Of a stretch of 64,000 nt of DNA, positions 1 through 64,000 are shown one piece after another (the stretch's first letter is position 1; each line of letters opens with the position of its first letter). Where the stretch lies: positions 1-64,000 of the forward strand of contig CACPKA010000004.1 of the NCBI GenBank assembly GCA_902634485.1, written 5' to 3'. This DNA comes from an uncultured Pelagibacteraceae bacterium. Lineage in GTDB: Bacteria > Pseudomonadota > Alphaproteobacteria > Pelagibacterales > Pelagibacteraceae. A program made the position numbers and the translations under genes. Below the pieces are notes generated by a model. The model ran no database searches, was not told the origin of the DNA, and saw nothing but the letters and a program-made list of their open reading frames with translations.

Positions 1-2
1 CT

Positions 3-1616
3 TATTATTTTTTATCTTTAATAATTATAATCATTTTTTTTATAAGTATAAATTTAAATATCTATTGGTTTTATAATTTTATAAAAATGATTTTTTCCAA
101 AAAATTATTTAAAAATAATTTGGATAGAGACGAAAATAATGTTAACGAAATTAGTGAAACATCCATTGCTTATGAAAAACCGATACAAGAAGACTTACCT
201 TTTACAAAAATTAAGGATGAAAATAATTTCAAACAAGTAAAATTCAAGTTGCCTATAATTGACTTTTTAAAGTTTCCTTCAAAAACTGAAAGAAAAGAAA
301 ATTTATCAGATAACGCTGTTGATAAAGATTTTTTAGAAAAAATTCTTTTAGATTTTGGTGTAGAAGGGCAAATAAAAAAAATAAGTCATGGTCCTGTTGT
401 AAGTTTAAATGAATTTGAACCTGCGCCTGGCGTTAAAGTTTCTAAAATAATTAATTTATCAGATGACATAGCCAGAAATACTAGTTCAGAGTCTGCGAGA
501 ATTTCCACTATTCCTGGAAAAAATACTATTGGAATAGAGCTACCTAAATCGAAACGAGAATATGTATATTTAAGCGAAATTATTTCTGAAAATAATTTTA
601 AAAATAAAGACATAAAGTTACCAATTGCACTAGGGAAAGATATTTCAGGTTTGCCAATTACTGGTGATTTATCTTCTATGCCACATTTATTAATTGCAGG
701 AACTACTGGCTCAGGTAAATCAATCTGTATAAATACAATTATACTTTCTTTATTATACAGACATACACCTGATAAATGTAAATTTATTTTAATTGATCCT
801 AAAATGCTAGAACTATCGACCTATGAAGGAATTCCTCATTTATTATGTCCTGTAATTACTGAAGCTAAAAAAGCTGCTTCAGTTCTTGGATGGGTCGTTA
901 AAGAAATGGAAAATAGATATAGATTAATGACAAAAGAAGGAGTTAGAAATATAGATGGTTACAATAGTAAACATAAATTACCTATGCCCTACATTGTTGT
1001 TATTGTCGACGAAATGTCTGATTTGATGTTGGTGGCTGGCAAAGAAATAGAAAATTATGTTCAGAAACTATCTCAAATGGCAAGAGCTGCAGGTATTCAC
1101 TTAATTATGGCAACTCAAAGACCTAGTGTTGATGTAATAACCGGCACAATAAAAGCAAATTTTCCAACCAGAATTTCTTTTCAAGTCACTTCTAAAATAG
1201 ATAGTAGAACAATAATCGGAGAACAAGGAGCTGAGCAACTTTTAGGAAAAGGTGATATGTTATATATGTCTTCAGCTAATAGAATAGTAAGAATTCATGC
1301 TCCTTATGTTTCAGAAAGTGAAATTGAAAAAATAAATAATTTTTTAAGATTACAAGCTGAACCAGACTATATAGATGAAATTTTGAATTTTGCAGATGAA
1401 AAAGAAATGGGAGAAAGTTATTTAAGCAATGAAAATAAAGATGAACTGTATAACCAAGCAGTAGAAATAATAAAAACAGAAGGAAAGGCTTCAACCTCAT
1501 TTCTACAAAGAAAATTACAAATTGGATACAATCGTGCAGCAAGAATTATTGACACAATGGAAGCTGAAGGAATAGTCAGCAAGGCTAACCATGTTGGTAA
1601 AAGAGAAGTTCTTTGA
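3..1616 (+). CDS. ftsK: DNA translocase FtsK (5' truncated by window edge)
   Basis: Walker A LLIAGTTGSGKS, DEMSDLMLVAGKEIE, ATQRPSVDVITGTIKANFPTR, C-terminal gamma domain. The frame stays open upstream of the ATG at 87 and encodes hydrophobic residues (YYFLSLIIIIIFFISINLNIYWFYNF), so the real start lies outside the window. Confidence 0.95.
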   Translation, partial: YYFLSLIIIIIFFISINLNIYWFYNFIKMIFSKKLFKNNLDRDENNVNEISETSIAYEKPIQEDLPFTKIKDENNFKQVKFKLPIIDFLKFPSKTERKENLSDNAVDKDFLEKILLDFGVEGQIKKISHGPVVSLNEFEPAPGVKVSKIINLSDDIARNTSSESARISTIPGKNTIGIELPKSKREYVYLSEIISENNFKNKDIKLPIALGKDISGLPITGDLSSMPHLLIAGTTGSGKSICINTIILSLLYRHTPDKCKFILIDPKMLELSTYEGIPHLLCPVITEAKKAASVLGWVVKEMENRYRLMTKEGVRNIDGYNSKHKLPMPYIVVIVDEMSDLMLVAGKEIENYVQKLSQMARAAGIHLIMATQRPSVDVITGTIKANFPTRISFQVTSKIDSRTIIGEQGAEQLLGKGDMLYMSSANRIVRIHAPYVSESEIEKINNFLRLQAEPDYIDEILNFADEKEMGESYLSNENKDELYNQAVEIIKTEGKASTSFLQRKLQIGYNRAARIIDTMEAEGIVSKANHVGKREVL

Positions 1617-2176
1617 TGTTTAAAAGATTATTATTGACTATTTTTTTTTTATTAATTTATTTTAAATCCTCAGAAAGTTCTGAAAAACAAAATATTATAA
1701 ATTATTTAGATGAAATAGATAATTTAACTTTTAATTTTAAACAAACAATAGATGAAAAAACTGAAAAAGGAAATTGTACTATAGAATACCCAAAAAAGAT
1801 CTATTGTTTGTATGATAATAGAAATAAAAAAATAATAGTTTCTAATGGAAAATCACTAGCAATTAAAAATCAAGCTAGCAATCAATATTATCTATATTCA
1901 CTAAAAAAAACACCTCTAGAATTACTTCTTGATAAAAAATTTTTAATTCAAGAAATAAAAAATTCAAAAAGTAGAATTATAGATAATAAATATATTAATT
2001 TTAAAATAGTTAAAAATAATAATGAAATAAATATTTTTTTTGACAAAAAAAATTTAAATTTATTAGGATGGCAAACAGAAGATATTTATCAAAACTTAGT
2101 AATTACATATATTTATAAAATTCGTTACAACCAAATGATTGATAAAAAAATATTTAAACTACCTAAGAGAAATTAA
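1613..2176 (+). CDS. lolA: outer-membrane lipoprotein carrier protein LolA-like
   Basis: Signal peptide, NLTFNFKQ...KGNCTIEYPKKIYCLYDN pattern, position after ftsK. Confidence 0.75.
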   Translation: MMFKRLLLTIFFLLIYFKSSESSEKQNIINYLDEIDNLTFNFKQTIDEKTEKGNCTIEYPKKIYCLYDNRNKKIIVSNGKSLAIKNQASNQYYLYSLKKTPLELLLDKKFLIQEIKNSKSRIIDNKYINFKIVKNNNEINIFFDKKNLNLLGWQTEDIYQNLVITYIYKIRYNQMIDKKIFKLPKRN

Positions 2177-2682
2177 ACAGATTTAAAATTTATTAATTCT
2201 TTATTATAAATCTTCATACCTCTACATAAATAATTATTCAAAGCATTTTTATGATCTAGTGAACATGTGTGTACCCAAACTCGTTTTACTTTGTAAGAAA
2301 ATGATATTTTAATTGCTTCAGTTAACAAATATCCTCCCAATTTTTTTTCTAGATATTCTTTTAATAACCCAAGATATGCTATTTCAATTTCTGATTTTTC
2401 TTTATGGTAAATAAGTTCAAAAAAACCGCATATATCATTATCTTTTTTTAAAATAAACGTAGACACATTTGGATTAGAAACATAATCCATCCATTTTTTA
2501 TCATCCCAAATTAGTCTATCATTCCATTCATGATTTTTACCAATTTGCTTATAAAAAAATTTATTTAATTGAAAATCACTCTTACAAACTTTTTCGACAT
2601 TGAAATTGTTGCTTGGTTTTTCTTTATATATAAGTTCGTTCAGTGATTTTATTTCTAAATAATTTCTGTTAATATTTTCCAT
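2173..2682 (-). CDS. GNAT family N-acetyltransferase
   Basis: GFFELIYHKEKSEIEIAYLGLLKEYLEKKLGGYLLTEAI acetyl-CoA binding motif pattern. Confidence 0.75.
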   Translation of the reverse strand: MENINRNYLEIKSLNELIYKEKPSNNFNVEKVCKSDFQLNKFFYKQIGKNHEWNDRLIWDDKKWMDYVSNPNVSTFILKKDNDICGFFELIYHKEKSEIEIAYLGLLKEYLEKKLGGYLLTEAIKISFSYKVKRVWVHTCSLDHKNALNNYLCRGMKIYNKELINFKSV

Positions 2683-3047
2683 TACTGAACCATTTTTCCT
2701 ACTTTTTCACCTCCAAATAAATGAAAATGTAAATGTGGAACTTCTTGTCCACCATCTTCACTTACATTGGCCAATGCTCTATAGCCTTTACCCGTATCAA
2801 CTGAAATTCCAAGTTTTTTAGCAACAGTATTTATTCCTTTTAATAATCCAACCATTTCTTCAGATGAAGCCTTCTGACTGAAATCATCAAGATCAACATA
2901 TTTTCCTTTTGGAATAACTAACGCATGAATTTTTTTTTGTGGATTTATATCATAAAAAGATAATACAAAATCATCCTCATAAATCTTTTTACAAGGAATT
3001 TCTCCTCTTAATATTTTTGCAAATATATTATTATCGTCGTAACTCAT
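2682..3047 (-). CDS. HIT family protein (HinT-like)
   Basis: HLHFHLFGG histidine triad; IFAKILRGEIPCKKIYEDD N-terminus. Confidence 0.95.
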   Translation of the reverse strand: MSYDDNNIFAKILRGEIPCKKIYEDDFVLSFYDINPQKKIHALVIPKGKYVDLDDFSQKASSEEMVGLLKGINTVAKKLGISVDTGKGYRALANVSEDGGQEVPHLHFHLFGGEKVGKMVQ

Positions 3048-3316
3048 TTTTTTCTTTTATTTAATTCTTCCATTACATTTTCAATTTTAACATCATTTGC
3101 CTCTAGATACATTATAAGATGATAAAAAACGTCAGCAGCTTCATGAATTATATTATTATTTTTATCTACAGCTTCAATTAATTCATTAATTTCCTCTAAA
3201 ACTTTTTCTTTGCTAAAAGATTTGTCACTTAAAAGTTTATTTGTATATGAATCTTGAACAGGATTATTTTTTCTATCTCTTGCAAGTTTAAATAGGCTTT
3301 CTAAAGTATTTAACAT
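3044..3316 (-). CDS. hisE: phosphoribosyl-ATP pyrophosphatase
   Basis: MazG-like EEINELIEAVDKNNNIIHEAADVFYHLIMYLE, in his cluster. Confidence 0.9.
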   Translation of the reverse strand: MLNTLESLFKLARDRKNNPVQDSYTNKLLSDKSFSKEKVLEEINELIEAVDKNNNIIHEAADVFYHLIMYLEANDVKIENVMEELNKRKK

Positions 3317-3317
3317 T

Positions 3318-4073
3318 CTAAATCCTAACTGGTATTCCTTTTGAGTTCAAATATTCTTTAGCCTCTTTGACAGAATATTTTCCATAGTGAAATATAGATG
3401 CAGCTAAAACAGCACTAGCATTTCCTAATTTAATTCCATCTACTAAGTGATCTAAATTGCCTACTCCACCAGACGCAATAACTGGAATATTTACTTTAGA
3501 AGATATTTTAGATGTTAAATCAATATCAAATCCAACTTGAGTTCCATCTCTATCCATAGAAGTAACCAACAATTCGCCCGCTCCACTTTCTTCCATCTTT
3601 TTAGCAAATTCTATTGCATCAATTCCTGTATTTTTTCTTCCACCATGAGTGAAAACTTCCCATTTTTCTCCATTTTTTTTAGCATCTATTGCAACAACAA
3701 TACATTGAGATCCAAATTTTTTAGAACTATCAATAACAACTTCTGAATTTTGAACAGCGGCAGTATTTATCGAAACTTTATCAGCTCCACAATTTAATAA
3801 TTTACTTATATCATTAACACTTCTAACACCTCCTCCAACTGTTAATGGTACAAAACATTTCTTTGAAGTGTCTTTAACAACATCATAAATGATATCTCGA
3901 TTTTCATTTGAAGCAGTAATATCTAAAAAACAAATCTCATCAGCTCCACCATCACTATAAATTTTGGCTTGTTCAACTGGGTCTCCTGCATCCTTCAAAT
4001 CAACAAAGTTAATACCTTTAACAACACGACCATTCTTAACATCTAAACAGGGTATTATTCTATTTTTCAGCAT
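3318..4073 (-). CDS. hisF: imidazole glycerol phosphate synthase cyclase subunit HisF
   Basis: [58 protein letters not shown]. Confidence 0.98.
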
Positions 4074-4079
4074 TTAAAA

Positions 4080-4829
4080 TTAGCTTAATAAGTTAACTAT
4101 GTTTCCTGACACCGACAAACGTCCATCATATATTGCTTTGCCAACTATTACACCTTCAAAGTATTCTGGGTGTTGTTTTACTGTAACTATATCATTTATA
4201 GATCCTACCCCTCCTGAGACTACAACTGGAATTTTATTTTCAAGAAGTTTAACGATTTTTATAGTTTCTTCGAAATTGGGTCTTGTTAAAGTTCCATCTC
4301 GTTCAATATCAGTATAAATTATTCTGGAAACTCCAATATCTTTAATTTGCATTAAATAATCTGTTGCAAGGATATTTGTTTGATCTTTCCATCCTTTAAG
4401 AGCTATATATCCTTCACGTACGTCGAGACCTACTGCTATTTTGTTTTTAAATTTGTTACAAACATTTTCAAGAAATTTTTGATCCCTAACAGCAATAGTT
4501 CCTAAAACAACTCTGTCTACTCCCACATCAATTAATTTCGCTATATGGTCAATTGTTCTTATCCCACCACCTACTTGGACTCTCATTTGTACATTAGTAG
4601 TATTAACCTTAGTCTGATTGCATATTTTCTCTATCAATTTTCCATTAACTGGCTCTCCACTGAGAGCTCCATCTAAATCAACTATATGAAGATCACAAAA
4701 TCCTTGATTTGAAAATTCTTTAGCCTGATCTAAAGGGGTTTTTTCATAAGTAGTACTTTTCTTAAAATCACCCTTCACAAGCCTCACACACTTTCCATTT
4801 TTTATATCTATCGCGGGAAATATTTTCAT
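4080..4829 (-). CDS. hisA: phosphoribosylformimino-5-aminoimidazole carboxamide ribotide isomerase HisA
   Basis: MKIFPAIDIKNGKCVRLVKGDF, VQVGGGIRT, VVVSGGVGSINDI. Confidence 0.98.
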   Translation of the reverse strand: MKIFPAIDIKNGKCVRLVKGDFKKSTTYEKTPLDQAKEFSNQGFCDLHIVDLDGALSGEPVNGKLIEKICNQTKVNTTNVQMRVQVGGGIRTIDHIAKLIDVGVDRVVLGTIAVRDQKFLENVCNKFKNKIAVGLDVREGYIALKGWKDQTNILATDYLMQIKDIGVSRIIYTDIERDGTLTRPNFEETIKIVKLLENKIPVVVSGGVGSINDIVTVKQHPEYFEGVIVGKAIYDGRLSVSGNIVNLLS

Positions 4830-5456
4830 TTATAAATTTATAAAATTATCAATTATTTTTAATCCAATTTTGTCACTCTTTTCTGGATGAAATTGTGTCC
4901 CAAATAAATTTTCTTTTTCAACAGAACAAACAATATTTGATGAATAGTCTGTTGTTGCTGAAATTACATTTTTATGATTTGGTATAAATTCATAGCTGTG
5001 CACAAAATACATGTGAGAGTTATTTTCTATATTTTTAAAAATCTTACTTTCTTTAACAATATTTATTTGATTCCAACCAATGTGAGGAAGTTTATATTTT
5101 CCATTTTGATTATCAATTTTTGATACTATTCCTGAAATCCAACCAAGACCCTTTGTTTCTGTTTCCTCATAACCAATATCTGCAAACATTTGTAATCCAA
5201 CACAAATCCCTAAAAGTGGTTTTTTATTTTTAATTGCAAACTCATTAAGTGTATCGACCAAACCATTAATATTATTTAAAGCATCTATACAACTTTTAAA
5301 CGAACCCTGCCCAGGCAAAACTACTTTATCGCTAGATTTAATCTTATTTAAATCTGAAGTTACCTCTATATTTACTTTATCCTTAGCAACTTGGTTAAAG
5401 GAGTTTATTACAGAGCTAATATTACCTGAGTTATAGTCAACAATTGTGACGTTCAT
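4830..5456 (-). CDS. hisH: imidazole glycerol phosphate synthase glutaminase subunit HisH
   Basis: VVLPGQGSF, GICVGLQM, GTQFHPEKSDKIG glutamine amidotransferase motifs. Confidence 0.97.
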   Translation of the reverse strand: MNVTIVDYNSGNISSVINSFNQVAKDKVNIEVTSDLNKIKSSDKVVLPGQGSFKSCIDALNNINGLVDTLNEFAIKNKKPLLGICVGLQMFADIGYEETETKGLGWISGIVSKIDNQNGKYKLPHIGWNQINIVKESKIFKNIENNSHMYFVHSYEFIPNHKNVISATTDYSSNIVCSVEKENLFGTQFHPEKSDKIGLKIIDNFINL

Positions 5457-5461
5457 TAAAT

Positions 5462-6052
5462 TTATAAAGAACCTTTTGTTGAAGGTATAGTTTTTTTATT
5501 TCTAGGATCCATTTCTAATGCTACACGCAATGATCTCGCCAATCCTTTAAAACATGATTCAATTATATGATGACTATTATCACCATAAATATTTTCAACA
5601 TGTAAAGTGATACCTGCGGCTTGAGAAAAAGCTTGGAACCACTCTTTGAATAATTCAGTATCCATTTCACCTAATTTTTCAACTTTCAATTTTACATTCC
5701 AAATTAAATAAGGTCTATTTGAAACGTCCAATGCAACTCTAGTTAATGTTTCATCCATAGGAATTAATGCATGAGCATATCTTTTTATACCTACAAATTT
5801 TTTAGATGCTTTTTTAAGACATTCTCCAATTGCAATTCCTGTATCTTCAGTAGTATGATGAAGATCAATATGAGTATCACCTTTTGCTTTAAGTTTTAAA
5901 TCTATAGAAGAATGTTTGCTTAATTGTTCTAACATATGATCTAAAAAACCTATCCCGCTTTTAATTACATATTTTCCTTTACCATCTATATTTAAATCTA
6001 CACTTATTGATGTCTCTTTGGTTTTTCTTAATATTTTTGCTTTTCGTTTCAT
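5462..6052 (-). CDS. hisB: imidazoleglycerol-phosphate dehydratase HisB
   Basis: [51 protein letters not shown]. Confidence 0.98.
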
Positions 6053-6106
6053 AATTTTAATAGGTATATATACATTATCTGCTTATATCAATATTAGTAT
6101 CTAGCC

Positions 6107-6134
6107 CTTGAACTATAAGAATTAATATCCATCT
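6107..6134 (+). promoter_or_regulatory. sigma-32 (RpoH)-like promoter for hslVU
   Basis: CCCTTGAA (CTTGAA 6107-6112), 16-nt spacer, CCATCT (6129-6134), directly upstream of the heat-shock protease gene hslV. Confidence 0.7.
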
Positions 6135-6141
6135 AATAGAC

Positions 6142-6657
6142 ATGACAACAATTGTATTAATAAGAAAAAAAAATGAAGTTGTGGTTGCTGGAGATGGTCA
6201 AGTTAGTATGGCAAATACAGTTATTAAAAGCACAGCTAAGAAAGTTAGAAAAATTGAGAAAAGAAATGTAATTGCTGGATTTGCAGGTTCAACTGCGGAT
6301 GCTCTAACTTTATTTGAAAGACTTGAATCAAAATTAGAAAAGCATGCAGGTAATTTATCTAGAGCTGCTGTAGAATTAGCGAAAGATTGGCGAACTGATA
6401 AATATTTGAGAAGACTAGAAGCTCTTATGGCAGTTGGAGATAAAGAAAAAAGTTTTATTATTTCAGGAACTGGAGATGTTCTGGAACCCGAAGGTGATAT
6501 AATAGGTATTGGATCTGGAGGGAATTATGCACTTGCAGCAGCAAAAGTTTTAATGGAAACAGAATTATCTGCTGAAGAAGTGGCAAAAAAAGCAATCAAA
6601 GTTGCCTCTGATATATGTGTTTTTACAAATAATAATTTAAATATAGAAAAAATTTAA
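6142..6657 (+). CDS. hslV: HslV (ClpQ) peptidase subunit
   Basis: [29 protein letters not shown]; followed by hslU. Confidence 0.98.
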
Positions 6658-8027
6658 TGGAAAAATCTAACGTAACGTCTTTAATACCAAAAGGTAATAA
6701 AAAAAATGAAAAGGATTCTTTTATAAGTTCCTTATCTCCAAGAGAAATAGTATCCGAACTTGATAGATATGTTGTAGGGCAAAATAAAGCTAAAAGAGCT
6801 GTTGCTATAGCTTTAAGAAATAGATGGAGACGACAAGCTTTAAAAGATGACATGAAAGATGAAGTTTTACCAAAAAATATTTTAATGATAGGCCCTACTG
6901 GAGTAGGAAAAACAGAAATATCAAGACGTTTATCAAAATTAGCAGAAGCACCTTTTGTTAAAGTTGAAGCTACTCGCTTTACAGAGGTTGGATATGTTGG
7001 AAGAGATGTTGAACAAATTGTAAGAGATTTACTTGAGATTGCAATAGCAATGGAAAAAGTAAAGAAAAGAAAAGAAGTTCATACTAAAGCACAAAAATTA
7101 GCAGAAGATAGAGTTCTTGATGCTTTAGTTGGTAATAAAGCAAGTGTAGCAACAAGAGAAAGTTTTCGGAAAAGATTAAGAAATGGCGATCTAGATGACA
7201 ATGAAATAGAAATAGCTGTCAGTGAAAGTAACAATATGCCATCTTTTGAGATACCAGGCATGCCTGGAGCAAATGTTGGCATGATTAATCTCAGTGATAT
7301 GCTTGGTAAATCTATGGGTAATAAAGCAAAAAAGAAAAGAATGACTGTAAAAGAATCTCATGAAATATTAATAAACGAAGAATCGGATAAACTTATTGAA
7401 GAAGATAAAATAATTAAATCTGCAAAAAATTCTACGGAAAATAATGGAATTGTTTTTTTAGATGAAATTGATAAAATTTCTGCAAGAAATGACCGTGTCG
7501 GTGGCGATGTTTCTAGAGAAGGAGTTCAACGAGATTTACTTCCATTAATCGAGGGTACTACAGTAAGCACAAAATATGGCCCAATAAAAACAGATCATAT
7601 ATTATTTATTGCTTCTGGTGCATTTCAACTTGCAAAACCTTCTGATTTACTTCCTGAACTCCAAGGAAGACTTCCAATAAGAGTAGAACTGGACGCGTTA
7701 ACAAGTGATGACTTTAAGAGAATTCTTAAAGAACCGGATAACAGTTTAATAAAACAATATAAAGCATTATTAGAAACAGAAAATGTGGAATTAGATTTTA
7801 CTGATGATGGTATTGATACTATTGCTAACCTTGCAACAGAAGTAAACGCTAGTGTAGAAAATATTGGCGCAAGAAGATTACATACAATTATAGAAAAAGT
7901 TTTAGATGACGTTAGTTTTACTGCTACAGATAGATCTGGTGAAAAAATAATAATTAATTCTGATTTTGTTAAGAAAAATTTAGGTAATTTAGTTAAAGAT
8001 ACTGATTTATCAAAATTTATTCTTTAA
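6657..8027 (+). CDS. hslU: ATP-dependent HslUV protease ATPase subunit HslU
   Basis: [49 protein letters not shown]. Confidence 0.98.
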
Positions 8028-8420
8028 AAAAATATAGAAAGCACCATCTCCCCCATCTTCTACATTAGCCCCTGTTATCTTATTAATAATTTTAGACAAG
8101 TTCTCTTTTGATTTTATATATTCTGGCACAGAGTACTTTAAAATACTTAAATCTTCAGAAACATATGGATTTTCCTTATTTTTAGATCTTAAACCCTTAC
8201 CAGTAATTACCAAAATCTTTTCTACTCCACTTTCAAAACTATTTATAATTAATTCTTCAATAGCTTTATTTGCATCTTTCAAAGAAAATCCATGAAGATC
8301 AATTTTTTTTATAATTTTTTTTTTAATATTAATTTTTGTTTCTTTATCAAGCAATTTTTCTTTTTTTGAAATAAAATCTTGCCAATCTTTTTTATCTTTT
8401 TCTGAAATTTTTTTTTTCAA
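8010..8420 (-). CDS. Smr domain protein
   Basis: [19 protein letters not shown]...ILVITGKG...[10 protein letters not shown] Smr pattern. Confidence 0.85.
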
Positions 8421-9011
8421 TTATATTTGAGTATCTATTAACAACCAATTTGGATTATTTGATTTTGAATCTTTTGAAAATTTCCATGTATCAAAAACTT
8501 TTTTAACTTTTTCTGGATCACCTGTTAAAATTTTATTATTTTTATCTTTCACGCAAGAAATAATTTCACTTACAAAATCAACAGTCACTTCTAAAATATT
8601 ATTAATTTTTTTATGTTCCTTTATATGAGCTGAATCAATACCTATAAAAGTAGTCTCAGATATATTCCCACTTTTTTTTCTTTCATTTAAAGCTTCATTA
8701 AATTGTTCAAAAACCTTTTTGTCTAATAAATATTTAATATTTTTTAAATTGCCTGAAGCAAAATTTGTAATTATTGTTTCATAAGCTATTTTTGCACCTT
8801 TTAAAAAATCTTCTTTAGCTTTTTCATTAAATTCTAATTGGTCTAATTTGCTTTTTAGCGTTTTTTCATTTGGAAAATCATGTGCAAAACTTGATTCCAA
8901 ATTCTCTTCATGGCCAGTTCTTTTCCCTAAAATTCCTCTTAATCTTAAGAAAATAAACCCTGCTATCATAGCCAACAGAATAATATCAATGTACTCGAAA
9001 CTATAATTCAT
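8421..9011 (-). CDS. Tim44-like domain membrane protein
   Basis: N-terminal TM then FLRLRGILGKRTG...FLKGAKIAYETIITNFASGNLKNIKYLLDKKVFEQF; likely start is the internal ATG (MNYSFEYID), not the 9047 start. Confidence 0.8.
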   Translation of the reverse strand: MNYSFEYIDIILLAMIAGFIFLRLRGILGKRTGHEENLESSFAHDFPNEKTLKSKLDQLEFNEKAKEDFLKGAKIAYETIITNFASGNLKNIKYLLDKKVFEQFNEALNERKKSGNISETTFIGIDSAHIKEHKKINNILEVTVDFVSEIISCVKDKNNKILTGDPEKVKKVFDTWKFSKDSKSNNPNWLLIDTQI

Positions 9012-9070
9012 ATATCTGAATGTAATTAGTATATTGCTTAATTTCAACCGGCAAATTACACTAAAGATAA

Positions 9071-9487
9071 ATGAATTTGATTTTAATTTTACTAATATTT
9101 ATTCCATTAACAGAAATTTATCTTTTTATAAAAATAGGATCTTATATTGGAGCATTTAATACAATTTCGTTAATATTAATTACAGCTATAATTGGAGTTA
9201 TATATGCAAGATATGAGGGATTTAACACCTTAAAGTCTGGTATGTCGCAGTTAATAAAAAATCAAATGCCAATTTACGAAATTATATCTGGAGCCGTCCT
9301 AGCTTTTGCAGCATTACTTTTAATCTTACCTGGTTTTGCAACAGATTTAATTGGTTTCCTTCTAATTTTTCCTCCGACGAGAAAATTATTATTTAGAAAT
9401 GTAAAAAATAAATACTCAAAAAACAATATTAAAAAACATGATTTTATTAATGGTGAATTTGAAGATATAGATGAAGATAAAAAATGA
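9071..9487 (+). CDS. fxsA: FxsA family membrane protein
   Basis: PLTEIYLFIKIGSYIGAFNTISLILITAIIGVIYARYEGFNTL; LLILPGFATDLIGFLLIFPPTR. Confidence 0.88.
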   Translation: MNLILILLIFIPLTEIYLFIKIGSYIGAFNTISLILITAIIGVIYARYEGFNTLKSGMSQLIKNQMPIYEIISGAVLAFAALLLILPGFATDLIGFLLIFPPTRKLLFRNVKNKYSKNNIKKHDFINGEFEDIDEDKK

Positions 9488-9900
9488 AAAAATTTAAAGT
9501 ACTAACTCAATTTGTTAAAGATGCATCAAGTGAAACAAAAGATGTTCAAACTTACTTATTTGTAAGAGAATATATTTCAAAATATCAATTAACTATAGAT
9601 ATAACTTCTCAGCCAACAAAAAATAAATTAGTTGAAATTACAACAACTTTAAAATTTGCTGACAAAGACGACAATGCAAAAAAATCTTATTTTGAATTAG
9701 TTTATATAGCTATAGTAAAACTTGATGAAGATCTTAAAGAAAAAAAAGAAATTGAAAAAATTATATTGTGTGAAGTACAAAAAGAAATCCAACCAAAAAT
9801 TGAGAAAGCATTTACAGATTTAATTAATAATTCTGGTTTCGAAAAAGTAACCGTTAAAGATATAGACTTTGATAAACTTTATAACTCAAGATTTAATTAA
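9484..9900 (+). CDS. secB: protein-export chaperone SecB
   Basis: QFVKDASSETKD..., ITTTLKFADKDDNAKKSYFELVYIAI; conserved alphaproteobacterial synteny fxsA-secB-dnaQ. Confidence 0.85.
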   Translation: MKKFKVLTQFVKDASSETKDVQTYLFVREYISKYQLTIDITSQPTKNKLVEITTTLKFADKDDNAKKSYFELVYIAIVKLDEDLKEKKEIEKIILCEVQKEIQPKIEKAFTDLINNSGFEKVTVKDIDFDKLYNSRFN

Positions 9901-10561
9901 AGAAATTTTTTCCTATCTTTGATTTTAAAAAAGCTTTGTGTATTTTAATTTCCTCACTTGTTGGAACAATAATTTTTTTACAATAACTTAAATTACCATA
10001 GAAAAATTCATTTTTTTCTTTCTCGAGTGTTTTAAAATCTAAAGTAGGTTCTTTTTGATCTATTAAATTTATATATACTTTTGATAAGAGTTCACAGTCT
10101 ATTATTGCTGTATGTTTTTCCCTTTTAGAATTATCAATTCTAAACCTTTTACATAAAGCATCTAAACTAATTTGAGCACCTGGATATTTATTTCTAGCTA
10201 TTTCTAAAGTGTCTATGACATTATCTTTATTTATTTTTTCTTTGCCAATTAATGCTAATTCATTATTTAAGTGTGCTATATCAAATTCGGAATTATGAAT
10301 TATTAATTTTTTATTTTTTATAAAATTTAAAAAATCCTCTGATACCTCTTTAAATTTTTTTTGAGTAGATAAAAATTCATCACTATAACCGTGAACTTCA
10401 AATGCTTTTTGGGATACTTTGCGTTCTGGATTTAGATATGTATGAAATTTTTTTGTTGTTGGTATTTGGTTCTCCAATTCTATACAACCAATTTCAACTA
10501 TTCTATGTCCATCTTTAACATCTAGTCCTGTTGTTTCGGTATCGAGTATAATTTCTATCAT
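9893..10561 (-). CDS. dnaQ: DNA polymerase III epsilon subunit
   Basis: IILDTETTGLDVKDGHRIVEIGCIEL, VHGYSDEFL, HNSEFDIAHLNNEL exonuclease motifs. Confidence 0.97.
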   Translation of the reverse strand: MIEIILDTETTGLDVKDGHRIVEIGCIELENQIPTTKKFHTYLNPERKVSQKAFEVHGYSDEFLSTQKKFKEVSEDFLNFIKNKKLIIHNSEFDIAHLNNELALIGKEKINKDNVIDTLEIARNKYPGAQISLDALCKRFRIDNSKREKHTAIIDCELLSKVYINLIDQKEPTLDFKTLEKEKNEFFYGNLSYCKKIIVPTSEEIKIHKAFLKSKIGKNFFN

Positions 10562-11133
10562 TATTTTAAAATTATTTTTTTAACTAATTTTACATCTTTC
10601 ATTATAGAAAATCTTTTAAAATTATTTTTAATAATAAAATTTGCCTTTTTTCTCTTAATTTCTAAAGGTAGTTGTAAACTTTTTAATTGTTTTAAAATTC
10701 TCATATTAAAATTAGGCCTTTTTTTTAACCTTTTATTAACTTGTTTCTTTTTAGAATCTACAAAAATTAAAATATCTTTTTTGTGATTTATTTTATTTTC
10801 TAATAATAGAGGTATATCTAATATAACTGCCAATTTAGATTTATTTTTTTTTAAAAATTTTTTTAATTTTAAACGAACTTCTGGGTGCACTATATTATTT
10901 ATCTTAAAAATATTTTGTTTATTTTTTATAATTGCTTTTAAAAGCTCTTCTTTCTTTATAGGAAATGTCAAAATATATTTTGGTAATTTTCTATTTAATT
11001 TTAAAAAACATCTTTTATTGTTTTTGTAGATTTTTTTTACTTCGAGATCAGCGTTAAAAACTGGAAATCCAAATAATTTAGAAATATAACTTTTGCCAGA
11101 CCCAATATCTCCGATAATAGCGATTCTAATCAT
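10561..11133 (-). CDS. coaE: dephospho-CoA kinase
   Basis: IAIIGDIGSGKSYISKLFG P-loop; FNADLEVKKIY. Confidence 0.93.
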   Translation of the reverse strand: MIRIAIIGDIGSGKSYISKLFGFPVFNADLEVKKIYKNNKRCFLKLNRKLPKYILTFPIKKEELLKAIIKNKQNIFKINNIVHPEVRLKLKKFLKKNKSKLAVILDIPLLLENKINHKKDILIFVDSKKKQVNKRLKKRPNFNMRILKQLKSLQLPLEIKRKKANFIIKNNFKRFSIMKDVKLVKKIILK

Positions 11134-11924
11134 TAATCTAATAAACTAATTGTTTCGTCGTCTATCTTTGGCATTATTTTATGCCATAAAGTAAATGCTT
11201 GATGAGCTTGATATATAAACATCATTTTGCCATTCTCAATTCTATTTCCAATTTTTTTTGCTTTTTTTAAAAAATTTGTTTCTGTTGGATTATATATAAT
11301 ATCAAAAAAGAATTTATTTAGTCCAATTTTCTCATAATCTAATTTAATTTCATCATTTATTTTTAAACCAATACTTGTTGCATTTATTATCATATCAAAA
11401 TCAGTTATTTTTCCCCAATCTACTATTTCTAGATCCTTGAAATATATTTTTAAATCCTCAGCTCTTTTTTTAGTTCTATTGCTTAAAATTATTTTAGATG
11501 TACCAATTTTTTTTAATGCTAAAATTATTGATGGAACAACTCCTCCGGCTCCTAAAATAAATATTTTTTTATTTTTAGCATCGTATTTTAAATGTCTTAT
11601 TGCAAGTTCAAAACCAGCTATATCAGTATTGTGTCCAATTATTTTGCCATTCTCTTTATAAATAGTATTAACAGATTGAGACTCTTTTGCTTCTGGGGTC
11701 AATTCTTCTAAAAAAGGTATAACTTTATTTTTAAAAGGAACCGTTACATTTATTCCAGAAATATCTCCTCTTTTTACTTCTTCTATTATATTTTTTATAT
11801 CCTCTTCGTTTATTTTTTTCTTTTCATATTCTGCCTCTATATTATTTTTTTTTATCCAATAATTATGGATTTTAGGTGATAAGGAGTGTTCAATTGGATT
11901 TCCAATAACTAAATATTTTTTCAT
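11133..11924 (-). CDS. aroE: shikimate dehydrogenase
   Basis: VIGNPIEHSLSPKIHNYWI, GINVTVPFKNKVIPFL, GHNTDIAGFELAI, LGAGGVVPSII. Confidence 0.97.
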   Translation of the reverse strand: MKKYLVIGNPIEHSLSPKIHNYWIKKNNIEAEYEKKKINEEDIKNIIEEVKRGDISGINVTVPFKNKVIPFLEELTPEAKESQSVNTIYKENGKIIGHNTDIAGFELAIRHLKYDAKNKKIFILGAGGVVPSIILALKKIGTSKIILSNRTKKRAEDLKIYFKDLEIVDWGKITDFDMIINATSIGLKINDEIKLDYEKIGLNKFFFDIIYNPTETNFLKKAKKIGNRIENGKMMFIYQAHQAFTLWHKIMPKIDDETISLLD

Positions 11925-11930
11925 TTTTTT

Positions 11931-12539
11931 TTACATTCCATAATTATTTAAATATTCCTTTATTTTTTTAACAGGCAAGCCCATTATCGTATCCTCGTCG
12001 CCTTCTATTTTTGAAAATAAATTTCTTCCTTCTCCTTCTATTTGGTAAACATTATAAGCATATAATGTACTATCATCAATTTTTGAAAGGTATTTATTTA
12101 ATTCATCTTCATTCATTTTTTTCATAGTTAAAGCTGCTTTGTCAGTATAATTCCAAATCATTGAACCATTTTTTGAAATACAAACTGAACTAATTAAGTA
12201 ATGTTTTTTTCCATTTAATTTTTGAAGTATTTCTATTGCTTCATTTCTATTTTTAGGTTTTGAAATTATTTTACCGTCAAGATCTATCACGCTATCAGCT
12301 CCTAAAACTAATTCTTCACTTTTTTTTATACTCACTTTATTTGCTTTTAGTTCTGCTAAATTTTTAGAAACTATTTCTGGAGAAGCTCCTTCTTTTAATA
12401 AACTTCTTTTTACAGGCTCTTCGTCAATATTAGATAATTCAACAAAACAGTTTATACCATTCTTTTCTAAAATTGTTTTTCTAACTTTGCTTTTAGATGC
12501 TAAAATTATACTTTCGTTATTTTTTTTTTTGTATTTCAT
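11931..12539 (-). CDS. maf: Maf family nucleotide pyrophosphatase
   Basis: IILASKSKVRKTILEKNGI, VLGADSVIDLDGKIISKP; shares about 23 bp with the next gene. Confidence 0.93.
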   Translation of the reverse strand: MKYKKKNNESIILASKSKVRKTILEKNGINCFVELSNIDEEPVKRSLLKEGASPEIVSKNLAELKANKVSIKKSEELVLGADSVIDLDGKIISKPKNRNEAIEILQKLNGKKHYLISSVCISKNGSMIWNYTDKAALTMKKMNEDELNKYLSKIDDSTLYAYNVYQIEGEGRNLFSKIEGDEDTIMGLPVKKIKEYLNNYGM

Positions 12540-13338
12540 AAATTTTTATAACTGATGCAGCCGTTTCTTCTACAGATTTTCTAGTAACATCAACAATTGG
12601 CCAATTATATTTTTTAAATATTTTTTTTGCATCTTCTACTTCTTTAGAAATTAATTCAAAATCTGTATATGTAATGTTTTCTTTTTCCTTAATTGAAGTC
12701 ATTCTATTTCTTCTTATATCTACTAATCTTTGTGGTTCTGCAGTAAGACCTATAATACATGTTAGTTTTGGTTTTTTTTTTAAAATTTCAGGAAGAGAAT
12801 TTTTATTTACTAACGGAATATTAGATGTTTTATATCCTCTGTTTGCTAAATAAATAGAGGTTGGAGTTTTGCTAGTACGGCTAACACCTAATAAAATTAT
12901 ATCTGACTTTGTTACACCTTCTATTAAATTTCCATCATCATGGCTCATCGTAAACTGTATTGCCTCAATTCTATTATAATAATCTTCATCTAAAACATGT
13001 TGTCCACTCTGAATATGAGATGCTTTTTGATTCAATAATTTAGAAAAAGATAAAATTAATTCACCCAATACTCCAAAGCATGGTATTTTTTCTTTTTGGC
13101 TTTTTATATTTAGAATTTTGGCAAGTTTAGTATCAACTATGGTATATAAAATAATACAGTTTTTTCTTTTTTTACATATATCAATTATTTTAACTATTTG
13201 ATTTTCGGTTCTTGTAAAAGAATATTGATAAATTTTATAATCAATCTTATTAAATTGTGCCTTTAGAGCTAAAAAAATTCTATCTAGAGTTTCACCTGTA
13301 GAATCTGAAACTAAATAAATTTCGTATGTATTACTCAT
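12517..13338 (-). CDS. pyruvate, water dikinase regulatory protein (PPSR / DUF299 kinase-pyrophosphorylase)
   Basis: YLVSDSTGETLDRIFLALKAQF, ILLGVSRTSKTPTSIYLANRGYKTSNIPLV. Confidence 0.95.
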   Translation of the reverse strand: MSNTYEIYLVSDSTGETLDRIFLALKAQFNKIDYKIYQYSFTRTENQIVKIIDICKKRKNCIILYTIVDTKLAKILNIKSQKEKIPCFGVLGELILSFSKLLNQKASHIQSGQHVLDEDYYNRIEAIQFTMSHDDGNLIEGVTKSDIILLGVSRTSKTPTSIYLANRGYKTSNIPLVNKNSLPEILKKKPKLTCIIGLTAEPQRLVDIRRNRMTSIKEKENITYTDFELISKEVEDAKKIFKKYNWPIVDVTRKSVEETAASVIKIYEIQKKK

Positions 13339-13627
13339 GTATAATCTGTTTATAACTCTAAGCTATGTGTATCTATATACATAAAATTTAATTTTCTTGT
13401 TTTTTTTAGTGCAAAAAGGAGCATTTATTAACAATATTACACATGTTAATAATTAATATACAGTGTATTAAATTATTAAAAATTAATAACAATTATATAT
13501 GATTTTGCTATTATTTTTACTGTCAAATCACTGTGGATAAATAGTTAATAACATGTTTAAAAAAAATAATTCTCATAATTCATATAACCTAATACTAAAA
13601 CTAAAAGTTTATTTATAATTATTATAT
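13339..13627. other. oriC: candidate chromosomal origin of replication (oriC)
   Basis: Longest non-coding gap in the window, very AT-rich; perfect DnaA box TGTGGATAA (reverse complement TTATCCACA) at 13532-13540; one-mismatch boxes TGTTTATAA 13347-13355, TTATTAACA 13425-13433, TGTTAATAA 13444-13452; sits at the switch from mainly minus-strand to mainly plus-strand genes and next to hemE, as in other alphaproteobacteria. Confidence 0.85.
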
Positions 13628-14650
13628 ATGAGTTCACTAATTCAAAATTGCATAATAAAAAAAAATACAACTAATGTTCCTATTTGGATAATGAGACAAG
13701 CTGGAAGATATTTACCAGAATTTAGAAAAATTAGAAAAGAAAACCCAGATTTTATAGAACTTTGTCTAAATAAAAATTTAACCCCTCAAATAACTTTACA
13801 GCCATTAAAAAGATTTGATCTTGATGCTGCTATAATTTTTTCGGATATTTTAATGTTGCCATATGCACTAAACCAAAAAGTTGAATTTAAAAAAGGAATT
13901 GGTCCTATTCTAGGTGATTTGGAGATAGAAAAATTGTCAGACATAAATGAAAAAGAATTTTATAATAAATTAAAACCAGTTTATGAAGCAATAAATATTG
14001 TATCTAAAGATAAAATGTTAAAAAATAAAGATATGATAGGTTTTGTTGGAGCTCCATGGACTATTCTTGTTTATATGGTTTACAAAAAATCACCTAAGGA
14101 AGTAAAAAACATTAACGATTTATTATTTAATAAAATTAAAAAAGATAAAATTGATATATTAATTTCAATTATAGTAAAATTTTTAAAAATGCACATTAAA
14201 AATCAAGTAGATAATGGTGCAACGATAATTCAAATTTTTGATAGTTGGGCAGGTCTAGTAAACGGTGATTTTGCCATGGATAATTATATATATAAACCAA
14301 CATATGAACTCGTAGATTATGCAAAAAAGTTAGGTGTACCAATTATATGTTTTCCTAGAGGAACCAAAAAATATAAAGAATATTGTAAAATAGTTAAACC
14401 TGATGTAATCAGCATAGATTATGAAATAGATCCAGTAGTAATAGCAAAAGAAATTGACATTCCAATCCAGGGAGGACTAGATCCAAAAATTCTTCTATCA
14501 GATAAAGACAAATTAAAAAAAGAAGTAATAAAATATTTAGAAATATTTAAAAATCATTCTTATATATTCAATTTAGGTCACGGCATAATGCCAAACACCG
14601 AACCTGACATGTTAGATTACTTAGTAAAATTAGTTAAAGATTTTAAATAA
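13628..14650 (+). CDS. hemE: uroporphyrinogen decarboxylase
   Basis: PIWIMRQAGRYLPEFRKIR, AAIIFSDILMLPYAL, GAPWTILVYM, FNLGHGIMPNTEP. Confidence 0.98.
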   Translation: MSSLIQNCIIKKNTTNVPIWIMRQAGRYLPEFRKIRKENPDFIELCLNKNLTPQITLQPLKRFDLDAAIIFSDILMLPYALNQKVEFKKGIGPILGDLEIEKLSDINEKEFYNKLKPVYEAINIVSKDKMLKNKDMIGFVGAPWTILVYMVYKKSPKEVKNINDLLFNKIKKDKIDILISIIVKFLKMHIKNQVDNGATIIQIFDSWAGLVNGDFAMDNYIYKPTYELVDYAKKLGVPIICFPRGTKKYKEYCKIVKPDVISIDYEIDPVVIAKEIDIPIQGGLDPKILLSDKDKLKKEVIKYLEIFKNHSYIFNLGHGIMPNTEPDMLDYLVKLVKDFK

Positions 14651-15645
14651 TGAGTCATCCAAAGGTAAATTATGGAAAGATAGGTGTTCTATTAGTAAAT
14701 TTGGGAACACCTGATTCAACTAACTGGTGGGATATAAGAAAATATTTAAAAGAATTTTTATCTGATAATAGAGTTATAGAAGTTAACCCCATTATTTGGA
14801 AAATTATATTAAATATTTTTATTCTTACATTTAGACCTTCTAAAACTGCTAAAGCATATAGGGAAATTTGGATGAAAAATGAAAATATGTCACCTTTAAG
14901 ATATTTTACAATAATGCAAACGGAAAAACTAAAGAATGAAATCAAACAAGAAAATATAATTATAGATTATGCAATGAGATATGGAAATCCAAGCATTAAA
15001 AGTGTTATGAAAAAACTTCAAAATAGCGGATGTGAAAACATTATCCTATTACCTTTATATCCTCAGTATGCTGCGGCCACTACTGCTACCGTATGTGACG
15101 AGGTTTATAGAACATTAATGAATATGAGATGGCAACCAGGGCTACAAATAATACCTCACTATGAATCTGAACCACTTTACATAGATGCTCTAGTAAATAG
15201 TATAAACAAAAAGCTATCAGAAATAAATTGGAAACCAGATTTAATATTAGCCTCATATCATGGTATACCTAAAAAATATTTTGAAAAAGGAGACCCATAT
15301 TATTGTTATTGTCAAAAAACTTCACGACTAATGAGTGAAAAATTTAAAAAAATTCCTATTAAAACAACATTTCAATCAAGATTCGGCCCACAAGAATGGC
15401 TTCAACCTTATACCGATAAAACATTGGAAAACCTACCTAAAGAAGAAAAAAAAAATATTTTAGTTATATGTCCAGGTTTTGCTTCCGATTGTGTTGAAAC
15501 TTTAGAAGAAATTTTAATTCAGGGTAAAGAAAGTTTTATTAATTCAGGTGGTAAAAATTTTGATTTGATACCATGTCTCAACGATAATGAAGATCATATT
15601 AATTTACTAAAAAATTTAATAAATAAATATATTATTAATAAATGA
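14650..15645 (+). CDS. hemH: ferrochelatase
   Basis: GVLLVNLGTPDS, LLPLYPQYAAATTA, ASYHGIPKKYFEKGDPY, VICPGFASDCVETLEE. Confidence 0.98.
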   Translation: MSHPKVNYGKIGVLLVNLGTPDSTNWWDIRKYLKEFLSDNRVIEVNPIIWKIILNIFILTFRPSKTAKAYREIWMKNENMSPLRYFTIMQTEKLKNEIKQENIIIDYAMRYGNPSIKSVMKKLQNSGCENIILLPLYPQYAAATTATVCDEVYRTLMNMRWQPGLQIIPHYESEPLYIDALVNSINKKLSEINWKPDLILASYHGIPKKYFEKGDPYYCYCQKTSRLMSEKFKKIPIKTTFQSRFGPQEWLQPYTDKTLENLPKEEKKNILVICPGFASDCVETLEEILIQGKESFINSGGKNFDLIPCLNDNEDHINLLKNLINKYIINK

Positions 15646-16076
15646 ATATTTACCTAACTTTAAAAGCTTTGCATTTAATTTCAATAATCTCCTGGATGGC
15701 TGGTCTTTTATATTTGCCAAGAATATTTGTTTATCATGCAGAAAATTTTAAAGATGATAATAGTTCCAACATATTTAAAACCATGGAAAGAAAATTATAT
15801 AATTACATAATGATGCCATCTATGATTTTGTCTTGGATATTTGGACTTATTTTGATTTCTATTTTGGGCTTTGAGGTAGTAGGGCAATTATGGTTTAAAA
15901 TAAAATTTATATTTGTTATTTTTTTAACAATTTATCACTTTTATTTAGGTTTTTGTGTTAAACGCTTTGCCAATAATATTAATGGAAATTCTTCAAAATT
16001 TTATAGAATTATCAATGAAGTCCCGACGATATTGTTAATTATTATTGTTTTTATTGTAGTTTTTAAACCTTTGTAA
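15642..16076 (+). CDS. hemJ: protoporphyrinogen oxidase HemJ
   Basis: LKALHLISIISWMAGLLYLPRIFVYHAE with multiple TM helices; follows hemH. Confidence 0.92.
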   Translation: MNIYLTLKALHLISIISWMAGLLYLPRIFVYHAENFKDDNSSNIFKTMERKLYNYIMMPSMILSWIFGLILISILGFEVVGQLWFKIKFIFVIFLTIYHFYLGFCVKRFANNINGNSSKFYRIINEVPTILLIIIVFIVVFKPL

Positions 16077-16079
16077 CCC

Positions 16080-16107
16080 TTGAAAAAAAATTAAGAGTAT
16101 ATATATT
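16080..16107 (+). promoter_or_regulatory. putative sigma-70 promoter of rho
   Basis: TTGAAA (16080-16085), 16-nt spacer, TATATT (16102-16107), upstream of the rho ATG at 16137. Confidence 0.5.
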
Positions 16108-16136
16108 AGTAATATCTAAATAAAAATTCCCAAAAA

Positions 16137-17408
16137 ATGAATATACAAGAGTTAAAAAAAAAGAGTTCCGAAGCACTTATTGCGCAGGCTGAAGAGTTAG
16201 GCGTTGAAAATGCAAGCACATTAAGAAAACAAGAGATTTTATTTGCCATATTAAAAAAACTTGCTGAAAAAGGCGAGGAAATAACCGGTGGAGGAGTTCT
16301 TCAATTGTTACAAGATGGTTTTGGTTTTTTAAGGGCAATGGAGTCTAACTATTTGCCTGGACCTGATGATATTTATGTTAGCCCAAGTCAAATTAGAAGA
16401 TTTGGTTTGAGAACTGGAGATACTGTAGAGGGACCAATAAGAGCACCAAAAGAAAGTGAAAGATATTTCGCATTGTTACAAGTTAGTAAGATAAATTTTG
16501 AAGATCCAGAAAAGGCTAGACACAAAATTGCATTTGATAACTTGACACCGCTATATCCAAATAAACAATTAGCTATGGAAGTTGAAAGCAATAAAGTAAC
16601 AAAACATCCTGATTTGACTCCAAGATTAATTGATCTTGTAAGTCCGATTGGTAAAGGACAAAGATCTTTAATTATTTCTCCACCTAAAGCAGGTAAAACA
16701 ATGATATTGCAAAGTATAGCTAACTCTATAACTGCTAATCATCCAGAGTGTTATTTAATGGTGCTGTTGATTGATGAGAGACCAGAGGAAGTAACAGATA
16801 TGCAAAGGACAGTAAAAGGAGAAGTAATAAGCTCTACTTTTGATGAACCCGCACAAAGACATGTTGCTGTAGCTGAAATGGTAATTGAAAAAGCAAAAAG
16901 ATTGACTGAGCATAAAAAAGATGTTGTAATTTTATTAGACTCAATAACAAGATTAGGAAGAGCTTATAATGCTGTGGTACCTAGCTCTGGAAAAGTTTTA
17001 ACAGGTGGTGTAGATGCTAATGCTTTGCAAAGGCCTAAAAGATTTTTTGGAGCGGCTAGAAATATTGAGGAAGGTGGATCTTTAACAATTATTTCAACTG
17101 CTTTAATTGATACAGGTAGCAGAATGGATGAAGTAATTTTTGAAGAATTTAAAGGAACTGGAAACAGCGAAACAATTCTTGATAGAAAAATTTCTGAAAA
17201 AAGGATTTATCCTGCTATTGATATTACAAAATCTGGAACAAGAAGAGAGGAATTAATCTTTGACAAAGATGATTTACAAAAAATGAATGTATTAAGAAGA
17301 ATTATAGCTCCTATGGGAACAATGGATGCTATTGAATTTATAATGTCTAAACTAAAGAATACAAAAAACAATGATGAATTCTTTAGTTCAATGAATAAAC
17401 CTGCCTAA
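16137..17408 (+). CDS. rho: transcription termination factor Rho
   Basis: [44 protein letters not shown]. Confidence 0.98.
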
Positions 17409-18124
17409 GTTAATTTTTTAAAGTTAGAATATAAAATTTTAGAATATTCGTTCATTTTATTCATATTTTCTTGAGCTTCTTTTTCAAATTTTTCTAAAGC
17501 TCCATATCCTAATTGTTTTTCTAAAGCTGACTTATATTCTGGAACACATCCCCAATCATTTACAGTTGTATCTTTTATTTCTATATGAAATTGAATTCCA
17601 TATGCATGATTTTGAAATTTAAATATTTGATATTTAGTTTCATTTGAAGAAGCTAATAAAGTTACGTCTTTATTTTGTTCTAGGCCTTGGACTTCGTAAG
17701 AATGCCATTGTAATGAAGTAATTTTTTTTGGAAAATCAAAAAATAATAAATCCTTATTTTTATTTTCTAAAAAATTTACATTAAGCATGCCAATTTCTGG
17801 ATTGTTAGTCTTTACTACTTTTCCACCAATTACTTCTCCTAATAATTGACATCCTAGACAAAAACCTAAATATGGTTTTTTTAAATTTATAACAAATTCT
17901 TTTATTTTTTCTTTTTCCTCAATTAACCAAGGATAGTCATTTTCCATCCATGTATCCATTGGCCCACCCATGCAAAACATTGCATCAAACTTACTCAAAT
18001 CTTTAGGTATTTTTTCTCCTTCATCTAGCTCTATGGTTGTAATATTTACTTGGTCTTTAAGCATTAAATCTTTAATATAGCCAGGGTCTTCAATATTTAT
18101 GTGTTGTAGAACTATAATTTCCAT
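17405..18124 (-). CDS. class I glutamine amidotransferase (GMP synthase glutaminase-like)
   Basis: [44 protein letters not shown]. Confidence 0.85.
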
Positions 18125-18128
18125 AAAT

Positions 18129-18959
18129 TTAAATATATTTTAGTTCTTTCATTTCATCACTGAAATTTGATTCTATACGTTCTATTAATTTTTTATTTAC
18201 ATTGTTTTTCCAATCATTTTTTGGACCTAAATTAAAAAATTTAGTTTTATCATTTGGAGCTTCTTCAAAGCCTTCAATTTCTTCCATTTGCTTAAGCTTT
18301 TTAAAGGAGGTCATATTTAATATAGTTTGTATTTTTTGGTCGTTAACTTCAAACTTAATAAATTTACTAATAAATTCAGATAATTTTTCTATTTCTAATC
18401 TAGTATTAGATATTAAGTCTTCATACCTTATTATTAAAGAATTTGATGCAATCTTCCAAGAATTATAATGTGTTTTCCAAGATCCTAATAATGTAATAAT
18501 ATTTTCTTCTGAAAAATCATCAGGATCATTTTTATTAAATAGGAATCTTTTTTCATCTAATAAAAAATTTACACTTTCTTCTAAATTTAATTGATAATGA
18601 TTTGCTATAGATGAAATTATATTTCTAGGATCTCGTACTATATAAATTACTCCAATTGTATTTTTTTTATTTGTGAAATCTTTTCCTAAAAAATTATAAT
18701 TTCCATTATGTGTTTTAAGTATTTTTACTTTTCCATCGCTATTAATTTTTTCTTGAGCAGATATCCAAAATTGACTTATTTTTTTTAAATCTGAAAATTC
18801 ATTAGTAAAACTTTTAAATTGAAATCTTTTAGGAAATAAACTTACTTTCCTAAGCATATCAAATTTAAATTCTCCACTTTTTGAATTTATTAAAGATGTT
18901 ATAATAGCTCTAATCCATGTATTTCCACTTTTAGGATAAGATGCACACCAAATGATCAT
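18129..18959 (-). CDS. sulfotransferase domain protein
   Basis: CASYPKSGNTWIRAII 5'-PSB loop; VIYIVRDPRNIISSIANHY; NDWKNN near the C-terminus. Confidence 0.88.
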   Translation of the reverse strand: MIIWCASYPKSGNTWIRAIITSLINSKSGEFKFDMLRKVSLFPKRFQFKSFTNEFSDLKKISQFWISAQEKINSDGKVKILKTHNGNYNFLGKDFTNKKNTIGVIYIVRDPRNIISSIANHYQLNLEESVNFLLDEKRFLFNKNDPDDFSEENIITLLGSWKTHYNSWKIASNSLIIRYEDLISNTRLEIEKLSEFISKFIKFEVNDQKIQTILNMTSFKKLKQMEEIEGFEEAPNDKTKFFNLGPKNDWKNNVNKKLIERIESNFSDEMKELKYI

Positions 18960-19005
18960 ATAAAAATATATATATTATAAATTAATTCTAGTTATACTAA
19001 ATCTA

Positions 19006-20337
19006 ATGACAATTTACGCCCTTTCATCTGGACCTGGTATTTCAGGAATAAGTGTAATTAGAGTTTCTGGGAAAGAAACAAAAAATATCATATCTAAGTT
19101 AACAAATGGTGCTTTCCCAGCTCCCAGAGTGGCAACACTTAAAAAAATCAATAAAATCAACACTAATGAGCTTATCGATGAGGCTATAATTATATGGTTT
19201 CCTGGCCCTCAGAGCTACACTGGTGAAGATATGGCTGAATTCCATGTTCATGGAAGCAGAAGTGTAGTTGAAGCTATTCATCAGTCAATTTCAGAAATTG
19301 AAAACTGCAGATTAGCAGAGCCAGGTGAATTTACCAAAATAGCTTTTCAGAATGGAAAAATAAATTTATTAAAAGCTGAAAGTGTAGCAGATTTGATTTC
19401 ATCAGAAACTGAAATTCAAAGAAGACAGGCTATAAAAATCATGTCTGGAAAGCACTCAGAAATATATACGTCATGGCGTAAAAATTTGTTAAAAATTTTA
19501 TCAAATATAGAGGCCAAGATCGATTTTCCTGATGAAGATTTACCAAATGATATTTTAAATGGAATAAAAACTGAATCAGAAAAAATTAAAACAGAAATTA
19601 AAAATGCGCTTAATGATCAAAAAGTAGGAGAAAGAATAAGAGAAGGTTTTAAAATAGCAATTGTCGGTCCTAGCAATGCTGGTAAATCTAGTCTGTTAAA
19701 TTATTTGTCTAAAAGAGAAGTTGCTATAGTTTCTGAAACTGCTGGGACTACTAGAGATGTAATAGAAACGCATCTTAAAATAGATGGCTTGCCAGTCATT
19801 TTATCGGATACTGCTGGAATAAGAGAATCTAAAGATGAGATAGAAAAAAAAGGTATAAAATTATCTTTAAAAAAAGCAGATAATGCTGATTTAAATATAG
19901 TGGTAATTGAGCCAAAAAGTGCCTATTTTACTGGATTTTTGAAGGATTTAATATCAGATAAATCAATTTTGGTAGTTAATAAATCAGATCTTGGTATAAA
20001 TAATATTCTTTCAGAATTTACAAAATATAATCCAATTTTTATTTCGATAAAAAATGAAAAAAATATAGAGCAACTTATTAATGAAATAAAAAATAAGTTG
20101 AAGAATAAATTTATAAACTCAGAAAATATTTTAATTACTAGAGAAAGACATCGACATCATTTAGAAAAATGTGTTTTACACTTAGATAAATTTCAGCAAA
20201 AAAATGATGAAAATAATTTTGATTTAGCTGCAGAAGATTTGAGATTAGCTACAAGACATTTAGGTATGATTGTAGGCAAAGTTGATGTTGAAGAGATATT
20301 GGGGTCAATTTTCAGTGATTTTTGCATAGGCAAATAA
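19006..20337 (+). CDS. mnmE: tRNA modification GTPase MnmE
   Basis: MTIYALSSGPGISGISVIRVSG, GPSNAGKSSLLNYLS, AGTTRDVIE, C-terminal CIGK. Confidence 0.98.
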   Translation: MTIYALSSGPGISGISVIRVSGKETKNIISKLTNGAFPAPRVATLKKINKINTNELIDEAIIIWFPGPQSYTGEDMAEFHVHGSRSVVEAIHQSISEIENCRLAEPGEFTKIAFQNGKINLLKAESVADLISSETEIQRRQAIKIMSGKHSEIYTSWRKNLLKILSNIEAKIDFPDEDLPNDILNGIKTESEKIKTEIKNALNDQKVGERIREGFKIAIVGPSNAGKSSLLNYLSKREVAIVSETAGTTRDVIETHLKIDGLPVILSDTAGIRESKDEIEKKGIKLSLKKADNADLNIVVIEPKSAYFTGFLKDLISDKSILVVNKSDLGINNILSEFTKYNPIFISIKNEKNIEQLINEIKNKLKNKFINSENILITRERHRHHLEKCVLHLDKFQQKNDENNFDLAAEDLRLATRHLGMIVGKVDVEEILGSIFSDFCIGK

Positions 20338-20413
20338 TCATTGATTTTAAAGGGTTTTTTAGCTTTTTTAATTCAAATCTTGTAAAAAAATATATCAATT
20401 ATAAATTATAAGC

Positions 20414-22285
20414 ATGAATAAAGATTTATTTTTTGATGTTGTTGTTATAGGAGGTGGCCATGCCGGATGTGAGGCAGCTACAGCATCTGCAAGATTAGGA
20501 GTAAATACAGCTTTGTTCACTCATGACATGAAAACAATTGGTGAAATGTCGTGCAATCCCGCAATTGGTGGTTTAGGTAAAGGGCATTTAGTAAGAGAGA
20601 TTGATGCGCTAGATGGAGTAATGGGAGAAGTAGCAGATAAATCTGGAATACAATTTAGGTTATTAAATAGAAGTAGAGGCCCAGCTGTCAGAGGACCAAG
20701 GACTCAATCTGATAGATCATTATATAAAAAATATATGCAAGAAAAACTTGTAAACTATTGTAATTTAAGCATTTTTTCTGATGCTGTAATAGGTTTTATA
20801 TTTAATAAAAATAGCGTAAATGGTTTCATTACAGAGCAGGGAAAGAAAGTTGTTTGCAAAAAATTAATTTTAACAACAGGGACTTTTTTAAACGGATTGA
20901 TACATGTTGGGGAAAAAAAAATTCCTGCTGGAAGAATAAATGAAAAACCTTCGATGGGACTAAGTGAACAGCTAAAAAAATATAATTTTAAAATTGGTAG
21001 ATTAAAAACTGGAACGCCACCTAGATTAGATTCTCGCACAATTAAATTTGATAATTTGGAAGAGCAGCTTGCAGATGACGATCCATATTTTTTTTCATTC
21101 CTAACTAAAAAAAATCTTAATGATCAAATATCATGTCGGATGACTTATACTAATGAGTCTGTACATAAAATTATATCAAAAAATATAAAACGAAGCGCAA
21201 TGTATTCGGGAAGCATTCAAGGTGTTGGCCCAAGATATTGCCCTTCAATAGAAGATAAGATTGTGAAATTTGCTGATAAAAAAAGACATCAAATTTTTTT
21301 AGAACCAGAAGGTTTAAATGATCATACTATATATCCAAATGGGATATCTACCTCACTTCCTGCAGACGTGCAGCAAGAAATATTTAGTAAAATCAATGGT
21401 TTAGAGAATGTAAAAATATTAATGCCAGGATATGCAATTGAGTATGATTTTGTTGATCCTAGAGAGCTCTTTTTAACATTGGAGACAAAAAAAATTAAAA
21501 ATTTATATTTAGCTGGTCAGATTAATGGAACTACAGGATATGAAGAAGCTGCTGCACAGGGCCTCATAGCTGGAGTAAATGCTGCTTTATCATTTAAAGA
21601 AAATGAACCATTTATTTTGGATAGGTCTGAGGCCTATATTGGAGTAATGATTGACGATTTGGTAACAAAAGGAGTTGCTGAGCCTTATAGAATGTTTACT
21701 TCTCGAGCTGAATATAGACTTTCCCTAAGATCTGATAATGCAGATATTAGACTAACTCAAAAAGGAATAAATATAGGTCTAGTACTTAATGATAGAAAAG
21801 TAATATTTAAGGAAAAACATTCAAAACTAAAGGAAATTCAAGATAAAATGGATAAATTGAAAATTACCCCAACAAAAGTTTCTAAATTTTCTATAAATAT
21901 AGCGAAAGACGGTGTTATGCGCAGTGCAAGTGAAATTTTAAGCCAAAAATCAGTTAATATGGATAAAATAAGGGAAATATGGCCTCAATTAAAGCATGTT
22001 TCACGTGAAATAGATGAACAATTAGAGATAAATTCTCATTATAGAGGTTATTTAAAGAAGCAAAATGCTGATATATTAGCTTTTAAACGAGATGAAAATC
22101 TTATCATACCAAAAGATATAAATTATGATAGTTTTTCTGGTCTTTCTAACGAAGTTAAGTCTAAATTTAAAAAAATAAAGCCTAAAACAATGGGACAAGC
22201 TTTGCGAATAGATGGAATTACTCCAGCGGCTGTATATATTTTGTTGTCTCACGTCAAAAGAAAGTCTATTAAGCATATAGCTTGA
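20414..22285 (+). CDS. mnmG: tRNA uridine 5-carboxymethylaminomethyl modification enzyme MnmG
   Basis: [56 protein letters not shown]. Confidence 0.98.
21997..22012. promoter_or_regulatory. parS: parS centromere-like site (one mismatch)
   Basis: TGTTTCACGTGAAATA versus consensus TGTTTCACGTGAAACA, within mnmG, about 0.9 kb from parA. Confidence 0.85.
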
Positions 22286-22926
22286 TTGATTCGAATTTTA
22301 TAAAAAACGCAAAAATTGGAACTCAAAATGTTTCACGTGAAACATTGGATCTACTAAAAAAATATAGCTTATCTATTTTAGAGAGAAATAAAGAGATAAA
22401 TTTAATAAGTTCAAATTCAGAAAAGTCAATAAATACAAGGCATATTTTGGATAGTGCGCAAGTAATTGATTTTATTGATAAAAATGAGATTAATATATGT
22501 ACTGATCTAGGGTCAGGAGCTGGTCTCCCAGGAATAGTCTTAGCTATTTTGATGAAATCAAAAAAACCTTTATTTAAAGTGATTTTTTATGAGAAGAGCT
22601 ATCACAAAAGCAATTTTTTAAAAGATATGTCAAAAAAATTTCAGCTCAATACAAAAATTTATCAAAAAAATATTTTTGAACAAAAAAATTTACAGACAGA
22701 TATTATAATTTCTAGAGCATTCAAACCCTTACCAATAGTTTTTGATATAGCGTTAAAAAATTTTAAAAAATTTAAATATATAATTTTATTTTTAGGAAAA
22801 GGTGGAAAGAAGATTTTAAATGAAGCATCTAATAAATGGAGTTTTGATTATGAAGAAAAGAAAAGTTTAACAAGTAATGACTCATTGGTGATAAAGATTT
22901 CAAACTTACAAAAAAAAAATGGATAA
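22282..22926 (+). CDS. rsmG: 16S rRNA (guanine527-N7)-methyltransferase RsmG (TTG start)
   Basis: [30 protein letters not shown]; between mnmG and parA. Confidence 0.95.
22329..22344. promoter_or_regulatory. parS: parS centromere-like site (perfect)
   Basis: TGTTTCACGTGAAACA exact 16-bp palindrome in the 5' end of rsmG. Confidence 0.95.
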
Positions 22927-23719
22927 AAAAATTATTTCAGTGATAAATCAAAAAGGTGGAGTAGGGAAGACGACTACTGTTATTAATTTAGCAGCAGGAT
23001 TATCAATGAAAGGAAAAAAAATTTTGGTAATTGATCTTGATCCACAAGGTAATGCAACAACAGGACTTGGTTTGTCCAATACGGAAAACTCAGATGACAC
23101 AATTTATAGCGTGTTGAATGGAAATAAAAAAATCTCAGAAGTAATTCAATCAACTAAGTTTCAAAATTTAAATTTAATCACTTCTAACGTAGATCTTTCG
23201 GGTTTAGAGGTAGAGACAGCGGGTGACAGCCGAAGAGCATTCAAACTAAAGGACGAATTAGCCTCTATTTTACATGATTCTGGGTCATCCTATGATTATA
23301 TACTTATAGACTGCCCTCCATCTCTGAGTCTTCTTACAATTATGGCATTGGTTGCCTCTGATGCACTTGTGGTTCCCCTTCAAACAGAATTTTTTGCTCT
23401 TGAAGGCTTAACTCAGCTAATGAAGACTATCCAGAGGATAAAATCAAACTTAAATTCATCTTTAGATATTCGCGGTATACTTCTTACAATGTATGATAAG
23501 AGAAATAAGCTCTCTGGTGAAGTAGAACAAGAGGCTAGAAATTATTTTAAAGAAAAAGTTTATGTTACAGTGGTTCCGAGGAACGTCAGATTATCCGAAG
23601 CACCATCTCACGGAGTTCCAGTATTGCTTTATGATAAGACTTGTCCAGGCAGTAAAGCCTACTTCAGTTTTGCGGACGAATTTTTAAATCAAGATAAACC
23701 AGTTGAGAGTGCGGCATGA
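22919..23719 (+). CDS. parA: chromosome partitioning ATPase ParA/Soj
   Basis: ISVINQKGGVGKTTTVINLAAGLS, DLDPQGNATTGLGL. Confidence 0.98.
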   Translation: MDKKIISVINQKGGVGKTTTVINLAAGLSMKGKKILVIDLDPQGNATTGLGLSNTENSDDTIYSVLNGNKKISEVIQSTKFQNLNLITSNVDLSGLEVETAGDSRRAFKLKDELASILHDSGSSYDYILIDCPPSLSLLTIMALVASDALVVPLQTEFFALEGLTQLMKTIQRIKSNLNSSLDIRGILLTMYDKRNKLSGEVEQEARNYFKEKVYVTVVPRNVRLSEAPSHGVPVLLYDKTCPGSKAYFSFADEFLNQDKPVESAA

Positions 23720-24567
23720 TTAATCCATTCAAATCAAAAAAAGGTTTAGGTAGAGGTTTGTCTTCTTTAATTGGTGATACTGAAGTTAAAGTAAGTAGTA
23801 ATAAAATTTTAATTAGCTCAATACTTCCAAATAAATATCAACCAAGAAAAAAATTCGAAAAACAAGCTTTAGAAGAACTTTCAAATTCAATAAAGGAAAG
23901 AGGAATAATCCAGCCTTTAATAGTAAGAAAATCAGATGAACAAAGTAGTAAGTATGAGCTTATTGCTGGTGAAAGAAGATGGCAAGCAGCACAGCATGCC
24001 GGATTACATGATGTTCCGGTAGTAGTTGTAGAAGCTGATAATCTAAAATCCTTAGAGTTAGCAATAGTTGAAAACGTTCAAAGAAAAGATTTAAATTGCA
24101 TTGAAGAAGCAGGTGGATATCAAAGATTAATAGATGATTTTGGTTATGATCATGAAAAGGTTGGAAAATTTATTGGCAAAAGCAGAAGTCATATTTCTAA
24201 CTGTCTAAGATTATTGACTTTGCCTATAGAAGTAATTGAACTGTTAGAAAATGATAAACTTTCTCAAGGACACGCCAAAGTTTTAGTTGGCTTAGAAAAT
24301 GCTCATTTTTTGGCTAAAAAAATATTAGATAAAAAACTATCAGTAAGACAAGCAGAAGCACTAGTCAAAATTTTTAAAAAAAATAAAATTCCTAGATTTA
24401 AAACACATGATCCTAATTTAAATAATCTAGAAAATTCTTTAAAAGATAAGATTGGAATAAATGTTCATATTAAAAATAAAAAAAATAATTCAGGCTCTAT
24501 ATCATTTGAATATAAAGATATAGATCAACTTAATAGAATAATACAAGTTATAAAATTAAATTATTAA
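23716..24567 (+). CDS. parB: chromosome partitioning protein ParB
   Basis: GLGRGLSSLIGD, PNKYQPRKKFE, GERRWQAAQHAG, VENVQRKDLN; HTH. Confidence 0.97.
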   Translation: MINPFKSKKGLGRGLSSLIGDTEVKVSSNKILISSILPNKYQPRKKFEKQALEELSNSIKERGIIQPLIVRKSDEQSSKYELIAGERRWQAAQHAGLHDVPVVVVEADNLKSLELAIVENVQRKDLNCIEEAGGYQRLIDDFGYDHEKVGKFIGKSRSHISNCLRLLTLPIEVIELLENDKLSQGHAKVLVGLENAHFLAKKILDKKLSVRQAEALVKIFKKNKIPRFKTHDPNLNNLENSLKDKIGINVHIKNKKNNSGSISFEYKDIDQLNRIIQVIKLNY

Positions 24568-25550
24568 TTTTTGGTTTGGTCTATTATAAAATTGGATAAA
24601 ATATTTAACGAATTAGATGAGTTTTTTTTAATAAGTAATTCAGTCTCACTTATTTCTGTAATCATATTGTTTATTTTTTCTAGAGACCAATAACCTAATT
24701 GTTTTTTAACTATTTCTTTATCTTTCCAAAAAATAGGAGGCTTAAAATATGTGATTGCTTCATCAATATTTTTTTTTAATCTCATCTCTTCTTGAAGTTT
24801 AAGTATTCTTTTAGCTTTAATTAAAAGTGTTCTAATAATTAATATACAATCGTCATTTGAGTAATTATTTTCATTTAAAATATTTACAGTTTTTTTTATA
24901 TTCTTTGATAAGCAACTATCTGATAGTTCAGAAGCATTATAATTTTCAGCAAGATTTGTAAGTTCTAAGATTTCTTCTATATTAACTTTTTCTTTATTTT
25001 TTGAAAAAATTTCTATTTTTTGAAGTTCATTATTTAAATTTTCTCTATTACCTCTGCATCTTTCAATTAATAAATTGATTGTTTGCTGAGATATAAATAA
25101 TTTTTTTTTTTTAAAAAAATTGTCTGCTATAAATTTAAGTGTTTGCGAATTATCTGCATAAAAAGCCATAGAAACAGCATTTTTATCTTTTTCAAAGAAA
25201 TTTCTTAATTTAGATTTTTTCTCCAATATATTACTTGAGCAAATTATTTTTATGTCTTCTATTGTTTTAAGAGATATTTCCTCAATAATATCTTTTAATT
25301 TATCACTTGCTCTAGAGATAATTATAAGTTTTTCATTTTCAAAAAAAGATTTAGATAGAATACTATTAAAAAAATCATCCTTTTTTTCTAATATTTCTTT
25401 TTCATCATATCTGTATATTTTATTTGGATAATTTTTTTCAAAATTATTTTTAATAATTTCGTTTTTATATCCTTCATTTTCTCCATAAAAGAGAAATAAA
25501 TTATATTTTTTTAAATTAATTTTATTGATTTCAAATACTTTATGTATCAT
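24564..25550 (-). CDS. holA: DNA polymerase III delta subunit
   Basis: FLFYGENEGYKNEIIKNNF, LLIERCRGNRENLNNELQKIEIFS; adjacent to lptE and leuS. Confidence 0.88.
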   Translation of the reverse strand: MIHKVFEINKINLKKYNLFLFYGENEGYKNEIIKNNFEKNYPNKIYRYDEKEILEKKDDFFNSILSKSFFENEKLIIISRASDKLKDIIEEISLKTIEDIKIICSSNILEKKSKLRNFFEKDKNAVSMAFYADNSQTLKFIADNFFKKKKLFISQQTINLLIERCRGNRENLNNELQKIEIFSKNKEKVNIEEILELTNLAENYNASELSDSCLSKNIKKTVNILNENNYSNDDCILIIRTLLIKAKRILKLQEEMRLKKNIDEAITYFKPPIFWKDKEIVKKQLGYWSLEKINNMITEISETELLIKKNSSNSLNILSNFIIDQTKN

Positions 25551-26020
25551 TTTATAGAATATAGATGTTCAATAATATCTTGAGATAATTTAGAAACAAT
25601 ATTTTTTCTAATATTTTGTTCATATTGTTTTAACTGAAATTTACTTGATTTATTTTTATACTCAAAACTATGGTCAAAATTTCTTTTATTTATTATTTTT
25701 TTATTTTTAAATATTTCAAGGTTAATAAGTATCTTCATATTAAATACTTCAGGATTTCCCTTTTTATTTTTTGAAGTAGTTGTTATTATTTTTGAAGAAT
25801 TAATACTTAAATCATACATTGTTTCTTTTGAATCAATGTTTGTAAAATTTATTAAATTATTTTTTAAACTTTGGTTAATATCATTAACTCCAGAAAAAGT
25901 GATACTACTTATTGAAAAATTATATTTATTTTCAAGTTTTTTTTTCGAATAGATTGGTTCATAACCACAACTTAATAGAAAAAATAAACTAATTACTATA
26001 ATAATTTTTTTTATATTCAT
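25547..26020 (-). CDS. lptE: LPS assembly lipoprotein LptE-like
   Basis: Lipoprotein signal FFLLSCGYEPIYS; conserved position between leuS and holA. Confidence 0.75.
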   Translation of the reverse strand: MNIKKIIIVISLFFLLSCGYEPIYSKKKLENKYNFSISSITFSGVNDINQSLKNNLINFTNIDSKETMYDLSINSSKIITTTSKNKKGNPEVFNMKILINLEIFKNKKIINKRNFDHSFEYKNKSSKFQLKQYEQNIRKNIVSKLSQDIIEHLYSIK

Positions 26021-28566
26021 TATTTAATAATTAAATTTAGCAGCTTATCCTTAATAAAAATACGTTTAATATTTTTGCTGTTATCAATAAATTTCTTAAT
26101 TTTTAAGTCATCTTTTAGGATGTTCATTAGATCTTCTTCTGTAATTCCTTTTTTACAATTAACAATTGATCTTTTCTTTCCATTAATTTGTATTACAATA
26201 TTTAATTCATCATCAATAAGAAATTTTTTATTTACTGGAGGCCATTCAACCCTATGATTAATATTAAGTTCTTTTAAGCATTCCGAAGCAAAATGAGGAA
26301 TTATTGGGAATAAAATAGCTAAGATCTTTTTATAGTTTTCTAATAGAATCTCATTATTTATTGGCTGATCTATTTTCTTATTTAAAAAATTATAGGTTTC
26401 GTAAATATTTGCAATAATTACATTATAATTGAATTTTTCTAAATTAAGATTAATTTTATTAATTAATTGGTTGGTAAATTTTAAAATCTCTAAAGAATTT
26501 TTATCTGATTTTTCCTTATTTTTTAATTTATTTTTTATTTTTTCATTTAATATCCAAAATTTTTGGATAAATTTATAACAAGCTACCATTCCTTGGTCTG
26601 ACCATTGAACATCTTTTTCTGGCGGACTATCAGACAACATAAATAATCTAACTGAATCTGCACCATAATTTTCAATAATTTTTTCAGGGTCAATCGTATT
26701 TTTTTTTGATTTTGACATTGATTCAGATGGTCCAACCATTACCTTTTTTGAAGGATCTTTTTTGATAAAATAATTTTTATTATCTTTAGTGTCAATTTCT
26801 TCTGGACTAAGCCATTTATTATTTTCATCTTTGTATGTCTCGTGACAAACCATTCCTTGAGTAAATAATCCTTGAAATGGTTCTGTTATACCAAATTTAT
26901 CGTTTTTATAGTTTAGGGCCATAGTAAAAAATCTTGAATAAAGTAAATGTAATATAGCATGCTCCACTCCACCAATGTATTGATCAACTGGCATCCAATA
27001 CTTCATTTCTTCATAATCAAAACCATAATCTTTGCTATTTGGTGAACAAAATCTAATGAAGTACCAAGATGAATCAACAAAAGTGTCTAGTGTATCAGTC
27101 TCTCTAATTAAATCTTTTCCATTAATTTTAATTTTTTTCCACTCTGTTTCTCCATCAAGTGGATTACCTTTAGAATTTAAATTTATATTATCAGGTAATT
27201 TTACTGGTAGATTATTTTTTGGAATTGGAAAAACATTTCCATCTCTATCATATGCCATTGGTATAGGACACCCCCAGTATCTTTGTCTTGAAACACCCCA
27301 ATCCTTCAATCTAAAATTTATTTTTTTTTTTCCTAATTTTTTACTTTCCAGGATCTCTATTGTTTTTATTATTGATTCTTCTGGTACTTTTAAACCATTT
27401 AAATAATTTGAATTTATAATTATCCCAGGCCCAGTGTATGCTTCTTTTTTAATTTTAAATTTATCGTCTTCATCTTCTGGTCTCACTACAGTTGTTATGT
27501 TTAAACTGTATTTGATTGCAAAATCTAAATCTCTTTGATCGTGTGCAGGGCACCCAAAAACTGCTCCAAAACCATAATCCATTAAAACAAAGTTTGCGAA
27601 ATATACAGGCACTTTTTGTTTTTGGTCTAGAGGATTTATTGCAAATAAGCTTGTTTTAAAACCAATTTTTTCACCGAGAGCAATAGATTCTTCTGTTGTT
27701 CCTGTTTTTGAACACTCTTCTCTGAATTTAATAAATTCTTGATTTTTGAGAAAATATTTAGAAATAGGATGATCAACCGAAACAGCTAAAAATGACATAC
27801 CAAATAAAGTATCAGGTCTTGTTGTAAAACATTTAATTTCACTAACAGGCAGGTCTCCTTCTATTTTGAAATCAATTTCGCACCCAAAGGATTTACCTAT
27901 CCAATTTTTTTGCATAGTTTTGACTTTAAGTGGCCAATTATTCAGCTTATCTAGACCACTAAGAAGTTCTTCAGAAAATTTTGAAATATTAAAAAACCAC
28001 TGATTTAATTTTTTTCTTTCTACTATAGCTCCTGATCTCCATCCTTTACCATCTATTACTTGCTCATTTGCTAATACAGTTTGTTCGACAGGATCCCAAT
28101 TAACATAATTTTCTTTCCTATAAACTAAACCTTTTTCGTACAATTCAATGAAAAAAAGTTGTTGATGCTTATAATATTCTTCAGAACAAGTAGATATTTC
28201 TCTATCCCAATCTAATGAAAGTCCCATTTTTTTTAATTGATTTTTCATTGTTAAAATATTGGACTCAGTCCAATCTTTTGGATGAAGATTATTTTCTCTT
28301 GCAGCATTTTCAGCAGGTAATCCAAAAGAATCCCAACCCATTGGATGTAATACATTGTAACCCTGCATAGATTTAATTCTGGCTAAAACGTCTCCTATTG
28401 TATAATTTCTAACATGTCCCATATGAATTTTACCTGATGGATAAGGAAACATTTCTAAGCAATAAAATTTTTTTTTATTTTTATCTAATTTTACTTTATT
28501 AAAATTATTTTCTTCCCAGTATTTCTGCCACTTTTTTTCAATCGTTTTAAAATTATATCTTTCCAT
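26020..28566 (-). CDS. leuS: leucyl-tRNA synthetase
   Basis: [57 protein letters not shown]. Confidence 0.99.
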
Positions 28567-28617
28567 TTTTTTAATATTTAAGTATTTAAAAAAAATTATT
28601 TAAGTGATTTTGTTAAA

Positions 28618-29214
28618 TTAATCTTTACCATCTGGTCTACCAGCCCCTGTAGGACTATAATCTGGATCTTTGCTTCTTTCAGCATTTTCTATTATTGCAG
28701 CTTTTTTTAATATTGCTAATTTAATTTCTTGCCCAAGAGTTGTGTTATCTTGAATAACTTTACAATCTTCTTTTTGAGTTGTTTTACAAACTTTTTTATG
28801 AATAATTATTTTTAAACCATCTGCTCTTATTTCATTAGATAAAAATCTAACAGTAATTTTGATTGGATCTTGGTCAGAGTTTTCACTAAACCAATCCGTA
28901 ATAATAACTCCACCTGAATAATCTACATTTGATAAAGGTGTAAATTCCAAAAGCTCCAAGGATGCACGCCACATTTCATTTGATGATGCAAACTGAAAGT
29001 TTCCTGATCCTTTTCTTCCTTCGATCGCTCCCATTACTCTAAAGCCTCTGCCTTCTTGTATGTTTTTTTGTCTTTTGTCGGCTGGATTTCCTGGAATTTT
29101 TCTTAGATCAACTTTTTTTGGTTTTAATGCATTGCATGATGTCAAAAAAAAAGGAATCAAAATAATAATTAATAAATAATTTAATGATTTTGCTTTAAAA
29201 ATGTTGATTTTCAT
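28618..29214 (-). CDS. DUF3576-like lipoprotein
   Basis: Lipoprotein signal FFLTSCNALKPKK; SSNEMWRASLELLEFTPLSNVDYSGGVIITDWF; conserved upstream of leuS in alphaproteobacteria. Confidence 0.65.
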   Translation of the reverse strand: MKINIFKAKSLNYLLIIILIPFFLTSCNALKPKKVDLRKIPGNPADKRQKNIQEGRGFRVMGAIEGRKGSGNFQFASSNEMWRASLELLEFTPLSNVDYSGGVIITDWFSENSDQDPIKITVRFLSNEIRADGLKIIIHKKVCKTTQKEDCKVIQDNTTLGQEIKLAILKKAAIIENAERSKDPDYSPTGAGRPDGKD

Positions 29215-29357
29215 AATGTTTTATAGGTTTGATTATCATAAAAGTAATGGCATAAAAAAGATATATTTTAGTGGTATTTTTGCAACACTTTAAGAAAATA
29301 TTACAATTTATACTAATTTTCCTAATAAAATATGGCTTTTCTGATAATTTCCTCACT

Positions 29358-29379
29358 GTCTGTTAATTATTTAACAGAC
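29358..29379. repeat. perfect 9-bp inverted repeat in the porin leader
   Basis: GTCTGTTAA (29358-29366) TTAT TTAACAGAC (29371-29379), about 45 bp upstream of the porin ATG. Confidence 0.7.
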
Positions 29380-29423
29380 TTAATTATTAATTAATTAATA
29401 AACAAACAAATAGGAGAAAAACT

Positions 29424-30434
29424 ATGATTAACTGGAAAAAAGCTGGATTAACAGCTCTTGCTGGTTCTTTAGTAGCGACTTCTGCATTTGCTGGTGCTGT
29501 TTCAGTTAGTGGTACTGCTAACATAACATATACTGCAAACGGTGGTCTAGAAGATACTGGTGAAGCTGATGAAGGCGGTAATCACGATGGTAACAGATGG
29601 GGATTAAATAAATCTCTATCATTCAGTGGATCTGGAGAAATGGATAACGGTTGGACTGTTTCTGTTTCACAAACATTGAAAGATGGTAGCTCTACTGGTC
29701 TAGGTATGACTATTGATATGGGCGACATGGGTTCATTGAACTATGAAGCTGATACAGGTGCTAGAGGTATCGGTAAAATTAAAGATATGATGCCAACAGC
29801 TGACGAAGATGTTGGAAATGGTATCGACGTTGACGGTTCAGGTACTGCAGGTGGTCTATCAGGTACTGTATCTGGTGGAACTCAAGGTTTCCATTACTCT
29901 AAAACTGTAAGCGACATGATTGAGATCGGTGTAGGTTATGCACCTAAGTCTCAAGCTGGTGGAGCTAACGGTGGTGTTAGTGGTACTGGTGCTGGAGAGT
30001 CAAACGTTTCAGGTTTCGTTAAAATTGATCCAATGGATGGTTTAGAAATCGGTGTTGGAGTTGGTGAAGCTAACTCTAGCGTTGCTGCTAAAACTGACGA
30101 CCATATGACAGTTTACGCAACTTACGTTTGGGGTAATGCTACTATAGGATACCAACTTAGTGATAAAGACTCATCAGCAACTGCTACAGGATCTGATGAC
30201 GAACAAACTAGATGGGGTATTTTATACGCAGTTAACGATGAAATGTCTGTTTCATACCAAAATCACGTGAATGACAACGGTACAGCAACTGATGAAGAAG
30301 CTGTTGGTTGGTCTGCATCTTACACAAGTGGTGGAATGACTTTCAAAGTTCACAGAAATAGTGCTGACGATGTATCAAACGCTACATCTAATGAATCAGA
30401 ACACACTGAAGTTGGTGTGACTTTTGCATTCTAA
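29424..30434 (+). CDS. outer-membrane porin
   Basis: Signal peptide MINWKKAGLTALAGSLVATSAFA, alternating beta-barrel strands, terminal EVGVTFAF; SD aggag; GC-richer, codon-biased ORF; strong terminator. Confidence 0.88.
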   Translation: MINWKKAGLTALAGSLVATSAFAGAVSVSGTANITYTANGGLEDTGEADEGGNHDGNRWGLNKSLSFSGSGEMDNGWTVSVSQTLKDGSSTGLGMTIDMGDMGSLNYEADTGARGIGKIKDMMPTADEDVGNGIDVDGSGTAGGLSGTVSGGTQGFHYSKTVSDMIEIGVGYAPKSQAGGANGGVSGTGAGESNVSGFVKIDPMDGLEIGVGVGEANSSVAAKTDDHMTVYATYVWGNATIGYQLSDKDSSATATGSDDEQTRWGILYAVNDEMSVSYQNHVNDNGTATDEEAVGWSASYTSGGMTFKVHRNSADDVSNATSNESEHTEVGVTFAF

Positions 30435-30458
30435 TTAGTTAGACTAGTAAACAAAATT

Positions 30459-30494
30459 AAAGGCCCTGTAATTATTACGGGGCCTTTTTTTTTT
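30459..30494 (+). terminator. intrinsic terminator of the porin gene
   Basis: AAAGGCCCTGTAA-TTA-TTACGGGGCCTTT 13-bp stem (one G-U) followed by a T tract. Confidence 0.92.
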
Positions 30495-32067
30495 CAATTA
30501 AATCTAAATTTTTAATCAAATTTAAGAAATCGTTATAATTTTTATAAGAATTTATAGAAGAATTATATATAGGTTTTCTTGCTTGGGTTATACTAACAGT
30601 CTTTATTGGATTAGCTTTTTTATTAAAGTTTAAACATTGATCCTCCCATTTCAATCCACAAAAATTAATAAGTTTTTTTATTTGATCTTTTTTATTTTCG
30701 ACCAATTTTTCATATTTTATATTATAAATGAAATTAGGAATTTTTTGATTCCAAAATTCCATTAAGTCTAAATATAGTGATATATATTTTGCTAAATCAT
30801 CCTCATCGTTACTCCATATTATAGAATTAATATCAAAAGCATTTTTATAAATTGATAAGGCTGTATCTTTCAAATTTCTACTACAGTGTACTATTTTAGA
30901 TTTTGGGAAGAGTATTTTAATAAATCCTATCCATTGAAAATTTAGTGGGTTTTTATCCAAAATTATATTTTCTTTAGATTTAATAAAATTAATCTTTAAA
31001 AAATAACTTTTAATAAAATTTTCAATTTTTTTATTATCAGCATAACTTGAATTTTTAAATAAGGATATAAAACTTTGATTATCTATATTATTTTTCATAA
31101 ATTGATCTAAAAAAACTAGTTCCCCAGCTCCATAGATTTTAGAATGTGAAGCAAGAATTTGATGTACAAGTGTCGTGCCAGACCTAGGTAAACCAACAAT
31201 GAAAATTAATTCTTTATTATTTTGATATTGGGGATATTTTTCAAAATCAGTAACTTCAAAAGATTTTTTTATTTTACTAAATAAACTTATTTCATTTTGA
31301 ATAGAATACTTTTGATGTATTTTTTTTTGGATATCATTTGCTTCTTTAAAAAATTCGAATGATTTTTTATAGTTTTTTTGATCTTCAAATGACTTTGATA
31401 TTGCATAACCTAAGGTTGCTTTATCAAAATCATTTAAAATATTTTTTTGATAAATTGAAACCATTTTAGTTTGATGTTCATCTTGTTTTTCATAATTTTT
31501 AATTGTGCTCAACATTTTATGGGCTAATGCATTATTTTCATCCTTTGCTAATAATTTTTCTAATAATTGTTTTGACATTTCAAATTTACCAATAATTTGA
31601 TAGACACCTGCTAAATTAATTAAAATTATATTATTTTGTTCATCAATTTTTAGTGCTTTTTTATACAATTCAATTGATCCATCGTAATCATTTATGTCTC
31701 TTTTCAAGTTTGCATAATTTACTAGCGCATGCATGTTTGTTGGATTGATCGAAAGCACTTTTTTAAAATACATTTCTGATATTTCAAACTCTATAAGAAT
31801 TCTATAAGTTGAACCTAAATTTACTAGTACACTTTGTTCGTTAGGATTAATTTTTAACGCATCAATTAATACTTTTTTAGCCATCAGCAAATTTCCTATT
31901 TCTCTATAAGATAAAGCTAATAGATTATAGAAAGGAATTTGCTTGGAATTTTTTTTTAATAATTTTTTTACTTTGTCAATAACTAAATTATATTTACCTG
32001 ATAAAAATAAATTGTTAATTTTTTTATATTCTGTTTTTATATAATTTATATTATCACTATTTGGCAT
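30475..32067 (-). CDS. TPR-repeat sulfotransferase family protein
   Basis: Multiple TPRs (NPNEQSVLVNLGSTYRILIEF...), FIVGLPRSGTTLVHQILASHSKIYGAGEL PAPS loop; likely start is the internal ATG (MPNSDNINY), just past the thiE-like stop. Confidence 0.88.
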   Translation of the reverse strand: MPNSDNINYIKTEYKKINNLFLSGKYNLVIDKVKKLLKKNSKQIPFYNLLALSYREIGNLLMAKKVLIDALKINPNEQSVLVNLGSTYRILIEFEISEMYFKKVLSINPTNMHALVNYANLKRDINDYDGSIELYKKALKIDEQNNIILINLAGVYQIIGKFEMSKQLLEKLLAKDENNALAHKMLSTIKNYEKQDEHQTKMVSIYQKNILNDFDKATLGYAISKSFEDQKNYKKSFEFFKEANDIQKKIHQKYSIQNEISLFSKIKKSFEVTDFEKYPQYQNNKELIFIVGLPRSGTTLVHQILASHSKIYGAGELVFLDQFMKNNIDNQSFISLFKNSSYADNKKIENFIKSYFLKINFIKSKENIILDKNPLNFQWIGFIKILFPKSKIVHCSRNLKDTALSIYKNAFDINSIIWSNDEDDLAKYISLYLDLMEFWNQKIPNFIYNIKYEKLVENKKDQIKKLINFCGLKWEDQCLNFNKKANPIKTVSITQARKPIYNSSINSYKNYNDFLNLIKNLDLIEKKKAP

Positions 32068-32068
32068 C

Positions 32069-32626
32069 TTAAAGTCTAATATACCTAATATTTTGTTTAA
32101 ATAAAGAAATGGATGAAAATCCATAAGTATTCAAAAGTTTTATCTTATTTAAATTTTTTTTTTTTATTCCACCAAGACAAATAACTTTTTTGTTTGTTTG
32201 TTTTACTAAACTATTGAATTTATAAGTTCCTAAATAATTTTTAGATTTTTTTGTTAAAAAAATAGGAGATAAAAAAATGTAGTCAACATTCTGCATTTCT
32301 TTTTGTCTAATTTCCTTTATGTTATGTGCAGAACCTAATAAATAGAAATTTTTTTTTTTGGAAAAATAATTTATTTTCAAATCTTTATTAAATGATGGGA
32401 TATATATTCCATCTAAGTTCATATTTAGAGCAATTTTAATATCATTAGATATAAAAAATTTTTTATTTTTCTTCCTACATAAAATTTTAATCTTATAAAT
32501 TTCATTTTTATTTATTTTTTTTTTATAATTCCTATAAATAATATCGATATTTTTTGGTATAGTTTTGATATACTTCTCATCATAACTATTAATAAAACAA
32601 AAAGCTTTTGGTAAAATATTATGCAT
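32069..32626 (-). CDS. thiamine phosphate synthase (ThiE/TenI)-like protein
   Basis: FFISNDIKIALNMNLDGIYIPS, FYLLGSAHNIKEI, DYIFLSPIFLTKKSKNYLG, CLGGIKKKNLNKIKLLNTYGFSSISLF. Confidence 0.8.
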   Translation of the reverse strand: MHNILPKAFCFINSYDEKYIKTIPKNIDIIYRNYKKKINKNEIYKIKILCRKKNKKFFISNDIKIALNMNLDGIYIPSFNKDLKINYFSKKKNFYLLGSAHNIKEIRQKEMQNVDYIFLSPIFLTKKSKNYLGTYKFNSLVKQTNKKVICLGGIKKKNLNKIKLLNTYGFSSISLFKQNIRYIRL

Positions 32627-33286
32627 AATATAGTAAATAATTTAATATCTATAGAGAGTGAATTAAAGATAAAAATTAACGATTTAAAATTTACTAATTA
32701 TAATCCAAATATAGTTGCTGTAAGTAAAACATTCAAAATGAAAGATATAATTCCTTTAATAAATCATGGACATATTCATTTTGGTGAAAATAAAGTTCAA
32801 GAAGCAGTAGATAAATGGACAAGTATAAAAAATGATTTTAAAAATATAAAACTACATATGATTGGTAAACTTCAGACTAACAAAGTAAAATTTGCTATTC
32901 CACTATTTGATTATATTCATTCTTTAGACAATTTAAAATTAGCTGAAAAAATTTCAAAAGAACAAAAAAAAAACAATAAAATTATTAAACTATTTATTCA
33001 AATTAATATAGGTAATGAAGAACAAAAAAGTGGTATTTTAATAGATCATCTAGATAAGTTTTATAAAACGTGTGTTAATGAATTAGGATTGAATATTATA
33101 GGATTGATGTGCTTACCACCAAATGATGATAAAGCATTTCATTATTTTTCTAAAATGAAAAATTTAGTTGAACAATTAGATTTAAAAGAAAGTAGTATGG
33201 GTATGTCCAATGATTACTTGCAAGCCATTGATTATAAGGCTACTTATTTAAGAATTGGTTCAAAAATTTTTGGTGAAAGAAATTAA
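32621..33286 (+). CDS. YggS family PLP-binding protein
   Basis: IVAVSKTFKM, HFGENKVQEA, LHMIGKLQTNKVKFAIPLFDYIHSLD, GLMCLPP, SMGMSNDYLQAI, RIGSKIFGER. Confidence 0.96.
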   Translation: MHNIVNNLISIESELKIKINDLKFTNYNPNIVAVSKTFKMKDIIPLINHGHIHFGENKVQEAVDKWTSIKNDFKNIKLHMIGKLQTNKVKFAIPLFDYIHSLDNLKLAEKISKEQKKNNKIIKLFIQINIGNEEQKSGILIDHLDKFYKTCVNELGLNIIGLMCLPPNDDKAFHYFSKMKNLVEQLDLKESSMGMSNDYLQAIDYKATYLRIGSKIFGERN

Positions 33287-33774
33287 TAAATTTTAATTTT
33301 TGTTTTTTTATTGATTATTTTTAATAAAATTAAAAAATCACTTTTTTTAATCGCAACACATCCTAAAGTTGGTGAAAATGTTTTAGTTAAATGTATAAAA
33401 ATAGCACTACCTTTGTTAGGAATTGTTTTTTTTGTATTATAATTTATAACAATGAAATAATCGTACTTATTATCTTTTCTATACAGCTTTTCATAACGTA
33501 TTTTTTTTTTTATAAATATTTGTTTATTATAATATTTACTATTTGAGTCATTACACCATCCGATATTACTTTTTATTTTAATTACTTTAAAATTTCGAGG
33601 AGGTTTTTTTACACGATCATTTCTAAAATATATTTTCCCAAGTGAATAAGTTCCTTTAGGAGTTGATTTATCACCTTCAATTTTGTGTTTTTTTGTTCCA
33701 TTTTTTCCAACACAACATCTAAATGTAAAATTACCAACCACCATTGTATCTTTATTTTTAACTTGTATTAGCAT
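33283..33774 (-). CDS. L,D-transpeptidase (YkuD) family protein
   Basis: GDKSTPKGTYSLGKIYFR, AIFIHLTKTFSPTLGCVAIKKSD active-site pattern. Confidence 0.88.
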   Translation of the reverse strand: MLIQVKNKDTMVVGNFTFRCCVGKNGTKKHKIEGDKSTPKGTYSLGKIYFRNDRVKKPPRNFKVIKIKSNIGWCNDSNSKYYNKQIFIKKKIRYEKLYRKDNKYDYFIVINYNTKKTIPNKGSAIFIHLTKTFSPTLGCVAIKKSDFLILLKIINKKTKIKIY

Positions 33775-33787
33775 AAATTAAATTTAT

Positions 33788-34423
33788 ATGTTTAAACAAA
33801 AAATTGGTATTGTTGGTATTCCTATTTTATATAATATTTTTGAAGAAATTAAGGATAATTTACCTTTTAGTGTAAATAATTTTAAAAAAAACGACAATTT
33901 AATAGAATATTTATCTGAAAATAAAATTAACAATAAAAGTTTTATTATTATATCAGATTTAAATAATAAAAATTTTTTTTTAAAAAATAAAATTTTAAAC
34001 TTTAAGAGTATTTTTTATTTAAGTAAAAAAAAGGATAATATTAATAGTCATAATATATTTCAATATCCAATAGATATTTATTCATTAATAGAAAAAATAA
34101 ATATTGAGCTAATAAAAATCAAATACGACTTTCAGTCCAAAATAAAAGTTAAGGATTATCTATTAGATTTAAATTCGAGAATAATTTCAAATACTGAAAA
34201 AAAGTTAAAACTTACCGAAAGAGAAATGGATATTATTTTATTTTTAAATGAAAATAAAAATCCAAAAAAAATAAATGATCTTCAAAGTATAGTTTGGGGT
34301 TATTCTTCTAAATTAGAAACTCATACTGTGGAAACACATATATATCGTCTAAGAAAAAAAATTTTTGAGTCATTTAATGATAAAAAATTTATTATTAGTA
34401 CAGATTCAGGATATATTATTTAA
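33788..34423 (+). CDS. OmpR-type winged-helix regulator with degenerate receiver-like N-terminus
   Basis: KLKLTEREMDIILFLNENKNPKKINDLQSIVWGYSSKLETHTVETHIYRLRKKI Trans_reg_C domain; N-terminus lacks an evident phospho-acceptor pocket. Confidence 0.75.
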   Translation: MFKQKIGIVGIPILYNIFEEIKDNLPFSVNNFKKNDNLIEYLSENKINNKSFIIISDLNNKNFFLKNKILNFKSIFYLSKKKDNINSHNIFQYPIDIYSLIEKINIELIKIKYDFQSKIKVKDYLLDLNSRIISNTEKKLKLTEREMDIILFLNENKNPKKINDLQSIVWGYSSKLETHTVETHIYRLRKKIFESFNDKKFIISTDSGYII

Positions 34424-34527
34424 TGAAAAAAAATTTCATTGCTAAAGAATTAAGAACACCAAAGTATAAAGCTAGAATAGTTAAACCTAAGAAAGGAAAA
34501 GGAAGTTTTAAAAGAAAAAAAAAATAA
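34423..34527 (+). CDS. arfA: ArfA-like alternative ribosome-rescue factor (34 aa, absent from ORF track)
   Basis: MKKNFIAKELRTPKYKARIVKPKKGKGSFKRKKK; resembles E. coli ArfA core RQRVEKNKKGKGSYMRKGK; start overlaps upstream stop (TAATG). Confidence 0.75.
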   Translation: MKKNFIAKELRTPKYKARIVKPKKGKGSFKRKKK

Positions 34528-34528
34528 T

Positions 34529-35134
34529 TTATCTATATTTGATATCAACGTTAAAACTAATTATTATTCTATCTTCATTTGATAAGTTTTCGTTCACAGC
34601 ATGATACAAATAAGATGGAAAAATTAATAAATCCCCTTCCTTTGGTGTAATCTCCACTATTTGTGCTGACATTTCATTATAATTTTTGATTTTTGGATAC
34701 CTAATAGTTTTTTGTTCTCGTGGGTCAAAAAATTTAATATTTCCCGAGTCTTTAGGATACTTTACATAGTATGCCGAACTTAAAAATGCATTTGGATGAT
34801 TATGTTGTATGTTAAAAGATCCTTTTTTATTAATAATAGACCACATAGCTTCAATTTTAACTCTATCAGAATCATATTTCCATCCAATTTCATCTACAAC
34901 ATTTTTAACATAAACTTCAAAAACAGAAATAAATTTTAAGACAGACTTATCATTTTTAAGATCGAAGTTAGGTGAATGCCAACCTCCTTGGTTTGATTTT
35001 TTAATTCCATCTTTTTTTTTATTTTTTAAATTTAAAATAAATTTTTTTAACTCTTCATTAAATCCTTTTTGATTTTCTAGTGAAAAATGAAAAACTGGGG
35101 TAGGAAAAGCTTTATAGGTTTGATAATTTTTCAT
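34529..35134 (-). CDS. putative 2OG-Fe(II) oxygenase (TIGR02466-like), copy 1
   Basis: IQHNHPNAFLSSAYYVKYPKDSGNIKFFDPRE, EGDLLIFPSYLYHAVNENLSNEDRIIISFNVDI. Confidence 0.85.
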   Translation of the reverse strand: MKNYQTYKAFPTPVFHFSLENQKGFNEELKKFILNLKNKKKDGIKKSNQGGWHSPNFDLKNDKSVLKFISVFEVYVKNVVDEIGWKYDSDRVKIEAMWSIINKKGSFNIQHNHPNAFLSSAYYVKYPKDSGNIKFFDPREQKTIRYPKIKNYNEMSAQIVEITPKEGDLLIFPSYLYHAVNENLSNEDRIIISFNVDIKYR

Positions 35135-35143
35135 AAATATTTT

Positions 35144-35749
35144 TCAATATCCAATGTCAACATTAAAACTAACTACAATTCTATCTTCATTCACTAAATT
35201 TTCACTTACTTCATGATATAAATATGATGGAAATATAAGCAATTCACCCTCTTCAGGTTTTATAGTTATTTTTTCAACTGAAAAATCTGTATTTTTTTCT
35301 ATCTCAGGAAATCTATATGTTTTAGCTTCTTTTGGATCAAAAAAAGTAATTTCACCACTATCTTTTGGTTTTTTTACATAATAGGCAGAACTAAGATAAC
35401 AATTTTGATGATTATGTTTTACGTTGTAAGAATTTTTCTTATTTATAATAGCCCACATTGCTACAATTCTTTGTCTATTAGGAATGTATTCCCATCCAAA
35501 TTCATTTACAATGATATCCTTTAAAAAATCTTTAAAATTATTAATAAAATTAATTGGTGGTCCAGGATTAACAATATCAAAATTAGGGGAATGCCACCCG
35601 CCTCTATTTGATCTGCTATTTCCTGAAGGATCTTTTTTTTGAAGGTTATATATATAGTTTGATAATTCTTTATTTATTTCTTTATAATTTTCTACTTTAT
35701 ATCGAAATATTGGATCAGGAAATAAATTATATATTTTTCTTTCATTCAT
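35144..35749 (-). CDS. putative 2OG-Fe(II) oxygenase (TIGR02466-like), copy 2
   Basis: VKHNHQNCYLSSAYYVKKPKDSGEITFFDPKE, EGELLIFPSYLYHEVSENLVNEDRIVVSFNVDI; close paralog of the adjacent gene. Confidence 0.85.
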   Translation of the reverse strand: MNERKIYNLFPDPIFRYKVENYKEINKELSNYIYNLQKKDPSGNSRSNRGGWHSPNFDIVNPGPPINFINNFKDFLKDIIVNEFGWEYIPNRQRIVAMWAIINKKNSYNVKHNHQNCYLSSAYYVKKPKDSGEITFFDPKEAKTYRFPEIEKNTDFSVEKITIKPEEGELLIFPSYLYHEVSENLVNEDRIVVSFNVDIGY

Positions 35750-35750
35750 G

Positions 35751-36686
35751 TCAGCTCTTTAATCTTGCTCCTATTTGTTGAATAACTTTTGAAGACATTT
35801 CAGTGCCTTTTTTTAAGCTCTCATTTAAACTCATATTATTTACATAACTATGTAAAAAACCTGCAGCAAAAAGATCTCCCGCACCCGTTAAATCAACAAT
35901 TTTAAGACCTTGTTTTATTCCACAATCAACAACCTCTTGACCATTAACTGCTACTGCACCTTTTTCTCCTCTTGTTACAACCACAATTTTCCCAAGAGAT
36001 TTTGAAAAAGTAATTACTTCATCAAAGTTTTTTGCATCAATTAGTGATATAATTTCTTGTTCATTTGCAAAAGTTATATCTAATTTATTTTTAACTAAAT
36101 CTAAAAAATGAGGTTTATGTCGGTCTACGCAAAACTGATCTGATAAAGACATTGCAACTTTATTTGCACTTTGGATTGCTTTTTCAAATGCTTTTTTTGG
36201 TTCTCCTTCATCCCAAAGATATCCTTCAAGAAATATTATCTCACTTTGTTTGATGGCATCTGAACTTACGTCATTTTCATTTATTTTACCTGCGGTACCT
36301 AAAAAAGTACACATTGTTCTTTCAGAATCAGGTGTAACTAATATTAAACAAGTTCCAGTTGGTAATTCTTCTTTCTTTTTTGTGTAAAAATATTCGACAT
36401 TCTCCTGTTTTAATCCATCTTCATATTTGCTTCCAAGTTCATCATCACAAACTTTTCCTATAAATCCAACTTTATTTCCAAGTTGAGATAAACCAACAAT
36501 AGAATTAGCAACAGAGCCACCTGAAACTGTTTTTTCAATTTTAAGATTAGACAGTAAATTTTTGAACTCATTTTCATCAAAAATTAATTTCATAGTACTT
36601 TTTGTTAAACTATTTTTGTTGATAAATTCATCTTCTACTTTACAAATAACATCTACAATTGCATTTCCTATTCCTAAAATTTTCAT
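35751..36686 (-). CDS. PfkB family carbohydrate/adenosine kinase
   Basis: GIGNAIVDVI, VSGGSVANSIVGLSQLG, DLTGAGDLFAAGFLH. Confidence 0.93.
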   Translation of the reverse strand: MKILGIGNAIVDVICKVEDEFINKNSLTKSTMKLIFDENEFKNLLSNLKIEKTVSGGSVANSIVGLSQLGNKVGFIGKVCDDELGSKYEDGLKQENVEYFYTKKKEELPTGTCLILVTPDSERTMCTFLGTAGKINENDVSSDAIKQSEIIFLEGYLWDEGEPKKAFEKAIQSANKVAMSLSDQFCVDRHKPHFLDLVKNKLDITFANEQEIISLIDAKNFDEVITFSKSLGKIVVVTRGEKGAVAVNGQEVVDCGIKQGLKIVDLTGAGDLFAAGFLHSYVNNMSLNESLKKGTEMSSKVIQQIGARLKS

Positions 36687-36687
36687 A

Positions 36688-37341
36688 TTAAGCTTTCTTT
36701 GTTTTAAGTGGTTTTTTCCTATTAGGATAACAAGTAGTACAGATTTTACAAGTTAAACCGTAACACTCTCTTGCTTTACAATATTCTCTTCCATAATAAA
36801 TTATTTGAAGATGAAGCTTGTTCCAAGATTTTTTAGGAAATAATCTTTTTAAATCTTTTTCAGTTTGGATAACATTTTTACCATTAGTTAGACCCCATCT
36901 TTGAGCTAACCGATGAATATGAGTATCTACAGGAAATGCTGGATATCCAAATCCTTGTGACATTACCACACTAGCAGTTTTATGTCCCACACCTGGAAGT
37001 TTTTCAAGTTCTTCAAAAGTTTCTGGGACTTTTCCATTGTGTTTTTCAATTAGTTGTTTTGATAGAAGGTAAACGCTTTTAGCTTTAACTCTAAAAATAC
37101 CAATACTTTTAATTAGTCTTTCAATTTTCTTTCTTCCTAATGTTACAAAGTGGTCAGGTTTATTAAATTTTGGATAAATATTTTTAGTAACATTATTTAC
37201 ATTAACATCTGTAGTTTGAGCAGATAACAAAACAGAAATTAATAAAGTAAATTTATTTCTATGTTTAAGAGGAATTTGTGTTTTTGGATAAATTCTATTT
37301 AGAATTTTTAATATTATTTTAGATCTTTGAACCTCATTCAT
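36688..37341 (-). CDS. nth: endonuclease III
   Basis: LLSAQTTDVNVN, LPGVGHKTASVVM, FPVDTHIHRLAQRWGL, C-x6-C-x2-C-x5-C cluster. Confidence 0.98.
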   Translation of the reverse strand: MNEVQRSKIILKILNRIYPKTQIPLKHRNKFTLLISVLLSAQTTDVNVNNVTKNIYPKFNKPDHFVTLGRKKIERLIKSIGIFRVKAKSVYLLSKQLIEKHNGKVPETFEELEKLPGVGHKTASVVMSQGFGYPAFPVDTHIHRLAQRWGLTNGKNVIQTEKDLKRLFPKKSWNKLHLQIIYYGREYCKARECYGLTCKICTTCYPNRKKPLKTKKA

Positions 37342-38114
37342 TTAAAGTTCAAAACATCTCTCATTGAATAAAGGCCAGGTTTCTTATTCATTAACCACTT
37401 AGCTGCTGTGAAAGCCCCTTCTGAATAAAGAGCTCTATCAAAAGCTTCATGATTTAATGTAATTATTTCTTTGCCACTCGAGAAATTTACTTCATGTTCA
37501 CCCACAACTTCATCTTTTCTTAATGAATTAAAATTAATTTTTTTTCCGTAAGGAAAAGATTTTTTATTTAAATATTTTTTTCCCATTAATTTATAAAAAT
37601 CTTTATTTTTTCCAATAGCTATACCCTTTCCAAGCATCAAGGCAGTTCCTGATGGATGATCTTTTTTGTGTTTATGATGAATTTCAAAAACTTTGCTTAG
37701 GAAATTATTTCCCAAAGATTTTGATGCAATTTCAGTTAAATACATTAATAAGTTTATTCCTAAACTCATATTTCCAGCTCTAAGAATTGGTATTTTTTTT
37801 GCATAATTTTTAATCAAGTTTTCTTCTTTTTTAGAAAATCCAGTTGTTCCGATAACAACTCTTTTTTTAAGCTTTGATGCAATTTTTAAAACTTCAAAAG
37901 TGCATTTAGGAACTGTAAAATCTATTATTAAATTAGCTTTTTTAAAAGCTTCTGCAGTATTTAAGCTAGGTTTAATTCCAGATACTTTTTTATTAATAAT
38001 TCTATTTTCTGTAAGTGTTACTATTTTAAAATTTTTATCAGATCTAGCAGATTTAATAATCTGTTGGCCCATCCTACCCATACATCCAGTGATAGCTAAA
38101 TTAATTTTTTTCAT
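37338..38114 (-). CDS. dapB: 4-hydroxy-tetrahydrodipicolinate reductase
   Basis: NLAITGCMGRMGQQIIKSA, VIGTTGFSKKE, EIHHKHKKDHPSGTAL. Confidence 0.98.
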   Translation of the reverse strand: MKKINLAITGCMGRMGQQIIKSARSDKNFKIVTLTENRIINKKVSGIKPSLNTAEAFKKANLIIDFTVPKCTFEVLKIASKLKKRVVIGTTGFSKKEENLIKNYAKKIPILRAGNMSLGINLLMYLTEIASKSLGNNFLSKVFEIHHKHKKDHPSGTALMLGKGIAIGKNKDFYKLMGKKYLNKKSFPYGKKINFNSLRKDEVVGEHEVNFSSGKEIITLNHEAFDRALYSEGAFTAAKWLMNKKPGLYSMRDVLNFK

Positions 38115-38282
38115 TTAAAAGATAAAGTATAAAACTATCATAACAACTGAAACAATTATAGCCCAAATAGATAAATTAGTTAAAAATTGTTTTAATTTTG
38201 AATTAGTTTGTAAAAAAGACGGTAGAACTAATATCAAAACCGCAATCATAAAAATTGCAGGAATAATCTGGTCCCAGTTCAT
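38115..38282 (-). CDS. small two-TM hydrophobic protein (55 aa, absent from ORF track)
   Basis: MNWDQIIPAIFMIAVLILVLPSFLQTNSKLKQFLTNLSIWAIIVSVVMIVLYFIF; fills the whole gap between dnaJ and dapB. Confidence 0.65.
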   Translation of the reverse strand: MNWDQIIPAIFMIAVLILVLPSFLQTNSKLKQFLTNLSIWAIIVSVVMIVLYFIF

Positions 38283-39407
38283 TTAATTTTTCCAGAAACT
38301 CTTAGCTTTTTGAAAGAACTTTTTAATGCTTGGATTTGATTTTTCGTTTTCAATATCTCTAAATTTTTCAAGTAAATCTTTTTGTTCTCTATTTAAAGAA
38401 ACTGGAACTTCAGTGTTAACTTGAACATAAAGATCACCAATTCCACTTCCTCTCATATATGGCATCCCTTTACCTTTTAATCTAAATTGTTTTCCACTTT
38501 GCGTTCCTGATGGAATTTTTATTTTAGCTTTTCCACCATCAATTGTTGGTATTTCAATAGATGTTCCTAAAGCTGCATCAGCAATTGAGATTGGACATTC
38601 AAAAAATAAATTTTCTTCAGATCTTTTAAATAATTCATGTGAATAAACATTTATAAAAAGATATAGGTCTCCATTTCCTCCTCCTCTAGAACCTGCCTCA
38701 CCTTTACCAGCAAGTCTTATTCTTGTTCCATCATCAACACCTTTTGGAATTGAAACTGAAAGTCTTTTAGAAGCTTGCTGTTTTCCTTGTCCATTACAGT
38801 TATTGCATGGATTTGTAATTTCTTCACCTGATCCTGAACATTGTGGACATGTTTGTTGAACAGTAAAAAATCCTTGGCTTGATCTAACTTGACCGTGGCC
38901 TCCACACATAGAGCATGAACCTACATCATGACCTAGTTTTGATCCAGAGCCTTTACATGTATTACATTTTTCAGAAGTTGAAAATTTAATATCTTGTTTT
39001 TTTCCTGTATAAGATTCTTCTAAAGTAATTGATAAATCATATCTTAAATCTGATCCTCTATTATTTGATCTTCTTGAACGTCTTCCGCCTCCAAAACCTT
39101 CCCCAAAAAAATCTTCAAATATATCTGAAAAAGAACTAGAAAAATCAAAATTTCCAAATCCACCTCTTCCACCACCACCATTCTCAAATGCAGCATGGCC
39201 AAAATTATCGTAGCTTTGTTTGCGCTCAGTGTTTGAAAGAACATGATAAGCTTCTGATGCTTCTTTAAATTTTTCCTCAGCTGCTTTATCACCTTCATTT
39301 TTATCTGGGTGATGTTTTACAGCTAATTTTCTATAAGCAGATTTTATTTGATCAGGAGTTGCACTTTTATTTACACCTAAGACTTCATAATAATCTCTTT
39401 TTGCCAT
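38283..39407 (-). CDS. dnaJ: chaperone DnaJ
   Basis: J domain HHPDKNEGD, four CxxCxGxG repeats. Confidence 0.99.
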   Translation of the reverse strand: MAKRDYYEVLGVNKSATPDQIKSAYRKLAVKHHPDKNEGDKAAEEKFKEASEAYHVLSNTERKQSYDNFGHAAFENGGGGRGGFGNFDFSSSFSDIFEDFFGEGFGGGRRSRRSNNRGSDLRYDLSITLEESYTGKKQDIKFSTSEKCNTCKGSGSKLGHDVGSCSMCGGHGQVRSSQGFFTVQQTCPQCSGSGEEITNPCNNCNGQGKQQASKRLSVSIPKGVDDGTRIRLAGKGEAGSRGGGNGDLYLFINVYSHELFKRSEENLFFECPISIADAALGTSIEIPTIDGGKAKIKIPSGTQSGKQFRLKGKGMPYMRGSGIGDLYVQVNTEVPVSLNREQKDLLEKFRDIENEKSNPSIKKFFQKAKSFWKN

Positions 39408-39435
39408 AACTAATTAGACAAATAGTGTTGTAAGC

Positions 39436-41367
39436 TTAGGCGCTTTTTTCTTTATTATCGTCTTTTACTTCTTCAAAGTCTGCATCAACAACGTTATCGT
39501 CTTTTTTTCCTTCTTCTTTTTTTTCTTTTGCATCTTTTGGTGCATCACCAGGTTTAGCAGTTTGTTGAGATTTATAAATTGCTTCTCCTAATTTCATCGA
39601 AGCTTGGACCAAATCTTGTGTCTTTTTCTTAATATCTTCAATATCAGTTCCTTTTAGTGCATTTCTCAAGTTTGCTGAAGAAGTTTCAATTGCTTTTTTA
39701 TCAGTGTCAGAAACTTTACTACCATGCTCTTTTAGATTTTTCTCTGTAGAGTGCAATAAAGTATCAGCCTGGTTTCTTACATCTACTGCTTCTCTTTTTT
39801 TCTTATCAGCTTCTTTGTTTGATTCAGCTTCTTTAACCATTTTATTAATTTCTTCTTCACTTAAACCACCTGATGCTTGAATTTGAATTTTTTGTTCTTT
39901 ACCAGTTCCTTTATCTTTTGCTGATACATTAACTATTCCATTAGCATCAATATCAAATGTAACTTCAATTTGCGGAACGCCTCTTTGAGCGGGAGCTATA
40001 CCAACTAACTCAAAATTACCAAGTAACTTATTGTCAGATGCCATTTCTCTTTCTCCCTGAAGAACTCTTATTGATACAGCTGGCTGATTATCTTCAGCAG
40101 TTGAAAATACTTGACTTTTTTTTGTTGGAATTGTTGTATTTTTATCAATTAATTTTGTAGATACTCCACCCAAAGTTTCAATACCTAAAGATAAAGGGGT
40201 AACATCAAGCAGAAGAACATCTTTAACGTCTCCTTGAAGAACTCCAGCCTGAATTGCAGCACCCATTGCCACAACCTCATCTGGATTGACACTTTTATTT
40301 GGTTCTTTGCCAAAAAAATTTTTTACTTCTTGAAAAACTTTTGGCATTCTAGTCATACCACCAACCATAACTATCTCATCTATTTCTCCCGCAGAAAGAC
40401 CAGCATCTTTTAAAGCTGTTTTACAAGGTGGAATTGTTCTTCCTATTAAATCTTCAACAAGAGCTTCCAATTTTGCCCTAGTCATCTTTAGAGCTATATG
40501 TTTTGGACCTGTTTTATCTGCAGTAATAAAAGGTAAATTTATCTCTGTTTGTTCAGTTGATGATAATTCAATTTTTGCTTTTTCTGCAGCTTCCTTCAAT
40601 CTTTGTAAAGCAAGCTTATCAGATTTTAAATCAATACCATTTTCTTTTTTAAATTCATCAACTAGATAGTTAACTATAGTATTGTCAAAATCCTCTCCAC
40701 CTAAAAAAGTATCTCCATTAGTTGATTTAACTTCGAAAACTCCATCACCTAATTCTAGAATGGAAATATCAAAAGTTCCTCCACCTAAGTCATACACAGC
40801 AATTTTTTTATTTGTTTTTTTATCTAGTCCATATGCAAGTGATGCAGCTGTTGGTTCATTAATAATTCTTAAAACTTCTAAGCCAGCAATTTTTCCAGCA
40901 TCTTTAGTTGCTTGTCTTTGAGCATCGTTGAAGTAAGCAGGAACTGTTATCACAGCTTTGGAAACTTCTTGACCTAAATATTTTTCTGCAGTTTCTTTCA
41001 TTTTTTGTAAAATAAAAGCAGAAATTTGTGAAGGAGAATATTTTTCACCTTTTGCTTCTATCCAGGCATCACCTTTTTCAGAGTTTATAATTTTAAAAGG
41101 AGAAGTTTGAATATCTTTTTTTACTGTTTCATCTTCAAAATTTCTTCCAATGAGTCTTTTGACAGCAAAAACTGTATTTTCTGGATTAGTTACAGCTTGT
41201 CTTTTTGCTGGTTGACCAACAAGTTTTTCATTATTATCTGTAAAAGCTACAACTGATGGAGTTGTTCTTGTTCCCTCAGAGTTTTCCAATACTTTAGCTT
41301 GAGTACCTTCCATTATTGATACACAAGAATTTGTTGTTCCTAAATCTATTCCAATTACTTTGCTCAT
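39436..41367 (-). CDS. dnaK: chaperone DnaK
   Basis: [42 protein letters not shown]-terminus. Confidence 0.99.
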
Positions 41368-41425
41368 ATAGCCTGTCTGTGTTTCATATAAGTGTTAATT
41401 TTTGATCTACAAGTTCTTTTAAACA

Positions 41426-42022
41426 TTATTTATCTACCTTTTCTTTGCTTTTTTCCTCTGTTTTTTCAGTTTTTTTTGAAACAGCAACTAGAGATGGTCT
41501 TAACAGCCTATCTTTCATTTTGTAACCTTTTTGGATTTCTTGTACTATAGTTCCTGGCTCTTTATTATTATCCTCTATTTCCATCATTGCTTGATGTAAA
41601 TTAGGATCTAATTTTTTATTAATAGATATAATTTCATCAATATTGTTTTTTTTAAAAATAGAAAGTAGATCCTTCTTAATTATATCTAAATGTTCAAGAG
41701 TTTTTTTTAAAGCATCTGAATTTTTTAATTTTTCATCACTTTCTAAGGATTGTTTAGCTCTATCAAAATTGTCAATAAGATTTAGAGATTCTCTTGCAAA
41801 TGAAAATCCTCCATATTCAAAAGCATCATCTTTTTCTTTTTCATACCTTCTTCTTTGATTTTCCATTTCCGCAAGTGTTCTAGCAAGTTTATCCTCAAGG
41901 ACTTTAATTTGATCTTCAATATTAATTTCATCGTCTTCTTCTTTTTTGTTTATATCTGACTCAGTATTCTCAGAAGGTGTATTTAATTCTTTTTCAGCTT
42001 CTTTGTTTTGTTCTTTTTCCAT
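41426..42022 (-). CDS. grpE: nucleotide exchange factor GrpE
   Basis: MENQRRRYEKEKDDAFEYG, GYKMKDRLLRPSLVAVSK. Confidence 0.97.
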   Translation of the reverse strand: MEKEQNKEAEKELNTPSENTESDINKKEEDDEINIEDQIKVLEDKLARTLAEMENQRRRYEKEKDDAFEYGGFSFARESLNLIDNFDRAKQSLESDEKLKNSDALKKTLEHLDIIKKDLLSIFKKNNIDEIISINKKLDPNLHQAMMEIEDNNKEPGTIVQEIQKGYKMKDRLLRPSLVAVSKKTEKTEEKSKEKVDK

Positions 42023-42030
42023 TCAGACAT

Positions 42031-42058
42031 ATATGGTAAGAAATTCTTTAATTTCTAG
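42031..42058 (-). promoter_or_regulatory. sigma-32-like promoter for grpE
   Basis: On minus strand CTAGAA, 16-nt spacer, CCATAT; same spacing as the hslV promoter. Confidence 0.55.
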
Positions 42059-42661
42059 ATGATAAAGAAAAAAAAAATTAAATTGATTATAGGAACTAAT
42101 AATCCAGGAAAATTAAGAGAAATAAGAGATTTACTGCCAAAATATCTTCAGATTTTTTCTCCAAAAACACTTAATCTTAAAAGTCCAATAGAAAATGGGA
42201 AAACTTTCATAGAGAATTCAATGATTAAAGCGGAATTTTTTTCAAAAAAAACAAATATGATTTGTTTGGCAGACGACTCGGGTTTAGAAATTGATATTTT
42301 AGATAAAAGACCAGGAATTTTTTCTGCAAGATGGGCAGGAAAAAAAAATAATTTTAATCTTGCTATAAAAAAAGTATTTAGTGAATTAAAAAAAAAAGAT
42401 AATAAATGGAAAAATAAAAAAATTAAAGCAAGATTTATATGTGCTTTATCTATTTATTGGCCTAGTGGAAAAAAAATTAGTCGAATAGGAAAAATTAATG
42501 GTTTTATATCACCAAAAAAAATAGGATTTAATGGTTTTGGTTATGATCCAATATTTATACCTGAAAATGAAATAATTACATTTGGTCAAATGAAACCTAA
42601 ATTAAAATTTAAAATTGATCATAGATCAAAAGCTTTTAAAAAAATTAAAAAATTTTTTTAA
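42059..42661 (+). CDS. rdgB: RdgB/HAM1 family non-canonical purine NTP pyrophosphatase
   Basis: IIGTNNPGKLREIRDLL, CLADDSGLEIDILDKRPGIFSARWAG, GFGYDPIFIP. Confidence 0.96.
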   Translation: MIKKKKIKLIIGTNNPGKLREIRDLLPKYLQIFSPKTLNLKSPIENGKTFIENSMIKAEFFSKKTNMICLADDSGLEIDILDKRPGIFSARWAGKKNNFNLAIKKVFSELKKKDNKWKNKKIKARFICALSIYWPSGKKISRIGKINGFISPKKIGFNGFGYDPIFIPENEIITFGQMKPKLKFKIDHRSKAFKKIKKFF

Positions 42662-43796
42662 ATTCATTATTTTCTATTTTATAAAAGTTAAGAATATGAT
42701 TAATTCTATTTTTATTAATTTCAAAAATTCCAACCTTTCCTTTAAATTGATTCTTTTTATAAAAAATTTTTTCATTAATTTCAAATTTGTTTTGATAAAT
42801 AATATAATAAACAAGTCCCATTAAATCATAACTTAAAAATGATAATTGATTTGGAGTTTCATTGTAGATTTCTCTATATTCTTTAATAAATTCATCATAA
42901 TTTTTTTTATTAATTGATGGAAAATATAAGGGTTGTAAGCTCGTTTCTTTCAGAAAAGATTCATCAAACCATTGGTTTAAAGTTATATAATAAACTCTTT
43001 CAGGAGAAACATCGGTATACAAAAGAGATGTAAAAACACTTTTTAGACTTTCTTCAAAATCAGAAACAATTACAGAGTCAAAATTTATACCACCAAGTGT
43101 ATCTCTTTTTTTTAAATTTTTAATTTTCCATTCTTTATTTTCTTCATTTGAGTCTTCTACTCTTTTTATTTCGTCAATGAGATTTTGTTTTCTTATTCTA
43201 TACATTGTAATCTCTTCAATTTGTTTAGTTAATTTTGTAGGATTCGTTTCATATACATGAATATGCTTTAATTTTATTTTTGATTGGCTAATACCTTTTT
43301 CAATTTCTTCTTTAAAATCAGAATTAGGAATTAAAAAAATTGTCTTATTAATTTCATTTATTTTTTTAAATTTTACAATAGTATTTATTTGGGAGCTTGC
43401 ATTTATTCCTGCACTTATAACATTTTTTGGATTTCCTATACTTTTATTAGTTAATGATAAAAAAGTAATTGTATTTATATCACTTAAAAATAAAAGATTT
43501 TTATTAAATACTGGTCCTATTACAATTTTTACTCCACTCATTTGTAATTCTTTTGCAGCTAATTTAGTTTGTAATGGATCGTTCATAGTATCTTTAGGAA
43601 TTACCTCAATATCTGAATTATTTATTTTATTAATTGCAAGTCTTACAGATTGTAAAATAGATTTACCTATTTTATTATCTTTTCCTGATAAAGGTACTAA
43701 TAATCCAATTTTTATTTTTTCAGCAGCATATAATTTTTGCGTTATCGTAATAAAGAAAAAAAATATTATGAATATAATTTTTGGAGATATTTTCAT
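42645..43796 (-). CDS. penicillin-binding protein activator / periplasmic ligand-binding-like protein
   Basis: Signal peptide; IKIGLLVPLSGKDNKIGKSILQSVRLAIN; next to rsmI as in other alphaproteobacteria. Confidence 0.75.
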   Translation of the reverse strand: MKISPKIIFIIFFFFITITQKLYAAEKIKIGLLVPLSGKDNKIGKSILQSVRLAINKINNSDIEVIPKDTMNDPLQTKLAAKELQMSGVKIVIGPVFNKNLLFLSDINTITFLSLTNKSIGNPKNVISAGINASSQINTIVKFKKINEINKTIFLIPNSDFKEEIEKGISQSKIKLKHIHVYETNPTKLTKQIEEITMYRIRKQNLIDEIKRVEDSNEENKEWKIKNLKKRDTLGGINFDSVIVSDFEESLKSVFTSLLYTDVSPERVYYITLNQWFDESFLKETSLQPLYFPSINKKNYDEFIKEYREIYNETPNQLSFLSYDLMGLVYYIIYQNKFEINEKIFYKKNQFKGKVGIFEINKNRINHILNFYKIENNEFKKIF

Positions 43797-43828
43797 TATA
43801 ATAAAAGTAATATATTATTCATAACTTT

Positions 43829-44677
43829 ATGATTCCATTTTCAGATATAAAAAAAAATAATTTTAGTGATGGATTATATATTGTTTCTACTCCAATTGGA
43901 AATTTAAGAGATATTACCTTAAGAGGAATTAATGTTTTAAATGAGTCAGAATATATTATTTGTGAGGATACTAGAATATCAAGAAAATTATTAGATAATT
44001 ATAATATAAAAGCTAAATTAATTTCAAATCATAAATTTAATGAAAAAAGAAATTTAAGTAAGTTAATAGAAATACTTAAAACCAAAAAAATTGTTTCTTT
44101 AATTTCTGATGCAGGAACTCCATCCATTTCTGATCCTGGCAAAATATTAATTAACGAATGTTTAAAGAATAAAATTAATATTTTTCCAATTCCTGGACCA
44201 TCTGCAGTATCAGCAGCAGTTTCTATAAGTGGATTTTCTGAAAAATATTTTTTCTATGGTTTTTTTCCTTCAAAAAAAAAAATTTTAAATAAAGATTTAA
44301 AAGAATTATCAAATATTAATTCATCAATTGTTTTTTTTTGTTCACCAAATAAAATTAATGAAGTTATCAAAAATTTGAAAATTTTTTTTTCAGGAAGAAA
44401 AGTTTTAATTTGTAGAGAAATGACAAAATTTTTTGAAGAATATATTAGAGAAGATATTGATGAATTGAAACTATTTCAAAAAACTCCTAAAGGAGAATTG
44501 ACATTAGTTATTTCTGAGAATAATAATAATTCAATCAGTTTAGGCGATATTGAAAAAATGAAAATTAAAAAATTAATCAAAAATTCAAGTATTAAAGATA
44601 TTGTATCTATTATAACAAGAGATAAAGAAATATCAAAAAAAGAAGTATATAATTATTGTTTGAGTATAAAAAAATGA
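43829..44677 (+). CDS. rsmI: 16S rRNA (cytidine1402-2'-O)-methyltransferase
   Basis: LYIVSTPIGNLRDITLRGINVLNE, ICEDTRIS, LISDAGTPSISDPG, PGPSAVSAAVSISG. Confidence 0.98.
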   Translation: MIPFSDIKKNNFSDGLYIVSTPIGNLRDITLRGINVLNESEYIICEDTRISRKLLDNYNIKAKLISNHKFNEKRNLSKLIEILKTKKIVSLISDAGTPSISDPGKILINECLKNKINIFPIPGPSAVSAAVSISGFSEKYFFYGFFPSKKKILNKDLKELSNINSSIVFFCSPNKINEVIKNLKIFFSGRKVLICREMTKFFEEYIREDIDELKLFQKTPKGELTLVISENNNNSISLGDIEKMKIKKLIKNSSIKDIVSIITRDKEISKKEVYNYCLSIKK

Positions 44678-45276
44678 AATTAAAATTACAAAATGTTCTT
44701 TTTATTTTTCTATTTTTTATTTTACTTACGAGCTGTGTAGGTACAGCGTCCCAAGGAGTCTTTGGAACAGGAGTTAGTGTGGCTTTAGATCCAAGATCAT
44801 TAGGTACACAAATAGATGACTCGATTATGCAAAAAAATTTGGCTGCAAGACTAACTTTGAAGGAGAAAAAATATTTATTGTCTTTAAAAATAAAAGTTAT
44901 AGATGGGAGAATTTTTATAACTGGAAAAGTTGATGACCCTGAAGAAAAGCTTCAAATAACTAAACTTGCATGGGAAACTAAAGGAGTTAGATCAGTAAAA
45001 AATGATATTAGAGTAAAAGAAGAATTTAATTTTAAACAGTCTGCTAAAGATTTATTAATAACATCTCAATTAAGAAGTGCTTTAATTTTTAACAAAGAAA
45101 TAAAAGCTATAAATTATCAAATAGATACTTATAAAAAGAAAATATACGTATATGGTATTGCAAATTCTAAAGAAGAAAGAAAAGCTGTTATTAGTGAAGC
45201 AAAATCTATACTGGATGTAAAAGATGTTGTTTCGAGTATTTTATTAGTTGAAGATTTAAGAATTCAAAAAAATTAA
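44674..45276 (+). CDS. BON domain lipoprotein
   Basis: Lipoprotein signal ILLTSCVG; two BON-like repeats (KIKVIDGRIFITGKVDDPEEKLQITKLAWETKGVRSVKNDI); ATGA overlap with rsmI. Confidence 0.87.
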   Translation: MKLKLQNVLFIFLFFILLTSCVGTASQGVFGTGVSVALDPRSLGTQIDDSIMQKNLAARLTLKEKKYLLSLKIKVIDGRIFITGKVDDPEEKLQITKLAWETKGVRSVKNDIRVKEEFNFKQSAKDLLITSQLRSALIFNKEIKAINYQIDTYKKKIYVYGIANSKEERKAVISEAKSILDVKDVVSSILLVEDLRIQKN

Positions 45277-47564
45277 TTTTTTTTTTCGTAATCTATTACT
45301 CCGGCAGAATAAGCTGCTACTGATGCTAAGTTCAAAATATCTGATGTTGAAGATCTTAACGGTGCAATCTCTATTGGCTGTCCTAATCCTATTAACAAAG
45401 GACCTATAACTTTTGCTCCACCTAAAGTTTTCATCATTTTAAATGAAATTGCAGCACTATGTTGGCCAGGCATAATTAATATATTTGCGTTTCCAACTAT
45501 TCCTGAAAAAGGATAAAGTTCTTTATATTCTTCACTTAAAGCTACATCTGGTTGCATATCTCCATCAAATTGAAAATCTACCCTTTTATCTTGTAAGATG
45601 TCTACAGCATCTTTTATATGTTTTGTTCTACTTGTAACTGGTTGTCCAAAAGTTGAATGTGATAAAAAAGCAACTTTTGGATTAAAACCAAATAATCTAA
45701 CTACTCTTGCGGCAGATATAGCTATTTCAGATAGTTGTTCTGCAGTAGGGTATTCATGAACTGCTGTGTCCGCAATAAACACGGTCTTACCTTTGTTTAC
45801 AATCATATTTAATCCAAACATTATTTCCCCAGACCTTGAGTTAACAACTTTTGTAATTTTTTCTAAAGAGGATGAGTATCTTCTGCTATTCCCAGTAACC
45901 ATGGCATCAGCATCGCCACAAGAAACCATGCATGCACCCCATATTACTCTATCATTTCTTACCAATCTGTCACAATCTCGTTCTAACAAACCTTGTTCTC
46001 TATGAAGTTTTTTATATAAATAATTTGCATATTTATCTCTCTTTTTATTGTCAGTAGAATTACTTATTTCAATATTAAAGCTTTCACTCAAACCAATTTC
46101 TTTTAATCTCTCTTTTATTTTTTCTTTTTTTCCTACAAGTATTGGTATTCCTAAACTGCTATTTTTAAAAGCAATAGCTGCTTTAAGAGTATTTTCATCT
46201 TCTCCATCAGCAAAAACAACTTTTTTTTGTGTTTTTTTAATTTGATTATTTATACCCTGAAGAATAGTAACAGTTGGGTCTAATCTTTGTTTTAATTGTT
46301 CCTTATAAATTTCAAAATTCTCAATTTTTTTCCTTGCAACTTTACTTTTAATTGCTGCTTTTGCTACTGCTATTGGAATAGTACTTATTAGTCTTGGATC
46401 AAAAGTAGAGGGAATTATATATTCTTTGCCATACCTAGGTCTTTCTCCTCCTCCCATTGCGGCAGCAACCTCATCAGGAACATCTTCTCTAGCAAGAGTA
46501 GCAATAGAATTTGCAGCTGCAACTTTCATTTCCTCATTTATAGTTTTTGCTCTAACATCAAGTGCACCTCTAAAAATATAAGGAAATCCAATTAAATTAT
46601 TTACTTGATTTGGATAATCTGATCTTCCAGTAGCTATTATTGCATCATTTCTAACTTCATTAACTTCTTCCGGAGTTATTTCTGGATCAGGGTTTGCGCA
46701 AGCAAAAATTATAGGTTTTTTATTCATACTTTTAACCATTTTTTTTGTAAGTATGCCTTTGGCTGAAAGACCTAAAAAAACATCAGCTCCCTTAATTGCT
46801 TGTTCTAAAGTTCTATTTTTTGTTTTAATAGCGTGAGCAGATTTCCAATGATTTAAATTATCTCTACCTTTGTAAATAACTCCTTTTCTGTCAATCATAG
46901 TAATATTATTTTTAGGAACACCGGTGCTCATAAATAGATCTGAACATGCTATAGCTGAAGCTCCTGCACCATTAATAACAATTTTTATTTTTTTCATTGA
47001 TTTTTTAGATATATCTAGCGCATTAATAAGAGCTGCGGTGGTTATGATTGCTGTCCCATGTTGATCATCGTGAAAAACTGGTATATCGAGTTTCTCCTTC
47101 AATTTTTTTTCAATTACGAAACAATCTGGAGCAGCAATATCTTCTAAATTAATGCCTCCAAAACTTTTAGAAAAATTTAAAATACTTTTTATTATTTCTT
47201 CACTGTTAGAACTATCTATTTCAAGATCTATGGCATCTATATCTGCAAAACGTTTAAATAATACCGCTTTTCCTTCCATAACAGGTTTAGATGCTAATGC
47301 ACCTAAATTACCCATTCCAAGTATAGCAGAACCATTACTTATTACGGCAACCAAATTTCCTTTGGTTGTATAGTCATACGCTAGATCAGGATTTTTTGCT
47401 ATTTCTCTTACTGGAGCTGCAACACCTGGAGAGTAAGCAAGAGCCAAATCTCTTTTAGTGGTCATTGGCTTTGATGAAATAATTTCTATTTTTCCAGATT
47501 TGTTAGAATTATGAAATTCTAATGCCTCTTTATCAGTGTAATGGTCTATTTTAGTTTTTTTCAT
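45273..47564 (-). CDS. maeB: NADP-dependent malic enzyme with C-terminal phosphotransacetylase-like domain
   Basis: AYSPGVAAPVREIA, VFHDDQHGTAI, then a PTA-like domain (VFADGEDENTLKAAI). Confidence 0.97.
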   Translation of the reverse strand: MKKTKIDHYTDKEALEFHNSNKSGKIEIISSKPMTTKRDLALAYSPGVAAPVREIAKNPDLAYDYTTKGNLVAVISNGSAILGMGNLGALASKPVMEGKAVLFKRFADIDAIDLEIDSSNSEEIIKSILNFSKSFGGINLEDIAAPDCFVIEKKLKEKLDIPVFHDDQHGTAIITTAALINALDISKKSMKKIKIVINGAGASAIACSDLFMSTGVPKNNITMIDRKGVIYKGRDNLNHWKSAHAIKTKNRTLEQAIKGADVFLGLSAKGILTKKMVKSMNKKPIIFACANPDPEITPEEVNEVRNDAIIATGRSDYPNQVNNLIGFPYIFRGALDVRAKTINEEMKVAAANSIATLAREDVPDEVAAAMGGGERPRYGKEYIIPSTFDPRLISTIPIAVAKAAIKSKVARKKIENFEIYKEQLKQRLDPTVTILQGINNQIKKTQKKVVFADGEDENTLKAAIAFKNSSLGIPILVGKKEKIKERLKEIGLSESFNIEISNSTDNKKRDKYANYLYKKLHREQGLLERDCDRLVRNDRVIWGACMVSCGDADAMVTGNSRRYSSSLEKITKVVNSRSGEIMFGLNMIVNKGKTVFIADTAVHEYPTAEQLSEIAISAARVVRLFGFNPKVAFLSHSTFGQPVTSRTKHIKDAVDILQDKRVDFQFDGDMQPDVALSEEYKELYPFSGIVGNANILIMPGQHSAAISFKMMKTLGGAKVIGPLLIGLGQPIEIAPLRSSTSDILNLASVAAYSAGVIDYEKKN

Positions 47565-47614
47565 TTAATGTAATAAGGTATACAATTGAAGCTATTTTAA
47601 GACCAATATGATTT

Positions 47615-49147
47615 ATGAACTTATTTAAGTCAACAACGACATTTAGTTTTTTTACTATAATCAGCAGAATTCTTGGTTATATAAGGGATATATTTATTGC
47701 CATGTTCCTTGGATCTGGACCATTAGCAGATGCATTCTTTGTTGCATTTAGGATTCCAAATACATTTAGAAGATTGTTTTCAGAAGGAACATTTAATGCA
47801 GCTTTTGTCCCTAGTTATGCTTCTGAACTAGCAAATGGGAAAGATCAATCAGAAAAATTTGCGACAAAAGTATTTAGCTTATTGTTTATAAGCTTGCTGT
47901 TTATTGTCTTAATAATAGAAATTTTTATGCCTGTATTTATTTTTTTGATTGCACCTGGTTTTAGCGGCAATGAAACTAAAATGGATATTGCAATTACTTT
48001 AAGTAGGATTACTTTCCCTTTTCTTTTATTTGTATCTTTATCTTCATTTTTTTCTGCTATATTAAATTCTCATAATAGATTTGCTGTCGCTGCAGCAGCA
48101 CCAGTTATTTTAAATATTTTATTAATAATAGTTTTAATTTACGGAAATATTTTAGGTGACGAATTAGTTTATTATTTATCTTATGCAATAACTTTGGCTG
48201 GTATTTTACAATTTATATATTTATATATTTATGTAAAAAAATTTTATTTACCTAAATTTTCTTTTAAAAACTTAATTGATAATAAAGTTAAAACTTTTTT
48301 TTCTAAATTATTACCTAGTATATTCTCATCAGGAGTAACACAAATTAATATTTTAGTTGGAACAATTATTGCATCTTTTCAAGCAGGTGCTGTTTCTTAT
48401 TTATATTATGCAGATAGAATCTATCAGATAAATCTAGCAATTGCTGGTATAGCCATTGGAACTGTTATACTACCTCAGTTGTCAAACTTAATTGAAAAAG
48501 AAAATAAATCACAAATAATATTAATTCAAAATAAAGCTTTGGAACTAAGTTTATTTTTAAGTATACCAGCTACTGTTGCTTTGTTTATAGGTTCATCTGC
48601 AATCATGTCTGCATTATTTGGATACGGTTCATTTTCAGAGTCTAGTGTTGAAAAATCAGCATTAGCCCTATTCTTTTTTGCTTTTGGATTGCCAGCTTTT
48701 TCTTTAATTAAAGTATTTTCAAGTTTCTTTTTTTCTAGACATGATACAAAAACACCATTTTATATTTCTTTAATTTCAGTTTTTTTAAATGTTTTAATAA
48801 GTATTATTTTTTTTAAAAAAATTGGTTTTATAATCATTCCAATAGCAACCTCAATATCTTCATGGTTTAATGCAATTATTTTATATATTTATTCGAAAAG
48901 AAAAAATTTTTTTGAATTTAACAACGTATTTATATTTAGATTTCCTAGAATTTTATTATCATCATTCATAATGGGTCTTTTCTTTTATTTTATTTTGAAT
49001 TTGATGAGTGATAAATTAATTTATGAAGAAAATTTTAAACTTATTTATCTAATATTATGTATTATTGCTACTTTAGCATGTTATCTAACTATATCGGTTT
49101 TTACAAAAGCTTTTAAATTTAGTGATATTAATTTAAAGTATAAATAG
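47615..49147 (+). CDS. murJ: lipid II flippase MurJ
   Basis: RILGYIRDIFIAMFLGSGPLADAFFVAFRIPNTFRRLFSEGTFNAAFVP. Confidence 0.98.
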   Translation: MNLFKSTTTFSFFTIISRILGYIRDIFIAMFLGSGPLADAFFVAFRIPNTFRRLFSEGTFNAAFVPSYASELANGKDQSEKFATKVFSLLFISLLFIVLIIEIFMPVFIFLIAPGFSGNETKMDIAITLSRITFPFLLFVSLSSFFSAILNSHNRFAVAAAAPVILNILLIIVLIYGNILGDELVYYLSYAITLAGILQFIYLYIYVKKFYLPKFSFKNLIDNKVKTFFSKLLPSIFSSGVTQINILVGTIIASFQAGAVSYLYYADRIYQINLAIAGIAIGTVILPQLSNLIEKENKSQIILIQNKALELSLFLSIPATVALFIGSSAIMSALFGYGSFSESSVEKSALALFFFAFGLPAFSLIKVFSSFFFSRHDTKTPFYISLISVFLNVLISIIFFKKIGFIIIPIATSISSWFNAIILYIYSKRKNFFEFNNVFIFRFPRILLSSFIMGLFFYFILNLMSDKLIYEENFKLIYLILCIIATLACYLTISVFTKAFKFSDINLKYK

Positions 49148-49148
49148 C

Positions 49149-50150
49149 ATGAATAAAAAAATTTTTTCTGGCGTTCAACCTACTGGCAATCTACATTTAG
49201 GAAATTATTTAGGTGCAATAAAAAACTTTGTTCAGTTACAAAATGATAAAAAAAATAATTGTATTTATTGTGTCGTTGATCTACATTCTATAACAGTTAA
49301 ACAAGATTCAAAAACTTTAAAAAAAAATATAAGAGAGACTACTGCAGCTTTCATAGCAAGCGGTTTAGATTCTGAAAAAAGTATAATATTTAATCAATCA
49401 GCTGTTCCTGCACATAGCGAAGGTGCCTGGATACTTGGATGTGTTTCAAGAATGGGATGGTTAAGCAGAATGACACAATTTAAAGAAAAAGCAGGTAAAG
49501 ATAAAGAAAAAGCTAGTGTAGGTTTGTATATCTATCCAGTATTAATGGCTTCGGATATTTTGCTTTATGATGCTACCCACGTACCCGTAGGAGATGATCA
49601 AAAACAACATTTGGAATTATGTAGAGATATAGCACAAAAATTTAATCATGATTTTATGTCTCCTAATTTTTTAAAGCCACCAGAACCTTTAATTCAAAAG
49701 GAGTTTGCAAGAATAATGAGTTTAAAAGATGGAAATAGCAAAATGAGTAAATCTGATCCTTCTGATTTTAGTAGAATAAATTTAACAGACGAAAAAGATT
49801 TAATAATTAACAAAATTAAAAAAGCAAAAACTGATGCGATGCCTATGCCAGAAAGTACAGATAATTTAGATGACAGACCGGAGGTATTAAATCTTCTAGG
49901 TATTTATTCTATTTTATCAAATCAAAATATTAATAAAACAAAAGCTGATTTTGGTGGAAAAAATTTTTCATTATTTAAAGATCAATTAACTGAATTGTTA
50001 ATAGATAAAATAATCCCAATTGGAAAAAAGATAAAGGATTTATTAAAAGATGAAAAATATTTAGACGAGATACTTAATAAAGGTGCTGAAAAAGCAGACA
50101 AACTGGCATCAAAAAAGATTGAAGAAATGAAAACTATAGTAGGTTTTTAG
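49149..50150 (+). CDS. trpS: tryptophanyl-tRNA synthetase
   Basis: FSGVQPTGNLHLGNYLGAIKNF, KMSKSDPSD. Confidence 0.99.
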   Translation: MNKKIFSGVQPTGNLHLGNYLGAIKNFVQLQNDKKNNCIYCVVDLHSITVKQDSKTLKKNIRETTAAFIASGLDSEKSIIFNQSAVPAHSEGAWILGCVSRMGWLSRMTQFKEKAGKDKEKASVGLYIYPVLMASDILLYDATHVPVGDDQKQHLELCRDIAQKFNHDFMSPNFLKPPEPLIQKEFARIMSLKDGNSKMSKSDPSDFSRINLTDEKDLIINKIKKAKTDAMPMPESTDNLDDRPEVLNLLGIYSILSNQNINKTKADFGGKNFSLFKDQLTELLIDKIIPIGKKIKDLLKDEKYLDEILNKGAEKADKLASKKIEEMKTIVGF

Positions 50151-50206
50151 ATACTATATATATAATTTATACTTTAATTTATAATTATAAAGGCTATATA
50201 TTAATA

Positions 50207-50752
50207 ATGTTTGTTCAAACTCAAGCAACACCAAATCCAAATTCATTAAAATTTTTACCAGGAAAAACTGTATCTAAAATTGGTCCATATGAAGTAAAAA
50301 AAAAAAATGATGTTAACAATAATTTATTGAAAAACATTTTTTCAATTAATGGTGTAGCTAGTATTTTCTTAGGCGAGGATTTTATTTCTGTAAATAAAAA
50401 TGAAAATGCTGACTGGGAAGATATTAAACACATAGTAATTTCATTAATAAATGAATATTACCAATCAGGAAAAAATTTTGTTATTGATAAAAGCTATGAT
50501 CAAAAAGAAAATACTGAAAGTTTAATTGAAATAGAGAAACAGATAATAAATATTTTGGAAACAAAAATAAGACCAGCAGTTGCAAGAGATGGCGGAGATA
50601 TAAAGTTTGAAGAATTTAAAGATGGCGTTGTAAAGGTTAAATTACAAGGAAGCTGCTCAGGATGTCCAAGTTCAACAATGACCTTAAAACAAGGTGTTCA
50701 AAATTTATTATGTCATTATATTCCTGATGTAAAAGAGGTGATAGCAACTTAA
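50207..50752 (+). CDS. NifU family Fe-S scaffold protein
   Basis: MFVQTQATPNPNSLKFLPG; C-terminal RPAVARDGGDIKFEEF...GSCSGCPSSTMTLKQGV. Confidence 0.96.
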   Translation: MFVQTQATPNPNSLKFLPGKTVSKIGPYEVKKKNDVNNNLLKNIFSINGVASIFLGEDFISVNKNENADWEDIKHIVISLINEYYQSGKNFVIDKSYDQKENTESLIEIEKQIINILETKIRPAVARDGGDIKFEEFKDGVVKVKLQGSCSGCPSSTMTLKQGVQNLLCHYIPDVKEVIAT

Positions 50753-50754
50753 AA

Positions 50755-51843
50755 ATGAAAAAAAAATCCAAATTTTATTTAAAGATATTTAAATTTAAAG
50801 GAATTGAACATAACCTTAAAAGTTTTCTCTATACAGCTTTGATTGGATGTTTTTTTGTTTTAGTTTTTTCAGTAACACCAAAGTTAATAGTTTTAAAAAA
50901 TAATTTATTCATAAAATCTATAGAGGTAAAAAACGAGTCAAAAAATAATTTAGAAAAAGTTTTAAAAATAAAAAAAAATAGTGAAGATGAAGAACAAGAA
51001 GATGAATTCGATAATCTTCAAGTTTTTGAGGATATTTTTAGATATGAAGAGATTCCAACGTCAACAGTAAGATTAAGCGCTTCCACAATTAAAGAATTAT
51101 TTAAAGAAACAAATTATAATTTAAAAAATGTAAGAAAAGAAAAAATTGTTAAACCAGTGAATCTAGAGTTGTTACCTAATGAAATGAAAATGATAGAAAA
51201 TACTAAAGAAAGAAAAAATCTTTTTATTCAAATAGTTTTACCTCTGATTTTAGAAGAAAATAATCAAATCAAGCTTGATAGAAAAAAACTTTTTGCAATT
51301 TTAAATAGAAGTAACAATTCTGATTCTGAATTAAAATGGCTGAACATGAAATTTAAGCAATACGGTGTAAAAAATAAAGATCTTTTAACTTTAAAAATAA
51401 GAATGGATGTAATTCCTCCATCTTTAGCTATAGCACAAGCAGCTAAGGAAACTGGTTGGGGAACTTCAAGATTTGCTTTAGAAGGAAATGCATTGTTTGG
51501 TCAATGGACATTCAGTGGTAATGGTATTAAGCCTAAAGCGGCTGATGATGATAAATCCCATAAAGTAATGAAGTTTCAAATTCTACAAGCTTCTGTAAGG
51601 GCATATTTTAGAAATTTAAATACTCATTCTAGTTACAGGGATTTTAGAAAACATAGAGCAATAGCAAGAGATAACGATGAAAAATTAAATAGTTTAATTT
51701 TAGCAGATTATTTAGATAAGTATGCTGCGACTGGAATAGAATATACAAAAGTCTTAAAAAAAATAATTGAACAAAATGTTCTTAGAGATTTTGATGATGT
51801 GGAATTATTACCTAACAGTGAGATATTAAAAAAAATTATTTAA
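50755..51843 (+). CDS. Bax-like glucosaminidase domain protein
   Basis: PPSLAIAQAAKETGWGTSRFALEGNALFGQW. Confidence 0.87.
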   Translation: MKKKSKFYLKIFKFKGIEHNLKSFLYTALIGCFFVLVFSVTPKLIVLKNNLFIKSIEVKNESKNNLEKVLKIKKNSEDEEQEDEFDNLQVFEDIFRYEEIPTSTVRLSASTIKELFKETNYNLKNVRKEKIVKPVNLELLPNEMKMIENTKERKNLFIQIVLPLILEENNQIKLDRKKLFAILNRSNNSDSELKWLNMKFKQYGVKNKDLLTLKIRMDVIPPSLAIAQAAKETGWGTSRFALEGNALFGQWTFSGNGIKPKAADDDKSHKVMKFQILQASVRAYFRNLNTHSSYRDFRKHRAIARDNDEKLNSLILADYLDKYAATGIEYTKVLKKIIEQNVLRDFDDVELLPNSEILKKII

Positions 51844-52871
51844 GGTTGTTCTATTGTAAATTGTGTACCAAACCAACGCCACCCTTCATCATCGTTAAGT
51901 GAACAGTTAAGTCGACCACGTCTAAAAGAAAATTTTTCTCTAAATTTAATTGTCATTACATTTTCTTTATCAAATTCTAATTGTGGATTACCCCACTCGC
52001 CTCCTTCATTTGAAAAACAATTTATATTTTTTAAATTTTTTTGATCTGAAAAAAAATGGATTTTAACTATAGGTGGATTATCTTTGATTTTAACAAATTT
52101 ATCTTCTGGCTGCATTTTTTTAAATTGAAGAGGTAAGTATTCAATAATCGATTTAAACCTCTTTATTTTACCATAGTTTTCATTTATTGGAAATCTTGGT
52201 AATTCAAACTTATCTTTTGTTGTATCTATAACACCTGAATGTTGTCCAAAGGCATATTTAAAGTTTTTTTTAATAAAATTTTTTTGCTCTAAGCTATATT
52301 CGCCAAAAGGATAAGAAAAATAATTTGGATTATATCCAAGTTTTTTTTCAAATATTTTAATTGATTTTTCTATATCTTTTTTAAAATCATCAAAACTATA
52401 ATTTATTAAATATTCATGAGAATGTGAATGATTTCCAATAAAGGCAAATTCTTCTTTTTCAACTTCTTTAATTTGATCCCAATTCATATAACCAATTTTT
52501 CCAATTGGTTCTGTAGATACAAATAATATAAAAGGAATTTTATTTTCTTTCAAATATGGCCAGGCACTTTCGTAAAATGAGCTAAAAGCATCATCTATTG
52601 TAAGTAATATTTTTTTATTTGAGTCAGGATTTTTAAAAAAATTTTTAAAATTTTTAGGATCAAAATATGAGTAATTATTTTTTTTTATTAGATTCATTTG
52701 TTTTTTGAAAATTTCTATCTGGATATTTGTTGATGGATATTTATTTTCTTCAAATCTATGATAAATTAAAGACACTATTCCCTTATCAAAATCAAAATAT
52801 CTGTTATTTTCTGCTAAAGAATTTTTTGAAAAAAAAAATATAAAAAAAATAATTATGAATTTTTTAGTCAT
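51840..52871 (-). CDS. polysaccharide deacetylase family protein
   Basis: Signal peptide; ILLTIDDAFSSFYESAWPYLKENKIPFILFV; IGNHSHSHEYL; FSYPFGEYS. Confidence 0.9.
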   Translation of the reverse strand: MTKKFIIIFFIFFFSKNSLAENNRYFDFDKGIVSLIYHRFEENKYPSTNIQIEIFKKQMNLIKKNNYSYFDPKNFKNFFKNPDSNKKILLTIDDAFSSFYESAWPYLKENKIPFILFVSTEPIGKIGYMNWDQIKEVEKEEFAFIGNHSHSHEYLINYSFDDFKKDIEKSIKIFEKKLGYNPNYFSYPFGEYSLEQKNFIKKNFKYAFGQHSGVIDTTKDKFELPRFPINENYGKIKRFKSIIEYLPLQFKKMQPEDKFVKIKDNPPIVKIHFFSDQKNLKNINCFSNEGGEWGNPQLEFDKENVMTIKFREKFSFRRGRLNCSLNDDEGWRWFGTQFTIEQP

Positions 52872-53232
52872 TGACGGAGCACAAGATAAAATAAATTTTT
52901 TTTCTATCTATAATAATGAGTCATATCATAAATCTATAGAACCTAGTAAAAATAATAATGAAAAATTTTCTATGATGCTTTTTGATTTTTTTGATGAAAA
53001 TAGTATAAATCCAAGCAAATTAAATAATATTTTGGTTAATCAAGGTCCAGGTAAGTTTTCTTGCATAAGGACTTCCTTAGCTGTTGCAAAGGCTTTAAGT
53101 GTTACAAAAAGATTAAATTTATATGCTTTTAGCGGCATTGATGTAAAGAACGATAGTTATAAAAATGTTATAAATTTATTTAAAAAAGGAGAATTAACAA
53201 AAAATTTGATTAAACCTATTTATTCGAGTTAA
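52855..53232 (+). CDS. tsaB: TsaB-like tRNA threonylcarbamoyladenosine biosynthesis protein, short form
   Basis: LVIDGAQ, LNNILVNQGPGKFSCIRTSLAVAKALS; only 125 aa. Confidence 0.75.
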   Translation: MNFLVIDGAQDKINFFSIYNNESYHKSIEPSKNNNEKFSMMLFDFFDENSINPSKLNNILVNQGPGKFSCIRTSLAVAKALSVTKRLNLYAFSGIDVKNDSYKNVINLFKKGELTKNLIKPIYSS

Positions 53233-53241
53233 AATACATAT

Positions 53242-53652
53242 ATGAAAGTTTCAATAGAACAGAAATGTATTGATAAAGGAGTAAAATTAACTGATCAAAG
53301 AAAGATTATAGCGAAAGTTATGTCTGAGTCGGATGATCATCCTGATGTAGATGAACTGTACAAAAGAGTATCAAAAATTGATTCAAAAATAAGTATTGCA
53401 ACTGTTTATAGAACGGTAAAATTATTTGAGGAATCTGGAATATTAGCAAAACATGATTTTAAAGGTGGAAAAGCAAGATATGAGGAGCTTAGTGAAAGCC
53501 ATCATGATCACTTAATAGATGTAAAAACAGGAGAGATAATAGAATTTGTAGACGATGAAATTGAAAAACTTCAAAAAAAAGTAGCAGAAAAATATGGTTA
53601 TGATTTAGTAGATCATAAATTAGAATTATATGGAGTTAAAAAAAAATCCTAA
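53242..53652 (+). CDS. fur: Fur family transcriptional regulator
   Basis: GVKLTDQRKIIAKVM, HPDVDELYKRV, ISIATVYRTVKLFEESGI, SHHDHLIDVKTGEIIEF. Confidence 0.93.
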   Translation: MKVSIEQKCIDKGVKLTDQRKIIAKVMSESDDHPDVDELYKRVSKIDSKISIATVYRTVKLFEESGILAKHDFKGGKARYEELSESHHDHLIDVKTGEIIEFVDDEIEKLQKKVAEKYGYDLVDHKLELYGVKKKS

Positions 53653-53656
53653 CTTA

Positions 53657-54997
53657 ATGAATGGTAAAGTTTTCATAAAAACTTTTGGTTGTCAGATGAA
53701 TGAATATGATTCAAATCGTATTTATGAATCTGTTTCTAAAATTGGCTTAATTAAAACTGAAGTATTTGATGAAGCAAACTGTTATATTTTAAATACTTGT
53801 CACATTAGAGATAAAGCTAAGGAAAAAGTATACCATGAAATTGGCAGAGTTAAAAAAAATTTTAGACAAAAAAAAAAACCAATTGTTATTATAGCTGGAT
53901 GTGTTGCTCAAGCAGAAAACCAGGAAATGATTAAACGTGAGCCGTATATAGATATAGTAATTGGACCACAGTCATATCATAAAATTAATGATTCAATTTT
54001 AAACTATATAAGAAATAAAAATAAAAAAGAAGAAACTGATTTTGAAACAGAGTCTAAGTTTGATTATTTTGATAAAATAAAAAATAAAGATAGTAATGTT
54101 TCTTCATTTTTAACTATCCAAGAAGGTTGTGATAAGTTTTGTAAATTTTGTGTCGTTCCATATACAAGAGGGCCTGAATATTCAAGATCTTTTAATAATA
54201 TTATATATGAAGCGAAGCAACTTATTAAAAATGGCTCAAGAGAAATAACTCTTTTAGGTCAAAATGTTAATGCCTATCTATATAAAGAAAAAAATAATAT
54301 TTTTAGACTATCAGATTTAATTATGTCGCTTGATAAAATGCCAGAACTTAAAAGGATAAGGTATACAACTTCACATCCAATAGATATGACCGATGACTTA
54401 ATTGAGTGTTATAGAAAAAGTAAGAAATTAGTTCCATTCATACACCTTCCAATTCAAAGTGGGTCGAATAAAGTTTTAAAGTTAATGAATAGAAAACATA
54501 CTGTAGAACATTACTTATCAATTTACGAAAAAATTAAAAAAATAAACTCAGACATTGAATTTTCTAGTGATTTTATTATTGGGTATCCTGGAGAAACAGA
54601 AAAAGATTTTGAAGAAACACTATCTTTAATTAAGAAATTAAAGTTTATTAATTCATATTCATTTATTTTTAGTCCTAGACCTGGAACTCCTGCATCAGAT
54701 TTTCCACTAATTAATGAAAATATTACAAAAGAAAGATTAAATAAGGTTCAAAATGAATTATTTAATAATCAAATTCGTAAAAATAAAATTACAGAATTAA
54801 AAACCGTAAGTGTTTTGGTTGAAAATAAAATAAAAGATCAGGAAAAATATTTTGGAAGGACAGAATGTATGACCTCTGTAATATTTGAAGGTAAAAAAAA
54901 TATTGAAGGAGAAATAGTTCAAGTTTTCATTAATAAATCTAATCAAAATAGTTTATTTGGAAAAATACAATTTAATCATAAAATTATAGCAGCATAG
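53657..54997 (+). CDS. miaB: tRNA-2-methylthio-N6-dimethylallyladenosine synthase MiaB
   Basis: FIKTFGCQMNEYDS, GCDKFCKFCVVPYTRG, LGQNVNAY, LPIQSGSNKVLKLMNRKH; start at ATG 53657 rather than 53630. Confidence 0.98.
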   Translation: MNGKVFIKTFGCQMNEYDSNRIYESVSKIGLIKTEVFDEANCYILNTCHIRDKAKEKVYHEIGRVKKNFRQKKKPIVIIAGCVAQAENQEMIKREPYIDIVIGPQSYHKINDSILNYIRNKNKKEETDFETESKFDYFDKIKNKDSNVSSFLTIQEGCDKFCKFCVVPYTRGPEYSRSFNNIIYEAKQLIKNGSREITLLGQNVNAYLYKEKNNIFRLSDLIMSLDKMPELKRIRYTTSHPIDMTDDLIECYRKSKKLVPFIHLPIQSGSNKVLKLMNRKHTVEHYLSIYEKIKKINSDIEFSSDFIIGYPGETEKDFEETLSLIKKLKFINSYSFIFSPRPGTPASDFPLINENITKERLNKVQNELFNNQIRKNKITELKTVSVLVENKIKDQEKYFGRTECMTSVIFEGKKNIEGEIVQVFINKSNQNSLFGKIQFNHKIIAA

Positions 54998-54999
54998 AT

Positions 55000-56007
55000 T
55001 TGAGAAATTCTTCCCCAAAAAAATTTAATTCAAATTTAAAATTTGTTTATTCAGACAACAACTCTGTAAGCGTTGTATTTCAAGATAATAATTTATTAAT
55101 GGGTGTAGTTGGAGAATTTAACTCAAACCTTAAAGAATTAGAAAAACTTACCAAAAGTAATATATATTTTAGAGGCAATTCAATAATAATTAGGAATAAT
55201 GATGGAAAAAATGAGATTATAAAAAACGCAATACAATTTTTATCTGAGCAATTTATAAATAATGGATCAATTGAAAAAAAAGATATAATTTCTTCTATAA
55301 ATAACTTTATGATACAAGAAAAAAATAACAAGTCTAAAGAAAATATTGAGTATATAATTAAAACTCCAAAAAAATCAGTTATACCTAGATCAGAAAGACA
55401 AAAAAAATATGTAAAAGCTTTAAGAGAAAGTGATATTATAATTTCAGCTGGACCTGCTGGAACAGGCAAAACTTTTTTAGCTGTAGCAGTTGCTCTTACA
55501 ATGTTATTAGAAAAAAAAATTGAAAGAATAATTTTATCAAGACCAGCTGTTGAAGCAGGAGAGCGATTAGGTTTTTTACCTGGCGATATGAAAGAAAAGG
55601 TAGATCCTTACTTAAGACCTTTGTATGATTCTTTATATGATCTTTTAGATTTTGAAAAAATTCAAAAGCGTATTGAAATTGGAGATATTGAAATTGCGCC
55701 AATAGCTTTTATGAGAGGAAGAACTTTAAAAAATTCTTTTGCAATTTTGGATGAAGCACAAAATGCAACAGATACTCAGATAAAAATGTTTTTAACAAGA
55801 ATAGGCGAAAATTCTAAAATTGTAATAAATGGAGATCCATCACAAATTGATTTACCAAATAAAAGTAATTCAGGACTAAATAGATCAAAAAAATTATTAG
55901 GACATTTGAAAGAAATTTCAGTTGTAGATTTTAATCATAATGATGTAGTGAGACATCCCTTAGTTTCTAAAATTGTAAAGGCTTATTCTGATCAAAACAA
56001 TGAATAA
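55000..56007 (+). CDS. PhoH family ATPase (TTG start)
   Basis: SAGPAGTGKTFLAVAVAL, ILSRPAVEAGERLGFLPGD, FAILDEAQNATDTQIKMFLTRIGENSKIVINGDPSQIDLP. Confidence 0.97.
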   Translation: MRNSSPKKFNSNLKFVYSDNNSVSVVFQDNNLLMGVVGEFNSNLKELEKLTKSNIYFRGNSIIIRNNDGKNEIIKNAIQFLSEQFINNGSIEKKDIISSINNFMIQEKNNKSKENIEYIIKTPKKSVIPRSERQKKYVKALRESDIIISAGPAGTGKTFLAVAVALTMLLEKKIERIILSRPAVEAGERLGFLPGDMKEKVDPYLRPLYDSLYDLLDFEKIQKRIEIGDIEIAPIAFMRGRTLKNSFAILDEAQNATDTQIKMFLTRIGENSKIVINGDPSQIDLPNKSNSGLNRSKKLLGHLKEISVVDFNHNDVVRHPLVSKIVKAYSDQNNE

Positions 56008-56452
56008 AATAGAGGTTGTTTTGGACTATAGCCTTTGGAAAAAAAAAATTAAAAATCCAAAAAATTATTTTAAAAAAAAAATTTTAAAAATAAATAACTT
56101 AAAGCATTTTAAAGAAAAATCTAAGAATTTTACTATTTTTCTAACTAATAGTAAAAAAATGAAAGATTTAAATAAAAAATTTAGAAACAAAAATAAAACC
56201 ACGGATGTTCTTTCTTTCCCATTCGATAAAAAAAAAAAATATAAACATAATATATATCTGGGAGATATAGCAATTAGTTATGATATAATTAAAAAAAGAT
56301 CTAAAACATCAGATTTTTTTTTAGAATTTGATAAAATGTGGATTCATGGATATTTGCATTTACTAGGTCATGATCATAAAAAAGATAAAGACTATAAAAA
56401 AATGCAAAAATTAGAGAAATTAACATTAAATACTTTTTATAAAAAAAATTGA
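56000..56452 (+). CDS. ybeY: endoribonuclease YbeY
   Basis: RNKNKTTDVLSFPFD, LGDIAIS, HGYLHLLGHDHKKDKDYKKM. Confidence 0.97.
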   Translation: MNKIEVVLDYSLWKKKIKNPKNYFKKKILKINNLKHFKEKSKNFTIFLTNSKKMKDLNKKFRNKNKTTDVLSFPFDKKKKYKHNIYLGDIAISYDIIKKRSKTSDFFLEFDKMWIHGYLHLLGHDHKKDKDYKKMQKLEKLTLNTFYKKN

Positions 56453-57990
56453 TTAAAAAAAAATATCAAAAATTATATTTTTATTTATTTCCTATTTTTT
56501 TAGGAATTATAACTTCATTTAGTTTGCCACCTTATAATTATGTAATAATAAATTTTTTGACTTTTCCTTTATTATTGAATTTTTTATTAGAAAATAAAAA
56601 TAAATCTTTAAGTTTAAAATTTTTTATTGGATGGCTATTTGGTGTTGGGTATTTTTTTTCTAATACGTATTGGATAGTATTTTCGCTAACATTTGAAGAA
56701 ATTTTTAAACCACTTATACCATTTGCATTAATATTAATTCCTTCTTTTTTAGCTTTATTTTATGGTCTTGCAACTTTATTAATTTTAAGTTTAAAAATAG
56801 AAAAAAATTTATCTTCTATACTAATTTTTTCTTTAATATTTTCTTTAATAGAGTTTTTTAGAGGATTTATACTTGGTGGTTTTCCTTGGAACTTAATAGT
56901 ATATAGTTGGACAAATTATACATATTTTATTCAATCTCTTTCACTTATTGGAACATATACCTTTAATCTTTTGTCAATAAGTATTTTTTTATTACCATTT
57001 GTTCTACTTTTAAATAAAAATTTAAAATATAAATTAAAAACATTTTTTATTTTAATAATAATTTTATTAACAAATTATTTTTATGGTTACCAAAAAATAA
57101 AAAACAATGTAAACCTATACTCAAAAATAGAAAACTTTAAGATAAAGATTATTTCGCCAAAAATTTCAATTGAAAGATTTTTTCAATCTAATAACGAAGA
57201 AGAAATAATTAATGAAATAATTAAGTTAAGCAATCCAAATATTTTAGATAAAACTATTTTTATTTTTCCAGAAGGTGCTCTCGCAGGTATTAGTTTAAAT
57301 CAATTAAAAAATTTTAAAAAAATATTTTCAAAAAATTTTTCTGAAAATCATATTATTATAATGGGAATAAATACTGAAAAAAAAATAAATAACTTAAAAA
57401 AAACTTATAATTCAATGGTTGTTTTGGATAATAATTTAAATCTAATTAATGAATACAATAAAATAAAACTTGTTCCATTTGGTGAATTTTTACCTTTCGA
57501 AAACTTTTTTAAAAAAATTGGTTTTAAAAAAGTTAGTTATGGTTATGAGTCATTTAGTCCAGGATCTGAGAGAAAATTAATTTCTATAAAGGATACAAAA
57601 TTTAATTTTATACCATTAATTTGCTATGAAATTATATATTCTGGAAATATTAACCCAAATTTAGATGAGACTAATTTTATAATTAACATTTCAGAAGATG
57701 GTTGGTTCGGTAATACTATTGGACCTCATCAACATTTTTCTCATTCTATTTTTAGAGCTGTAGAAGAAGGAAAAAATATAATAAGAGCATCAAATAATGG
57801 AATTTCTGCTTATATTGACAGTAATGGACTAATAATTTCTAAATTAAAGTCAACTAATAAGGGAGTAATAGAGATAAATAATTATAAAAACACAAAAAAT
57901 ACTTTTTTTTCAAAGTTTGGTAATAAGATCTTCTTTTATTTTCTATTATTTTATATTACTTTGATTTTTTTTTTAAAAAAAAGGAGATAA
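56449..57990 (+). CDS. lnt: apolipoprotein N-acyltransferase
   Basis: Multi-TM N-terminus; [55 protein letters not shown]. Confidence 0.96.
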
Positions 57991-57991
57991 A

Positions 57992-59155
57992 ATGAAAAAA
58001 AATTTTTTATTCACAAGTGAATCAGTTTCAGAGGGACATCCAGATAAAGTTTGCGATAGAATTTCAGATATGGTTGTAGACTCTTACTTAGCAGGAGAAC
58101 CTCAATCTAGAGTAGCTTGCGAAACTTTGACAACAACTAATAAAGTTGTTTTAGCTGGTGAGGTAAGAGGACCAGAAATTAAAAAAGATGATTTAATTCA
58201 AAAAGTTAGAGAATGTATAAAAGATATTGGTTATGACCAAGAAGGATTTACTTGGAAAGATGCTACAAAAATAGAAAGCCATCTTCATTCACAATCTACT
58301 GATATAGCTATGGGGGTAGATTCTTCTGGAAATAAAGATGAAGGAGCAGGAGATCAAGGAATAATGTTTGGCTATGCATGCAATGAAACAGATGTATTAA
58401 TGCCAGCTCCAATACATTACTCACATAAAATTTTAAGACTTATGGCAGAAGATAGAAAATCAGGTAAGTTAAAAAATATTGAACCAGACTCAAAAAGTCA
58501 AATTACTATAGAATATAAAGACGGAAAACCTGCGCATGTAAAATCAGTAGTTATTTCAACCCAACATTCAGCAGATGTTAACCAATCTCAAGTAAGAGAA
58601 TTAGTAAAACCATATATAGAAAGATCTATTCCTAAGAATCTTATAAATGGATTAGATGAAAGTGAAATCTATGTAAATCCAACAGGTAATTTCGTAATTG
58701 GTGGGCCAGATGGTGATAGTGGTTTAACAGGAAGAAAAATAATTGTAGATACTTATGGAGGTGCTGCGCCGCATGGAGGAGGAGCATTTTCAGGAAAAGA
58801 TCCTACAAAAGTTGACAGATCAGCAGCATATGCTTCGAGGTACTTAGCAAAAAATGTTGTAGCATCTAAAATTGCAGATAAGTGTTTAATACAACTTGCT
58901 TATGCAATTGGTGTATCAAAACCTTTATCAATTTATGTTGATCTTTTTGATAACGATGAAGAAAAAAATAGACATGTTGAAAAATTGATTAATGAAAATT
59001 TTGATTTAAGCCCAAGAGGAATAAGAGAAATGTTAGGTTTAAATAAACCAATATATGAAAAAACAGCTGCATATGGACACTTTGGAAGAGATGTTGGTTC
59101 TGATGGCTCTTTTTCATGGGAAAAGACTGATAAATCTGGGGTTTTTACTAAGTAA
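57992..59155 (+). CDS. metK: S-adenosylmethionine synthetase
   Basis: [57 protein letters not shown]. Confidence 0.99.
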
Positions 59156-59211
59156 ATAAAGTTGAATATTTAAAAAAAATACCTATATTTCAAGTACATT
59201 GTTGAAATTTC

Positions 59212-59238
59212 AAAATGGGCCTCGGCCCATTTTTTTTT
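59212..59238 (+). terminator. intrinsic terminator / attenuator between metK and nusA
   Basis: AAAATGGGC-CTCG-GCCCATTTT followed by continuous T run; ends 16 nt before the nusA ATG. Confidence 0.88.
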
Positions 59239-59254
59239 GGAAAAAACAAAAATT

Positions 59255-60808
59255 ATGTTGAACAGAAGAGCGGACAAATTAGAACTATTAAGAATTGCAG
59301 AAGCAGTAGCTTTAGAAAAATCTATAGATAAAGAGCTAATTATCAATTCCATGGAAACAGGTATAGCAAAAGCAGCTAAATCAAAATTTGGTCAGGATAA
59401 TGAGATAAAAGTTCAAATAGATAGAAAAAGTGGGGATATTGAAATTTTTAGAAAATTAATTGTAGTGGAAAAACCAGAAAATTTAAATACGGAAATCAGT
59501 TTGAAAGATGCTCATAATTTAAGCAAAAATAACTTAGATAAAAAAATTGGTGATGAAATTTTACAAGTTTTGCCCTCTTTTGATTTTGGAAGAATTGCAG
59601 CTCAAACAGCTAAACAGGTAATTAGTTTTAATGTTAGAGAGGCTGAAAGAGAAAGGCAGTTTAATGATTTTATTGACAAGAAAGATACAATATTAAGTGG
59701 AATAATTAAAAGATTAGAATTTGGTAATGTTATTGTAGATTTAGGAAAAGCAGAAGCGATAATTCAAAAAAATGAATTAATACCTAGAGAAAATATAAAA
59801 ACAGGAGATAGAATAAAAGCTTATTGCAGTGATGTTAGAAGAGAGACACGCGGACAACAAATATTTTTATCAAGAGCACACCCAAAGTTTATGGAAAAAC
59901 TTTTTATTCAAGAAGTTCCAGAAATTTATGATGGTTTAATAGAAATTAAGTCTGCTTCAAGAGACCCCGGGAGCAGAGCAAAAATTTGTGTAAAAGCAAT
60001 CGATACTTCTTTGGATCCTGTTGGAGCTTGTGTTGGTATGAGAGGTAGTAGAGTGCAAGCTGTGGTAAATGAACTACAAGGGGAAAAAATTGATATTGTA
60101 AATTGGTCTGAAGATCCAGGTATATTAGTGTCAAATGCACTTTCTCCTGCAGAGATACAAAGAGTAAATGTAGATAATGATGCAAAAAAACTTGATGTCA
60201 TTTTAAGTGAAGAAAATTTAAGTAAAGCCATAGGTAGAAGAGGTCAAAATGTTAGGTTAGCTACAAAATTGATTAATTATGAAATCAACATTATGACTGA
60301 CCAGGAAGACTCTGAGAAAAGACAACTAGAATTTAAAGAAAAAACTGAAAATTTTGTAAAAAATTTAGAACTAGATGAAACATTAGGCCAACTATTAGTT
60401 GCTGAGGGATTTTCATCTATAGATGATATAAAAGATTCAAATGCAGAGACTTTATCAAAAATAGAAGGTATAGAGGAGGACACTGCCAAAGAGTTGATTG
60501 AAAGAGCAAAAGAGTTTCACTTAAAAGATCAAGAGGAAATATCTAATAGAATTAAAGATTTAGGATTAGAAGAAGAGCTAATTACACATAAAGGTCTTAC
60601 TCCAGGAATGTTGGTGACCCTTGGAGAGCAGAATATTTTAAAACTTTCTGATTTTGCAGATTTAGCTTCAGATGAATTAACGGGTAGTTTTGATATTGTT
60701 AAAGGTGAACGTATAAAAATCAAAGGATATTTAGAGGATTTTGCCTTGTCAAAAAATGAAGCAGATGAATTAATTATGTCAGCAAGAAATAAAATTTATA
60801 AAGATTGA
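59255..60808 (+). CDS. nusA: transcription termination/antitermination protein NusA
   Basis: RADKLELLRIAEAVALEKSIDKELI, GACVGMRGSRVQAVVNELQGEKIDIV, C-terminal acidic repeats; ATG at 59255 preferred over TTG 59237, which lies in the terminator T tract. Confidence 0.97.
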   Translation: MLNRRADKLELLRIAEAVALEKSIDKELIINSMETGIAKAAKSKFGQDNEIKVQIDRKSGDIEIFRKLIVVEKPENLNTEISLKDAHNLSKNNLDKKIGDEILQVLPSFDFGRIAAQTAKQVISFNVREAERERQFNDFIDKKDTILSGIIKRLEFGNVIVDLGKAEAIIQKNELIPRENIKTGDRIKAYCSDVRRETRGQQIFLSRAHPKFMEKLFIQEVPEIYDGLIEIKSASRDPGSRAKICVKAIDTSLDPVGACVGMRGSRVQAVVNELQGEKIDIVNWSEDPGILVSNALSPAEIQRVNVDNDAKKLDVILSEENLSKAIGRRGQNVRLATKLINYEINIMTDQEDSEKRQLEFKEKTENFVKNLELDETLGQLLVAEGFSSIDDIKDSNAETLSKIEGIEEDTAKELIERAKEFHLKDQEEISNRIKDLGLEEELITHKGLTPGMLVTLGEQNILKLSDFADLASDELTGSFDIVKGERIKIKGYLEDFALSKNEADELIMSARNKIYKD

Positions 60809-60818
60809 GTAATGAAAT

Positions 60819-63050
60819 ATGGAAAAGAAAAAAACAAAATTAACTATTTCTGGAAATCCAAGAAAAACTATAGATAATATTGATTTATCAAAATTACAAA
60901 ATAAAAAATCAGTAGTAATTGAGAAAAAGCCAAATAGATTCGCAAATAATAATCTTTCTAGGAAAACTTCCTCTTTTAAACCTAGAATAAGACAAAATGA
61001 TTCAATAAATAAAAATATTTTAGATAAAAAACCTCATAAGAATTTTAGACAATCCCAACAAACAACAAATGATTATGAAAAACGAAAACTTGCTGAGCAG
61101 AGAGCAACTAAAAGGTTAAAAGGAGGATTATCAAATAAAGATTCTAAAGGCAAAACTGGCTCGAAAAGAAGAGAATTAAAATTAACTTTATCAAGAGCTT
61201 TAAATGATGAAATTGAAACAAGAACTAGAAGTTTAGCTTCTTTAAAAAGAGCAAAAAAAAAAGAAAATAGAGATCAAAATAAAAATGATGTTAAAGAAAC
61301 TTTTAAGCCAGTTAAAAGAGATGTAAATATACCTGAGGCAATAACTGTTAGAGAGCTTGCAAATAGAATGGCAGAACAATCTAGCAATGTAATAAAATAT
61401 TTATTAGGAATGGGAGTTACTGTAACAATAAATCAGGCTTTAGCTGCTGATACAGCTGAATACTTGGTAAAAGAATTTGGACATAATCCTATTAGAGAAA
61501 CTAAAGCAGAAGAAATTGTTAAGAAAATTAAAGAAACAAAGTCAGAAAATTTATTAAATAGAGCACCGATCGTAACTGTTATGGGGCATGTTGATCATGG
61601 AAAGACTTCTTTATTGGATGCTTTAAGAAATACAAGTGTTATATCTGGGGAATTTGGAGGAATAACTCAACATATAGGTGCATACCAAATAGAATATAAT
61701 TCTAATAAAATTACTTTTATTGATACACCAGGTCATGCCGCATTTACAGAAATGAGGGCTAGAGGCTCGAAACTTACGGATATAGTTGTATTAGTAGTTG
61801 CAGCGGATGATGGTGTTAAACCTCAAACTATAGAGTCTATTAGACATGCTAAAGCAGCAAATGTTCCAATAGTAGTTGCAATAAATAAATGTGATTTACC
61901 TGAAGCAGATCCACAAAAAATAAAGAATCAACTTTTAGAACATGAATTAATAGCAGAAGAACTTTCCGGGGATATTTTAATGGTAGAGATTTCAACAAAA
62001 ACTAAGAAAAATATAGATAAATTAATAGAATCTATAATTCTTCAAGCAGAAATTTTAGATCTAAAGACAGATTATAAAACAAAAGCAAATGGAGTTGTTT
62101 TAGAGTCTAAGATTGACATAGGAAGGGGTCCAATAGTAAATGTAATAGTGACCTCAGGAACATTAAATAAAGGTGACTATTTTGTTAGTGGCCTTAAATG
62201 GGGTAAAGTTAGAGCTTTAATAAATGATTTAGGAAAAAATATTGAAAATGCATTACCAGCATCTCCAGTGGAAATATTAGGCATTAATGGAGCAGCTAAA
62301 GCTGGTGATGATTTCATTGTTTTTGAAAATGAAAAAGAAGCAAAACTACTTTGCGAAACTAGAATCCAAGAAGCGAAAAATAAAAAAAATCCTTTAACAT
62401 TTGCTACCCAAGAATCTGCTTTCAAAGACAAGGCTAATGAAGAGCTTAATATTATTGTCAAATCAGACGTTCATGGTTCTTCTGAGGCTATAAAAAATGC
62501 AATAAATCAAATCAAACATGATGAAGTAAAACCAAAAATAATTTTAGCAGACATAGGAATGGTTACAGAAACAGATATTTCTTTAGCAAAAGCCTCAAAT
62601 GCAGTTTTGATTGCATTTAATGTAAAGCCCAGCAAGGAAGCAAAAAAAAAAGCAGAACAAGAAAAAATTACTATTTCTAACTATAATATTATTTATGAAG
62701 TAATAGATTTTGTTAAGAATAAAATGTCTAAATTGCTAACTCCTGATATTGAGGAAAAAGTAATAGGAACTGCAGAAATTCTTGAAATATTTAAAGTATC
62801 TAAAGTTGGAAAAGTTGCAGGATCTAAAGTTATAGATGGGGAAATAAAAAATGACTTTAATGCAAGAATTATAAGGGATGGCAATATTGTTTATAATGGC
62901 AAAATTGGATCAATTTTTAGAGAAAAAAATCAAGCTAAACAAGTTGGTGCAGGTTTAGAATGTGGAATAACTCTTAAGGATTTTAACGATTATAAAGAAA
63001 AAGATATAATAGAAGTTTTTAATTCAACATCTACCGAAAGAACTATATGA
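60819..63050 (+). CDS. infB: translation initiation factor IF-2
   Basis: APIVTVMGHVDHGKTSLLDALR, DTPGHAAFTEMRARG, NKCDLP. Confidence 0.99.
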   Translation: MEKKKTKLTISGNPRKTIDNIDLSKLQNKKSVVIEKKPNRFANNNLSRKTSSFKPRIRQNDSINKNILDKKPHKNFRQSQQTTNDYEKRKLAEQRATKRLKGGLSNKDSKGKTGSKRRELKLTLSRALNDEIETRTRSLASLKRAKKKENRDQNKNDVKETFKPVKRDVNIPEAITVRELANRMAEQSSNVIKYLLGMGVTVTINQALAADTAEYLVKEFGHNPIRETKAEEIVKKIKETKSENLLNRAPIVTVMGHVDHGKTSLLDALRNTSVISGEFGGITQHIGAYQIEYNSNKITFIDTPGHAAFTEMRARGSKLTDIVVLVVAADDGVKPQTIESIRHAKAANVPIVVAINKCDLPEADPQKIKNQLLEHELIAEELSGDILMVEISTKTKKNIDKLIESIILQAEILDLKTDYKTKANGVVLESKIDIGRGPIVNVIVTSGTLNKGDYFVSGLKWGKVRALINDLGKNIENALPASPVEILGINGAAKAGDDFIVFENEKEAKLLCETRIQEAKNKKNPLTFATQESAFKDKANEELNIIVKSDVHGSSEAIKNAINQIKHDEVKPKIILADIGMVTETDISLAKASNAVLIAFNVKPSKEAKKKAEQEKITISNYNIIYEVIDFVKNKMSKLLTPDIEEKVIGTAEILEIFKVSKVGKVAGSKVIDGEIKNDFNARIIRDGNIVYNGKIGSIFREKNQAKQVGAGLECGITLKDFNDYKEKDIIEVFNSTSTERTI

Positions 63051-63418
63051 ATTCAAATAAATTAGGAAAACCAATAACCCAAAGACAGTTAAGAGTTGGA
63101 GAAATGATTAAACAATCTTTAGGTATGATTTTTTTAAAAAATGAAGCAAAAGTACCAAATTTAGAAACAAACAAAATTACAGTTACAGAGGTAAAAATGA
63201 GTCAGGATTTAAAAATAGCAAAAGCATTTGTTCTTCCTTTAGGAGGTGAAAACGCAGATGAAACTGTAAGTGTTTTAAAACAATTTTCTTTTTTAATAAG
63301 AAAAGTTTTATCAAAGAAAATTACTATAAAGTTTTTGCCAAAAATACTTTTTGCTAAAGATGAGTCTTTTGAATACGCAGAGAAAATTGAAAGATTAATA
63401 AAACAAACAAATAAATAG
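63047..63418 (+). CDS. rbfA: ribosome-binding factor A
   Basis: QRQLRVGEMIKQSL, ITVTEVKMSQDLKIAKAFVLPLG. Confidence 0.94.
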   Translation: MNSNKLGKPITQRQLRVGEMIKQSLGMIFLKNEAKVPNLETNKITVTEVKMSQDLKIAKAFVLPLGGENADETVSVLKQFSFLIRKVLSKKITIKFLPKILFAKDESFEYAEKIERLIKQTNK

Positions 63419-63425
63419 GAAAAAA

Positions 63426-63674
63426 ATGAAGAAAAAAATAAAAGAATTATCAATAAATGATAAAGATACAGGTTCATCCGAGGTACAAGTAGGATTGTTA
63501 ACTGAGAAAATTGAAAATTTGTCTAAACATATAGGTAAATTTAAAAAAGATAAACATTCATCTGTAGGATTATTAAAAGCTGTAAATAGAAGAAAGAAAT
63601 TATTAAATTATCTTAAGAAAAACAAAATAGAATCTTATAAGAACGTAATAGAAAAATTAAATTTAAGGAAATAA
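63426..63674 (+). CDS. rpsO: 30S ribosomal protein S15 (short N-terminus)
   Basis: DTGSSEVQVGLLTEKIENLSKHIGKFKKDKHSSVGLLKAVNRRKKLLNYLKK. Confidence 0.97.
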   Translation: MKKKIKELSINDKDTGSSEVQVGLLTEKIENLSKHIGKFKKDKHSSVGLLKAVNRRKKLLNYLKKNKIESYKNVIEKLNLRK

Positions 63675-64000
63675 ATGTTTAAAATATATAAAAAAGAAAT
63701 AGAAATATCAGGAAAAAAAATTAGTCTAGAGACTGGAAAAATTGCTAGACAAGCAGATGGAGCAATAATTGCTACTTGTGGAGAAACAGTTGTAATGGCA
63801 ACTGTAGTTGGTGCAAAAAAAGTTAATCCAGATGTTGATTATTTTCCTTTACAAGTAAATTATCAAGAAAAATATTATGCTGCAGGTAAAATTCCTGGTG
63901 GTTATTTTAAAAGAGAGGCAAGACCTACAGAAAGCGAAACTTTAATATCAAGACTAATTGATAGACCAATTAGACCTTTATTTCCTGATGAATTTAGAAA
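63675..64000 (+). CDS. pnp: polyribonucleotide nucleotidyltransferase (3' truncated by window edge)
   Basis: Translated by hand: [49 protein letters not shown]...[53 protein letters not shown]. Confidence 0.97.

Follow-up and report, generated by a model that had tools for sequence, protein, structure and literature searches.

The ppsR–hemE gap and its DnaA-type sites

The window (the whole 64,000-nucleotide stretch of DNA analysed, from an uncultured Pelagibacteraceae bacterium) contains two divergent genes, ppsR and hemE, which are separated by a gap of 289 bp. The coordinates of these genes and of the elements identified between them are given in Table 1. An earlier sequence-only reading had proposed this gap as a candidate oriC with four DnaA boxes (B1–B4), and all four match the sequence exactly at the positions listed. 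The middle two of these boxes (B2 and B3) do form an exact inverted repeat with 9-nt arms and a spacer of 10 nt, and the gene neighbourhood, which had been likened to that of alphaproteobacterial origins, is the same as at the Caulobacter/Rickettsia origin (PMC1914354). The statement that the three imperfect boxes carry one mismatch holds against the degenerate consensus TTATNCACA, but against TTATCCACA there are two mismatches in each of them. The list of elements was likewise correct for the four boxes, but it left out an 11-bp-phased array, a reverse box pair, a set of DnaA-trios and an AT tract. A search against Rfam gave no family match in the window.

Table 1. Genes and predicted origin elements at the ppsR–hemE locus (positions are those of the window)
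Feature	Position	Strand	Basis
ppsR (Kinase-PPPase, PF03618; COG1806 / RP001 type), left boundary gene	12517..13338	-	Pfam E=4e-86; divergent to hemE in 69/70 family loci
Predicted oriC, entire ppsR–hemE gap, 289 bp	13339..13627		Leave-out nhmmer match 13411-13616, E=2e-13; pooled skew switch at hemE
DnaA box B1, TGTTTATAA, adjoins ppsR	13347..13355	+	Box ≤20 nt from ppsR in 59/69 gaps, ≤1 mismatch to TGTKNATAA
DnaA box B2, TTATTAACA, left arm of inverted pair	13425..13433	-	B2-type box at same place in 52/69 gaps; alignment
DnaA box B3, TGTTAATAA, right arm of inverted pair	13444..13452	+	B3-type box at same place in 36/69 gaps
DnaA box B4, TGTGGATAA, sole perfect consensus box, opens phased array	13532..13540	+	Position conserved; perfect sequence in 4/69 gaps
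Degenerate DnaA box B5, AGTTAATAA, 11 bp past B4	13543..13551	+	Same-strand 11-bp box pairs
Degenerate DnaA box B6, TGTTTAAAA, 11 bp past B5	13554..13562	+	Three-box array frequency in genus group
Possible second box B7, TAATTCTCA, tandem with B8	13567..13575	-	Read from sequence; 3 mismatches to TTATCCACA, weak in window
Trio-proximal DnaA box B8, TAATTCATA, orientation opposite to array	13576..13584	-	Relatives: TTATTCACA / TTATTAACA
Spacer TAAC (4 nt), box to trios	13585..13588		Fourth nt is C in 77% (69 gaps)
Predicted DnaA-trios, CTA ATA CTA AAA CTA AAA on + (3'-GAT-5' type on -)	13589..13606	-	Triplet periodicity, 69 gaps
AT tract up to hemE, overlaps last trio by 3 nt	13604..13627		G+C 7% mean over 69 gaps vs 18% for whole gap
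hemE (URO-D, PF01208), right boundary gene	13628..14650	+	Pfam E=3e-82

The number of DnaA-type sites in the gap was compared with that expected by chance. Boxes of the form TGTKDATAA occur four times in the window gap versus 0.19 times in shuffled sequences (p=0.005), and across the 69 family gaps described below there were 2.45 per gap versus 0.16 in dinucleotide shuffles, a roughly 15-fold ratio that is somewhat flattered, as the motif was picked after the alignment had been inspected. Sites with at most two mismatches to TTATCCACA number four in the window gap versus 1.44 expected (p=0.04), which is marginal for the window alone. The compared gaps are related sequences, and shuffle tests of this kind overstate their independence. 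The count of perfect boxes was also considered as evidence for an origin and was rejected, based upon its lack of both enrichment in the window and conservation: TTATNCACA occurs three times in the window versus 3.6 expected, i.e., at chance level, and TTATCCACA is found 12 times in the 1.04-Mb draft genome.

Conservation of the array and the trio-type element

A search for hemE covered 146 family genomes, and 70 loci were examined for the gap. A divergent ppsR–hemE gap of 261–294 bp was present in 69 of these loci, representing at least 12 genera; in the sole exception (L102) there is no ppsR beside hemE. Of these gaps, 27 form the genus group of the window (one of them, L023, belongs to another genus) and 42 make up the rest. 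At one locus (G131:C5:73510-74500), hemE was split into two matches (169-340 and 5-158), indicating a frameshift or a sequencing error. The expectation that the boxes should be conserved in close relatives is borne out for the gap and its boxes, which are kept across the family, but not for the perfect sequence of the 13532-13540 box, the least conserved part of the origin elements. The further claim of the sequence-only reading, that a single consensus box would make this a minimal origin, does not stand; instead, there are at least six ordered DnaA-type sites plus trios. The inverted pair formed by B2 and B3 is moderately conserved, in 14/27 gaps of the genus group and 17/42 elsewhere.

In the window, the array at 13532-13562 reads TGTGGATAA AT AGTTAATAA CA TGTTTAAAA, with the three boxes arranged head-to-tail and separated by 2-nt spacers. 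Pairs of boxes on the same strand peaked sharply at a distance of exactly 11 bp in the 69 gaps (139 observed versus 22 expected), and at least one such pair was found in 64 of them. The two-box form of this array is present in 26/27 gaps of the window's genus group and in 30/42 of the others; for three boxes the counts are 23/27 and 5/42, respectively.

Between the array and hemE lies an arrangement resembling the basal unwinding system (BUS), which consists of a DnaA box, a short spacer and triplets of the 3'-GAT-5' type with a conserved middle A (PMC8287927). Past the trio-proximal box, T peaks at positions +6, 9, 12, 15 and 18 (0.59-0.83) and A peaks at +7, 10, 13, 16 and 19 (0.78-0.96) were observed across the 69 gaps. 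The trio phase score was 7.96 of 10 versus 4.23 (sd 0.22) in shuffled sequences, with the other phases at background (2.0-2.8); the register comes from an alignment-based profile and is partly alignment-dependent. In 55/69 gaps versus 3.3% of shuffles, an alignment-free scan placed its best match to a box plus trios at this position near hemE, and the same scan gave p=0.10, below significance, for the window alone. The window has three in-register NAN triplets (3'-GAT-5' type), the smallest run that a BUS contains, before AAA breaks the run. Its box B8 is degenerate, with three mismatches to TTATCCACA and two to TTATNNACA; in many relatives the corresponding box is TTATTCACA or TTATTAACA, which lies within the BUS limit of at most two mismatches and within 16 nt of the trios. 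Box B7 is also closer to the consensus in relatives (e.g., TTAACCACA in L079). A search for a box plus trios in 17 other alphaproteobacterial families with a hemE gap showed no consistency under a simple scan; a box followed by CTA-type triplets is visible by eye in some of these other families (L206, L216, L220).

In the draft genome, dnaA codes for a complete protein of 478 aa and is followed by dnaN; the protein aligns over its length to B. subtilis DnaA (8btg) with the box-recognition motif RDHTT kept. The regions that correspond to the arginine finger and the ISM isoleucine of B. subtilis DnaA are also retained. The roles named for these residues follow PMC8287927 and common background on DnaA. 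By analogy with B. subtilis and other bacteria, DnaA would bind the boxes and its oligomer would grow along the 11-bp-phased array (13532-13562) and the reverse box or boxes (13567-13584). From the reverse box DnaA would then be passed over the 4-nt spacer onto the trios of the minus strand (13589-13606) and would stretch the trio strand, upon which the AT tract before hemE would melt. Helicase loading at the AT tract and the departure of two forks would follow. We infer from this scheme that the AT tract is where melting probably starts and where helicase probably enters.

That the origin opens by this trio mechanism appears probable. An alternative is that it is opened mainly by array-driven melting of the AT tract, in the manner of E. 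coli, with the triplet motif being incidental. The AT tract does adjoin the array, the array is similar to the arrays of low-affinity DnaA sites in E. coli (PMC4285127), and the trio-proximal box in the window is a poor one. However, both the triplet periodicity and its spacing are conserved over many genera and are kept in genus g9 (see below), and we consider array-driven opening to be unlikely.

Genus g9 and the position of the gap in the genome

In genus g9 (L204, L224-L230), ppsR is followed by rho and not by hemE in 7/7 loci found. The hemE of this genus is a divergent copy located elsewhere; in G009 it lies at 718 kb and ppsR at 141 kb (~577 kb apart). All seven g9 gaps nevertheless retain the left box, TGTTTATAA and TGTATA at the array spacing, and a box with CCTAATAATAAAACTA-type triplets. 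As these elements are kept beside ppsR where hemE is gone, they go with the site rather than with hemE. This genus provides a natural experiment, which suggests that origin function is separable from the neighbouring gene. These observations bear upon the possibility that the elements constitute a promoter or regulatory region of hemE and ppsR, possibly regulated by DnaA, rather than an origin. A divergent gap must house the promoters of both genes, promoter-like hexamers are found in it, and the trio region has TATAAT-like words in some relatives. However, the hexamers are at chance level (5 versus 4.8 in shuffled sequences), the elements remain before rho when hemE is relocated, and the constraint is a 3-nt period at fixed spacing to a DnaA box, with the skew switch at the same place. 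A purely regulatory role is therefore very improbable.

The raw GC skew in the window has its minimum near 46-48 kb and is dominated by gene orientation; hence, strand-corrected third-position skew was used. As the genome of the window is a draft of 38 contigs, the skew was taken from six closed relatives, with 20 stretches from each, covering roughly a third of its sequence. Counted in sixteenths of the genome starting at hemE, the pooled strand-corrected GC3 skew was above zero in the first seven and below zero in the remaining nine. The best origin coincided with hemE to within 2% of the genome (random-rotation p=0.001), although the skew in these relatives is weak overall and its resolution is tens of kb. 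The pooled gene orientation also switches at hemE (random-rotation p=0.001). Among single genomes, the skew was clear in G026, G005 and G077, and weak and only consistent in G003 and G040. In G043, no strand-corrected skew signal was found at hemE, though its gap is typical; this genome could be rearranged or misassembled, or its skew could be plainly weak. The GC-skew check that had been suggested for this locus thus has a favourable outcome in the pooled relatives but not in G043, where no usable signal was obtained at hemE.

An origin profile (nhmmer), with the genome of the window and the six closed genomes left out of its training set, matched the window gap (Table 1) and other known gaps, and it gave no other match below E=0.06 in the ~2.4 Mb sampled (stretches, not whole genomes). 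The dnaA gene was single-copy in 11/11 closed relatives searched. Its distance from hemE was 62.5-64 kb in G003, G026, G043 and G077 and 72 kb in G005, and it lay on the hemE side in every case. On contig C21 of G000, which lies outside the window (L071, L072), dnaA matches are mirror-placed at 1159-1365 (+) and 11495-11701 (-), and pattern matches at 3301-3315 (-) and 9545-9559 (+) mirror about the same centre (sums 12860). This contig looks like an inverted duplication that arose in assembly or amplification rather than a contig with two dnaA genes.

The steady 62-72 kb distance of dnaA from hemE, together with the tens-of-kb skew resolution and the single-genome fits of G003 and G043, which favour other places, might be taken to indicate a true origin elsewhere, e.g., beside dnaA ~63 kb off, but the pooled best fit lies at hemE and the profile found no other match in the ~2.4 Mb of sampled stretches, leaving this with a very small probability.

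The predicted origin and its relation to known origins

The candidate oriC is favoured by the agreement of several lines of evidence, viz. the gene neighbourhood, the family-wide conservation of the gap and its boxes, and the pooled switch of both GC3 skew and gene orientation at hemE. Because of its location at a strand switch, its conserved and ordered elements, and the intact DnaA, the ppsR–hemE gap is very probably the chromosome replication origin. The reading that best explains the whole, in which the gap is the origin and its DnaA array feeds a trio-type unwinding element, is likewise highly probable based upon the sequence comparisons.

Sites for other regulators were also sought. CtrA sites (TTAA-N7-TTAA) number zero in the window gap and are slightly above the shuffled level in relatives (0.43 versus 0.24). 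No IHF site was found in the window gap with either consensus, which a diverged site could escape, and in relatives such sites are slightly above the shuffled level. GANTC is lacking in the window gap and is below the shuffled level in relatives (0.03 versus 0.15), and GATC is also lacking in the window gap. Pelagibacter has been reported to be without ctrA (PMC2877005), and origins without CtrA sites are reported, such sites not being obligatory (PMC1914354). A tentative and rather doubtful extension is that the SAR11 family origin consists of DnaA elements alone, lacking both a conserved high-affinity DnaA box and any input from CtrA, IHF or adenine methylation, so that timing would be set only by the filling of a phased low-affinity array feeding the trio element.

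SAR11-type bacteria, to which the genomes compared here were assigned on gene content, genome size and base composition, rank among the ocean's most abundant cells. No paper dissecting a SAR11 origin was found in the literature searched. A base-resolved origin would give metagenomic origin-to-terminus growth estimates a fixed reference point, and the present one predicts a short scaffold for testing streamlined, DnaA-only initiation.

The origin of E. coli (PMC4285127) is similar in its head-to-tail degenerate DnaA sites, whereas the period here is 11 bp, GATC is not enriched and no R1/R4-like pair was identified at the flanks. The BUS of B. subtilis oriC and its predicted homologues (PMC8287927, PMC6669920) share with the window a DnaA box, a 4-nt spacer, 3'-GAT-5' triplets and adjoining AT-rich DNA; in contrast, the proximal box of the window and its tandem partner are weak, the site is at hemE and not at dnaA, and it is known here from sequence. 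A further likeness is to Caulobacter crescentus Cori and the Rickettsia prowazekii ori (PMC1914354), with which the window gap shares the hemE/COG1806 (ppsR) boundary, the intergenic place, several DnaA boxes above chance, and an AT-rich region (mean G+C of 18% over 69 gaps versus 19-32% in 2-kb bins of the window). It differs from them in the lack of CtrA and IHF consensus sites in the window gap, in having a degenerate TGTTAATAA-type box set versus the G/W boxes of Caulobacter, and in its length (261-294 bp in this family versus at least 384 bp in Rickettsia and >400 bp in Caulobacter, as quoted in PMC1914354). The coinciding switch of skew and gene orientation in the pooled closed relatives is a feature of bacterial chromosomal origins generally. 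The predicted origin of the window is thus of the known alphaproteobacterial hemE type, of which it is a new and well-resolved example and not a new kind.
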